From Nautilus pompilius (lineage: Eukaryota > Mollusca > Cephalopoda > Nautilida > Nautilidae): DNA of 64,000 nt. Positions within the stretch are counted from its first letter, which is position 1. Every line of letters starts with the position of its first letter. The stretch spans positions 1,316,501 to 1,380,500 of the forward strand of contig JACATO010002186.1 in the NCBI GenBank assembly GCA_018389105.1, written 5' to 3'. A program made the translations under genes and the position numbers. This document shows, one piece after another, positions 1 through 64,000 of this stretch. The notes beneath the pieces are model-generated. The model saw nothing but the letters and a program-made list of their open reading frames with translations. It had not been told where the DNA came from and searched no databases.

Positions 1-83
1 AGAAATAAGAAAATCTAGCTTGATTTAAAAGAATAAGTTTTCCAAAATGCAGTGCATGGTAGCATCTGCATCACCTATCACAG

Positions 84-500
84 CTAACTACTAAATGCAT
101 ACTGTAAACAATGTCTAATTGTTCTTGTAGACATCCGCCCATGTTCTGACACATTTTTAGCCAGTTGTCCAGGTTTAGTTTCCACACTCCTCTTCACAGC
201 ACAAAAGTTTGTTCTGGTGGCATTAAGCAACCAGGAAGCACATAAACAATTGTTTTTTTGGCTTCTCTTGAACTGGACAGTCATCCTGTTAACTGTCCAC
301 AGCAAAATGTCCAGTACCTTAGAGATCTCCCACTGACTTATACCAACATCCAATTACCAAACTATGCACTTTCCAATGAACCTGCTAATAGCATATCTCT
401 GGGAGACTTTGTCTGGCCTGAACCTGTTCTTACAGCTTGCAATCTGTTTATAATGTGATTGAAATGACCACCTATTTAAATCTAAGGAAAGTGTATAATA
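84..500 (-). pseudogene. Tc1-type transposase, N-terminal DNA-binding fragment
   Basis: Decayed remnant of a Tc1/mariner-superfamily transposase, the enzyme that cuts and pastes a DNA transposon. The minus-strand reading from about 353 down to 84 contains a helix-turn-helix-like stretch beginning GISQWEISKVL, followed by KRSVETKPGQLAKNVSEH and STRTIRHCL. These match the second half of the Tc1 paired-like DNA-binding region, where families read K..P..T..ELA..VSE....S..T+RR.L. The reading just upstream (about 480-354) continues the similarity but is separated by a stop. No catalytic domain follows within the window. The catalytic fragment at 781-1400 is also minus strand but lies upstream of this piece in that orientation, so the two belong to different copies. 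Assignment is by remembered family pattern; the superfamily is fairly sure, the subfamily unknown. Confidence 0.5.
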
Positions 501-780
501 TATGTCAAGAACAAATTGGACAGATAGGTAGTACAGCAATTTGCAAAAGATAATCTGCTATAAAAAGAAAGGAGTCCATCACACATACTGAACACTTTTA
601 AAATCAAGACTAAATAAGGAATATAACCAAAAAAAATTATCACAAAACAACAGTAGAAAATGCCTTATTGTAAATAATTATGGAAACACACTAAACATAT
701 ATACAAATGAGTAATTACAAATGGCACACACATGTAATACAAACAATTTATAAAATACACAAATAAAAAATAAGTATATT
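501..780. other. AT-rich spacer between two Tc1 fragments
   Basis: No coding pattern, terminal repeat or RNA signal seen. The sequence is A-rich with short homopolymers. Confidence 0.6.
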
Positions 781-1400
781 TTACAGTGCATTAGTTTTGG
801 CCAGTGAGCTTGTTGTTTCATATAGAACATGACACTTTGTATTCATGCTGCCATATAGGTTACCAATGTATGATGGTAGAAAGTTGTTCAAAATATCTGG
901 TAGCACTTTCCACAATTTATCCAAGGTATTTGGTTGCCACTTGACTTTCTCAGTAACCATATAACCACACATAGCCTCAATGATGTTCATATCAAGGAAA
1001 ATGCACAGGCCAAAGCATCATTGAGTGTGTTCCATCAGCCACTTTGTTTCAGACAGATTTTCAGCATATTATGCTTGGAGTGTTTGTCATGTTGGAAGAT
1101 GAATTCCCACCCAATAAGATATTTTCCTGAAGGAGTGGCATGATACATGAGAACATGCCTGTACCTGTTGGCAGTCAGCATACCCTCAGTTTTATGCAAA
1201 TCTCCAATACCCTTGGCTTGTATGCAGCTCCACACTTGTACTGATCTGCCACTATACTTCACTGTAGCTGCTATAAACACTCTCTGGTCTATCTTCAAAC
1301 AGTCTGTCTGTCATTGATCATTGCTAAATGGCTTCAACATGAACTCATCTGTAAAGAGCACCTCTACCAGATTTGGTCATCCCACTGTTTCATTTTTTCT
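781..1400 (-). pseudogene. Tc1-type transposase, catalytic-domain fragment
   Basis: Minus-strand remnant of the DDE catalytic domain of a Tc1-like transposase. Reading down from about 1385, an LFTDEF motif matches the first catalytic Asp (usual LWTDES). It is followed by VQVWSCIQAKGIGDLHK, the family's VWGCIS.KGVGDLH. Then comes FIFQHDKHSKH, the second catalytic Asp (usual FIFQQDNDPKH). After a frame change comes MNIIEAMCGYM, matching the LNIIEA.WD.L stretch that holds the final acidic residue. The C-terminal tail ends near 781. At least one stop and one frame change separate these blocks, so no active protein is expected. The N-terminal DNA-binding region should lie above 1400 but is not recognisable there. 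Confidence 0.75.
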
Positions 1401-2332
1401 GCCTATTTCAGACTTGACATTTAGTTTCTTCACCTAACAAATATTTTCAGGCAGCTACAGATCAATCAAAACTAGTTTAAGCTAATGTATATAAGGAAAC
1501 ATTAGCACCCATACTTTCAATTAGGTCATTTTCAAGCTCTCTAAGGGCTCATCATCTTTCATGTAGAAAATATACCTGAGGTATTTAAAATCACTTTTGA
1601 AGTTTTAACTTTCTTCCTCAGATGCAGTTACTGTCAGCAGCACCAGTTTTGCACATCCTCCTCACAGTCTTGCATAAGCTCCAGCTGAAACATAAGGTTG
1701 AGCTGCAATCTACTGCATGGAATAGCTTTCACTAGCTAAAAATTTCATTTTTATCTGCTTGTCCTGTAAGATTTCCTTCCTAGAAGCTATAGTATTCACT
1801 ATATATTTACCACACTATAATGATATTACTGCCTATATTTTATTGCCCTTCTGCAAGTATGTGTGTCACTTACTAACTGCTTGCATGACAATCAACCAAA
1901 ATGTACTATATCAACACATGACTATACTATGGAGCTTTTCAATTTTTACACATGAGATGCAATTCTATGTGTTATTTACATTTTATACCCAGTTTTTCTT
2001 TGTTTCCATAATTATTTCAAATATTATATGTAGTAAGACAATGAACTTATTTAAAAAATGGTAAATCAAAATTGATATTTCCTAAGTGTATGATAACAAC
2101 GAAACCAGAAGGCTATGTGTATCTTAGTCCTATAGAATTAAAAAGATCCCCAAAGGGTCATCCATATATCTCATGATCAGGGTGGCAGCTTAAAAGATCA
2201 AGCATGTTCCCACACATTCCATAGTAGTTGGTCTATACAAAATTTTCAACCTGCTTTGACTAGCAAAAACTTTATCAAGCACATGTCTCTATCAGCATTC
2301 GTATCAGTGATTTTACTGTTCTTCTTCTAAAC
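1401..2332. other. AT-rich sequence, no gene recognised
   Basis: A 101-codon open stretch on the plus strand (1759-2064) translates to a hydrophobic, Ile/Phe/Tyr-rich product typical of chance ORFs in AT-rich DNA. 1401-1740 may hold more of the decayed Tc1 element, but I see no motif. Confidence 0.5.
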
Positions 2333-2400
2333 CAGGGATAAGCAAACTTTTCAACCTGCAGGTCATATGACCCATTATGTAACTACATGGTGGTAAACAT
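2333..2400 (+). repeat. hAT-like terminal sequence (solo end)
   Basis: The stretch starting CAGGGATAAGCAAACTTTTC, followed by a palindromic CAGGTCATATGACC, resembles the terminal inverted repeat of hAT elements (CAGNGGTNNNCAAACTTTT). No matching opposite end or 8-bp duplication was found nearby, so this is a truncated end or a coincidence. Confidence 0.35.
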
Positions 2401-4205
2401 GTCAAACATGCAGGTGATAAGGCCATTAGGTTTAATAGTATTAAGATTTTCAGACATATTTTTGTTAATGATCACATTATCCTCATGATGGTCATGAACC
2501 TGATCTCACAGTATAAATGGTAAGTTAAAAAATGGCTATTTTTAATCACAAGATATACTGATGACCTGACCCCCAATGATTAAAGTTGATGTAATAAGGA
2601 TGAGAATATTTTACTGAAAAAAAAATAGCCAGGAATTGCAATCAGAAGCCAAATTTGCTTAAAAAAAAATTTTAATCATCTGATTAAGAAAAATGTACAT
2701 ATTAAAATATCAGCAATAGGCATAGTAATAAACACAAAAACTATTAGTTGTCAAACATAATCATTCAATGACAAAGGAAATCTTTACATAAGACTTAATA
2801 AATTTAGTGAGATACCAAGATGAGGATTTCTAATGTAATCCATTTAACTAACCAAAAGAAAACATTTTTTTTTTAAGTATCTAAATAGCAAAGAATGACA
2901 TAATTTTATATCAAAATGTATTTAAGCAACACCACAATGTAAATTAGGAGTATCAATCATAACAATGGACTAAACTAGTGAAATAAAGTAAAAATATTTT
3001 ATTAATTTAAAAATTATCATCATTACGATGGTATGAAAAAGGATATATAAACACAGATTTAAATGACTGATTGGTAGTTGCTCAAATGGCCATAACATTT
3101 TTAAAAGATAACTCTGAAATATGTAACTAGAAAAATTTGATCTTACTTGATTGATATGGGGGAGAAGGGCAATACCTATAAATAAACCTCTGTACTAAAA
3201 AGAATTGTTTGCATTTGTGGTGCATGTGTTTATTACAGTAAAGCAATAAACAGGTGCAATGAGTGGGCTAACTTTGTGGGGCTACACTGACTAGGCTAGA
3301 AAATTGTTACCATTCAGCTGAATCAAAGTAAATCAAAATCTTTTAAAAAATAATTCTTTTAATGCATTTATCAATTCCTTTAGCGTGCACCGCCCAAAAC
3401 TGAAATATTTATTTATCATATTAAGAACAAGAGACTTTTAAAGCAATTGGTGGTAACAGAGCTTTTCCAACTAATGCTAACTGGGGATAAATTCTTAAAC
3501 GTTAATACCAGTTTCTAAGAATGATGTGGTTCTCACTAGTTCAAATAAGTACTCAAACATGGTAAAAATGACAGTTTGATACAATTCTTCTGGGTTTTAC
3601 AAGACAGTTCTTAATAGTGTTGTTATAAATTATCAACAATGCAGTATATTAAAAATTGTTTTGGCAATTAAACATAAATCTAAGAAATGCTGCATAAATA
3701 GTGCATTTATACATCTGAAGTAAAACTATAAAAAATGAAAAATATAATTTAGTGGCTTAAATAATAATACTAAAAAGAGAATGTTAGAAATAAGTGTAGT
3801 AATACATAATATATTTTATAGAATGCCTAACAAAATGATGTTTAGAGTGTTTAGTGCACAAACATCATTCAAAGCCCCCCACCCAATTATATACATTTGT
3901 TTCTCAATTCTTTCATTTAATTAAGAATTTAAAATTACATAATTTGAAAATTCTTTTATTTATTCCAAACAAACAATATAACAAACATGAAGCAAATGAA
4001 AATGTAAACAAATAAAACCATCTACTATCCATAAAAAATGGTTGATTTAGAAAATATTTTCATAGTGTAAAACACTTTTCCACCACATCTCAGTATTTGT
4101 TTTCATGGCCCTTTCACCTTTTATAATATGGCATAAAATCACGTAAAGAACAGCCTGTTAAAGAACTTAGCTTTATTCTGAGCCAAAATTCTAAAAAGTA
4201 CCTCT
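2401..4205. other. AT-rich sequence, no gene recognised
   Basis: Long A/T runs and no convincing coding stretch on either strand. A short minus-strand stretch near 3145-3215 has splice-like borders but is too small to support. Confidence 0.5.
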
Positions 4206-4415
4206 CCAATCAACAATGCATTTTCACAAATGTATTATACATAAAGATACAACCAGGACATGAATTAACATTTAATCAACACAATATAACCATGCAAATT
4301 AAAATTCTAACCAATCAACAATGCATTTTCACAAATGTATTATACATAAAGATACAACCAGGACATGAATTAACATTTAATCAACACAATATAGCCAATC
4401 AAATTAAGGAGTCGG
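4206..4415. repeat. 105-bp direct tandem duplication
   Basis: Two head-to-tail copies, 4206-4310 and 4311-4415, both beginning CCAATCAACAATGCATTTTC. They are identical over about the first 90 bases and diverge at the 3' edge (ACCATGCAAATTAA against GCCAATCAAATTAA). The near identity implies a recent local duplication. No coding content is seen. Confidence 0.93.
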
Positions 4416-4656
4416 TTATTCATTTTATGACTAATACATCTTTAATTCAGTAATGCTTGAGATAAACATGTGACTCTCAAATCTTGTGATAAAACCTTAG
4501 ATAGCATAACTTCTTTGTTTTTGATAGATGACAATGCACCCTTTATCTACCAGTTGATCAAAATATCTTTCATATGAAATAGCATGCGAGCCAATCTGTT
4601 TTTGTACTTTTTACTATCAACCCCCCATCATTTAAGTTTTATAGAACATAATATGG

Positions 4657-5039
4657 CAATGGTTCCCCAACTTGAGTGTGTAACAAGGGGTATAGTAACA
4701 AGCCTGCCAGTATCATGATTATTTTCATGCAAAATTTAATCTTTCAACCACTGTTGACATATGTGCACTATTTTTCATGGTATATCTGCACCAGTATATT
4801 GCCTGTATAACACCAACCTCCCACAGCCTCATACTGACAGCTCAAGATGCGGTTATTCATTCTATGGCCTAGATGTAGGAATTGCATTACCAATTTGTTT
4901 TCAAAATATTCCAAAGGAGCATTCCCCTGTACACCCCTGTCAGAGTATGAGCCTGTAACTTACACTGGTAAAAGCTGACGTCATAAGAATTTGTCACTAA
5001 ATTAATAGTGTTACAATGAGAAAAATTTTGGGAACCAGA
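4657..5039. mobile_element. Small hAT-like MITE (about 380 bp)
   Basis: Non-coding element bounded by inverted ends. The left edge reads ATGGTTCCCCAACTT; the right edge, read on the other strand, gives CTGGTTCCCAAAATTTT. These resemble hAT termini of the CAGTGGTTCCCAAACTTTT type. Possible flanking duplication ATATG(G/C) is imperfect. The interior has no transposase and would need an autonomous hAT in trans. The 65-codon ORF inside is probably chance. Confidence 0.55.
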
Positions 5040-8000
5040 TATGCTTCAGAATGTAATTTTACTCTGTCAAGTACAATCAACAACCTTACAAGAGCTTCTG
5101 ACTACTCTTGTACAGATAAAGTAATCTTCTATTATATAACACACCAGGTATTATATCTAAAGCATTTAACAGACTAGTGATAGGAAGCAGTCAGTGTGAA
5201 CCACACGAAATACCAGTTTTTCAAAAAAAAAAAAAATGGCCAGAAATGGAAATTTCCATTTCATTTTTTAAAATGATATTGAAGATATAGAAAGGAAAAA
5301 ATAAATAATGTTAAGAATTATTTTACATTTATGATAAAGAAGCATTTTGCATGTAGTATAAAAGTTTATTATTAAACTTAAATATACTTTTTTGTCTATG
5401 GTTACAATTTGCTTGTTTAATTTTTAAAAAGAAATAAAAACAGACCATTATCAAATAAATTTCTCTAAAGAATCCTAAGAAATATCTACATAAACAGTGC
5501 ACCACATATTCTGAAATAAAAAGCAAAACACAACACAACACACTAGAATGCATTTCAGAATCAATGCAAAGACATTTACACAGAAACTACCGATGTTGCT
5601 TTGGTCTTCATAAATTTGTTGTCCATAAAATTAGTTTTAACACCAGATATTCTGCTGCCATTCTATCCAGATGGTTACAGCACTGCAATTAGCAAAAATG
5701 TAGTATTTTTTGTGAGCTTATTCATTACATCCATCTTGGTTACAGATTGCAAACTCATTTGTCAAACTTCCATCTGCTACAATTATCACTACTGGCTAGA
5801 GTCCACATACGGTAAGCACTAAACTTTTTCTTTTTTTTTTTTTTTTTTTTTTGAGTCAGTGTTCTCTCTGGCTAAGAGAATAGTTTATTGCCTCTAAAGT
5901 ACTAAAATTCACATGGAACTAATTTATGTCACAGTGTATTGTGCAAAGATTTCACTTGAATGCCTCCAAGCTTCTATATCATCCTCCATGTTTCTTTTGC
6001 CCACCAAACTTTGCCATGGTCAGGCAGAAAGGTTAATTTTTGTGCAGTCTATGACACTAAGAACTTTTCTGATTAGCCAATAAAAAGAAAGTGGGAAGCC
6101 CATTTCTAGTAGACTGAACTATAGCACGTGTGCTTAATGTTGCTCATATTAGATGTAATTTGTTACAGGAGCCGGAGTAGAAAAATTGCACTTCATTCTG
6201 TCTGAAGAACAAAAAAAAAAAAAATACAAAACAGATAGTTGCTTTTCAGTAAAAATTAAATTTATTATTATTTTACAAAACGGGTTAAAAATAAAAAAAA
6301 AAACTAAGACAAAGATAATGTTTAATCAATAATACTTTAAATACTTTTCTGATACCTATCAGATAACTTTAATATTGATAGCCTTTTAAATGAAAATAAA
6401 TACCCAACAAATTATAACTAAACATTCTGAAACTACTACATTTATGGAGCTAAATAATACCAAAACAATATTAACCAATACTCCTATTATTTATCATTCT
6501 TCCACTTCTTATTGCAACAGCAGATCAACTGTATTTAGGCTGCCATATTGCAAAAAATATTGGTACAAAATAGTTGTCTTTTCAATCAAATTTTAAAAAA
6601 GAAAAATTATGAGAATGATCAAACTAGTTTGGCATTACCACTACTCACTTTGTCATAGTTCACATAATATGCAAATTCATTCTTTACTGTATTTCCTAAA
6701 GCTAAGTGATCTAGAGAGAACAAAAAACAAAAAGAAATAAATGCTGTAATGCATAGTTAAATTTTAATTATCATGGCATGGGTATTCTATTACCAACCAC
6801 AGAATTCTTCCACCCCTCCCTCTCAAAGACATGGGCTGCTGGTCTTTCTTGCTATCAAAGAAAATAGTTCCCCCCATTATCTTGAACTCCAGCAAGCAAG
6901 AAAATAAACAAACAAAAGGCTATCATGTGCTCTCCAGTGAGCAGTCTACACTGCCTGGCCAGGTCTGGCTGGGCGATGTTTATGTAGGACGGCCAAGAAT
7001 TCTCATAGCTTGTACAACCATGCTGACAGAACTTCCCTAAGGATAAATTCAAAGCATTTCAGGTTTGCTGTCAGCCAAAAGGAGGTGACTATTGGTTTGA
7101 AGATGATGGAGAGTATAATAGCCAGTTTTGCTGGCTAGCATACAACAGATGGCAAGCAAAAGTGGGCATTAGAGAAAGATGGCTTATCTGGGTGAGCAAA
7201 GGTTTTTAGATAAATTAACAAGAACTTGCAGACAGTGGAGGGGGAAAAGAGATCTAACTTCAAAAATGTCATTTGTATCACTCCTATCACAAATCAATCT
7301 TACACTTAATAGATTCTTCCACCAACTGCCAAAATAAAACAGCTCCTTATCACAACTAGTTCCTGGAACTGCAGGCAAGATGATAAATTTATGTAAACAA
7401 AGTAAAACAAAATAATCTTTGGCTCATTTTAATGAAGGGTTTAGCCTGTAGTTTACACCTCAAGTCTCACAAATATATATCCAGAATAGTACATTCAATT
7501 TACCCTCCCTTTTAGTAAACATTCCTAGTTAATTTGCATGTCATGGCAAAGACAGTTGTTTATATTTATGTTTACAAAGTTAATTTCCATTAATTAATCT
7601 AACCATCTTGGTGCTGATGCTATTGATAGAAAAATCTAGTGCATTTTCAGCCATTCATTTGTAATTTGTATGAAAATAAAAACAATTTAACATTTAAAAA
7701 ATAGCTCAATATTCAAAATATTATAATTATTTGAGAATTAGAAAAGATATCCAATACCACCAAGCAAATAGTTCTTTGCTGAGAAATTAGAAAGAAAATT
7801 AGAAAATCAATTTCTTTACTCACAATATCAACAATACATGAGTTGACATAATAATAATCAATTTTAATCTCACAACCTAGTAAGAAGTGAAGTTAACTGG
7901 TGGAATCTGTTTTTGTAACTATTTTAATTTTTTTTTTTTCAATCAGTAAATAAACAGAATTCCTCGATATTTCTATCAAAATACATATTCTTCATTTGTA

Positions 8001-8399
8001 GAATACACAATATGACACTGGCATCCATCCAAGGAAATAAAAATACTCAGAAAAAGATATATTTTTCCACATCACTAGCACTGTGTCCCATTTTTAAATT
8101 TTAAGTATTTAATACAACAAAAATTTACCAAAGTTAATTTGGTAATTAGGATACAGTCAAATCCTGATTTTCTGCAGATTATTTATCGATTGTTCAGGGG
8201 GAACAAAAATTATTTAAAGTACAACAATGAGGCAATCATATGTTGTTTTACATTTCATATTTACTAAATTAATATTGACTCTGCCTAGGATCATAAGAAT
8301 TTTGAGAATTCTAACATACAAAGTGCTTTTAAATTGTTAAAAATATAAAAGCACTATTTTCAACAAAGCTACATCATCAAGCTTGACAAGTGTTAAGCT
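5040..8399. other. AT-rich sequence with poly-T tract; no gene recognised
   Basis: Contains a T-rich tract at about 5830-5852. A plus-strand stretch ending at 5811 is followed by a donor-like GTAAGC and preceded by an acceptor-like TTACAG, but gives no recognisable protein. 6820-7380 is less AT-rich but matches nothing I know. No RNA gene or terminal repeat seen. Confidence 0.45.
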
Positions 8400-8855
8400 A
8401 GTCTATATCACTGTATCCATTCTTCCACATTTTGAGATCCACTTCACAATCATCATTCTTAGAAATATTTATAATATCCACATCAAGATCCTCCTAAAAT
8501 CCTTTAAGTCTGGCTCATTTTAACCAATGCCACAAGTTGTTGAAGGTTGTTGGATGTGCAACGACACAGATTGTAGCAGCAAAGGTAATCTGCTTACAGA
8601 AATCATCTATTGCATCTTCCTATGTAATGGAGCAGAGAGATATGTCCTTCCTGTATATTTAGATGAGAGACTAAATCATTAGAAAGATTGTATAACTCAA
8701 AGATATCACTGTGAGCCCCTAACTGTATTAACTTCTTGAGCAGCTATGATGGTACCTTGGTGAAGAAAAGTATATTTTGTAATCTGCAGAACTATTCTTC
8801 CTAAACAAATCAGGTAAAATATTGTGGTTCACCTAAACAATCAAATAATGGTCAT
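8400..8855 (-). pseudogene. Tigger/pogo transposase, C-terminal remnant
   Basis: Minus-strand sequence that looks like the C-terminal third of a Tigger/pogo transposase (Tc1/mariner superfamily, CENP-B relatives). Weak matches run in the expected order. A stretch near 8760-8720 recalls the block around the usual PPNTT..IQP.DQGVI. About 8600-8540 reads ..PTTFNNLWHWLK, like the family's TTL.NAWKKLWP. An acidic tail follows towards 8420. Reading frames change several times. The piece ends exactly where the piggyBac copy begins, and Tigger-like catalytic sequence resumes on its other side, so the two flanks are probably one element split by that insertion. This half is the weaker evidence. Confidence 0.4.
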
Positions 8856-9614
8856 TTAATGATCACTTCTGTCCGTACAGGATGCTGCTGGTCAACATTA
8901 TCCATTCTTCCAGCTATTCTTATCATGTTGTCTTCCCACAAAAGTGATTTTACTAATCAAGTTACTTTTGTGAATGACTTGAATTACTTAGTGCATTATC
9001 TACCTGCATTATCATCTACGTAATAGAATCTGACACGACTTTTTTTCATTCTGGTGATATGGAGATGGCAAGTGTTAATACTTCAGATCTCTCTCTCATT
9101 ATTTAGCAGAGACAATGGATGTGAAGAATGAGAGCAAGATCATCAAGTGGAGTTTGAATCCCACAGCTGATCAACAAGCTGGTGTGTTTACACAGTTTAC
9201 CAACCCAAAGATTGATGTCAGTGGTGATGCCAGCCCAGTGAAATTTTTCTCTGAGCTGATACAGGAGGATTTCTTCTACCACATGGCTGAGGAACCAAAC
9301 AACTATGCAGCACAGATCAGGCAGGAAAAGCTGAAGACAAAACCAGGAGATAAAAGCTTTTCTGGTGGGTCCTCATTCCATGCCTTCCATTTAAGAGTTT
9401 TGGGAGTGAAAATGACAGACTGAGAGTCAAAAGTAATGACAGTGAAGAGATTCAAAAAAATGAGTATTGGCACCTTTGTGACAACAGTTGAGTAATGAAT
9501 TTTGTGCTATTTTAGTCATTCCATGACTCTTTAATGTTTTTTTTAAATAATTTTAAACAGGTAAGTACATTTTGTGCAGCCATCTTAGAAATTGTCTGAG
9601 CAGGAAAAGGTTAA
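8856..9614 (+). mobile_element. piggyBac copy A, internally deleted
   Basis: Short non-autonomous piggyBac derivative bounded by TTAA at 8856-8859 and 9611-9614, the target site this superfamily duplicates. The right end read inward is TTAACCTTTTCCTGC, close to the usual TTAACC.TTT..CTG. The left end is less canonical. Inside is an N-terminal transposase fragment followed almost at once by the 3' end, so the catalytic core is gone. The 3' end aligns with that of piggyBac copy B (20315-20410), sharing CATTCCATGA, GCAGCCA and AATTGTCT in order, and the 5' ends also align. Both flanks hold Tigger-like sequence, so this copy appears to have landed in an older Tigger element. Confidence 0.75.
9115..9423 (+). 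pseudogene. piggyBac transposase N-terminal fragment
   Basis: A 102-codon open frame (ATG at 9115, stop at 9421-9423) matching the acidic N-terminus and start of the DDE_Tnp_1_7 region of piggyBac transposases. The PVKFFSELI...FFYHMAEEPNNYAAQ segment corresponds to the family's P.DFF.LF..DEL...I...TN.YA.Q signature. The family protein runs to about 500-600 residues with three catalytic Asp and a C-terminal zinc-binding region. None of those are present here, because the frame stops and the DNA passes directly into the element's 3' end. The related fragment at 19419 shares F.QP..PKI and HMAE..N.YA. The product cannot be an active transposase; a retained DNA-binding role is speculation. Confidence 0.7.
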
Positions 9615-10250
9615 GCTTTCACAATGACAGAACTTAAATTTCTATCTTCTGTATTCCCACTTGTGAGGAAAGCAATATACTTGCTCACTGGCCTTCACAT
9701 GTAGTATACTAAAGCTTCCAGCTCTTTGATTGATAAGTTTAGTTGGCAGATTTACTAAAATATGCCTATCTCATTAGCATTATAGATCTACTCAAGCTGC
9801 AGGTATAATTTCACCAATGCATTGAACTTGCCAACATTATTCTGCATCTGAGTCAACTAATGCCCACTCCCTTGTAGTGGCACCCATCTTAAGTCTATGG
9901 CAATAATAAAAGCATTGCCTTCATCCTTCTGATGCATTGAAGTTGCCAAGTAAATGCATCTCCCATTGGAAAATCTTCTCATTCACATAATACTTCAAAT
10001 TTTTTGTGATATAGCTAGTTTCTCAATCATAAACCAGTGGGAATATCCATTCCATCACACTGGTGTAACTTATCTTTGTCCTATACACATTGTACAGTTT
10101 ATCCACCAACACTGCATATTCCCAGGCCAAGAAAGCTATAGAGTAGCCTGCTTCTTTCTTCCTAAAGAGTTCAGTCTTCTTTAAAATTGTCAAAATCTTT
10201 TATTGGCCATGTAAGTGAAAAATAAATTCATCTGTGAAGTTTTGCACCAA
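9615..10250 (-). pseudogene. Tigger/pogo transposase, catalytic-region remnant
   Basis: Minus-strand relic of the rve/DDE part of a Tigger-type transposase. Reading from about 9830 to 9620, the order FNALVKLYLQLE, then IYNANEIGIF, then a stretch ending ..ITLLT-like and LSSVIV resembles the family's ..PEQIYNADETGLFW...K.R+T.L..ANA.G..KL.PLVI. The NADE/NANE position is the first catalytic site of pogo-type enzymes. Sequence from about 10250 to 9850 should be the N-terminal part but is only weakly similar. Several stops and frame changes are present. It joins conceptually to the piece at 8400-8855 across piggyBac copy A. Confidence 0.55.
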
Positions 10251-13200
10251 GAGCAGCTACAGAACTGCAGGTTAACGGGGGTTCTAAGAACTGTTATTAA
10301 GTGAATAAAGCACATCATGACTACAATTACAAGCAATGATTGGTAGCACAACCATATTGCTTTGTGAGGTAAGCAAATAGTAAAATTCATGCACCATCCA
10401 ACTATTGCTTCTACAACATTTTAGGTTCATTCTTCACATAATGCATCAGAATTTATTACAAGTAAATTACACAACAAATATTGAGATTTCAATTATTAAA
10501 AAAATGAGACTTTCTTTTCTATAATATGTCATGTATTACACAGTAAATGTTTTTATTGTGAAGGATGTCAACATCCTAATTTTTGCCATCAAAATTTCAA
10601 CAATATTAACATGTTGATAATAAGAAAGCCCTATATTGAAAAACAAAAAAAAAAAAAAAACAATAATAAAAATAATAACTGGGGTTAAAACTTAGAAATG
10701 GTAAATATTATTTAAAGTGCTTGGCAAAATATGTAGACTTTCCATTTTGTGAATCACCCATCTTTTTTTAAAAAGTCCTATCTACTTGTGTGATGTTTTA
10801 TCATCATCAGGTACTAGATACACGTTTTAAATAGAGTGTACATTCATGATGTCTGCAAATGCCATGAACTGATTTGAGCAGCATGAAACATTCATGAACC
10901 ATCTTACCCAAGCACCAGATTTGGATACAATAAAGCCATAATGTGATTCTGTGTAAAGGCATCTAAATTAAGAGTGTTTTTCTTTTTTTAACTCAGAATT
11001 TGTTTTAAAAATATAATTCAATATTATTATAAAAGCACATTCTTTATTAAATAAAAATTGATTTTTTTTTTCAGTTTTTTTTTTTTTAAGTGATATATCA
11101 TCTGTATTTATTTTTTGATGAAGTTATATAAAAATTACTAAAAAAAGCATTCCTGGAAATCAGGATATGCTCACCAAGATTAAAAGATGCAATAATCCTT
11201 TGAAAACTGCTTCCTGCAGTGTTTTTGATGGTCAAAGCCAACTACATTTCTTTCATTGTAACAGATTCAGGGAGCTGGCAGATTTTTACTTGAGATTCAC
11301 CTAAAGACTAGCATCTATGACAAAGTGAAATATTAAGGATTCTTCTATCTACACTGGCCAATTTAAACTAGATGAACTAAAGCAATGAGTGCATCAGCAG
11401 GAAACACTATTACTTGTAAAGAAATATGCTGTCTGATATCCACATACAGACAATTACAAGCATACTCCATGATGATAAACATCACAGATACAGGCAGTAA
11501 TAAACAACATGAAGCACTTTCTCCTAAAAAAATTCATTAAATACCATAACAACATGGCACCAAAATATATTTAAAGCTCTGTAACTATTTTCATGTTTTA
11601 AAAAATTTATATTATTAATATTAGCATAAATATTGAGATAATAAATATTTATACATCATACACATATTAGTACCAATAAAATTGTACTTTATATATTTAG
11701 ATATATATTATTTGCCTAGATGAAACAATGAGTTCAAATGTGAAAACCAATATCTGAATTAATTCAAGCTATTTACAACAAGCCATCATTCATTAATCAG
11801 CTATATAATGTGTCAAAGGTCAGGAATACATTGCTAGCTAATTACATAGTTTACTGGTTGTGACCAGTTATTCAAAATAGTATAATACAATATAGAATCT
11901 GGAATTACTACCCTGATCAAAATGCAACTTAACAAAAAACTAACATTAATTATTTATAATTTTTAAATGTCATGTTTATTGACAGATTATTATAACAAAG
12001 ACGTACAAAATTTAAGAAACAGCTATAAAAAGCTCATACTAAAGCACTAAAAATAAATCTAAACATATTCATGTAATTAAATAGCTATGCACAGCAAGTG
12101 TTTTATGTTGTAAAAACAAAATTAATAAGCTTGAGTAGATTTTAACTAAAACTCACTTTCACTCTAAAATTAGACTGTTTTGCTTTAAGCACAGTTTGTT
12201 TCTTGTTTTCGCATTAGTAATATCAATACAATGAAAATATATATTTATATCAGAAGTGTAAGAAATTTTTAGATAAAGAGTCAATTTTTGAAAGTCTGAC
12301 TATTTAAATCAGTAAGGATTTACTATATAGAAAATATTAATTATTTACCAAAGATTACTTTAGATTTTAATTATATTGCTTTTCTATATATAGTATTAAT
12401 TTGTTTTTTTTTTTTTTAATTTTGTTAAACCTAACTGGAAATATGAATAAAATTATTCATTGTGTAAATGTAAAATGATCATGATAATGAGACAAACTTC
12501 TAGAATTAACGATGTTTAATAACTGGAAAAATTTTACCATAATTTTCAGGAATCTGCCCTTATATATAACTTTTCATACATATTCTGGAAAATAACAAAA
12601 CAGGCATATAATTAACTTCTTTTAATATACATACATTCTTGAGAATTGAAAATACATAAACTGAGTGATGAACAAAAGAAAGAACTTCCATTTATTAAAT
12701 AGTTTTACCCTGAAAAAAATGAAAAAGATGAATAAAATCTAGATACTTCTGCCAAATATCTAACACCACCAGAGCTCATTATATAGCCTAAAATATCCAT
12801 TACTTTTCAAATTGATTTAAAAAAAAAACAATACTTTATACACTTGAAACAAATACATAATCAGAACTGTAGATAAATAGTTTTAAAATGAAAGGACAGA
12901 TAAACTAACTGATAAAGATGGTAGATTAGGATGCTCAATCTTCAAAAATCTGTAAAATTACCACCTACAAAATATTCTCTCTCATTTGCTTTTAGATTTC
13001 AAGATTACTCTGGTAAGAAATTCACTTTTTCTATCCAGAGATTAAAATTTGAAAAAAGAAAGAAACAAATGTATCCATCAACAAAGTTTGCATTTACATA
13101 TAAATCTGCATCTATTACAAAAAAATAAATAAGGACGAAAACTTCAGCAGAAGTTTTAAATATTCTTCACTGGCAAAAAGTTTGAAGTTTTTTTTTTTTT

Positions 13201-15030
13201 TCCTTGTTTTGTCATGACAAAAGTAACTGGTGTCTCCCACCATGATTAAAGCTAAAATAAAATGGACCAATCCAAACCAGCTTCAGCTTCAGCAGCTATT
13301 GCATTTATATGGACAACCTCTACATCATTTTCTCAACAATTTAATTAAGAGAAATAAAGACTTGAAAACTGATGTATTTTTGGCTGTATTTATTTATTTT
13401 AGAAAGATGATTTAAAGATTTTATTAGATCTGGATTTCTTCCATGTTGCTGCTCATTTAAATATAACCAATTTTGTTCTGACCTTAATTTGTTATGGGGT
13501 CAGAAATTAAGCTTCCTGCTTATCTTGTGATTTGATCTGTATTTTTTTTAAATTTGTTTACTGTTAATAGTAGTTTACCATTCATAAAGCTCCAATCAAT
13601 CAATAGAAGCTAAAGTCTATTGATATTTTTATTTATTATCATTATCTATTGACGCAATATTTCTACTGTTCAAATGTGTATTCTTCCCAAAATGTTTGTA
13701 GGTTATGGCAGATAACAGAAAATTGTTGTGGCTATTCACATAGAAAAAAGATACTAGACCAGACATTGATGCTTTTTGTCTGTGTGGATGGAGAAAAGAA
13801 ACTTACATACATACTGTATCAAATCAATTAAATTTGTTCATTTAAATTTGTGTTTTTTTAAAAGAATAAAATATCCGATGACTTAATAAAATACATTTCA
13901 TGTACTCACAAACTTTTTGTGAAAATACAAATTTACCTAATTAATATTTAACTGAAGTAAATTTAAGTTTTATATAAACAGAAAAGATTCAGCTAAGCAA
14001 CAAGTATTATTGACACTTAATTTTGATTTAGCTTCATGCATAAGCTAATCCTTTTCAGATATATATCTACATTTTTAGACATAATTAAACAAACAAATAG
14101 ATGCGTTTTCTTGTAAATGTTAAGCTTAATAAACCAAAAGGGTCAGCAAATTGTTCTATACAAATACCAATTTTCAGAGTTATCTTTTATTTTGGGGCAT
14201 CAATTACAAAAATTTCCATTAGAAGAAAAAGTGAAAAAAAAAAAAAAAAAAATTAACAGATTACTTATATTCACACTGGATCCCTGACAGTACGGAGTAA
14301 ACAAGTCTTCCTGCTTATCACTATTGTTTCTTCCATTTTCCCAAAGTTTTTCTTTTTCTTTTTTTTTTAATTAAGAGTTAATGCAAATACTGTTTAATAC
14401 TGCCACTTAAATGTAAAAATAGCAATGTAATTACTGGTCACTGTTTTCGGCAAATCTTGTTCATATTTTCATGCTAGGATCATTTGAAAGTTATCAATTC
14501 CTACAATAAAATCTAAAATAGTTAAACAATGAAGTAATAGTAAACTTATTTTCAAATTTAACAATCCTATAGCAACTGGTAACTTTTTAAATAGCTGTCA
14601 CTACTGAAAAACATTTAATGAAAAACAGGAAAACAAAGCTAACTAACCAAGATTACAGTAGAATTATTATCTATAATTTATTCAAGAAACTATAATTTAA
14701 AAATTGTATGGCTATTTTCTCAAAAATATGAACAAATCATCTTTTCTATCACCAATTCAATAGTTCTAAAACCAAAAAAAAAAAAAAAAATTTCCTCATA
14801 TTTACTGTTATCAGCATATACCTCAATTAAATGTTAATCTGATTTTAGTAAGTAAACTAGACACCCACAAATTTTATGGCCACCTTACCTTAGTCTATTA
14901 AAAATCACTCATTAATAAGATATTGCAAAAAAAAAAAGTATCAAACTAATGCCATCATACATTTTTAAAAAATCTAAAAACAAACAAAAAAATTATAAAA
15001 CAGCATAGATATTAGCAGAAGAGCAATTAC
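10251..15030. other. AT-rich sequence, no gene recognised
   Basis: Mostly A/T-rich with T-runs (for example about 11050-11090 and 12400-12417). ORFs at 12931 and 13230 (plus strand) have no recognisable domain. A strong acceptor and donor pair bracket only 17 bp at 12996-13012, which I do not call. No terminal repeats or RNA genes seen. Confidence 0.5.
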
Positions 15031-15069
15031 CTTTAAATATGGTGGTCCAGTCCACAGCTCACTTGGTCT
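15031..15069 (-). other. Candidate 39-bp exon, minus strand
   Basis: On the minus strand a pyrimidine-rich tract ending TATTATTTTTAG is followed by 39 bp and then a donor GTAATT. The 39 bp are clearly less AT-rich than the surroundings and read R-P-S-E-L-W-T-G-P-P-Y-L-K in one frame, a multiple of three. I do not recognise the protein. It could be a short exon of a host gene with long introns, or chance. Confidence 0.3.
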
Positions 15070-15749
15070 CTAAAAATAATAGAGAGAGAGACTTACTGTC
15101 TAAGAAATTCTTTTACACGCATGCACACAGTCATCTAGTTCAATAATGAAACAATTCAAAAAATCTTGGAATTCAAATAAGTCTAATTTTATTACTTTTT
15201 TTTCTAAGTCATTATGGAGCTAGCTAATTTGACTATAACCAATTAGCATTCATTTTTTTCCAATAATGGTCTGCGTGGAAAAGAAATTTACTTAACTGAC
15301 AATCTTCTATGTCAAAAATATTTTAAATCAGACAAACTGCTTAATTTTTTTGTGTAAAAGTTGAGTTTTTATATATATATATCAGTGTAGACACTTTATA
15401 TTAAAGTGTTAAGTATCAAGTTAAAGCAAGAATTTCAGAAATATTCACATTTCTCATCAGACATTGAAAAACTAACTTTTTTTTTTCTTTTCTTCAAGCA
15501 ATATTTATATTTTTTGAAAAGACATTCCTTTTATTTAAATCTTCACATAAGGTAAAATATTTTATAGAGACAGAGTATTAATCTGGAAAATTAAAAGAGT
15601 AATTTTTCTTTCAAGTCTTCAAGGAACACTACAGCTCAGACAATATTACCATATAATGTTAAACTTTAATTTTCTATTTCAATGATCTAAATTAAAACCT
15701 CAAATGTTCAAAAGTAGCTGAAAATAAAAAGCAGCCCAAAAATAAACTA
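15070..15749. other. AT-rich sequence, nothing recognised
   Basis: Contains a short AT repeat near 15370-15382 and a T-rich tract near 15478-15488. No coding or structural signal seen. Confidence 0.55.
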
Positions 15750-16400
15750 GTGTCTTCCCTCGCCAACCATGGGTTTGCCAACCGCAGTTTTGAGTATCTG
15801 CATTAAATTTATTGAGCACTGATTTACTAACTGCAGTAGTCAGTTTTGCATATCTGTGGTTTATGCGTGCCCTGTTCCAGCTTCCGCCACTACGCTGTGG
15901 TGGACAAAGTGTTTGATGCTCACCCCTTAATGGAAAGAAGCCTAGGCAAAGGCTGGAGAACCTGATGTTACCATACAGAGAGCTTTGGAAAGACCTCCAA
16001 AGATGACAAAGCAGTCATCAATCCTGAGCTATTTCAACCATCCCTCAACCACCACTGAAGATACTACCAGCACTGCCTCTACACCTCAACCTTCCACTTG
16101 TGGCTGTCCTTTCCTCCTGTCTCAATTTTCAGTTCTAAGGATAAGAACAGCCCCCTCATCTCTCTCTCTCTCTCAGTAAAGGACTAAACACCACCTCCAC
16201 CTCTGCAGCACCGTCCACCAGCATCATCACCAATAAGCCTCCCCTCTCCCAAGATCACGATCATCTTGATATTAAAGGTAATACTATTTCTGTATTCTGT
16301 ATTATATGGTTAGTGGATGAATAGGATATGTAAAAGTACCCAGAAGTTGTGTAACCACGGCCATGGAACATAAGCCCCATTTTCCCATGTTCAAGCTGTT
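15750..16400 (+). mobile_element. Deleted Tigger/pogo-type element
   Basis: The left edge follows a TA and reads GTGTCTTCCCTCGCCAACC, resembling Tigger-type terminal repeats (CAGT..TCCCTCG). The terminal sequence runs directly into a C-terminal transposase tail, so the DNA-binding and catalytic regions have been lost. Low-complexity Ser/Thr/Pro-coding sequence and an AT-rich 3' portion follow, with TAACCACGGCCATGG near 16355 possibly belonging to a decayed right repeat. Non-autonomous and old. Confidence 0.55.
15985..16179 (+). pseudogene. Tigger/pogo transposase C-terminal tail with PIP-like motif
   Basis: A 64-codon open stretch whose first ATG-type codon is not a native start; it is the 3' remainder of a longer gene. 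It reads ERPPKMTKQSSILSYFNH and then a Thr/Ser/Pro-rich tail (TTTEDTTSTASTPQPSTCG). QSSILSYF fits the PCNA-interacting pattern Q-x-x-(I/L/M)-x-x-(F/Y)-(F/Y), which is known in the C-terminal tails of Drosophila pogo and human Tigger transposases. That match, plus the flanking terminal-type sequence, supports the assignment. A frame change is likely inside the Ser/Thr-rich part. No catalytic residues remain. Confidence 0.5.
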
Positions 16401-17239
16401 TACATCTTGTCAGAGATTTCTAATACAATATATCAATTTTATATCAGCAATACACACACACACACACCGACATGCATGACATTTCCAGTTTAAAATTCCT
16501 GATATTATAAAACCTTAAAACAAGAATGTATGGAATACAAAAAATTATATCCAACAATAGTTAAGTGTTCCCACTGCAATACTAAGAAAGTTCACTGCTT
16601 TTCCATATTTTTATTTGCAAATATTAATGCAGACATACTGGGATGGTTTATCTGCTTTTATAATAGTACAATATCAAAATATTTTCATTAGTAAGGAAGA
16701 AAAGGTTCATTTAAATGATATTTTATTTTCATGATTGCATTTTCAACACTCTCTTAACATGCAAGTTATAAACTTTTTTTTTTATATGAAAGATTTTTTT
16801 CTCCATAGACTACATCACATGATCGCGTTACAAGATGCTACTTAAACTAAGTCATCTTGTGATGTTATCAAAAGACTGGTCCTTGATGGTAGATGTTGAC
16901 ATTTTTATTTTCAGCTTCTGGAATTGATGGAAGCCTATTCACTCTTGTAGTAGTACTAACCTTGCTCTTTCACTAATGAATCCTGTTGTTGGCCACAGTT
17001 ATTTTTCTTTTCAAACCATTAGGAATGATGGTGATGTTATCCCTACATCGACACAGGAATGGCAGATGGTTTGACTCCCTTGCTAGTTTCACACATTTTT
17101 CATATTGATATCATAGCATTGATAATTTGAGTCCATCTCAATTTCTTATTATTATTTAAAAAAGCTTGATTTGACAATAATTTTAACCTAATTCATAATA
17201 GATTATTATCTCCATCATTGCAATTTTTATTTGTTTCAG
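16401..17239. other. AT-rich sequence with short CA repeat
   Basis: A (CA)n tract of about 16 bp lies at 16452-16467. An imperfect inverted repeat (ACATCACATGAT... against ...ATCTTGTGATGT) lies at about 16810-16866. No gene recognised. Confidence 0.5.
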
Positions 17240-17292
17240 AAAGCTTCTCTCTTTGTTCCAAGAGGTTCTTGGTTTGAATCCCACCAGTGAAA
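17240..17292 (+). repeat. tRNA-like 3' half (SINE-type fragment)
   Basis: Contains GGTTTGAATCCC at about 17271-17282, a near-perfect RNA polymerase III B box (GGTTCRANNCC), preceded by a stretch like a tRNA anticodon stem and variable loop (TTCCAAGAGGTTCTT). No convincing A box is seen upstream. Best read as a decayed tRNA-derived SINE head. Confidence 0.45.
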
Positions 17293-17651
17293 TATGCAAA
17301 TATCATCAGTGGATACTAAAATTATGCCTAAAAACATCAAGAGAATAAAATTTCCAAAAAATACCAATAAAAGTTTAATAAAGGTAGTAATAGTCCATCA
17401 TTAACTAGGTTATAATCCCTGTCAAATCAAACCTGCATAATCAGAAATCAGCCAAGAAAACAGTAAGCAAATGATCCCCAATAACATACCAGTTATAGTA
17501 AAAATAAAAATGCCTTCCAATTCCATATATAGTACAGTGCTAGTGTGCTTTTGTGACCTCTGGTGTAAAAGAATATATGGTCACTATTAGGCCCAAACAT
17601 CCATGAATTACTCTAGCTTTTTTCACAGCAGGTAGATACTTATTTAGAGCT

Positions 17652-17742
17652 GTTAGCTAGAAAGCATGCAAATCAATCAAGTGACCTTCTGCTTCATAGA
17701 TGAGTACTCTAACCATTTGGCTAGAGCAGCTTACAAGTACAA
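17652..17742 (-). repeat. tRNA-derived SINE-type fragment
   Basis: On the minus strand CTCTAGCCAAATGGTTAGAG is an A-box-like D-arm. An anticodon-arm-like stretch follows (CATCTATGAAGCAGAAGGTC), then a degenerate B-box region (GATTGATTTGC). Order and spacing match a tRNA body. The B box is worn and no acceptor stem pairing is evident, so this is a SINE head or tRNA pseudogene rather than a working tRNA. Confidence 0.5.
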
Positions 17743-19179
17743 ATCATAACTTTATATTAATACTTATCACAGATTTGTAAAACAAACTTGTAACTTCATT
17801 TATCAAACTGATTTGAATTTCAGTGCTTATTGAAAATCTTCATTTCAATTTTCAACTTAATATCTTGTTCTTTTTCTAAAGTTTATAGTTTGCTACTACT
17901 AACACAACTGGAATCTAAAATGGGAAGTGAAGCTAATTCTTTATGATTAACAAACACACCATTGTCACCACTTAAAACTACATTACGTGCTAGTGTTTGC
18001 TGATGAATAATTAAATACATCATGCTAAAAGTCCTAAAAATTATTTAAATATTGAAAACTTACAAGATTTTTTTTTGTTTGTTTGAATGTGTGATTTAAA
18101 CCTCATTGTCTACTTTCAGGGTTCACCGATATATTTTGAAAAGATAGTGAAATAACCCTGCATCTTCTGGATTAGCAAATATGTAGCATATATAGCATAC
18201 TGAATATCTACAAGATTCTGGTTTGAAATAAAGCACATAAAGGCTTCCCTATTTGCACATTAATGAATAATACATTTATGAAGGTAAAGACATTTATAAT
18301 TCATATTGGCAATAGCTTTAAGATTACTATAATTTAGCTGAATCCTTTATTTTATTTATTTTCTGAGTCACCCATATTAAAGAGGAAAAAGAATGAAATC
18401 AAAATATTAAGGAGATCCAGGCATATCTAAAATTGGTCTTGCTAACTACAAATAATAATCTGATTAAAAGTTAACAGACTAATTAAATCAATTGAGGCTC
18501 ATTTGAAATTGAGTAAAAACAATAGGATGAACTCAGCTAATTTATGACCAATTTTTATTTTTTAGAGGGGAAATAGCAGAAAGTATTTGGAAACATCACA
18601 TTCCTGTTCCAGATAAGTTTTTACCCACAGAAAAGAATTCTCACTCAAATGGGATCAGTTCAAACAGCAATTGGATGATTATTTCAATCAAACTAATGCT
18701 GGTCTTCAGACCAGAAATAAACTGCTCGACTTGGAAAAAATATGTTGCTGCAACTTTTTCTGAAAACAGTAATTAATCAATTCTCAATACACTCATGATT
18801 CAGAGCGATCTATGAGCAGTATAGCTGTTGCACAGGAAGTTTTATGTGACCACCAAACCCAATGCAAAGCACATTGGAATTTCATCAACAGGAAATAGAA
18901 TCCAAATGAGACAATCCAAGATTACCTAAAGGCTTTACAATCCCTAATGGTAGATTAGAATTTTGGCAATCAAAATAATTACTGTTTAGTTTGTGCATGG
19001 ACTATATAGAAGAGAAGCAAATTCTTAGAATTATTCATGAAAAATAAAATCGCAGCTGCTCAGCAACACATGGAAAACAGATAAGAGAATTAAAAATTGG
19101 TGACAAGATGCTCAACAGTTGTTGACAGCAGAATTCTTTCCAGATCATGCTGACCACTTTTGGCTAGACTATGAGTCAT

Positions 19180-20410
19180 TTAATGATTATTTCCATCTTA
19201 CACTATAGATAACCACACAGGGATGCTGGTATTTTCACTTCCTTTTTTACCACAAAAGTATACCTACCTATGCAAGATTTGTTGTAGTGATCATATTTCA
19301 GCTACGATGTAGTCTAATAATAAATTATTTCCTTCTGATGATATAGAGGTTTCAACCATGGACCTCTGATCTCTCATCATTCAGCTGGTCTAACAGTGAC
19401 TCAGACAAGTCATGGAATGTGTCTGATGTAAACAGTGACCATGAGGAAGATGGTGAGGACAGAGGAGTCAAGTGGTGCTCAGATCATCTGCAGCTGATCA
19501 ACACACTATTGTTTTCACAGCCCATCTCTCCAAAGATTAATGGTGTTAATGATACCAAGCAGTTGACTTCTTTTGACATATCTTCACTAAGAATTTTTTT
19601 CATCACATGGCAGAGACCAACCAGTATGCTGTGCAAATGCGGAGGGAGCAGTCACACCACACAACACCTCAACAGACAAACACCTTCACCAAGAAACATT
19701 AGCATGCGTCTTCATTCTGCTCCACCCATCAACAATTTTTGGAGTACAAATGACAGAAGATAGCAGTGCTATCAAAGATTATAACACTAAATAGATGCAA
19801 AAACTGAATCAGTAATTGACACATCTGTGAAAACTGCCAGGCATCTTTTCTATGATCCTAATAGAGACCAGCTATTCAAATTAAACCTCTCCTTGATGTG
19901 GCTAAACTCACAGACTTCAGGCTGGATGTTGAGAGTCTGAGAAGTGGCATCTTTTCGAGGAAACTGAAGCTTACCAAAAGAAAAGTTGACAGTTAGGTGC
20001 ATCTCAACAACCAAGGCCATCACATCCTGATGAGGATAAAGAAGAAAAGGACCCATGTGCTATGCTCCAGAAGTGATCACAAAACCTGCTCTGGTCACAG
20101 AGTGGAGATGTTTCTACTGCCAGCTCTGTACCATTCACCTATGCAAGATGGGATGTTTCACCAAGATTGCAACAGTGACTGACCAATTCTTGGGAGTGAT
20201 TTCATTCTACATTTCTGACTTTCTACTCTATAAATTGAACTTTTCTTTTTATTTTCTAAACATATCTCCTTTTCATTTGGATTACTAAACTGTATGCTAA
20301 GTTATCTATGCTATTTGTGTCATTCCATGATATCATAGTATGTTTTTTAATAATTTCAATCAGATGAATACATTTCATGCAGCCACATTGCAAATTGTCT
20401 AGCCTTTTAA
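19180..20410 (+). mobile_element. piggyBac copy B, inserted in the gypsy fossil
   Basis: A 1.2-kb piggyBac derivative between TTAA at 19180-19183 and 20407-20410. The left edge (TCATTTAATGAT...) and right edge (CATTCCATGA...GCAGCCA...AATTGTCT) both align with piggyBac copy A at 8856-9614, so the two copies are one family. Compared with A, copy B also keeps part of the C-terminal transposase region but still lacks the catalytic core. Gypsy gag-like sequence stops at its left border and pol-like sequence resumes after its right border. The ends do not form clean inverted repeats. Confidence 0.7.
19395..20190 (+). pseudogene. piggyBac transposase remnant (N-terminal and zinc-binding C-terminal parts)
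   Basis: Two conserved ends of a piggyBac transposase joined by a deletion. The N-terminal part (about 19395-19750) has an acidic leader (DVNSDHEEDGED), then SQPISPKINGVND and, in a neighbouring frame, FFHHMAEQTNQYA, the family's entry to the DDE_Tnp_1_7 domain. The C-terminal part (about 19820-20180) ends in a Cys-rich segment reading CYAPEVITKPALVTEWRCF then CQLCTIHLCKMGCF, matching the C-terminal zinc-binding motif of PGBD proteins (C...TR..C..CPKKPALC...CF..YH). The central region with the catalytic Asp residues is absent, and several frame changes interrupt the rest. Inactive. Confidence 0.65.
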
Positions 20411-23400
20411 GCATGTGAAATCAGGAGTTGTCTACTCCAGGAATTAAGGAATACCATCAATATCCTGTGATCATTGCATCAGTATAGAAAATGAAACAAA
20501 AGATCCAAAGTTCCCAGTTGTAGGACACAAGTGTTGCTACTCTGACATAGTGGAACACTATGACTGATGTTGTTCGAAAAAGCACAGATCAAAACAAAAA
20601 CGAGTACATCAAAGCTATATGCAATAAGACACAGTTAAATCTATTGGTTCTTCTGAGAACCAAACCAAACCTTTTGCACTTGGAAGTTAAAGCATATAGA
20701 AGAATGGTGACTCTAATAGTACCACTGGACACTCAATCGTCACTTATGGAATTGCATCTACCATGTATGAGGATTTCAAGGAATGTATCTACTAATTATA
20801 GATGCACCTGTACAAAACTTTCCTAGTTTGTTTATTAAATGAATTAGAAGTATATTTACTATGTCAGTCAGTTCAATAGCCATAATGCCATGTCCTACTG
20901 GATACCATACCTGTGGTTTCATTATTGGAGAGGATGTTATTCAAGCTTTGGATTTGTGTTTATATAGCACAAAATTTGCGACGAATTAAGTGTACACTCT
21001 ACACTCCAGGGAGGATTGTCAACAATTGTTCCAACAGTATATGGTACTATCCTAGCTGGAAATTGGCTTGAACTCAAAGTTTGAACATAAAATTTCCCTT
21101 AAACCTACTGTGGAGCAAGTGTAGAAACCAGTCTGCGTGATACCATATTATAGACACAAAGAAGCATTGGAAAAAACAGACAGACACAGAAAAAACAAAG
21201 TATCTGGTTTAAACTTACAGATACAGAGTGGAGTGACAACATCAGTTCATGACTAGACAAGCCAGATGGAACTATGCATATAACTATAGGCTTGCTCCCA
21301 TTAAACAGTTTCTGCCAGCTCAGTATCTGCTACTGCAGATTGATGAGTCATTGCAAAGAACCATATGTTTTGCAAAGTTGGACATTCATAAAGGCTACTT
21401 TAATGTCAGGCTGCACCCAGGCTATCATCTGCTCATGGTAATTACTCCCCAGGAAATGTAAGCTTATAATCACCAGCCAATGAAATTGTCTAACTCAGTT
21501 GCTAGGTTCCAAATGCTCATGACAGAAATACAGGATTGATTGTCAAGCTTTGAAATTATATAAACAACATCTAAGTGTATAGAACCACTAGGCATGAGCT
21601 GTATTACAATTTGGACACAGCTTTGCATGAAATAAGTAATAAAACTTGTGCCCTTACTGGACTGTCACAGTCCAAGGTTGTAGGACCTTGAGAATCTGAA
21701 GCTAATTAGAGATGCACCAGTACCTAAATCAGTTAAGTGAAAGATGCAAAAAAAGTTATAAGGGCTTCAAAATTTCTACAAAGATCACCTGAATCATATG
21801 GCAGAGCTCACAGAACCACTGAAGAAATTAACACATAAAAACTCTAAATTTGTGTGGTATAAGAAGTATCAAACAGCTTTTGACATTTCATCAACATGGT
21901 TTGTAGACAAATGTATTAAATCTTTTCAACCTAGAGTGAATAAATTATAACTACAGATGCTTCTGATGTAAGAATTAGAGCTGTGTTATTGTAAATTTGA
22001 TATGGCTACAAGTTGCCAATTCTCTGTGGACACCACACATTAGATGCCAAGCAGAGAAATAAGGCTACAAATGAACATGAAGTTCTGGCAGTACTGTACT
22101 TTTGTGAAGTATTGATGTTCATTTTTATTCAAACAAGTTCTGGACACAAAGAAAAGAAATTTCAACATTAGAATAACCACTTTAGACTGTACATATATAA
22201 TGAAATACATGAAAAGTACTGAAAACATAGTGGCAGATTGCCAAGTGAGACAAATAAAGCAATTTAAGTTGTGTTGCAGGATCCCAAAATTAGCATAATT
22301 TTTAAAGCTGCTAATAAAAGGGCTTTTCTCTTAATTTGTTCAGGAATACCAGCTGAAGAGAATATGTGCAAAACCACATGCAGGATGTTATAGTGTTTGA
22401 AATAGCTATGATTCAAAACTTCCATCAATATTGTAGTTTCCTGCCACAAGTGCATCTGCTCAAAATGACAGTCTAGACAACATGTAATAAAATCAAATAG
22501 ATAAAATAGAAAGTATGGGCTGGTGGCCTTGAATGAACAGTCACTCTTTACTCCATCAGGATTTAAGTAAATCTACACAACGGAATAATACTGTCTAAAA
22601 AGCCTTGGCAGAAAGTTGGTTTGACATTACTGAATCTTTTGCCAATAAACCATCTAATAAGAGATACATTGTGAGACTAATAAACTACTACTATGGCTAT
22701 CCCTTCATTTACTACACTAATGATATTACCTCTCAGGTCATTATTAAATAGTTCGAGAAACTTTTGGAAATCCAGAATGACTTCCAATCATGGACCACAG
22801 TTTGACAATGTAGATCTCAAGGAATACCTCAATTCTCATAACACAGTGTTGTGAGAATACTGCTGTCTATCAAGATCCATAATGATATCCTTTTCAATGA
22901 TGTATGTATCACAATAAAAATTTGACATGATACAATAAATCATTCCTTTAATGAATGTATTTCTGAAGTTAAAACAAAAATGAACCTGAAAGTGAACTGT
23001 ACAATGGAATTTTATTCATAAAATTATTTTCTATTATATCTAAGTAAGCTTAAAGTTCTATTTTTTTTAAAAAATTAAAGTTTTTTTTAAATTATTTCTT
23101 TTGCATAGTGTGTTAATTCATAGTTTCTGATGAAATAGGTCACTTGTGGCTCATAGATAAATGCTCATGTTCATTGTTCCTCCTGTGTAATGCAGTTCTG
23201 TGAAGCATTTTCAATGCATGACCTTTGTGCACTAAAAGGATTTTTATTTAACCTTATCTGATCTAGAAAAAAAGCAATCTGGTAGCAAGAAGTAGATCAG
23301 TTTCAATCTTGATTTTAGCTGCATACCAATATAACAAATAGAGGAAGAAGTTGTGCTATTATTCATTTTTTACAGAATTTAAAATTTAAAAAAATAAATA

Positions 23401-23584
23401 AACAAACAGAAATAACCATGACTCTACAATTAAGAGTTGGCGTCAATTTGATTTGTCACAAATAGAGCTTGGGTTGTTCTAAATTTCAAAATTTAATTTT
23501 GACTTGTGGAATTATTTAGAAAATTTCAAACAAAGAGCCTATCAACCAATATACAAAAATATAGCATCTTTGTTGTTTGTTGTT

Positions 23585-23620
23585 AATTACAAGTCATAAA
23601 CAAGCTTACCACCCACAAAT
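23585..23620 (+). repeat. Dispersed 36-bp direct repeat, copy 1
   Basis: Begins AATTACAAGTCATAAACAAG and ends CACCCACAAAT. It matches 24461-24496 at 34 of 36 positions. The flanks do not align. Confidence 0.85.
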
Positions 23621-24460
23621 TTCTTCAACTCTATATTACCCTGTTTATTTTGAAAATCATTTTAAAGTAAATTAGAAACATGCTGTCAAATTGAGTTAAC
23701 AGTATTTGGAGAAAAGGTTCCTATTAGTCAAAAGCATGAATACATTTTGTACCTTATTTGGCCAGATCTTTTATTACAATGGCAATGATTTTTCTCTATG
23801 GGGACAAAAAAACAGCTGCAGATTGATGAAAATGTAGAAGTCCTGTCGATATAACCCCATCAGCTAATGCCATCACTCATGCAAGGAATGCTAGCATATA
23901 CACTCTGTTTGTTGATATGGAAATGGTGGTCAAAATAAATAAATACTTGTCACCACCAAAGTGATAACAAATAATTACCTTACACAGCATTTACATCGGT
24001 TAACAAGCTACATCTGTTGGTCTCGAATGTACTAACAACATTTTTTATGCTACATTTTTTTAAATATTTTTCTTTCTAGACCTCTGTACCAAATGGAAAT
24101 GAAAAAACCAAAAATTGGAAACCATCAGTATTTTTTTTAAATATGCCAACCATGTCTTAAATATTTTTTAAAAAAAGTTTCATTATTCAAAATTTACCCC
24201 CCCCCAACAAATTTCCATCAGTTAATATTTTAACACACTGACAATTATCTAGCCACTTTCATTATGCTATCTTCTTTTGTATATCTGAGACCAACTCTTA
24301 TATTGGAATAAATATACATAAGACTGAAAAAATAATTAAAACTTGCTATAAAAAGACAATTATTTAAGAAAATTGATAATGAAAATGTTTAAAAAAAAAG
24401 AAAAATTATCCAAAATAAAACATCTAAAATTATATTTATTGACTTATAACCTTTGTTTTC

Positions 24461-24496
24461 AATTACAAGTCATAAATAAGCTTATCACCCACAAAT
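24461..24496 (+). repeat. Dispersed 36-bp direct repeat, copy 2
   Basis: Begins AATTACAAGTCATAAATAAG and ends CACCCACAAAT. It is the same orientation as the copy 876 bp upstream, with two transition differences. Confidence 0.85.
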
Positions 24497-27400
24497 ATTG
24501 TATGCTCATATATTTATAGGGAATACGTAATGATCCTGACAAAGTAATCCTATAAATGTGTTTCCAACCTGCAAAACCTTGAAAATGCATATTAATGGGA
24601 TTCAAGTTTAATACCCATTCCCAGTAAATATAAAAGTGTGCCCCTCAAAGGGTTAATATCACATCAAGAAAATATTAATGTTCAGATTTAGGCAAAAAAG
24701 TACATAAAAAACAAGTAAATTCTTCAATAAATAGTTTGCTCATGTTTTAAACAATTAATGAGCTTATTTCTAAATCTCAAAACAGATATACATATTTCAG
24801 ATACTCTCTTTATAAATAAGGGTTGCAACTTTGTTTGAAGCAGTAGATCCTAAATTATTAAATGTGTTGTTACATTCTTTTCAAAAAAAAATCACTAAGT
24901 ACCATAAGGTATAGTAGTCTGCTGAGAACAGTCCAATGTCACAAGCATATTTAAATGATTCTATAATTATCCTAGTAATAGATTATATGAACTGACTTCT
25001 CAAAGTATAAATAAGGAAAATTTGTTATTTTAATCAAGTTATTTTTGTTCAAGTGAATAACTGTTTAACTAATTTGTTGGTTTATGATATTTTAATTGTC
25101 TTTTTTTCAAAATGATGTTAATATTAACTTAGAGAAGGGTGCAAGGTAATGATGTATGTTCTTTATAATAATTTAGTGATAAGCCAATACATTATCTCAA
25201 ATGTTTTATAGATAAGTAATTATTTATATAAAAGATCAAACATTTAATAGCAAAACTTGTGTTTCTCTATACATCATCAGTTAAAATGGAGATATAGAAA
25301 TGGAATGAAATCAAAATTATACAGGAGATATAGATATTTCGGATGAATTTTGAGAGAGATTTAATATGCTGATTAACATGCATAATCTCTTAAATGAAAA
25401 TCCACTTAAGATGATTGCCTGTTTTTGTCTACATGCATTTTAAAGCAAACTTCAGTAAAAGGGATTTTGGGGGGGGTTGAATCAAAAAATGTTTAGGTTT
25501 TTTCTTCTAAATAAAATATATCAGGAGCACCATATGGTAGGTCATAAATGCAAATGTTAACAATTTTCTACCTATTAAATCATACTAAGTTTACTTGAAA
25601 TGTTTTGCTAAGCAAGCAATGTATGTCAACATTTTAAATAATTGTTTATTTGTTGTTTTTTTAAGAGAAATATTTTTAAAACATTTCATCTCTTGCTCAT
25701 AAACGTGTGTTTTTGTTTGTCCGTATGCCTATCATAATTTGCAATATCTTGTGTGCACCTCTTCATAAAAGTTATTATTCATTTTAATTCTAACATCTGT
25801 ACACAAAAAAAATAAAAAAATCAATTTCAAAATACATCTAGGTAGTATATTCACAAATGATCAATAATTTTCTATTAAATTATACAGAATATGACAAAGG
25901 TATTTTAAATGTATAGCAAACTTTATTAAATCTCAAGAGTTTTTGTTGTTGTACCTTCTATTACTATTAATTTTCTCTACAATAAATATTTACTACTGTT
26001 TTGCATGAAACTAAACATCTATCTGCTTCTCGCAAGTTAGATTCAAGATTTTAAAAAAACAAAAGGAAGCATAAGCCAAATGAAAAGATTTTCTTGAGTA
26101 AAATATGCATGTTTCTGCTGGCACAGCACTTGAGGCGGTAAAAGAATAACATCTGCCTGCACATCCAAGCCCAAAATTTTAAAATTCTATACAGATGGGT
26201 TTTGAATTCTATGTTGTTTTTAATGTAAGCAATGAAAATGCCAAAGGATAAAAATAAAACACTTTATTTAACAAATTTGTTCTATTATCCAATTTTAGTT
26301 TAATACAAAGGAAATTGTTAGCTAAAACAAGTTAAACAGCATAACAATGAAGCAAAACAAGCAATAGTTGTTCTCATTTAGGTTATAGTACAGTGAGCAC
26401 AAGTAAGTAACAGACTGTTTAGCCAGAATCCTCTTGTGGTCCAAAATCATATAATTAAGACTGAATGGGTCTATAAAATGTAAGCATGCATGCATATAGG
26501 TAGCTGCAATTTGAGACACCTGCCTTTGGAAGATAGCTAAAACAAATATTGATCTACCAAAATCAGCATCACAAGCTTAGACTACAACTGGAGCAAGTTC
26601 CTCTATGTAGAGAGACAGTATGCTCATTGATACTTTAGCTTAATCCAGAAATAGAGGGAAATGTTCTTAGGTTTTTGATAAGAAATACTACTGGGAGGAA
26701 AAAAACTCAACTTAAACTCAATACCAAGATGTTCCAATTTCTCAAGTATTATTTTTTAATCAGTTCAATTTAAAAATTGCAAATAAAATCAACATGTAAA
26801 AACCATATTTCCAAGGTAATGTTGACACATGTAAATACATTTTGTTATTATATATATATTTATCTAAAAAAATTTTAATTAAGAGTTATTTCCCTTCAAC
26901 AAGCTTAAAAATAATTTTAAAATAAAAGTATTTTCAAATTGAATACTGGCATCTACAACAGATAACACCAGTGAAGCATAGTGTGAAAGTTGTCCACCAG
27001 GAAGCACTGCCTATCCTGCACCATGAGGTGCCATATTATTGAGGAATCCCTACTAGCTAGAGCTCTTTGTTTTTTAATGTAGGAGGAAACATACAGCCAG
27101 ATGAATTAGTTTATCATTAAAAACAAATTAATTTTAATAATAAAAAGTTAGTTTTATTATTAAATATATATTTTTTTAATTTGCCAAGCCTCAATTTTTA
27201 AAGTAAAAGTATCTCTACTTATGATCTTACAAGTCAAGGAAATAATGATACACAATGACATTTTTGGTCTTTTTAAACAAAAATAATGTGAATGACAGAG
27301 TCTATTATATTACAGAAATTATGGTAAGGGATTACAAAATTAGATGTTTATTATTAAGATGGGTTAAGACTAATTAATACTAATAATAGGCTAGTAAAAA

Positions 27401-30400
27401 TACTTTTCTCATAGAAAAAAAACAAAAAAAACCTTAAACTGGTCTTATGATGCATTTAATATTTTTACTTAATTCCAATACTTTTGTTGTCGGAAAATAT
27501 ATAAAAAACAATTTTTTTTTCTAAATAATGGAAGTCTACAATGAAAATTTGGCATGCCAACAAAAATGTCTGGAACTGACTTGTGGCACACCATATCAGT
27601 TCAAAAACTACAGGAGTAGAGAACTGCTTGAATACATTCTTTGCACAATAACATCACCAATGAAACAAACAAACAAAGGTTTTCTGGGGGTTTTTTTAAG
27701 CATTATAACAAATTCACAAGTGTAATAGCATTGCTAATTTCCAACAGATGTAATTGCTATTCCATCCACATTCAAACCAGGAGGATGTATTAACACAATT
27801 TGGTAACCAAAATATGTATTAGTATGTGCTTAAGAATTTATTTCCAAATTAATGGGAGTTCGTTGTATTTTCATTTGTTGACAATGATTAATTTGCCTAC
27901 AAAATAGTGAAATATATTTGGTATTTCCTTTCATTTATCATTTCCTTAGAAATCAGTCAAACTGCATTTACCAAAATAAAAATGCCTAGCAGAAATCCAC
28001 AAAAAAGGAAAACAAATTTAGGTAATTTTTAAACTTAGAAATATGGATATACAGCAACAATAAGGAAAACATGTAGATCACCACCATGAAAGCTGAAGCA
28101 CTACGCCTAATAACATAACTTAGAATTTTCTAAAGAAACTGAAATCAAAGAAAAATATATTTTCTCATGTAATATCAGACCACCACCATATTGTGACTGA
28201 AATGGTTGCAAATGTAGCAAAAGCAGTCATCACTGGAAAATATTTCTGTCATTTTATCATCATCATTGTTTCAAGTTTGTATTTATATCAAATGTGCATG
28301 TGCTCTGGGAAAGTACCTGTATGTTAACTATCTGTTCAAACACATTAGCATTTGTCAGGAAAACAAAGATTGCAAGATGATTTTGTCAAAAAAACTAATA
28401 ATCTAAGTGTTTCATCTGTAGAGGTGGATCAAAATGAATCATCTGCAGATGTCCAGCCTGATAAAAAGCAAATTCTAAGCTTTCAGATAGGAATAGTTAA
28501 AACAATTTTTCCAGATATCATTGTGTGAACTGATGAGATGCAATGCTAGTGAAAATTAGCTTTCTTAGCAGTTATTTCTTCTTTTTTTTATAATTAACTT
28601 AATGTTTATTTGATTTTTAACTATTGACAAAGCAAAGATAAGCCTCATTTTAAAATTTGAACAGATAATGGATATAAAATTATAGCATTCTAAAATTTTA
28701 TTTTAGAAAAACAAGAAAAAATTCACACATCTAGGTGGATTTCTTGTTTTAACAAGTATAAAAATAGTCTGCTTTCTAGATTAGCAAACATTTAAAACAA
28801 GGAATGGAATCAAAGTAGTTTTAGATACCCCAGGGTGTTTATAAAGACTTTATTTTTAATAAAGTGTTTAAGATGCTTAAGATTTTGTTTTTTTAAAAAA
28901 TTTTTTGTATTACAAAGCCAGAAGTAAAAAATTTTATTAATTTTTGGTTTTGATCAAACTGTTTTGAAACCAAAATGGTAAAGTTCAAAACAGTTAACTG
29001 AACATTACAACAGAATTTGTCATCCAAAAATTCCAATAGGAGTTGGATGAAATTAAAGAAATGGTTCAATTAATGTGTGCGCACACAGGTTCAGTTCTTT
29101 CTTATTTGAACAATCTGGAACTACTATAAGCATTAAATATATACAATTATTTTAAAAAATGCCATTACTTTTTGCACCAGTATACAAGTGCAGTTTGTCT
29201 CTTAAAAAGAAAAAGAAATCTCAAGCATCTTTAAGGAGGTAAAATTACAGGAATACTAACAGCAAGATATCTCTAAGCACTGTTATTCAAGTGTTTGGTA
29301 TTCAGGAAGTTATCAAAACATTACTAGAAATAAAGACAAATAAAAAAAATTCAACAAAACAATATAATTAATCCATTTTGGTTTATAATGTCAAAATACT
29401 ATAACAAAATTATTCTTGAAGTAAAATTTTAGAATATTAATAAATTAACTCCTGCTGAGCATTTTTTATACAGAAAGGTTTCTGCAGTATTCATAAGCAG
29501 AAATAGTTTTCTGATTCTCAGTACACATCAGTTTTCTGTAGTTAAGTACATAAAAAGACCTTTAAAAAATCATTTATGTTATTAACAGATTCTTTATAGA
29601 AGTTGGTAAAGTCATTATTGTACTTACATTCTAGTTCTTTAGCAAAAACTATTGTAGCATTCAATGTTTACTCTTTTAATTCCTTGACACACAATGGACC
29701 AAATTAAACTAAAACTTTTTACCATGGCAAAGTAGAAAATAAAAAATGCTTATTTTGCAATTAAAAATCATTTGCTGTCATTAACAGAATTAAATATTTT
29801 ATCCCAAAACATTTATTTACCTGTTCTCCCTACTTTCACCATCCATTCTTTTTTTTTTCACTACTGAAAATTTGTGTCTACAGATTTAAAAGCAATATTT
29901 TTAACCTATTTAAAATTGCTTGGAATGTCATCAAATACCCAATCATTGCTATTTTATTATTATGGTTGGTTGGTTAGTTTGTTTTAAAATCATTTTAATT
30001 TCTATACAATGATGATTTGTATAAGGATTATCCTATAAAATTTAATTAACAAAAAAAAAAAAAAGAATTATATGGGGTTTTTATCACCTATAAAAGTTTC
30101 ACTGTATTTCTTATTGGATTATCTGCTAAATTAGACTTCAAATAATTCTAGGGAATATTTAACATTAATCAAGCTCAAAATTCTATAATTTACCTAATTA
30201 GTTACTGAAAAATTAAACATTTTTAATTATCTGAATTAAATAAATCTAAAGATCTATACACAAAAAATCGTTGCTGTTTCTAATGCCTATCCATAACCTA
30301 CTTAAGCTATTTTGTCTAAGTTAATTTTTTTTATATACATACATATAGTTTAAGTCTTCAATATTCATCCAATATCTGTGTAATTCACATAAAAGATTCA

Positions 30401-32430
30401 AATGTACTACCACTATTTCTAAGTCAAGATCCCCCCAAAAAATAGGCTTAAAGCAGTAATGGATCACAATGTAGCATCAGTAAAAATCAAGTACATGATA
30501 GAAATTATTACTACCAAGTTGAAACACTAGTCTTTTAAAAATTGCTTTTTCCTTTGTTATCTGAAAGGATTAATAAGTAATAGTTATACTGAATAAGCTA
30601 TTCAAAGATCTTAAATATTTTAGAATATCACAAGGAAATATTTAAATAATGCACTATAAGCTAAAAATTGTCTATTATAAAAGAGCCAATACATTGTCTT
30701 TAAATCTGACTGAAGTAGATTTGACAAAATACAGTTCATAATAATTGTAAATTTTCATATTTAATAATATGGTAAATGAATGCTTACTAATTTTAGAAAT
30801 CTAAAAACAGAAAATTTAGTAACATCACATGCTATAATTTCTTATTAAATTTTGATTTACCACAATTCATTTGAAAAATTAACTTAAATATTTTTGTGAT
30901 TATGTCAATAGATGTGCAATTCAAAAATCTGTTAATAATTCAAGCACATTTCAAAGACTGAATTTACAATGTAAAAATCACTAAATCCCTATATTTATAC
31001 AAATTTTCATAAAATTTCTTTTTCCATTTTATCCATAAAAAACACAGTAAAATCTTCCTTTTTTTTATTTTTTAAAAAGTAATTTTGTTTAATAGTTATT
31101 TAATGCATGTTATGGTCTTTTTAGGTGTCTAGAAGGTATTGAAAATTAAACATTTAATTTTAGCTACATGAATCAGTTATTTTGGTCATCTCTCAACTGA
31201 TTTAGAGTTCCGTATGTCAATGTAATGACTTACCTGTTACTAAATTTCATAAAGAGTAAATCTAATGAAATGTCTAAATCAGTTAATAATAAAATGTTTT
31301 TATATAACTGAGCAGCATCAAAATTTTAAAAGAAAATCAATCATTGATAACAAGAAAAAGATTCTTGGTTTTTATCTATCTTAATGGTGACTGTTAATGA
31401 TACATAAAAGAAAGTTCATCTAGCTAATTCATGGGGGACCCATTTTTAATACTTCATGTGCAATGGCAGTAAACAGCTAGATGCAATTAAACTTCAAACA
31501 AAAGAAAAAAGTTATTGAGGATGCATGCATACACAATTATGATTTAAACATTTATGAAATATACATCTGAATAAAATAATAAAATACATTTTTAAAAGAT
31601 ATTATCCAAACAAATTGAAGCTAAAAGTTTCATTTATCTATCATAGTTATTAATTATGAATCCTTGCAAATTTCAATGTCAGGTGTACTTTAAATGCGTG
31701 TGTTTTCTTGAAGATATAAAAATTTAACTAAAGAGATTTTACATGTATTATTTATTATTTTAGATTAGATAATTTTCTAATTCTACTTTGTATTTCTCTA
31801 TTGTTTACATACACATAACTGTTATATCATTCGAAAACGTGCAGTTTTGAAAACAAAAGAAATTGTCTGTGTATCACCAAAACAGTTATCATAGGGATAG
31901 CATTCAATAAATTGATATACAAAAACTTTTTACAAATTTTCCCATTTCTCCAAGTAGTTTAATTTTGGCCACTTATTTTGTAGATATAGAACATCAAAGA
32001 ATGTTAAAGTTATCTCCCTTATATCATTTTCTAATATCAGTGTCAAGCAAACCAATCCAAAATTTTGTTCCTGAGATTTATTGGTCTTCATAAGGTATAC
32101 TATTTACCTTTGAAATAGGGTAAAGAAAGTCTATCACAAAAAATATCCTGAATTTCAAGTTACATCAGCAAAAGTGTATATTCTTTTAATTAATCAAAAT
32201 GAAAAAAACAAACTATTTTTGCTAAATTTCCATATGCATTCAATCCAATATTAATTAAGAGTGCCAATCTAATGGTTTTTATTAATTTTCTTTAACACAT
32301 TTTTTTTTATGTTAACGTCAATAATCTTTGTCTTCACATTATATATACATGTATATAGCTTACAAAATTCTGATAACCTTAATTTGCAGTCATCTTAAAT
32401 AATTTAAATTCTGGAAAAGGTCTAACTGAA

Positions 32431-32447
32431 ATATATATATATATATA
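32431..32447. repeat. (AT)n microsatellite
   Basis: Uninterrupted AT dinucleotide run of about 17 bases. Confidence 0.9.
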
Positions 32448-32558
32448 AACCCAGTGAGAAATGTTTTTTGTTTAGACATTTCAATAAACATTTAGCTCCA
32501 TGGTTATCTTCTGAAAGAAAAAAAATTATAAAACAAAAAAGTGATAAGTGATAAGCTA

Positions 32559-32582
32559 TGTGTGTGTGTGTGTGTGTGTGTG
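32559..32582. repeat. (TG)12 microsatellite
   Basis: Twelve uninterrupted TG units, followed closely by ATATATATA. Confidence 0.95.
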
Positions 32583-34665
32583 TTCATATATATATAGAGG
32601 CTGTATCAGGCCAATATATAAACCAGGACACTATTTCATAATTCGTCAAATCTGACTGGTTTATGAGGATACCACACTCAAACATGCACAAAGAAATGAC
32701 TCAAGAATAAAATTTCCATTGATTTTAGAAAAAATTTCCTTCTATATTTTAAAAAACTTTTTATTCATAAAAGTAATTCAAGCTAAAAATTCCCAAGTAC
32801 CTATATCCACAAACAGTTTTAAAAAATTAATATTGTTTAGTCGTTAGAAACAAAAAAATTATAAATATGAATCAGGATGATTATATTTTGAATAAACCTA
32901 ATCTATAGAATAAAATAGGGGAAGTAACTCTCTTTTAATAATACCTTTTTTCTTTTTTCAAATTGCATATACTAAAGATTTTATATTGTGATCATTAATT
33001 ACACAAAATATTTTTCATAAAAAATAGGTATTAAATTACAAATATATTTCAAGCATAATCATTAAAAAAAATCTAAGTAATGCTGCAGTCTGAATTTTAT
33101 TTTTAATTCAAATTCTATTAAAAACTAGTTTTATTATGTAAAATGGATTTATGAAAATAAATTTAAATCTTCACTGCCTTATGCTAAATCTGTAACTATG
33201 ATAAAACAATGCTATTTGTAAGTTTAACACTTAGAAAAAACTAACAATTGCAAAGCATAACACAGACAATTTTCATAAAGTTCAGAACCAACTGGTAATT
33301 TTGACATCCAACCAAAATCTCTTCTAAATTAGCCTAGACAAAAATCTTGCCATTAAAAGACCTTTATCCATCTGAACATTTAATTTCAGTACTATTTTAT
33401 TTATTAAATCAAATAATAAAATAGTAATGGCTCCAACAAAAAAAAAAAACATTTTTCTTACCAATTTCTAATAAAATTGAAGATGTAATAATGGCCTGTC
33501 AATAAAATTAATGAGCATACAAGTAAATTACTAGGTATATGTTATATTTTAAAAAAGGTTAAATTCAAAATTATCCCCAAAATTTGTATTCTTTTATAAC
33601 TAAAGCAAATATATCCATATATATCTAGGTAAAATAAATTAATTGCAAAATGCAAAAATTAATTATCCCCTGCTTCAATTATTTCCGATGGAATAATGTG
33701 ATAATCTGAAAAATTGTTAGTTCCATATTTTAATATTTTTTTAATTATATTAACATAAGTATTTCTGAAACAGATTACAGTAAGGACATTTTATAATATT
33801 TTAAAAGATAATGGGATATCTTAAACTTATGCATATTTATAAGCTTTTAAGATTTATTGCCCACTTTTAGAAAGGATGTGGAACAACATACAGTGATGAA
33901 TGCTTGCCACAATGGCTACTTTAGGCAATGTAGAGCAATCATTGATTTATAAACTTTACTTGAATACTCACTAATATGTACGAAATATCCCATAATAGTA
34001 TTTTTTAAACAGAAACAAGTTTATATGCAAAATGTTTTAATTGCATTTTACCATTCTACTATAAATGTCACTTTACTCAAAAAAATTATCAACAAGTATT
34101 TTAATGATCATTACAATGAAGGCAGTTTAAATAATATTACATTTCTTGATTAGTTGCTTTAATTTTTAAAATGTTTCTAAGGTATCTCACTTTAAGTGTA
34201 AATTGTGAGTAATGTTCTAATATTAAGAAATTATTTAATAAAGATAAAAAGTTATTAATCAAATATCTTATACAATTTAATTGCTATCAGCAAATGAATG
34301 CTGATTTTAAATTTATTTTTTGGGTGAAAAGAAAAAAAAAAACAAACTTCTGCAGTCCATTTAAAAAATAAAAATAAGCAAGTACAATGAAAACTGCAAA
34401 CTGTTTGTTTATTTGTTGTAAATAAGAATTTTCCCAGCTAATAAAAACAGTACAATAATAATAATAGAAGAATTTAAAATTAATTTCAAGTTTGTATAAA
34501 TTGCAACAAAGTCTAAATTCTCTCTTTTTTTGTATATATTATTTTCACATAAAAACAAAATTTTTAAGATTTTCCATAGAAGTCCCAAGATATTTCTGTA
34601 AGTAATAGAACTCAATTCTATTTCTTGGAGAAGCCTCTTCATCCCGTGACCTTCCAAATTATTAA

Positions 34666-34880
34666 TCAGTACTCGTTACTCCAAAAGAAACACAAGTAAG
34701 TAGTCAATCTGCAACCTGTTAATGTCTGCATGCAAACATATAACATTTCCTTGGTACAGCTGTCCAGACCTCCATTATTAGAACTGGTGTGCTCTTGCTT
34801 CATTGCCTGGTGGCTCACTTTCACTCCATTTGGCCATCCGCCCATCAACAGAGAACACATGTTAACAACTCCTCAGTAGT
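34666..34880 (-). other. Candidate coding exon, minus strand, unrecognised
   Basis: An open minus-strand stretch with markedly less A/T than its surroundings and protein-like composition. A hydrophilic central segment reads GVKVSHQAMKQEHTSSNN and continues through GGLDSCTKE. A possible acceptor (TTTACTACTGAG) lies just upstream near 34874. A strong internal donor-like GTGAGC lies within VKVS, and weaker ones lie downstream, so the 3' border is unclear. The frame stops at about 34666. I do not recognise a domain. It could be a host exon, an exon skipped by decay, or an unclassified repeat. Confidence 0.3.
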
Positions 34881-37800
34881 AAACAATTATTGCCTCTTAG
34901 TATTTCATACTTAATCAAGTAATTTTTTTTCTTTTTACTTACAAAATAATGCCTTTGTGAATTAACACAAATTAATTTTTATCTTGTTTCAATTCAAACA
35001 ATTTGGTTTTTCCAAGATTTTTAAATCTAACAATGTTGATTTTTTTTCTTTTACATACTCCTGCTATGTAAATGTACTATTAACAATGTGACTCAATTTT
35101 GAGACTAAAAAATATCCTTTGAATATTAATTCCACAAATTACAACAACAGATACTTCTTTAAAACTTTAAAATATAAAAAGCATTATAATATATAATAAA
35201 CTTTATGCAGAACAATTCATTAGTTTCAACCAAAGGGAAGGAGGAAGACAAAAAAGATTCAAAACTGCAACTTGTCTGTCGCTGACAACAATTTATTCTG
35301 TTGATGCTTTTTCATTAACATAAAAGCAACTCTTCTTACACTATATTCACGCAGATGATGTACAACAGTGTAACAACACTCAGATAAAATGACTATTGCT
35401 ATGCTTAATAAACTTTGGAATCCTAACTACACCCAGAATGTATACCCAGTAACTAATCAAGAATTCTTTAACACTTTATACCAGGTATTCAAGTATGGAC
35501 TTTTATAAAGTAACAATGCTAAAGGGAATTTGTGTCTTTATGTGCTAGTCAATAAATGTTTTTCTGGTATATGTTTACAATTTTATTTGTACCATAAAAA
35601 CAAGCAGAAAAACACACCTATGTATTTCCAAATAGGTTTAAATCTGAATATTCTGTTTTTATCGTAAATAAATTTATTAGCATTAATAAATCTTGAATTT
35701 GTATATAACTATTTTTGATGATGATAAATAAGGTAATGTCCAAAACTATTTTGTTGCTTTATCTTCTATGGTGGTATCCTTACTTATAAATTTTTTCAAC
35801 AATAATATATTTACTTATCATTCAAACATATTTATTTAAAAAAGAAAATCTCAACTAATTTCTTCCCCCATCACAAAAAATTAAAAACATTAAAATAGTT
35901 TTTTTTAAAAATGTACGTCCATGACAAAGAGTACAAGATTTTAATTTCTTTGTTATCAATAAACCAAAATATTTTTTTTAAATATATATTAAAAAATGCA
36001 AGAAACCTAAGACAATAATTATGTATAACAACCTGCCAAATCATATGATCTACAGATCTATCTATATACATATAGAACTAATCCATTCAAATTATTACCA
36101 ATTGCCTTTATTGTTGAAATGAAACTCTAATCTCTGCCACCTTTCCTATCAACTATTATAGACATTGTTAAAAATTTATATAATCGTTGATGAAGATGAC
36201 TAAATGTGGCATCTAAATACTTTGATGGAGCTACTTTTGCTCTTTTGTAATTGAAAAAATCTACAAAACTAATTGCCAATGAGTACAAATTCAATTTTCT
36301 GATCTTTTCTTAATATTCCAAATAGTCACTCACAAAATTTATCTAAACAGCCAACATATGAAAATTAAAACACAATCAATGAATATCCACAGTGCCAACC
36401 ATAAAAAATATTAACCATATACCATCCTAAGTTGTATGCAAATCAAAATTTTTTTTAAAATAAACTGTTTAAAAGCTAACACATGAAGCTAACTATGGAG
36501 TATACAACTGCTGTATTTAAAAATTTTAACCTAAAAATTCTGATTACTGTTTATTTTCAACTAAATATGTGCATGCAAAATTTACCAAAACAAGCAAAAT
36601 ACATTGCATAATATATGCACATACATTCAAGTCAGTGCATAAAAGATAAATATACAGTTAAGAAAATATGAAGTAGCTAGCAGCAATATTTTATACAAAT
36701 TAAGATTAGGTTTCAGCTGTTTAATGAATACAGATTCTGATTTGAAATCTGAAAATCAAAAAAAGATGTGGACAGGATCTTGTCATCATCCAAAACAAAC
36801 TCATGACTGAATTAAGCAAGGCCAAATACTTTCCCCAGCAGACTTGATGCAAATCCTTTGTGGATGCATCACAGATTATTATTTTACTCATGTAACTAGC
36901 CTTACAGGTTTATTAAAACTAAACTTATCAGCATTCAACTTGTCAAATCCCAATTAGCACCCTGTGACAATACTAAATAAAAGCTCCAAGAAAAAGTAAT
37001 GACAAAACATAATTTGCATTAATTCTATACTGCTTGCTTTTCTACATTTTTAGTAAGTTTGTTTAATTTTTTATAAAGTTTCTGAACCTGTAGCAACTCA
37101 GACATTTTGAAAACAATGCTATATTATCTGTACATTATCAAACTTACTGCATTTTTCCATCTCTACTTTTGTTATTGAATAGAAGCAAAATAACTTGCTA
37201 AGAATATATATTTAGTTAAGTTTGTGTATTAATTTATATTAACAAATACACAAATGAAAATTTACATTAAATGTTAGCCAAAAGTCTGTTGTCTGCAAGA
37301 ATCTGATCATGTGAATGCATTACATAAGCAATAGATATTATTGTTATTTATTCTTCACTTTTTTGTGAAATTATAAATATCCATCAATATCTTAACCAGT
37401 ACTAATTAAATTTACAAGGTAAGTGTAAAACAATTTTTAGATTTATTTCCTATAATATTTCAGTAGAATGTTTACTTAAGAATAAGATATCAAAGCACAA
37501 CTGGAATAGTAAGAATACTCGCAACAAATCTCTATGTATTGGCCATGGTATTTATACTGTTGCCAGACAAGACAAGTTTCCTTTTAGTATGAAGCTATGA
37601 CAATAGCAAAACATTTGATGAAAGTTTCAGAATTAAAATAGAATTTTGTGATATTATCACATAAACAGCCACCATTCTTGACTAACAATACTTCACTTAT
37701 CAATTTAAATATGTATAGACAAAAATTAGATTTCGCATTACAATGTGTGATGCAAACCTGAATATGATCACTTAATTTAATAGCTTTAAAACCATTTTGT

Positions 37801-38479
37801 TAACTGATAATTATAGACAGATTTTTTAACAGCCTTCTTTTTCTAGATAAATCCATTTGACCTAACATCTTTAAGTTTGATAGTGAAAAATTTATCTACC
37901 TTCAGATTGGAAGCTTTTAATGAAACATACACCTTTAAACATGTACCCAGTACGCCCAATTTTGCCAGTTGCTTTATCAGTAGTTATCAGTTAGCCAATT
38001 TCAACTAACAGTCTCACACAAACAGTCCCAGATAAACAAAGTAAATCAGGCACTAATAGCTAAAATCACAATTAAAAAATTTTTTTTAATATGCAAGCTA
38101 TCAGAAGATCACAAAAAACTAATTCTTTAAACATTCATCATATACATGTTATTTACTTACAATTATATTAAAGAATGTTATTCTTTTTAAGTTTCTTTCA
38201 TTAAATTGTTTCTATCATCAAATCTTAAAGTACTTACCTAGCTAGTAGATTTTATTATTTTGACTTAGTTCCAATTACAAGCAGGTTTTTAAGAGATTCA
38301 TATAATGTATTTATATTTCTTTCTTCAATTAAACTTAAATATTTTGCACACAAGACTATTTTGATGACAGAAATTTCTTAAAGTCTGTTATAAAAAATGA
38401 ATACCCATACTCCAGAAGTGTCGAGTAAAAACTCATTAAAAATAAATAAATATATAGTGAGCTTTGCTTATTGTGGACA
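34881..38479. other. AT-rich sequence, no gene recognised
   Basis: High A/T, many short homopolymers and no recognisable coding, RNA or terminal-repeat pattern. An acceptor and donor pair near 37405-37424 encloses only 19 low-complexity bases and is not called. Confidence 0.55.
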
Positions 38480-38960
38480 TGTCAGAACCAGGAGCTTTGT
38501 TTGATGGGCTATAAATCTCCAAGAGCTAAAGCAGCATTGCCATCCCTTAAGCCCTTACCTCCTTGTTTGTAGGCAATTTGCATCTCACCATATACATACT
38601 TGTAGACAATGCTGATGCAAGTCTTTCAGTCATCAAGCCATCCTTCAGACATGTTAAAGTTATAGCCCAAATTCTGTAAGAGAGACTCTGCTTTGGCCAT
38701 GATGATTGGTCCACAAAGAGGCAAGCCCTTTTTGGCTAAGCTCTGGTAAACCACAAGAGCATACCATCATCAATTCAGCAAATGTTTCCTTTTGATTTCT
38801 TTCCTGCTTGTTGAAAGTCACATATTTCTCTAATGTACCAGCATTTTCTGTAACTCCTTTTTGTTGGCTATCATAGCAAAAAGCAACTTAAAAGCATTCA
38901 GGCAAGACCAGCTCCTGCAGAGGTTTACCACAAAGCCCCACCCCCACTGACTTTGTCCAA
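38480..38960 (-). pseudogene. Tigger/pogo transposase, N-terminal (CENP-B-type) fragment
   Basis: Minus-strand relic of the second DNA-binding helix-turn-helix (HTH_Tnp_Tc5/CENP-B type) of a Tigger transposase. Reading from about 38760 to 38620, it gives GLPLCGPIIMAKAESL, then LGYNFNMSEGWLDD. This closely matches the family's G.P+.GP.I..KA..L...LG...FKAS.GWL.+FK.RH.I. An upstream block (TFNKQERNQKE) sits where the linker and first HTH end. Downstream, about 38620-38540 gives weak similarity to the SADTEAA region before the catalytic domain. At least two frame changes and several stops. Catalytic residues are not present. Confidence 0.65.
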
Positions 38961-39789
38961 AATCAGAATCTTATGAAACAGCATAAGAACTGCCCTCTTG
39001 AACATGATGCCTACCATGCATACACATTTACATCTAACAGAATGCAAGTGGAATGTAAGTTACTACTGGAAGCCCAGATGTTTAGACTTCCTGTATAAAA
39101 ACTGTCAGTTACATTACATAAGGTACACAAAGAGTGAGTATTCATGGCAGCGTATGTCATGAGAACACAAATCATCAAAGTTTCATTAGTGTTCCCACCT
39201 CAAGGCAAATGCAATGAGCACATTTTCCATATTTAATTACTAAAAATGAGAAAAAGATTTGTGGAAGAAAAATACTTTAAACAAATGAATGAACATATTC
39301 ATTAAAAAAAATTATTTCTCTCAAAGAAAATCTGCAAATATCTCCATTTTTTTTTCATTATTACATACACTGAATAAAACAGTACAGTGATAATTTGAGA
39401 CCTCTTGTACGGCTATCTACAGTAACCTTGGCCATTGTCGAGTAGACGTATAATCCTTCAACTCTCTTAAATCACAAAATAACTCTGTGCTTCAAGTGCT
39501 GCATTTTGGCTCTTTTGCAGGTATACTTAACCTAGAAAAGTCACACCACTCTCATATTATTCCAAATTTTGCCCAACAATGGTCAAATTATGGAAAAAAA
39601 GTGGTCACAAATCTTCACATAATAATTAAGTTACTGAACACCAAGCATGGTGCTCCGATGATAACTTACAATAAGCAGCAATACCGAGCCATAAGTAAGG
39701 CTATGGACCAAACATAGACAAAGAGGCATGGCCAATGAACTTTGTGTAATTGTGTTCTTACCCAGACAAAAGTACAAAGAGACCACTTC
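38961..39789. other. Unclassified stretch between two transposon relics
   Basis: Less AT-rich than neighbouring blocks, especially at about 38930-39200. A 76-codon plus-strand ORF (39487-39717) has no recognised domain. It probably belongs to the flanking relics, but I cannot assign it. Confidence 0.35.
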
Positions 39790-40580
39790 AGTTCAAAAGA
39801 CCTTTTTTGACACTACAGTGCTGATTGTAACAGTTATTATGACAACCATACTATCTCATTAAGTTCCATCCAAACTGAATTGCAACAGATTCATGGAGTC
39901 ACCTCCATCTTCTAACAGACTATGTAAAATTGACTACATTCTTCAAATCTACATGTTAGACATCCAGTATTTCATACAACGCACCAGCAGATTGTAGGAG
40001 GATAGTGGATTAGGCTAGGACTCATTTACACTGGACTCTGGCTGACTAAAGCCAGGTTCAGGAGAAGAATTCAACCTTTATTTTGCTGATGACCAATCAT
40101 ATCTTTGGCGAGAACTAAACCAATGCAATCCTGATTTTAACATCAATTAGAAAGATCATTTTGGGAGATATCATGTTCTAGTCTGAGGTCTATGCCATGT
40201 GACTATAAAAGTGAATTAATTCTCTTTAATGAAACTGTTACCAGTCAGCATTACATGAATGAAGTCAAGATGCCTGTTAGTATACAGGTCGTTAAAAGTC
40301 ATAGTAATCAATTTAGCATCGTGGGCAATAATGCAAGAGCCCACTGTGCCAGAATAGTTATAGACCACCTTCAAGAAGAAAATATCCAATCCGACTTGCT
40401 CATTCTCCCAAATAAATGCTATAAATCATGTCTGGGATAAGCTCTTTAGATGCAATGGACAGCAACCAAATACTCCTAGAGCATTCCAATACTGTGTCAA
40501 ACATTCAGAGACTTAAATACAATAATAACAATACCATGTCAGATGTCTGGCGAACAGCATTAGATACAGGTACAATAAAG
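39790..40580 (+). pseudogene. Tc1-like transposase relic
   Basis: Plus-strand remnant of a Tc1-type DDE transposase. Around 40075-40110, NLYFADDQSYLWRE corresponds to the first catalytic block (usual FTDESRF.LF). The frame at 40192-40440 then reads KSELILFNETVTSQHYMNEV, the usual +T.L.I..G..T.QRY..E+. Next comes FSIVGNNARAHCARIV, the usual F.QDNARPH.AR.V. Here the second catalytic Asp is Asn (GNNAR for QDNAR). The final SPDLNPIEHLWD block is unrecognisable beyond LLILPNKC. Several stops and frame changes. Orientation is opposite to the Tc1 pieces at the window's left end, and the sequence looks like a different subfamily. Confidence 0.65.
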
Positions 40581-40849
40581 TAGTGCAAGCCAGCAGTAGC
40601 CACACTGCTATAAGATCATGTGACTTTATGGTGTTTAGGTAGTAGGGAGGTGCTGATTACACTGGACAACCAATTTGCTACTGACGTAAAAGCATGTGTC
40701 CTAGATTAATTCAAGTATGCTGTTTTCAAATCTGAAATCAGAATTAACCAAATATGTAAGGATTTTTAGTTACAGAAATAAATGGAAATCTAATGTTATA
40801 TATTTTGTTTTCTTTTTAGTACTGTGTACACACAGCAGGCTATACCAGA

Positions 40850-41560
40850 GAACCACATGGGTGCCTGCTTACATGTACACACAGGTGCTTCTTATGCTGT
40901 GAAATAGCCAAGATGATGAAAATCACTATAAGATCAAAGAATGGCCATCAAGAACAGACCATACTCCAGGAAAATTCAATGTGCAACACGTGCCACTGGT
41001 ATATCCACAAAGAATATTTATTCCACCACTACATATAAAGCTGGGCCTAATGAAGAGTTTTATAAAGGCAATGAGTGTTGAAGGTGTGGATTTCTTTATT
41101 TTAAAGAAACATTTGGAGCGATTTTAATGGATGCCAAGTTGAAGACTGGAATATTTGTCAGACCATAAATTCATAATTTATTTTCCTATCCAGTCTTCCA
41201 GTCCAGACTTAACCCACTGGAGCTGGCTGCATGGGAGGCTTTCAAACTGGTAGTCCACAATTTCCTTGGGAACCACAAAGCAGACGACTATGCCAAGTTG
41301 GTTCAAGACATGATAAAAGCCTTTGAAGAAATGGATCTCCATATGTCTCTGTATGTCGCTGAAGTTACATTTCTTCATTCACACTTGGATTTATTCCCAG
41401 CCAACCTTGGTGCTATGAGTGATGAGCATGGTGAGAGGTTCCACCAACACACAAAAGCAGTGGAGACATGCTATCAGGAGAGATTCAACTCCAACAAGAT
41501 GGGGGACTACTGTTGGTTTCTTCAGAGACAAACCACTGCTATTCACTAGCATAAGATCAA
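40850..41560 (+). pseudogene. Fossil copy of an unnamed multi-copy animal gene family (SDEHGERFHQ family)
   Basis: Broken plus-strand copy of a protein family I remember as uncharacterised, often multi-copy proteins in arthropods, cnidarians and molluscs. Parts in order: a Trp-Pro-rich lead-in near 40930-40970, a PPLHIKLGLMK block near 41030, a helical middle region, a block with ELAAWEAF and NFLGNHKADDY near 41215-41290, and the hallmark HSHLDLFPANLGAMSDEHGE region continuing RFHQ near 41375-41440. It closes with a conserved DYCW near 41505. The copy carries a handful of breaks. Function and element type are unknown. The dispersed, decayed state suggests it travels with a mobile element. I treat it as a fossil of an unclassified element. 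Confidence 0.6.
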
Positions 41561-42446
41561 GTACTTAGAGCATTTCTAAACATCTAATGTATACTTTATA
41601 CAATGTGTTAGAGCTTATGGATAACAGTTACTGTACAATATACAATGTGTTTATATTGTGAAAGGAATTTATTTTTTGCAATTTTGCGATGTGCTTGATT
41701 TATTGATAAACAATGACTGGAAATGACATTTTTCTGTTAACTACATGACATGCTGGGTCAAATTCTGATTTGGATTCAGCTGCTTGATTTGATAAAGGAC
41801 ACCTACATATACCTCAGTAGCAAACGAAAAGTTATTTTTTTTCTGTCCAGCGTTATCAATTAATCAGCTGAGATAGATTAAGAATTTCTGGCCTGCTTTT
41901 ACTGGAAAACCAAAAAATATATTTCTCTAGAGAGTATCATCACAAGCAGGAAAATAAATAGGTCTAAGGAGTTTTTTCCCTTTCTCTACTGAGACAGATG
42001 TGTACATAAAAATACATGTCCAAATTTTATTCAGTTACCCAAAATTTCAACAATAAAAATGTATTTGCTAATGTAAATTAAAGAGTAAAAACACACTGAA
42101 TGCTCAGTTCATGTAAACTTTAAGAACTTGATATATTGCAACATTCTGCTAGCACTATTTTGATAGAAGAAAAATACAAAGTTAGATACATAAAGAAAAT
42201 ATTTAAAAGATGATTAAATTAAGAGATGATCATTGCATCGAGAGCCTATACTGCACTGCATTATCATTATAATATTCTCTTACTGTGTTTGAACATAAAA
42301 AAGTAACTTTTTTTTTTTTTTTACCAAAATAGATCTAAAAAAAGTTTTATTATGGAATAGGTGTATGTTTTGCATATTCTAATATAAGCAACCAGTATAA
42401 GTTTATTTTCATAATATAGTAAGCCTCTCCACAGTTTTTTGCCTAA
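41561..42446. other. AT-rich sequence, possibly 3' part of the preceding element
   Basis: No gene recognised. 41690-41840 is somewhat less AT-rich and might be the non-coding tail of the fossil just upstream, but nothing proves it. A T-run lies at about 42308-42322. Confidence 0.4.
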
Positions 42447-42545
42447 TTATTCATTCTTCATCAGGAATTGCTCATTTAAACAATTGCCTTTTAAAATATT
42501 AACAAGTTGAGTGATCAATCTGCCAGCTTCTAGAGCAAAAAGATC
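42447..42545 (-). other. Candidate terminal exon, minus strand, unrecognised
   Basis: On the minus strand a T-rich tract ending TTTATTTTTTAAG (an acceptor-like site) is followed by 32 codons starting DLFALEAGRLITQLVNIL and ending in a TAA stop at 42447-42449. The predicted peptide is helix-prone and amphipathic. About 70 bp upstream on that strand a donor-like GTAGGT follows an open stretch ending CLVST, so a very short intron is possible. No family recognised. Could be a C-terminal exon or chance. Confidence 0.3.
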
Positions 42546-43221
42546 CTTAAAAAATAAAACATAAAAAAAAAAAACTACTGTTACAGAGAACAAGGAATAT
42601 CTTATAGAACCTACCGTGCTAACCAGGCATGAAAATAGTTTATTGTGGAAAGGAAATACTCCAAAAAGCTTTAAAAGTTGGCAAAGATGCATTTATGTGC
42701 ACCTCCACCTTCCTTAGACAGGGAACAGCTTTTTAAAACCAGTGAACATATAAATATGAGCCAACAAGAAACAACCTCAATCCAGAAAGTGGTGAAAAGT
42801 TGATGTTTCTGCATATAATTTAAGAGTTTTTGATTTTAAATACTAAGTTATACCTTTGACAGGCTTTCAAATTTGTTTTCAATTTTGAATCTTTGTTCAT
42901 AGACTAATATTGCTTTGGCTTTCACATAATTATGTATTAATCTAAATTTAGAAATAAGTCTCTGAACTTTTGATTTCAAATAGAAAATTTCCACTATATT
43001 TTTGACAGCCATTATTTTTGTTGAATTCTGAATCTTTGTAGAAAACTATTGCTTTTACTATTTTGGTTTTTTAAATTCTCTTAGTTATGTCCTAATTTAG
43101 ATTTGGATATATCTATATAGATTAGTTAAAATCAAATATTTGAAGATTTCAGTTTCTATTATTTAAAAAAAAAAATAACATAAGCATGTCACATACCAGT
43201 ATTACATTTTTAATTGCATTT

Positions 43222-43557
43222 TTAGACCAGTATTTCATTTTGTGTATTGGCTTTCAGCCACTTATGTGCAGGTGTATCAGTCTTCAGTTGTAAAAAGAGA
43301 CAATCGACTTTGCAATCCCTAAAATCTGCACTAAAATGTACATGTATATAGGCTGTTGAAAGAGGTGGGGTGGTTGAATGAATGCCTGTGGGATTTACCA
43401 TCTTTACCTCCTTTCCAACTTCAAGCCAGATTGATGCCTTTTGGTTGTACATGTTAATCTGAATAAATTGATTTGTTGAATGTTTTTTCCATATTACACC
43501 AGGTTCAGAAGCAATATTCCCATTTTTCTGACCAAACAAATAAAAATAGTCCATTTG
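43222..43557 (-). other. Candidate exon or ORF of 110 codons, minus strand, unrecognised
   Basis: The longest open stretch outside recognisable transposons. An acceptor-like TTCATAACAG on the minus strand is followed by CAA-ATG-GAC and 110 open codons to TAA at 43222-43224. Composition is protein-like, with balanced charge, several Trp, and no long Lys/Asn/Ile runs of the kind chance ORFs here show. Segments include GVIWKKHSTNQFIQINMYN and KWLKANTQNEILV. I cannot place it in a family. It lies upstream, in the same orientation, of the candidate exon at 42447-42545, but its own stop argues against a simple two-exon join. Confidence 0.3.
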
Positions 43558-44899
43558 CTGTTATGAAGCTTAATAACTGACAAATTACAAATCATCTACC
43601 AGTTAATTAGCACATCCCAAATAGATAGTGACTGTTTGTTGTCACAGTGACATCACTAAATGTACTGAAGAATGTTCAAACATCACAACATGAATTTTGT
43701 ATGTCAAACTTTATGGTCAATTTTGAATTGTGTGCATGTTTTATCCTCAATCTGAATTGATCAAAATTTTTTTTTGTTTGTTTTCTATTGATTTTGTTTT
43801 TCTTCAAACAGTAGTTTACAGTATTAGTCAGTCATGTCTTTTGTAGGTATAGAAAAAAAAACAAGGAACAGATTAACAAATATGCGAGCTAAGCACTTTC
43901 TGCCGAACAAGAATTGAATAAAACTGATAAGATCTGAAAGTCAGCAAAAGAATATACATTTTACTACTGATATGAAAATTTATCTTAATTAAAAAGCAGC
44001 ATGGTTATATTTTTTTTATTTCTCTTAATTGAAGTTAACAAATGCAGAGTACATTTTCTGTTTTGTACTTATTTTGCTTTCATCATTCAAAATTATACTC
44101 TTAGAAAAAAGTTAATAGAAAATGAAAAATAATTTGACTTAAAGTTTTGGGTTAAAGCTTGTTATCAAAGCTACAGTTAGTCATGTAAAGTTTTTTTTAT
44201 ATTTCTTATACACGTAATTCCCTGCCAGCAGTTCCCAAGCAGCAAGGTGTGAGGTCCACATACAAATTGGCAACACTGGCCTGCATAGGTAGAGCGGGAG
44301 ATGCCAAAAAGTGGCTTCGTAATAGTTTTAAATTTACACAAAAATTCTACATTTACACAAAGAGGCTATAAATATTTCCAATTTGCCATGATAATTGAAA
44401 ACTTAGCATGCCTATTTTTATTAATCGTGTGTTTCTTATTAACAAAACAATGCAATCATAACAGTTAAATAAGTTTGCAGATGTTAGGGCCTAACACACC
44501 AATTTAAAGGTCCTACAAGCAAAATTCAAATTACTCAGCACATTTTCCCATTCTGAAGGTTCAAACCAGTAAGGAAAATGCACTATACATCACCATCAAA
44601 TGTTCCAATGATTTCATAAAATAATGTTCAAATGTACAAAAAATTAAATAAAAGATGACTGCTGGTGAAAGCAATATACAGTTAGTATGTTCAGATTTGT
44701 ATGATAAAAGTAATTAAAATACATCCAGCAAATAAAAATAGTATCAGTAATGTAAGTTTATCTACCAGTGTAATTGCCAGACAAAATGAAGACTGAGAGG
44801 TGACATGTTTTCCCAAAACAAAAAAGCCAAAACATTCAAGTGTTTCTCATTATCATTGCTCTCATTAAATGCTATTTCAAACACTGCAAAACATTTGTT
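43558..44899. other. AT-rich sequence, no gene recognised
   Basis: A short GC-richer patch at 44220-44325 (CCTGCCAGCAGTTCCCAAGC and following) resembles repeat-derived DNA but matches nothing I know. 44760-44899 may hold the decayed start of the older hAT. Confidence 0.45.
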
Positions 44900-45224
44900 T
44901 GAGGAATTGATGCAATGTTTGAGGTTATTGAAGAATTAGCTGCAAACAGGATATGAAAGGAACAAGTACAGGCAAAAACACTTTTCTCAATGTATGTGAA
45001 ACAGTAAACTGCTTCAGATTGTATTGGAAAAACCTGAAAAGTATGATTCTATTAAACATGGTAGAAAAGAAATCAGGGCTAACATCAACAAGGAAATTCA
45101 ACAATTAAATGTCAAACTTCCCATGTCACTTCAATGTATCATTCTCCGGCAATCATTGTGCAGTAAAATCATACAGTATGAATCCATTATAAATGTCATT
45201 GTTTCATGTGAGAATTTCATCTTC
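44900..45224 (+). pseudogene. Older hAT (SCAND3/GTF2IRD2-type) transposase, left part
   Basis: Plus-strand relic of a hAT-superfamily transposase of the type domesticated in GTF2IRD2, SCAND3 and FAM200. About 44905-44945 reads IDAMFEVIEELAA, matching GID..F.+.EELA. Then 45110-45224 reads CIILRQSLCSKIIQYESIIN and VSCENFI, matching the conserved HC..HQ.LC.K.L....VM..V...VNFIR segment. It is cut at the target-site duplication of the younger hAT, and homology resumes at 48477. Stops and frame changes are frequent. The outer terminal repeats of this older element were not found. Confidence 0.75.
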
Positions 45225-45232
45225 AGTTAAGG
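45225..45232 (+). repeat. 8-bp target-site duplication, left copy
   Basis: AGTTAAGG, identical to 48469-48476. Eight bases is the diagnostic duplication length for hAT elements. Confidence 0.97.
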
Positions 45233-45268
45233 CAGTGGTTCTCAACATGGGGCATACGCCCCACAGGT

Positions 45269-45318
45269 GGGCAATTCGATTTTAAAGGGGGGCAATTTGA
45301 TTTTCAAGGGGGGCAATT
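45269..45318 (+). repeat. Three 21-bp subterminal repeats of the young hAT
   Basis: GGGCAATT occurs at 45269, 45290 and 45311, each within a G-rich lead and, for the first two, followed by (C/T)GATTTT. The even 21-bp spacing, two DNA turns, is suited to tandem protein binding. Confidence 0.8.
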
Positions 45319-45884
45319 GAGTACGAATGAAGAGGTCTGGGTCCAAATTTTCGATTTTTATTTTTTGGATTTTCCATCAGGTAAAGTTTATGTTTCAGAT
45401 GCTATTTTGAGTAAATATTTTTTTTTTAGTGAAAAAGGTCTTTATTGTATAGTTATTACATAATCAGTGTGCCATCGCTCTTCATGCACGTCACACAAAG
45501 TGCACAAGGTCATGGAAGAACCTTATTTATTGAATTTGATTTAGAAATGCGATTCAAAGGGCTTTTGCTAAGTTACCATTATAATAACTGTTTCCTCAGT
45601 TTTCTCTCAAAGGAGAGCATTTCCATTTTCTGAAAATTCAGAGCTCGTAAACAAAGAAGTTGTTTTGGTGTTTTCACACAAGGTAATTGATACATATTTC
45701 TTTGGTTGCTCATGAATATATTTGATTGTTTAGTATTATGATGATACGAGAAGATACATGTGTCAGAGATGAAAACTTAATAGTCCAAATGCTAATATAA
45801 TACAACTACAACAGTCTTGCCAAATTCATTGTGTATGTGTGTGTGCATATTTATGTCAGACGATTATCGTCAATACATTCGTGT

Positions 45885-45946
45885 GTGATACAAATTTCTC
45901 ACACATTCATAAAATTCTTGTGTCAATACAAATTTCTCACACATTC
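45885..45946 (+). repeat. Direct repeat in hAT leader
   Basis: ACAAATTTCTCACACATTC occurs twice, about 38 bp apart, upstream of the transposase start. Each copy is preceded by related T/G-rich sequence. It lies in the presumed 5' untranslated or promoter region. Confidence 0.75.
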
Positions 45947-46159
45947 GAAAAAATCTGGTGTACCGCACTGTCTGTCCTTATATGCTGTATAAAACGAATC
46001 GGCATTGTTTTATTAATTATGTGTTAACTTCATTTCATTTATGTGTTTACCTGAACGTTCTAATTATTTTATTTCATTTTTGTGTTAACTTAAACATCTT
46101 AAATTCTGAAAGTGCATTTCACTTCTTAAGATTACTCATTTATTTCAGTCACAGCCCCT

Positions 46160-47934
46160 ATGCATAAAATGAGTAGTGCAAGCAAAAAGAAAGTTTGTCA
46201 GTATTCAGAGGAATTTTTGAAATTTGGTTTCATACCCGCTGCTCATGATGAAAGGTCACCTTTCTGGCTCTTATGCCAACAATGCTTGACCAACGAATCA
46301 ATGAAACGAGGTCGTCTTGAGGCGCATTTGAAGGCAAAACATGTTGCGTATGTAAATTCAGATTTGAATTACTTAAAATCTTTAAAGAATAAGTTTGAAA
46401 AAAGATCAACAATAAAGTCTCTGTTCACTGCACAAACTGTTACTATCAGTCGTACTCTTGAGGCAAGTTATGAAATTTCTTTACTCTTTGCTAAATCTGG
46501 AAAAAATCATACTATAGGGGAGGATTTAATTAAACCATCAATATCTGCATTTCTTAAAACAGTTCTGGAAAAAGATGACAAAGATGTTAAAGCCATGCCA
46601 CTCAGTAACAACACTGTTAGGAGAAGAATAGATGAAATGAGTGAAGATATTGAAACACAACTTGTTGAAAAGCTGAAATCAAGAAAATTCTCAGTACAAA
46701 TGGATGAATCAACTGTGAGGCAGTGAGGCCTTATTGCTAACTTATGTAAGATATACTGATAAAGGTGAATTTGTTGATGAAATGTTATTCTGCAAATCTT
46801 TAGATATCACCACTACTGCTGCTGATATATATAATAAACTAAAATACTACTTAGATATCAATAATATACCAATGGAAAACATAACATCTTGTGCAGCTGA
46901 TGGTGCTCCTGTTATGATGGGCAAGAAAAATGGCTGCTTAAAATTGATGAAAGATGAGAATCCAGAGATGCTTCTTGTGCACTGTGTTATTCAAAGGGAG
47001 AACTTATGGTCGAAAAATATTTCTCCTGTACTTAATGAGGTACTGAAATCAGTTATAAAATCTATCAAAGCTATCAAAACTAATGCCAAATGTGAGCGTC
47101 TTTTCGAGAAATTTTGTGAAGATAACAATTCAGACTATGTGAGTCTTTTACTTCACACTGAGGTACGGTGGCTTTCGAAAGGGAATTGTTTGAAAAGATT
47201 CATGGAACTGTTTGATGAACTTAGTGGCTTTCTAAGTGACAAGCCTGAAATGAAGCACCTGCTAACCGTTGATGGAAAAGCGTTTTTGAGTTATTTAGCA
47301 GATATTTTCGAAAAACTGAATGTGTTGAATAAACAACTTCAAGGAACAAATAAAACACTTGTTGATGCAAAGGCGAAGATATTTGGCTTTATTTCATTTA
47401 TCGAGTTATGCCAAAAAAATATTTCTGACAAAAATTTTGACCAATTTCATTGGCTAAAAAAAATGTGAGCCAACTGAGGCTGCTGTGCTTGTCATTGTGG
47501 ATCATCTGAAAATATTGGCCTCTGATTTTAAAGAAAGATTTTCTGATTTAAAACAGATTAATTTTCCATCGTGGGTGATGCAGCCAGTGCTTGTGGATTT
47601 ATCTGATGTTTCAGTGCAGTACCAAGAAGAACTCTCAGAAATAAAAAATGATGAGTCAGTTAAAACTTTATTCAACATAAAAGGAGCGATGGCATGGCTT
47701 TGTGATGAGACAGAAACTAAATACCCAAATTCAACTAGCTTTGCAAGGAAACTGTTGTTACCGTTTCCATCTTCATATTTAGCTGAATGTGGCTTTAGCA
47801 TTGTAAATGATTTGCTACTGAAGAAAAGAAATTCACTGGATATCAGTAAATGAGATTTGAGACTAAAGCTGACTAAATTAGTGCCTAATATAAAATCTCT
47901 TTGCAGCAGGCATGAAGCACAAGAGTCTCACTAA
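46160..47934 (+). pseudogene. hAT transposase (ZBED5-like), nearly intact, three lesions
   Basis: About 590 codons, the usual length for ZBED5-type transposases. Start ATG is 46160 or 46169. A TTTATTTCAG acceptor-like site lies just upstream, so a leader intron is possible. An N-terminal BED zinc finger reads C-x2-C (LLCQQC) with HLKAKH. The RNase H-like core follows: MDEST holds the first acidic residue, CAADGAPVMMGK the second region, and HTEVRWLSKG is the hAT signature. The C-terminal dimerisation segment includes LAECGFSIVND. Lesions: a frame change at about 46721, an extra A in an 8-A run at about 47457-47464, and a TGA at 47851-47853, probably from CGA. The original stop is TAA at 47932-47934. 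Not active as it stands. Confidence 0.92.
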
Positions 47935-48468
47935 CTTTATTCCGCTTTTCTTGAGGTGTGCTCAAATGGCATTTTGCATTTGATAGGAACCTATACTTTA
48001 TTGTACAGTAATTAAAATGAACAAATAAGCTTCCATTCAAATTAGTTTGTGTTCATAGTACATTTCAGTTTTCTATTACATGTTTTGAATTTTTATTTGC
48101 TGTTTTTGTATGAGACAATCCACAAATATTTTCATAAATATAGAAATTTTCTCTCTCTTTATTACCTGTGAATTCTCTCTTATTATCATATGTATCATTA
48201 TTAAAATCTAATACCACTTAATATTTTTTCTTATAATTTTTTCAGTAATTTCTTGCTCAAACTTTAACTGTCTTTTGTTTATTTCATTTTTCATGGATGC
48301 CATGTTCTTTTGAAGCTTGTTTAAACCAAGGTATTGGCGTTTTAAGCTTCTTCAGCTGAAACGGAGTTAACTTTTTAAATGATAAGAATTATATATCACC
48401 ACATGGGGGCATCAGGATTTTAGAGGTGATTAGGTGGGGCATGGCCCAAAAAAGGTTGAGAACCACTG

Positions 48469-48476
48469 AGTTAAGG
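48469..48476 (+). repeat. 8-bp target-site duplication, right copy
   Basis: AGTTAAGG, matching 45225-45232 exactly. Confidence 0.97.
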
Positions 48477-49320
48477 CTTAAATCACCATCAACTACAGCA
48501 GTTCTTTTCTGAGATAGAAGCAAATATGGTGATATTGTGTGTTCTACTTATGTAAGGTAACTCAGCCAGGGAAGGATTTTGAAACTTCTTCTTTTAAAAC
48601 TGTACCATGAAATCAATATTTTTCTTGCAGAAAAAACAAAGCTGAAGTTGAAACTGTCTGAACTTGCATGGATTTTTTATCTTTGCATCTGGATTTTTTG
48701 ACATACATTACAGAGCATATGGATAATCTGAACCTCAAGTTACAGTGGAAAGGAAAGTTTGGGTGAAATGTTGTTGACATTAAAGTTTTTGAGTCAAAAC
48801 TATGGATTTTCATGAAAACGTTTAGAGGAGGCAATTTGTCACACTTCCCAGGTTGAAATTTTCTCTCAAGATGAAAAAAATCAAAATGTATTTTCCAACT
48901 AGTAGTTATTACAGTTGTAATTCCAAATGCTATTTCAAAACTTTCAGAAGAATACCAAGAAAATTAATTTCTTCCAAAATCCATTAAAAAAAATATTTGC
49001 ATGCATCATTTTTAATTAGCAGAATTATAAGTAAAAATGCCCTGAAAGATGTGTACAAAAAAAAAAATTAATTCATCAAGTTTTACTCAAGTCTTCTTCA
49101 AAATATATATATATCTACATTTAAAGTAGTTTGCGATGGCCGTGATTACCATCTTTGGTAATACCTGTTTGTGAACGGACATTTTCAAAAATATCCTGAA
49201 ATCTCATTTATGATCACAACTTAAAGAAAAACATTGCATCAGGTACTGATAATGTGCATGTCAAACATGCAGGCAGATATTAATATCCTGATCAATGGGA
49301 AACAGGCACAATGTTGTCAA
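48477..49320 (+). pseudogene. Older hAT (SCAND3/GTF2IRD2-type) transposase, right part
   Basis: Continuation of the relic at 44900-45224. Immediately after the duplication the sequence encodes LNHHQLQQFFSEIEAKYGDI and then STYVRWLSQGRILK, the family's GLNHR.F..FL.E....YGD..YHTEVRWLSRG..LKR. Later pieces include LSELAW, EHMDNLNLKLQ-like, and GGNLSHFPRLK (about 48830-48855). The C-terminal hAT dimerisation block follows at about 49165-49310 (VCERTFSKIS and MSNMQADINILINGKQ). Multiple stops and frame changes mark it as much older than the element inside it. It probably ends near 49320; no terminal repeat seen. Confidence 0.78.
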
Positions 49321-49724
49321 TAAAACTAAATGGAAAGTACAAATAAGGCTATATAATTTAATTCTTTTGCACTTGTGAACAATATAAAATTTTCTTTTCC
49401 TTCAGGCTTATTTGTTGTTTATAGTTATGACAATCATTACCAAAGTTTGGACTCATTTGCAATCCAACCCACAATATAAGAGAACATCAAATCTTGCCTG
49501 ATACCAGAAAAGGGCTGAGAAGTGGATCCCTACAATAGATTACCAAAGATCTATCTAAAATTCTCAACAAATGTTTTAAATGTACTTAGAAAGATAGAAT
49601 AAACAATTTTGAAAATGTCCCATATAATTCCTTTCAAACTTGAAATTAATTAAATATATAGTCACCTAATAGTTTTATTCAATTGAAATGTTTTATGCTG
49701 AGACAAAATAACTTTACTACTCAC
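49321..49724. other. AT-rich sequence, nothing recognised
   Basis: May include the 3' non-coding end of the older hAT. No inverted repeat partner was identified. Confidence 0.5.
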
Positions 49725-49782
49725 CATCACTGAGCTGAGAAATCCAATATGGAACCTTTGCTGTTAAATAACAACATTAGCC
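49725..49782 (-). other. Candidate exon with strong splice borders, minus strand
   Basis: On the minus strand a long T-rich tract ends in TTTTATTTTCTAG and the island closes at a strong donor, GATG|GTGAGTAG. The full 58 bp has a stop in each frame. A second acceptor-like site (TTGTTATTTAACAG) inside it would leave 36 bp (49725-49760), open in a frame reading K-V-P-Y-W-I-S-Q-L-S-D. It could be a coding exon using the inner acceptor, a non-coding exon, or coincidence. Confidence 0.3.
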
Positions 49783-52124
49783 CTAGAAAATAAAAATAAA
49801 AAACAATCAGTCTTTCATTTTTTAAAATTTAAAGCAAGCTGTAAATCACACTTGTTGGCCACTGCTGGATGAGTGATTGAACCACTCAATATACCAATTG
49901 TATAATGGCATTATTTTTTTAATGAAGATAAAAGTCTAAGATAAATTCTATTTAACCTTAGAATACCTGTTTTTCATTGCAAAAAAAAAAATTAAATTAA
50001 ATTACTAAGTATTGATACAATTCAAATAAAGTCAAGCAGGTTATTTACAGTATGATGATGAAAATGAAAGTATTCCATTTATAGAACACAAAGAAACTAT
50101 TACCTAATACGATTATGGTGTTAGTAACTTATTTAATCATATTTATTATGTTGGTAATTTCTTTAACTCTCAAATCATATTTTCAAAAAAAATCATTTAA
50201 TATTTGTGGCAATACTTAATTAATATAGTTTATCTTTGTTTTAAAAAACATTATTCATTTCTTTAAAACAAAGTAAACCTAGTTTTAAATGTGGATATAC
50301 TGACTGCCAAAACATGATGATTGATATTTGTGGGTATACTAGATGTATATTTTGCTGCTATTGTTTCTAAAACTATTTAAAAAAAGCATCTACAACAAAA
50401 CATGAAAATTACATATACTGTTCTAAGGATCAGTGCTTGTTGATATAATTTGGGCAAGCATCAGATAGGCAACCATTAAAATAATAAGCATTCTAAAAGG
50501 TTAGCATAGGTAATGGTAGATGCCAGGAAAGAAATCCACACCCTTTACCCTGCAGAAATTCATGTGGAATGTACGAATTGCTAAGTCTCCTCTGCAGCAC
50601 TTTATAGTTGCACAGAATCAGTGACATAATGAAAGTCTCTACTAGAATTCTTCATTTTTAGAAGTGGGAGAAAACCCATGTGGCTAGTTGAAGAACAAAA
50701 AGAAACCTTGCCAGGGAAGTACACCAAACTGAGCCAGTCTCAACATTTTGGATAGTCCACTACTGTGCTGCCCAATGTTAACAAAAATATGTTGTTTTTT
50801 TTTTTTAAGTTTTCAATCACTGAAACAAACACAATACATTTTTGTTGATTCATTGTTCCAATGAAAACTAAATTAATTGGTCCCATAATGTTTCAAATCT
50901 AACCAATGACAAGTTAATTTCCTCAAATTTTAAGCTATAGTTTTTTTTTTCAAGAACCAAAAAATAAAATTATACCATACCAGAATTAATCATATTTACG
51001 ATTACTTACTTTTCTAAAGTAATTAATAAATTGGCAAGTTCTGATTATTGTCAGCTTTTACATAATTTTACTGTAATAATGTACTTGTACAGATATGACC
51101 ATAGGTAACATCATCCTGCTTCGTAACTGATCAGAAATTGTCTGTGTAAGCAAAATAGTTTTCTTTGATTATTTAGCTATGTGTTTTTTTTTAATTAATG
51201 GCACAATGTCCTTATATCCTTAACATTATAGTTTATCTAGTTTAAAATTATTTTAGATGCACAATGATGAATATAAAAATTAGGCTGCCTGTACAAGTTG
51301 TGATGCTAATCCTTCATTAATGTGTAATGAAATTCTTGTGCTAATTTGGTTAAAGAATATAATGTTTTCTATAACTTCCAATTACTTAATGTTTCTTTAC
51401 AAGTAGAATTATATGATGTTAATTTCAATATCCCTAGATTTCATAATATACACACACACACAACCACAGACACTAGCTGAAGCACCCAGGGCTGCATGGA
51501 AAAAATGGCTTATTAGGCCAATGTACAGTAGCTCAAAACATCCCAGCCAAAATTTGGGGTCTCTAGGTGCTACAGTTCAGCCATGAAAGAATAACAAACA
51601 AAAATACAAATTCTCGGAAATATGCATTTGATATATTGTTTTCTAGTTTTTCTTACAGAAAAAAAATGTATTAGTAACTAAAGTTTTAGATCTAGTCTTT
51701 CTTTTTAAAATCATTCTGGTTATTGTTGTTTTGTTTCTTTTATTTTTCTTTTCATTTCATAAGCAAATACATGCAAACTAATTCATATGTAATTACACTG
51801 ACTCAGGATGTGGTCAAAATAATCTCTAATACAAAGTTACCAGAATCTCTTTTGTATTCAAATTCAATGGTCAGTAAATCATTTTTAGCATCCTTTTAAC
51901 TTTATTAGCAGAAGGTTCATGTAATTTTAAAAAGTAATTAGCTTAGTTTCTCCAATAGAATAACTTCTTTTTTTTCAATTACTACTATTAATGTTTTGGG
52001 GAGGTTATTGCAGAATTTTTTTTTATTTGCTTAGATTTGTTTAAGTTATTTCTGTCACTTCCAAAACTTTGCAGTAATTTTAACTTATTCTAAAAGCAAT
52101 GATTCTAGAAGGTGATAACTAAAA
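49783..52124. other. AT-rich sequence, no gene recognised
   Basis: GC-richer patches at about 50500-50770 and 51470-51600 look repeat-derived but match no family I know. A short CA repeat lies at about 51450-51462. Confidence 0.45.
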
Positions 52125-52126
52125 TA

Positions 52127-53438
52127 CGAGGTCTGTCGAAAAAGTATCCGACTTTATTTTTTCCCGTGGGAAGTAATGACGTTAGGGAGACAAAAGTGTG
52201 CATAGTGGAGCTGCATGCCTTCATTCGCATGCGTGGTTTTTGGCGGGCTTGCTGAATGCGTCAGTTGCTGACAGGCAGCCAGCGTATGAGGTGCTGTACT
52301 ACTTACTCGTCGCATTTTCATTTCGCCCGTGATGACGGAACGTGTGGAGCAACGATCTTGCAACAAGTTTTGCCAGAAGCCTGGAGATACCCAAGCAGAA
52401 ACAATTTGCAAAATTCAACAGGGTTTTGGTGGCAATGCCATGGGTGTTACCCAAATTAAAGAATCGTACAACAGATTCAAAGATGGCCACACATCGGCAG
52501 AGAGTGACCAGCGTTCCGGGAAGCCATCAACAAGCCGCAATGCAGTTATTATCGAGAAAGTTCGGACCTTGATAATGGAGGATCGTTATTTGATGGTGCG
52601 TGAAATTGGTGAGGAGGTTTGGATCAGTAAAGATTCTGCAAATGCAATTTTAAAGGAGGATTTGGGCTTGCACTGTGCCCAAGCTGTTTTCTCAGGAACA
52701 ACAACAACTTCATCTTGAGGTTGCACAGGACCTGCTGGATACTGCCAACAGGAATCCTGAGTTCCAGAATACCATGATAACTGGAAATGACACGTGGGTG
52801 TATGGGTACGACCCGGAAACTAAAGCTCAGTCATCACAGTGGAAACACCCAACGTCACCAAGGCCCAAAAAAGCACGTCAGGTCCGGAGCAAAAGCAAGG
52901 TGATGTGGACTGTTTTCTTCGGCTACCGAGGTGTTGTGCATCACAAATACACACCAGAAGGACAAATAGTTACAAAGGAGTACTAGCAGGAAGTCCTCCA
53001 ATGTCTTCGTGATGCAGTTCAGCGCAAGAGACCGGATCTGTGGGCCTCACAAAACTGGCAGCAGCATCATGACAATGCCCCGGCTCATTCGTTGCAGTTG
53101 ATTCAAGGTTTCTTGGCAAAAAAAGGCATTTCACTTATTCGCCAGGCTGCCTACTCTCCAGACATGGCTCCTCCTGACTTCTGGTTCCCAAAAATGAAGA
53201 TGCCACTGAAAGGCTCCCGCTTTGAGAGCCGAGAGGACATCATACGGAATGTGACAGTGAAGCTGAGAGCCATTCCGGAAGAAGCATTCCAGACGTGCTT
53301 CGAACAGTGGAAGGATCACTGGGCTAAGTGTGTGGAGGCACAAGGGGCCTACTTCGAAGGGGATTAGCAAATGAACCCCACCAAGTACGTAATCTTTTTT
53401 TCCAAGCCTAAGGTCGGATACCTTTTCGACAGACTTCA
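52127..53438 (+). mobile_element. mariner transposon, nearly full length (1312 bp)
   Basis: Complete element with TA duplications at 52125-52126 and 53439-53440. Terminal inverted repeats are about 26 bp and share GTCTGTCGAAAA and GTATCCGAC with three mismatches. One transposase gene lies on the plus strand. Length is normal for mariner (about 1.3 kb). The GC content is visibly higher than in the surrounding AT-rich DNA, as expected of a fairly recent arrival. Confidence 0.95.
52332..53367 (+). pseudogene. mariner transposase (GVQW/FLJ37770-like, DD34D type), inactivated
   Basis: Start ATG at 52332 (MTERVEQRSCNKFCQK), stop TAG at 53365-53367. The N-terminal paired-like DNA-binding region includes ITQIKE-like VTQIKESYNRFKDG and RSGKPSTSRN, then VREIGEEVWISKDS. 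A small deletion with a frame change near 52672-52690 removes the usual R.SAKFVP stretch. The catalytic region follows: ITGNDTWVYGYDPE, where the first catalytic Asp of the usual TGDE(S/T)W is Asn; HHDNAPAH, second Asp; and YSPDMAPPDFWFPK, third Asp, lacking one residue of the usual DFW-L-FPK. A TAG at 52984-52986 interrupts KEY.QEVL. The C-terminus (WAKCVEAQGAYFEGD) is intact. With a substituted catalytic residue, a stop and a frameshift it cannot be active. Confidence 0.93.
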
Positions 53439-53440
53439 TA

Positions 53441-55771
53441 CGGTTAACAGAAAGCAGAAATGATATATTTGTAATATCCATCATCAAGTTGTATAAATGG
53501 CTGTGTAAATTAAATTAGTTTTTCCAGTGCATCCACTGGTAAAATATTAATGATTAATATAATGAAAGCTTTAACAACAACCTCCCCCCACCCAAAACCA
53601 CCTCTTTTCTGGACATAAAGGTAAATATTATGAAAATGGTTAAAGGTATTAATATTTACTTGCAGATATGTTTATAGAAAGTTTTTTTTTTTTAAATCAA
53701 CCAGGATCAACAAAAGTATACACAGAAAACAAAGATTATGTGAAAAAACACTGTTTATCAGATTTTCTCAAAAGCATACTCAACTTCTGAAACTATCAAT
53801 GTCTTGATTGATCATCATCATTCAATTTGTTGATATTAGAATGATCAATGTACATAAAAGTACTATCTAAACTTTTTCTTTTGCTATTTTTTTCAAAAAT
53901 ATTCTTAATTTCTTAAATCTTGGAGACAGTAAATTGTTACTTGTTGAAGCAAGTACAAGAGGCAGAAATTTTTGGCTATATAACAGTAGACGGCAGTTAA
54001 AGTTATCTTTACATCACTGTTTTACTATCTGAACACAAGCCACATTATTAAAGTTTCTTTTAATATATGAAAACTAAGATCATACCATATGATATTTAAC
54101 AAAAGGAACAACAATAAACATAGCATAGTTTGCTTGAGCTTCGGTGCAATAACACTAGTATCAATACAACTAAACACAAAGTTTCATGATAATCCTAATT
54201 TGGGCAAATGACCAATTAAACCATTTATGAAAACATTTTATATAATCTATGTCTGTTTACATAAATTCAGTAGTGTAAGGTTAATTCTAAACAGATATGT
54301 CAATATTTTATTCAAAACTAAAATACTAAACAATTACTGGCTATGTAGGCCTACCTGCCATGAGCAATTGGTATATAATCTGTTTTAATCCATTTCAGTA
54401 TTCTCACAAATTAACTAAATTATTTTCGGTTACCTATTTTGAATAAGGAATTTTCATGCAGCTTTACCAAACTATCTTTAAAAAGTATATAAGCTGTTAA
54501 TTTATCTATAACTGAAAAATTACATAAGATGACTTAAGAAATAGATTTTGTAATCCTTGAAATGTCTTGAGAATGACAGTTCATAGTAGTTATTTCTTAT
54601 AACAAATGAATTTTAGGATTTCTATAAGAGAAGGATAATTTTAATTGCAACTTTAATTCTTTTTAAAATAAATGTTAAAAAACAAAAACATTCATTGTTT
54701 TATAACCTTTAAAAAATCATTATATAACTAAAATAGAAATCATGAAATGCCTTCATGCTTGCTCTTAGATCCAATTTAAGCAGTTTTGTCTTGTCATTCA
54801 CTTCTCCAATAACAAGTGTTGTGGATCTCCATTTTTGTATGAGATTGAGTATATAAGCTTACGATCCTTAATGTGAGAAGTGAAACATCTTAACAATATA
54901 TACCACTACCATTAAGAATCTTTTTTATTAAATAAATTTTCTATTTTCTTATATCACACTAATAGGAAGTTTATGCAACTAAGATTTACACGCTAAGTTC
55001 TCTCACAATATTTTCAAATTTCCCCAAAGTTTTGGTATACTCCCTATACTATTCGCTAAAAGAGAAAGAAAATATTTAGTTACACAAACTTTGCAGTATA
55101 CATGCAAATAAAGTGCAAGTTTAAAGATTACTAGTGAAATATTTTTAAAATTAGTAAACAAAATTAATATGAATAATTTAATATATAAAGTATATCAATA
55201 GTCCACTCATAATAATAATATTTAATTAATTTTAAGCAGAAATCCAAAATAAAATTTTAACTGATACAGAAAATTATTTATTGCAAAATTGATAACGATT
55301 GTTACTTCCTGTGGAAAATTCAATTTTTTTCTTTCAAGAATTCTAGAAAACCTTACATTTTTAGTTGTTCACATTACTAAAAGACCAGAAATATGGAAAC
55401 AAACAGCATTTAAATTATATATGAAACAAGCAAGTTTTAGCTGCAATCAACACCTGCTATCTATTCTTAAGACTATATATAAACATCTTCATATAAAATA
55501 ATCTGAAGCATCTTATATTCTTTTTTTTTAATGTAAAGAAAAAATCAGTTATGTGCGAAATAACTTTTTATATCACATGATCTGTTATACATTGGCACTT
55601 AAACCAATGCTCCTGCTTTTTATAGAACACTAATTATATATGCCATGAAAGATCTTGTCTGTGTTTTTAAATATTTTTAGTATATTTTCTTAAACTTCCT
55701 CATATGTAGACTTTTGCTTATTAAAAAAAAAATCATTAAATGAAGTACATGATACAACATTACTGTCCTAC
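53441..55771. other. AT-rich sequence, no gene recognised
   Basis: No coding, RNA or repeat pattern recognised. The ORF at 55289-55501 looks like chance. Confidence 0.55.
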
Positions 55772-55852
55772 CTGCGATGAAATTGCCATCATATTAAGCA
55801 GCACTACCATGTCAACAACAGGAATCAATGCTGAAGCAGTTCTAACTTTCAC
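55772..55852 (-). other. Candidate 81-bp exon, minus strand
   Basis: An acceptor-like GATTATTATCAG is followed by 81 bp, 27 codons open in one frame only, starting VKVRTASALIPVVDMVVLLN, then a donor-like GCAG|GTAGGA. The peptide is hydrophobic and could be a membrane or buried helix. Not recognised; low-confidence exon or chance. Confidence 0.25.
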
Positions 55853-58296
55853 CTGATAATAATCTATGGTGTCACAGCAAAATCCAGTAAATATGAATTT
55901 CACAACACTGTTTTATAATATTTTAAATATAAGTAAATTGTCAAAACAACATTTTATTCTTTTAAAATTTACTTTATTTGCAATACCTGGATATATATCA
56001 TTTTATTAAGATGACATACAGCAATGTTAGATTATAGCTAATGTTTTCACAAAATTAGCAAATTAGCATTGCAGTTTATAACACATTGTGAGAATTACTA
56101 TCATGAAAGTATTTAATTTCCTTTTATGCACACAATAATAAGGCATTATAGAAAGAATAAAGACAAATTATAAAAAGTTAAGAGGTTTACTAGAATAATT
56201 AGTGGTACTTTTTTGGTAAAGAAAATGCAGATTTTAACTGGTTTCTTAAACCAGTGAGATACCAAATATTATCAAAGGTCATAAGCATAAATTAAATATC
56301 AGTGCCATTGTTCCGCTTTTTGACAATTACCTGCTTACGAGTAAACCAATACTTGTGGACTATGCAGACCTCACCAAACAGCTAGTAATATAATTCAGTC
56401 TCTTGTTTGGCCTACTATGGGTTCAAATTTGAACCTAATGAAGCATCCTTCTTCATAAAACTGCAGAAATGACCTTGGCATTGCATGCAAGATTATACTA
56501 CAGATATGCATTCAGTGCCTTGTGAGCAGCATATGGTGGTGGTACGATGGTTATACTAAATTAATGATCTTTCTTCTATGACACTGGGACATTTTTTATT
56601 GTAAAATAGTGATGATGCATCTAATACTGTAATTTACAACAACACATTTTTGAATAGCCAGTTTCTAGTTTTTCCATGTCATTTTATAAAATGCTATAAT
56701 ACCAAAAAAGTAAACAAATGTATGTAATCATTTAATATTGATATAAGAAACAATCAAATGAAACGTAGCTGAAAAAAGAATCACCATAATTGAATCTGAC
56801 TAGATTTTGTTTGTATGTCCATAGTACTTTGTCAGACCAGAGAAATTTGAGTCATAAATGTATCTCAGATTATATAGTAGTACTGCAAAGAAATTTGTTT
56901 ATGGAAAATCCAGTGCTATTTAACTTATGTCATAGAATATATATTTTTAATTAAATAAATGCCAAAATCCCTATAATTTATATACATTCAACAAATAATT
57001 TAAAAAGCTTGCATAAGCATAATCCTAATGCAAAGATGTGTTTAGATACAACATGGAGTATATCCATGTTTAGATTTCAAATAAATCTGATGCTGAGCAA
57101 GCAAGTTCAGTTTTATGCCACAATGAAATTGGATCTGTTGTCACAGTGTAAATTACAAATGCAATACTTTGATAGAGTTAAAATTGAAAGAAGCGGTGAG
57201 TACTAGGACAATAGTTCAAATAGGACAAAGATGAAAACTGAATTACACTTCGTAAATTTTTATAAGACTTTCAGACAAAAAAAAAAGGTATCATCCAAAC
57301 CTAAAAAAAAAAAAAAAAGTGTTTTAATGATTAGAGATATCACATTTTGCTGAATGATTAATTTTAAGACATGGTCAATGTAGAACCTATTGTGATGTCA
57401 TATAAACATTTTTCACATTTCACTTACTATGCATACCTGGCAATTCTTCTTCAGTCAAATTAAGTCTAATTCTTACTAGTTTCAATAAATTTTGCACTTG
57501 CCCTACCCTAAAGTCTCATAAGCTATCCAACAAAGTGACAAAGTTCAAGTACCAATCTTGCTAAAATTTTGGATATTATTTCTACAGAAAACCACAACAA
57601 AACATCTGGAAATTAGTCATAAATATTAATTATTTCACACCCATTTATATGCACAATATACAAATGGAAACTACATGCCAAATGTTAGATGATCACTGAA
57701 AAAAGCAACTCCCCTCACTTTCCATCAAAAGATGGACAGCAAAAGGTCTATCCCTACAGTTTAAGTACTAACCAGTGTAAGTTACTGTAGTTTTCAAACT
57801 TATTTTAATTCAGGCTTTCATTTTGAAATTATATAATTTATTCATATCAATCTAGGTAAAAAAAAATAGGGAATTAAGTGGTTTCCTGCTCAAATCTTTC
57901 ACTCAGATGAACAGGTGTATTTACTGATCCTTTTGAAAATATTTGATTTGAATCAAGTGCAACATTTATTTGCATGCATTGGTGTCCGCAGGACAGATTA
58001 CAGGGGGGGCTTATAAAATATCATCAAGTGCAGGGAATGCACCTAGTGATGAAAAGCATACTAGCATCAAAAAATAAAAAGATACTAATTTGTTTTCTTT
58101 TTCTAATCAAAGGTATTTCATTTACAAATTTCTTGTGATCATTTAAAATTTTTTTTAATTTATTTTTTAAATGTTAGTATGTTTCCTTCACTATCATGCT
58201 AACTAACCCATCAGAGTTCTCAATAATGAAACAAGACAGACAAAGCAGACAGCTGGCTTAGCTATTCTAATGCATGCATGCTCTGGCAGTGTCTTA
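55853..58296. other. AT-rich sequence, no gene recognised
   Basis: A plus-strand open stretch (57009-57206) ends at a donor-like GTGAGT at 57195 and has an acceptor-like GTTTAG near 57070, but its product is unrecognised. 56290-56560 is somewhat less AT-rich without an assignable family. Confidence 0.45.
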
Positions 58297-58935
58297 CAGT
58301 TGTCCCTCGGTATTCGCGGGGGTTACGTTCCTAGAGCACCCACAAAGAGTGAAAAACCGCGAATATTGGACGTGGCCCATAAAAATGCCTATAAATGTCA
58401 AAATATAACGTAAAATATAATAAAAAATATATAACAACAATTTAATAAAAAATATATAATAACAATTTAATAAAAAATACAACACTCAGTGAAACACTCA
58501 GAGAAACATTCGAGATAGCTACACATGGTAAACTGGGATGATGGAGGGCTGCTGGGCTGCATCTTCCTGAGACAGCGCCTCATGGGCAGCAGCCAATCAG
58601 CAGCAAGGAGAAATGAATAACGCTCTGGGATTGGCTACTTTCAAACCTCCAGCCAATAGCGTTTATTTTATATTGATATTTTGCTGAATTTATGTTTAGT
58701 ATTTGAATTACAAAATTAGTAAATTATATTGTTATTAATAATTTAGCGTTAAAAAGCATGAAAAAATATATATTGCCACAAAAAAACCATAAAAAAAATC
58801 GCAGAAGATATTTGCGATTCCGCGAATATGTGGGGCTTTCCACAAACAATTATTAGTTAGGTTCTAAGGAAAATTCCGCGAATAACTGGGGCCGCGAATG
58901 CCGAACTGCGATTATGCAGGGGGGGGGGTCGACTG
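58297..58935. mobile_element. Tigger/pogo-like MITE (639 bp)
   Basis: Starts CAGTTGTCCCTCGGTATTCG and ends so that the opposite strand reads CAGTCGACCCCCCC, then a second CATTCGCGG and TATTCGCGG. It is flanked by TA at 58295-58296 and 58936-58937. The ends match Tigger-type termini (CAGT.GTCCCTCGGTATTCGCGG). CpG-containing CGCGAAT motifs recur near both ends. No transposase is encoded, so it depended on an autonomous relative. The interior includes a short GC-richer block at 58540-58660 holding three CCAAT boxes. Confidence 0.88.
58593..58657. promoter_or_regulatory. Cluster of three CCAAT boxes inside the MITE
   Basis: CCAAT at 58593-58597 (plus), ATTGG at 58630-58634 (minus) and CCAAT at 58653-58657 (plus), each in an NF-Y-like context (AGCCAATCAG, GATTGGCT, AGCCAATAG). 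Probably left over from the promoter of the parent transposon. Any effect on a host gene is unproven. Confidence 0.5.
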
Positions 58936-58937
58936 TA

Positions 58938-59449
58938 TATTGTATTTTCCTATACTGCTGCTCTGGCCCTGACCTTTGGCCACACACCATCAGACTCTGT
59001 TCCTCCTTGTGGATAGTCCTGTCTATATGATTACAAAATTATTTTAGAAAACAGTGCTACATATTGAATAAAGTCTCATTTATACTCATGAACAATTTTT
59101 TTTTCTAAGTGGCTGCAGGCAGAGAGGCCTTATTTCCAAAAATGCTCTCAAAAAATTGTTTTTTTTCTTTGCATTTTCATATATAAATACAGTGAAACAC
59201 AGTTATCAGTAGACTTTGTAATTAAGAGTAAAATTGTTTAAATGGATTTTCATAAATATAAAACTTTTTTAACAAACTGAAACAAATTTACCCAATCAGT
59301 TTTTTAAAAAAGTTGTCTTAGTTTGGCTTTCAGCTTTATCAGCTGTGATTTAAGACTAATACCAAATGTTATATATACTTACACAAACTTATGGCACATA
59401 TTTAATGATAATTAATTTTGTAATATATATTTAATATATGGGTTTGCAG
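58938..59449. other. AT-rich sequence, nothing recognised
   Basis: The first 100 bp is less AT-rich (CTGCTGCTCTGGCCCTGACC). The rest is plain. Confidence 0.5.
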
Positions 59450-59516
59450 ATACTGTCAATGTTCAGCTGCAAATGTGTCTCCAACACATCTGAATCCAGT
59501 GAATACACCACTTCAG
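59450..59516 (+). other. Candidate 67-bp exon, plus strand
   Basis: Acceptor-like GGGTTTGCAG, 67 bp of mixed composition, then a consensus donor CAG|GTGAGT. Two frames are open throughout. One reads YCQCSAANVSPTHLNP and has no low-complexity character. The island stands out clearly from AT-rich flanks. It is the best splice-site pair in the window, but no protein family is recognised and 67 bp is short. Confidence 0.35.
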
Positions 59517-60066
59517 GTGAGTTCTACACCTATGAGAAAGAAGAAATATCCCTTTAAGTATGTCAAGACACATATCATCTGTATTGTAGGTGTTCCAGGC
59601 ACATCATTTCTCAGTTATTTGCTGATCTAATCATTATGATTACTTAGTTTGTGCAACAATAGGATGGACACTATTATCACAGACACATGGAACTAAATGC
59701 ACACCATTATAATACCTGCATATTTTATAGAATTTTCTATTATTTTTAAGCATGACTATCTAATAAATAACATTTTTTTCTTGTATGTTTAAACGTGAAT
59801 AAATTACTTTCATAACTGTCAGAAAATTAATTGCTTAAAATTCTTAAGTGGATGGTTGCTTATAATAATAACCTGCTACACTTATTATTTCCTTTATCAT
59901 TATTCCATTGAATCCTAAAGGAAATTTTTCTACTGTACATTAAAACAACTTCCCTGACAAGAATGTAGGTGGCACTGCATTGCTTCAGTTCTCAATTGCT
60001 AAAATAGCAGTACTACTAGAAATTTCCCTGTCCTGTCCCCTGGGTTTAGAAGTTGGACCTGACAGC
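59517..60066. other. AT-rich sequence, nothing recognised
   Basis: No coding or structural pattern that I can support. Confidence 0.5.
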
Positions 60067-60234
60067 TCAGTTCAGCCTTATTAAGGCTGTACTTTGACAA
60101 GCTATCTCCAGGTCAGGATCAATCTCCCCTTTGACCCACTTCTTAAAGAACTCAGCAGGTGTCTTTCCAAGGATCAGAAGAAAAAAGCTTTCAAAAGACT
60201 TTTTATCACAGCTGGTTCTCCTGAGGGAGTACTC
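60067..60234 (-). other. Unrecognised protein-like stretch, minus strand
   Basis: About 56 open codons on the minus strand ending at TGA 60067-60069. The second half reads LGKTPAEFFKKWVKGEIDPD and LEIACQSTALIRLN, with charged, soluble-protein composition. It lies in a GC-richer block (about 60000-60350) that also has open plus-strand frames. It might be a host exon or part of an unclassified repeat; no family recognised. Confidence 0.25.
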
Positions 60235-60979
60235 CTACCAACTCGAAGGACAACCCTCTTGTGGTCTAATATGGGAATCTGAAAAGAAAATTCCTTCTCT
60301 ACATTGGACACACATGTTTGGAGTCAACTGTAGGTGGTGGCACTGCAACTCACCACTTCATTCTTCAAACCAATTTCTGCATTAATCTAATACTTACATT
60401 AAACTATACTCTTTTTACAAGATCATTCTACGAAAAAACATCTAATGTTTTGTTAGTGAAGTGTACAGGTTCAATCAAAAAATATTTGCTAATTAAAGCA
60501 AAAGATTTTTCTTACTATTTAAAATTCATATAACAGTGTAGTACTTCATCCTCCTTTCATTCTTCAAAATATCTTATCCTGATATTTAAGACATTTTTAA
60601 ACTGACTTCATAGTAATAATTGCAATAAAATGATTAACTATATTAAAATGTGACAAAATATTACAGATGGCAAGAGTTTAATAAAAATTTTAATTAATAA
60701 ACAATAGAAAATAGTTATTTTAAAAATCAATATTTAATTTTTTTCCATATATTTAAATTTAAATAAACATGTTGATTATTACAGAACACTCATTTGGGAG
60801 AGACAGTCAGGTTTTTTTGTATTTATTTTTTAAAGCTCTTTTCAAAAAATTATTTGTTCTAATTTGTTCTTTTCTACTTCAACCTATTTTAATATTCAAA
60901 GAATAAATAAAAAACTTAGTTTTAAGCTTTTTTTTTATTTCTTTCCTTTTTTAGTTTTCTCTGAATATTTCATTTTTCT
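60235..60979. other. AT-rich sequence, no gene recognised
   Basis: The end of the GC-richer block fades by 60370. The remainder is A/T-rich with no pattern. Confidence 0.5.
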
Positions 60980-61003
60980 TTTATTATTATTATTATTATT
61001 ATT
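60980..61003. repeat. (TTA)n microsatellite
   Basis: About seven to eight uninterrupted TTA units. Confidence 0.92.
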
Positions 61004-64000
61004 TTACCCAATAAAACAATGAAAATAAATTCTTTCCCCTGGTTGACAAAACATTTCTAATTTATTTCAGTCTGATATACTGAATAACATCTCAATCATA
61101 AAATACTTTATTTCATGATACTGCCAACAGTTGATAAACAAATTCTCTGTAACATGGAATCAGAAGAAATAAATTAAATCCAATTGATTAACTTGTTGGT
61201 ATCCTTTCTTAAAACCAGCTGAACTTCCAACTATAATTTGTATAAAACAATGACTAAACTAAACAGGAACATCACCAACAATTTTTTGTTTTCAAATTAC
61301 ATCAAAAAAGATCTGAATAGCATTACTGGAATATTTTCAGCATAACTACATTTTTCAATTACCATACATTGATTTACAAAGTGAAAATTTTAGTGACCTA
61401 AGAAAAGAGAAAAATTGTGCTTTCATTCAATATTCAATGAGATTGTTTATCTCCAGAATATAGTTATCACAGGACCACTGAGACCAATAAATATATCTAA
61501 AAACAACTTTAAAAATTTTTCTGGTATTTTTATGTCTGGTCTCATGAGAAAAATTCTTTGCCAAGAAATATCATCAACTTTAACAGGTCAAACAGCAAAG
61601 CACTTTTCTTTTTATTGTTACTATTTATTAAATTCAACAATTCTTGCCCATCCACAGCTTGATCAGTAGCTAGCTCCCTGTAAAGAAAATTAAACAGTAG
61701 GTGGGTGGATTTTAATAACTTTTGATATAGCTGGGATGGTATGGTCTACTGCTTCTTATACATAGATATAATTCACATCAACATTATGGATATGAAGAAT
61801 CAAATATGTTTTAATTTTAAAAAATAGAAATATACATACACACTTTTTTTTATTTAAAGATTAGGTCCAAGTTATATTTTCATCAAAATTAGTTACATGA
61901 TTTCTTCTAGTCCTTCTGTCCATATAGGTTTCCTTAGTGTATTTATTTCTCTGATTTAATCACTATTATATCTAATTTTATTTTTCATAAGTTAAATAGA
62001 TATAAATGTAAATCTTCCTCCAGACCTTTATTTCTAGTAGCCATAAAGAGGAGGAGGAATGAGAATGGTTAATAATTTCACAAGTGGTAGGTTCAATTAC
62101 AAATCTCTGGATACAGAAAATGAATTTCTCATACTAGTCTTGTTGTAAATCACTAAATCCTATATACTACTAAAACATTTGATCTCCAGATTTTTTCAAA
62201 CTGAAATTAAATATTCTTTTCAGTATTAGCTCTTTCTGGCTGTTGTTATCATGATATTTCTTTTGTAAACCCTCAAGTACCTACAGAATTTTGATAAACT
62301 TTCTCCACATTTTCAGAAGTTCAAAAAGTATAGATAACTCCTCATCATGTTAACTGCTATTCTCTGAAAGTTTCACATTCAGTAAAAGTAACTTTTTCCT
62401 CTTTAGTACATTTTAGTTAGCTACTTTACTCCTTATCCATTAAACCTTGAAAAGATGATTATCAAGAGCTTTGATGCTATAGAAGTAAGTTATTATCGTC
62501 CAAGTGTACCTGCAAAAATTAAAAGTCTTTGTAGATACAAAATCAAAAGTAATTTAGATATTTCTGGATATGACCATGCCAGATAAACGTGACATTAAGA
62601 ATTTCAAACTTTGCATTTGTTTCTGTATTGAAATGGTTTATGTAGAATAAAAGTCCTATTTCTGAATCACCACAAAGAAAATACATACATCCTTATATTT
62701 TAATTATTGAAAACAGACCATGTCACAAAATTTAAATGTAATTAATATATAAAATAAAACATTAAATTCATAATGCTAAATAAAAGCAAAATTTGTTCTT
62801 TTACACCATGGAGTGACTATTACTTGTCTTCAAAGAATTTTGAGATTCAGCAAGAAATATTTTTGCAACAGTGAATTAGTATAATTAATTATTATCAATA
62901 TTGCTTAAATTACAAATAGTGTTCATGCCCTTACAAAGACTAACTCATCTATCTTTAATTCTATCCATGGTTAACATTATTCATTTCCAAACAGATCTGC
63001 AAATTAGAAACTTTTCAGATTTTATGTATGTTATCTTTTCTTTTTGAGATGTCCTCTTTAATATATGACTAAAGTTGAAAATTTACAAGACATAACTAAA
63101 TCTCTCTCTCTCTCTCTCTCTTACACACACGTATGCACACACGCACAAAATATAAATTTGTAATTTGTAAACAATTTTTAATTCACAGATACCACATTTT
63201 AAATTCTAATGAAATGACTGAAAGAATCCTAGTGACAAAATATACATGTAAAAATTTTAATTATTGGCAAATATTGGCCAAATCCATTTTTTTCTTCTTT
63301 TTAAATACTAAAACTTAAATGATTCTTCACAAAAAACAAAAAAATAAACAGACTTAATATTACAGAAATATGCAAATTTTCACTTTTTCTTTACAAAGAA
63401 AAATAATTCAATAAAATCATATCACAACTAATTTCTTTAATAATATTTCAGTTGGAGTTAATCTGGGACTCAGTTGAAGTCATTAAAAATGTGTGTGACA
63501 CAAATGAAGTATTTAGTGTTCATAATATTTAAATTTACTGAACTAGTAGTCATCATCAGAAAGTATTGTGAATCTTTACCCAAGAGCTATGGTTGGTATA
63601 GTGCTCACAGCTTCAAAGTAACAGTAATCATGAATACAAAATGGAATTTCCTTTTGGTTTGGTTTTTAAATGCTCAAATAGGCATCATCATATTTTAAAG
63701 CAAAATTAATTTGTTTAGTATTTGCAAACTTTATGTTTTAAGTTAAGTTAGTCTTGATTTTTATTTTTTAAATGAAACATCAAGTCACACCTATAAAGTT
63801 GTGATTGAGTTAGTTTGCTTGAAGAAAACGTCAACAGATTTTAAAAGCAAAATAACGTGCAATTTAAATCAATTTAAAATTTTCAAATCATTTAAATTAT
63901 GTATTAAAGTAAATATATATTTAACTAAGTACATGTAATTAAACAAATAACATTGCAAAACATTAAAAGACCTATGTCAAATATTTACATTAACTCTTCT
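61004..64000. other. AT-rich sequence to window end, no gene recognised
   Basis: ORFs here (for example 61415, 63133 and 63474) have the composition of chance frames. The only structured feature is a CT microsatellite near 63.1 kb. Confidence 0.5.
63101..63121. repeat. (CT)n microsatellite followed by short (CA)n
   Basis: About ten TC units, then ACACACAC and GCACACACGCACA within the next 30 bases. Confidence 0.92.

What the first reader, a model, noticed from the sequence alone, without database searches (positions are those of the whole stretch)
45225..48476. Young, almost intact hAT with perfect ends and only three coding lesions
Directly visible: perfect 8-bp duplication AGTTAAGG, 14-bp perfect terminal repeats, BED finger, MDEST, RWLSKG and C-terminal dimerisation blocks in one gene with two frame changes and one TGA. 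One frame change is a single extra A in an A-run and the TGA looks like CGA to TGA decay. Few lesions mean recent activity, so working siblings may exist elsewhere in this genome.
Basis: partly seen in the sequence, partly recalled or inferred. Interest (0 to 1): 0.7.

Follow-up and report, generated by a model that had tools for sequence, protein, structure and literature searches.

The report
Decayed hAT transposon in CpG-poor DNA
This is a typical dead copy of a fairly young cut-and-paste jumping gene, and comparing it with sister copies suggests that the DNA around each landing site, not the jumping gene itself, sets how fast its CpG sites mutate, probably through local DNA methylation.

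Summary
In detail: 8-bp duplication, 14-bp perfect terminal repeats, a transposase gene broken by two frame changes and a TGA. It is a hAT element with Buster-type target sites (36 of 37 perfect duplications carry TA in the middle). The genome holds a large family (217 matches to one catalytic stretch). In 55 aligned copies the tree is star-like, mean distance to the column majority is 1.2%, decay is close to neutral and this copy's lesions are mostly not shared. So the burst was fairly recent, but the window copy is average, not 'almost intact': 3 lesions is the commonest count and it also lost the CxxH His. One of 55 copies has an unbroken frame.

New: CpG decay of each copy follows CpG depletion of its flanks (52 insertions, Spearman -0.76; non-CpG changes do not). 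CpG-derived stops, including this TGA, occur 8 times in 25 copies with CpG-poor flanks, 0 in 27 others; total lesion load does not differ. Best reading: germline methylation is set by the neighbourhood and extends over the inserted transposon. Methylation itself was not measured. The hAT is ordinary.

The parts
45225..45232 (.). 5' target site duplication AGTTAAGG
   Evidence: identical 8 bp at both ends; TA at positions 4-5 as in 36 of 37 perfect TSDs of the family
45233..45246 (+). 5' terminal inverted repeat CAGTGGTTCTCAAC
   Evidence: 96 places in the genome within 2 mismatches of the first 29 bases
46160..46726 (+). transposase, first frame piece (BED-type finger to MDEST)
   Evidence: ORF 46130-46726; family frame of 593 codons with the stop, from ATG 46160
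46274..46342 (+). BED-type zinc finger motif (CxxC...HxxxxH), by eye
   Evidence: translation; motif recalled; no Pfam BED hit
46700..46714 (+). MDEST block, presumed first catalytic Asp
   Evidence: assignment to DDE recalled
46719..47468 (+). transposase, middle frame piece
   Evidence: 249 aa, the best listed matches elsewhere in the genome are 90-97% identical
46825..46832 (+). (AT)4 microsatellite inside the gene, a frameshift hot spot
   Evidence: 17 of 55 copies longer (20 fetched loci were chosen because their match begins at aa 31-40, close to this place); 2 of 38 in the first, DNA-selected set are longer; about 40 of about 150 listed protein matches begin at aa 31-47 (counted by eye)
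46893..46907 (+). AADGA, presumed second catalytic Asp
   Evidence: 217 genomic matches to the stretch around it within 3 mismatches; assignment recalled
46983..46994 (+). CxxH motif, His lost in this copy
   Evidence: His lost in 2 of 55 copies, by different changes; CxxH reported to matter in Hermes and Kat1 (PMC4763223, passages)
47166..47171 (+). RW motif
   Evidence: translation; motif recalled
47456..47463 (+). A-run carrying a 1-base frame change
47458..47853 (+). transposase, C-terminal frame piece ending at TGA 47851-47853
   Evidence: Dimer_Tnp_hAT E 0.025, below cut-off
47782..47799 (+). AECGFS in the dimerisation region, presumed catalytic Glu
   Evidence: translation; assignment recalled
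47851..47853 (+). premature TGA at a CpG codon
   Evidence: also in 4 of 39 other copies, all five carriers in CpG-poor flanks
48455..48468 (+). 3' terminal inverted repeat GTTGAGAACCACTG
   Evidence: 238 places within 2 mismatches of the last 27 bases
48469..48476 (.). 3' target site duplication AGTTAAGG

Best explanation
The feature is one inactive copy of a hAT cut-and-paste DNA transposon with Buster-type target choice. Shown: a family with about two hundred matches to its catalytic stretch is spread in this genome; the aligned copies form a star and decayed close to neutrally after landing; a 171-193 bp deletion derivative with the same ends also spread. Inferred: an intact source copy made the transposase, which cut elements out at their terminal repeats and pasted them at nnnTAnnn sites, duplicating 8 bp. 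Shown: CpG loss in each copy follows the CpG depletion of the DNA it landed in. Inferred: germline CpG methylation is laid down by neighbourhood and extends over the newly landed 3.2 kb, so copies in methylated domains, such as this window, collect CpG-type stops.
For: Ends and TSD; paralogous empty sites for this insertion and for L018, L021 and L053; 37 of 52 insertions with perfect TSD, 36 of 37 with TA in the middle against 10% TA in flanks; star tree, 92% of branch length terminal; singleton changes N:S:stop 377:105:17 of 499, close to the neutral expectation 70:25:5%; MITEs sharing one deletion junction, 4 of 4 read with perfect TSDs, 28 by the junction pattern. CpG: rho -0.76, n=52, jackknife -0.75 to -0.79; controls not significant: non-CpG C>T -0.13, GpC 0.05, A>G 0.13, non-CpG transversions -0.07; left and right flank each predict it (-0.73, -0.71) and it survives correction for GC and age (-0.71); CpG stops 8 in 25 low-o/e copies against 0 in 27, p 0.004, other stops 20 against 26.
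Against: No Pfam hAT or BED model was shown to pass its cut-off; an unrelated model (Cation_ATPase, 7 of 11 pieces, best E 0.025) scores about as well as Dimer_Tnp_hAT; no PDB sequence match; the only fold tried was useless (pLDDT 41.7). Methylation was not measured, and no methyltransferase gene was looked for. The 55 copies are not a random sample. CpG transversions also correlate weakly (rho -0.29, p 0.04). Even in the CpG-rich third of flanks CpG changes exceed other changes (ratio 2.7). Total lesion load does not differ between CpG-poor and CpG-rich flanks (medians 3 and 3, p 0.80). Singletons have slightly more N and fewer stops than expected (chi-square about 7 by hand).
Confidence: 0.8

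Rival explanations
1. The transposon itself attracts methylation, which then spreads outward and depletes CpG in the flanks.
For: PMC8857917 (passages) reports transposons as specific targets of methylation in cnidarians, with the youngest most methylated.
Against: Flanks at o/e 0.04-0.2 are far more depleted than the window copy (0.45) or the family majority (0.63), so they were probably depleted before the insertion; 28 of 32 two-kb bins of the window are at 0.25 or lower; copies of the same family in CpG-rich flanks show little CpG decay.
Confidence: 0.12
2. An old dead family whose copies all descend from an already broken source moved by another element.
For: 54 of 55 copies are broken; some lesions recur in several copies (stop at 47464 in 6, frame change at 47642 in 5); frame-broken L065 is the copy closest to the majority.
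Against: 133 frame changes fall at 90 distinct positions; AT-expanded copies share no linked variant beyond what 1161 tests give by chance (best p 0.0018); one unbroken frame exists; low divergence.
Confidence: 0.07
3. Part of the frame damage, in this copy the A-run change and the 2-base change in a GA repeat, is assembly error rather than biology.
For: Both lie in short simple repeats; the assembly holds near-duplicate stretches.
Against: The TGA and the CxxH missense are substitutions; frame changes occur at 90 distinct positions.
Confidence: 0.15
4. Flank CpG content and element CpG decay are linked only through insertion age or base composition.
For: Flank GC correlates with decay (rho -0.40).
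Against: Non-CpG divergence, the age measure, does not correlate with flank o/e (-0.03); partial rho given GC and age is -0.71, while GC drops to -0.14.
Confidence: 0.05

Closest known systems
Buster group of the hAT superfamily (for example Mar of Drosophila willistoni)
   Same: 8-bp TSD with nnnTAnnn consensus, short TIRs, length under 4 kb, MITEs made by internal deletion (PMC3517528, passages)
   Different: Transposase phylogeny not tested here; the TSDs also often show T at position 2 (26 of 37) and A at 7 (28 of 37), which I recall as the Ac-type pattern
ZBED5/Buster1 and other domesticated Buster genes
   Same: BED finger plus hAT layout (PMC3606216, passages)
   Different: Here a mobile, multi-copy, near-neutrally decaying element, not a conserved single gene
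Mosaic methylation of invertebrate genomes
   Same: Methylation concentrated in some domains; transposon methylation depends strongly on location (PMC8857917, passages; PMC11292947, passages)
   Different: Those studies measured methylation; here the record is mutational, in near-identical copies, and points to neighbourhood rather than transposon-specific targeting

Membership tests
hAT superfamily | 8-bp target site duplication | tested here: met
   37 of 52 insertions perfect, 11 with 1-2 mismatches, 4 with 3 or more
hAT superfamily | short terminal inverted repeats, element about 2.5-5 kb | tested here: met
   14-bp TIR, 3236 bp; ranges from PMC3942097 passages
hAT superfamily | hAT transposase domains (catalytic region, dimerisation region) | tested here: inconclusive
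   DUF659 in 2 of 11 pieces (best E 0.0003), Dimer_Tnp_hAT in 4 of 11 (best E 0.022); Dimer_Tnp_hAT below cut-off for the window piece; no PDB sequence match
hAT superfamily | DDE triad, CxxH and RW motifs | tested here: inconclusive
   seen by eye in translations; no structural check, fold failed
Buster group | TSD consensus nnnTAnnn | tested here: met
   36 of 37 perfect TSDs; consensus from PMC3517528 passages
Buster group | transposase falls in the Buster clade | not tested
   no reference transposases were aligned
Intact, active transposon | unbroken transposase frame | tested here: not met
   window copy has two frame changes, a TGA and loss of the CxxH His
Mosaic germline CpG methylation | CpG-specific transition excess tied to CpG-depleted domains | tested here: met
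Mosaic germline CpG methylation | 5-methylcytosine present | not testable with these tools
   needs bisulfite or nanopore data

The most novel reading that the evidence does not exclude
In this genome, methylation of a DNA transposon is decided by where it lands: near-identical copies are either swallowed by a methylated domain along their full 3.2 kb and lose CpGs about ten times faster than other sites, or stay nearly unmethylated. Methylated domains thereby add CpG-to-stop changes to the transposase (though total lesion load is not measurably higher), and a young transposon family becomes a ready-made reporter of the germline methylome from an assembly alone.
Probability: 0.5. Interest if true: 0.6.

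Novelty: new member of a known kind. Interest (0 to 1): 0.4.

Why it matters
The element itself is ordinary. Its value is as a natural experiment: near-identical sequences dropped at many places show whether methylation in a mosaic animal genome targets transposons or follows the neighbourhood, a point on which published invertebrate studies differ (PMC8857917 and PMC11292947, passages). The test needs only an assembly and can be repeated on any young repeat family.

Tried and rejected
Shared-lesion or dead-source model: disfavoured. A subfamily behind the protein matches that start near aa 37: in the fetched copies mostly length change of an (AT)n run, with no linked variants beyond chance. 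Viral relatives: none confirmed (4 pattern hits). PDB by sequence: none. Fold of the middle piece alone: pLDDT 41.7, not used, no fold search made. Host identification by telomere repeat: one short TTAGG array, not conclusive. Empty-allele tests for 19 further insertions (14, 16, 11 in both): only L018, L021 and L053 gave uninterrupted hits, all in high-copy repeats and taken as paralogs; the 40 scored places per search were filled by these, so the rest is inconclusive. Dating in years: not attempted, host and mutation rate unknown; same-insertion pairs (elements 1.2%, 0.67% and 0.13% apart) were not used as a clock because a 2.5 kb stretch shared by two such contigs is about 100% identical. 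Literature searches for the CpG-by-neighbourhood result: (listings; two papers seen as passages); I do not claim it is unpublished. A paper search for microsatellite frameshifts in hAT genes found nothing; one search gave nothing useful.

Full report
What is there. The window copy spans 45233-48468 (3236 bp) between perfect duplications AGTTAAGG, with 14-bp perfect terminal repeats. A transposase gene runs from ATG 46160 to a stop at 47932-47934; the family frame has 593 codons with the stop. In this copy it is broken by a 2-base change near 46718, a 1-base change in an A-run at 47456 and TGA at 47851. It also lost the His of the CxxH motif by a private change; the His is lost in 2 of 55 copies. 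That motif is reported as needed for hairpin formation in Kat1 and for catalysis in Hermes (PMC4763223, passages). The copy sits inside an older repeat; 38 relatives of the target, 63-73% identical, were listed and many run through the joined site.

The family. The own genome (727.6 Mb, 2558 contigs) gave 359 candidates of which 40 were scored; besides the window copy, the main matches are 93-97% identical. There are 217 matches to a conserved catalytic stretch within 3 mismatches, 96 to the 5' end and 238 to the 3' end within 2 mismatches. I fetched 59 further copies; 55 including the window copy had both ends found. Twenty of the fetched loci were chosen because their protein match began at aa 31-40, and the others for similarity to the window copy, so the sample is not random.

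Age and decay. Mean substitution distance to the column majority is 1.17%, mean pairwise 2.23%; 92% of tree length is terminal. Singleton changes are close to neutral expectation: N 75.6%, S 21.0%, stop 3.4% observed against 70.3, 24.7 and 5.0%, a small excess of N; shared variants are N 61.4%, S 31.2%, stop 7.4%. Lesions per insertion: 0 in 1, 1 in 7, 2 in 10, 3 in 15, more in 19 of 52. The window copy, with 3, is typical. By non-CpG distance it is at 0.72%, rank 15 of 55. Of its lesions the 2-base change is in 0 of 39 others (3 of 39 have other losses there), the A-run change in 1 of 39, the TGA in 4 of 39. Across copies 133 frame changes fall at 90 positions and 54 stops are seen; some recur, for example a stop at 47464 in 6 copies and a frame change at 47642 in 5. 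A microsatellite inside the gene, (AT)4 at 46825-46832, is the commonest frameshift site: 17 of 55 copies carry a longer repeat, up to 14 uninterrupted units, with no linked variants beyond chance; in the first, DNA-selected set only 2 of 38 are longer.

Target choice and non-autonomous copies. Of 52 insertions, 37 have perfect TSDs and 36 of these have TA in the middle; T at position 2 in 26 and A at 7 in 28 of 37. TA in the middle is the Buster consensus (PMC3517528, passages). Four short elements of 171-193 bp consist of element positions 1-116 (three of them shorter by about 20 bp of a tandem repeat) and 3159-3236 joined at the same junction, each with a perfect TSD; the junction pattern occurs 28 times in the genome. 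Having no gene, they were presumably moved by transposase made elsewhere.

CpG decay follows the neighbourhood. Outside the element the window has CpG observed/expected 0.18; the element has 0.45 and the family majority 0.63. Across 52 insertions the fraction of CpG positions changed by transition correlates with flank CpG observed/expected at -0.76 (p 5e-11; flanks 800-1093 bp, o/e 0.04-1.56). It is CpG-specific: non-CpG C>T -0.13, GpC control 0.05, A>G 0.13, non-CpG transversions -0.07, none significant; CpG transversions -0.29, p 0.04. Age does not explain it: non-CpG divergence against flank -0.03. Left and right flanks, adjacent before the insertion, agree (0.84) and each predicts decay (-0.73, -0.71); given GC and age the partial value is -0.71. 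The two sets of copies give the same value (-0.76 and -0.76, window copy in both). From the CpG-poorest to the CpG-richest third of flanks, the ratio of CpG to non-CpG change is 10.4, 8.0 and 2.7. CpG-derived stops: 8 in 25 copies with flank o/e under 0.4, 0 in 27 above (p 0.004); other stops 20 and 26, frameshifts 56 and 72, total lesions median 3 and 3 (p 0.80). All five TGA carriers at 47851 lie in CpG-poor flanks (hypergeometric 0.02). In CpG-poor flanks the decay covers the whole element, highest in the first 320 bp and at 1280-1600, with no simple gradient from the ends.

Interpretation. A hAT element of Buster type by its target sites burst in this genome fairly recently and its copies are now decaying. 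The CpG pattern is best read as germline methylation set by the neighbourhood and extended over the inserted DNA. Published work on cnidarians reports transposons as specific targets, with strong effects of location (PMC8857917, passages), and work on annelids calls the link between methylation and transposons species-specific in most invertebrates (PMC11292947, passages). The present result leans to location for this genome. Methylation was not measured.

Limits. Pfam and PDB support for hAT is weak; membership rests mainly on ends, TSD and motifs seen by eye. Insertion polymorphism could not be settled.

Noticed in passing
window 52290-52718 (+): Open frame resembling the N-terminal part of a mariner-type transposase (resemblance recalled; Pfam HTH_48 E 0.11, below cut-off); the 2-kb bin around it has CpG o/e 0.62 in an otherwise CpG-poor window, as expected of another recent insertion.
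   Followed up: partly
window 58001-60000: Another CpG o/e spike (0.47) in a CpG-depleted window; not examined.
   Followed up: no
L074:122-345 (own genome C2314:1700122-1700345): Repeat matching 38 further listed places (besides the twin contig C2019) at 96-100% identity, mostly 99-100%, with internal inverted pieces: probably a very young short mobile element.
   Followed up: no
L053/L065, L017/L022, L044/L045: Same insertions found twice: contigs C2314 and C2019, with matching copies about 463 kb apart on both and about 100% identity in a tested 2.5 kb; C2022 and C953; and twice on C2008 (flanks). Haplotigs or duplications in the assembly.
   Followed up: partly
   Followed up: no
window 44961-45232 and 48477-48741: The insertion lies in an older repeat with 38 other listed matches at 63-73% identity.
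   Followed up: partly
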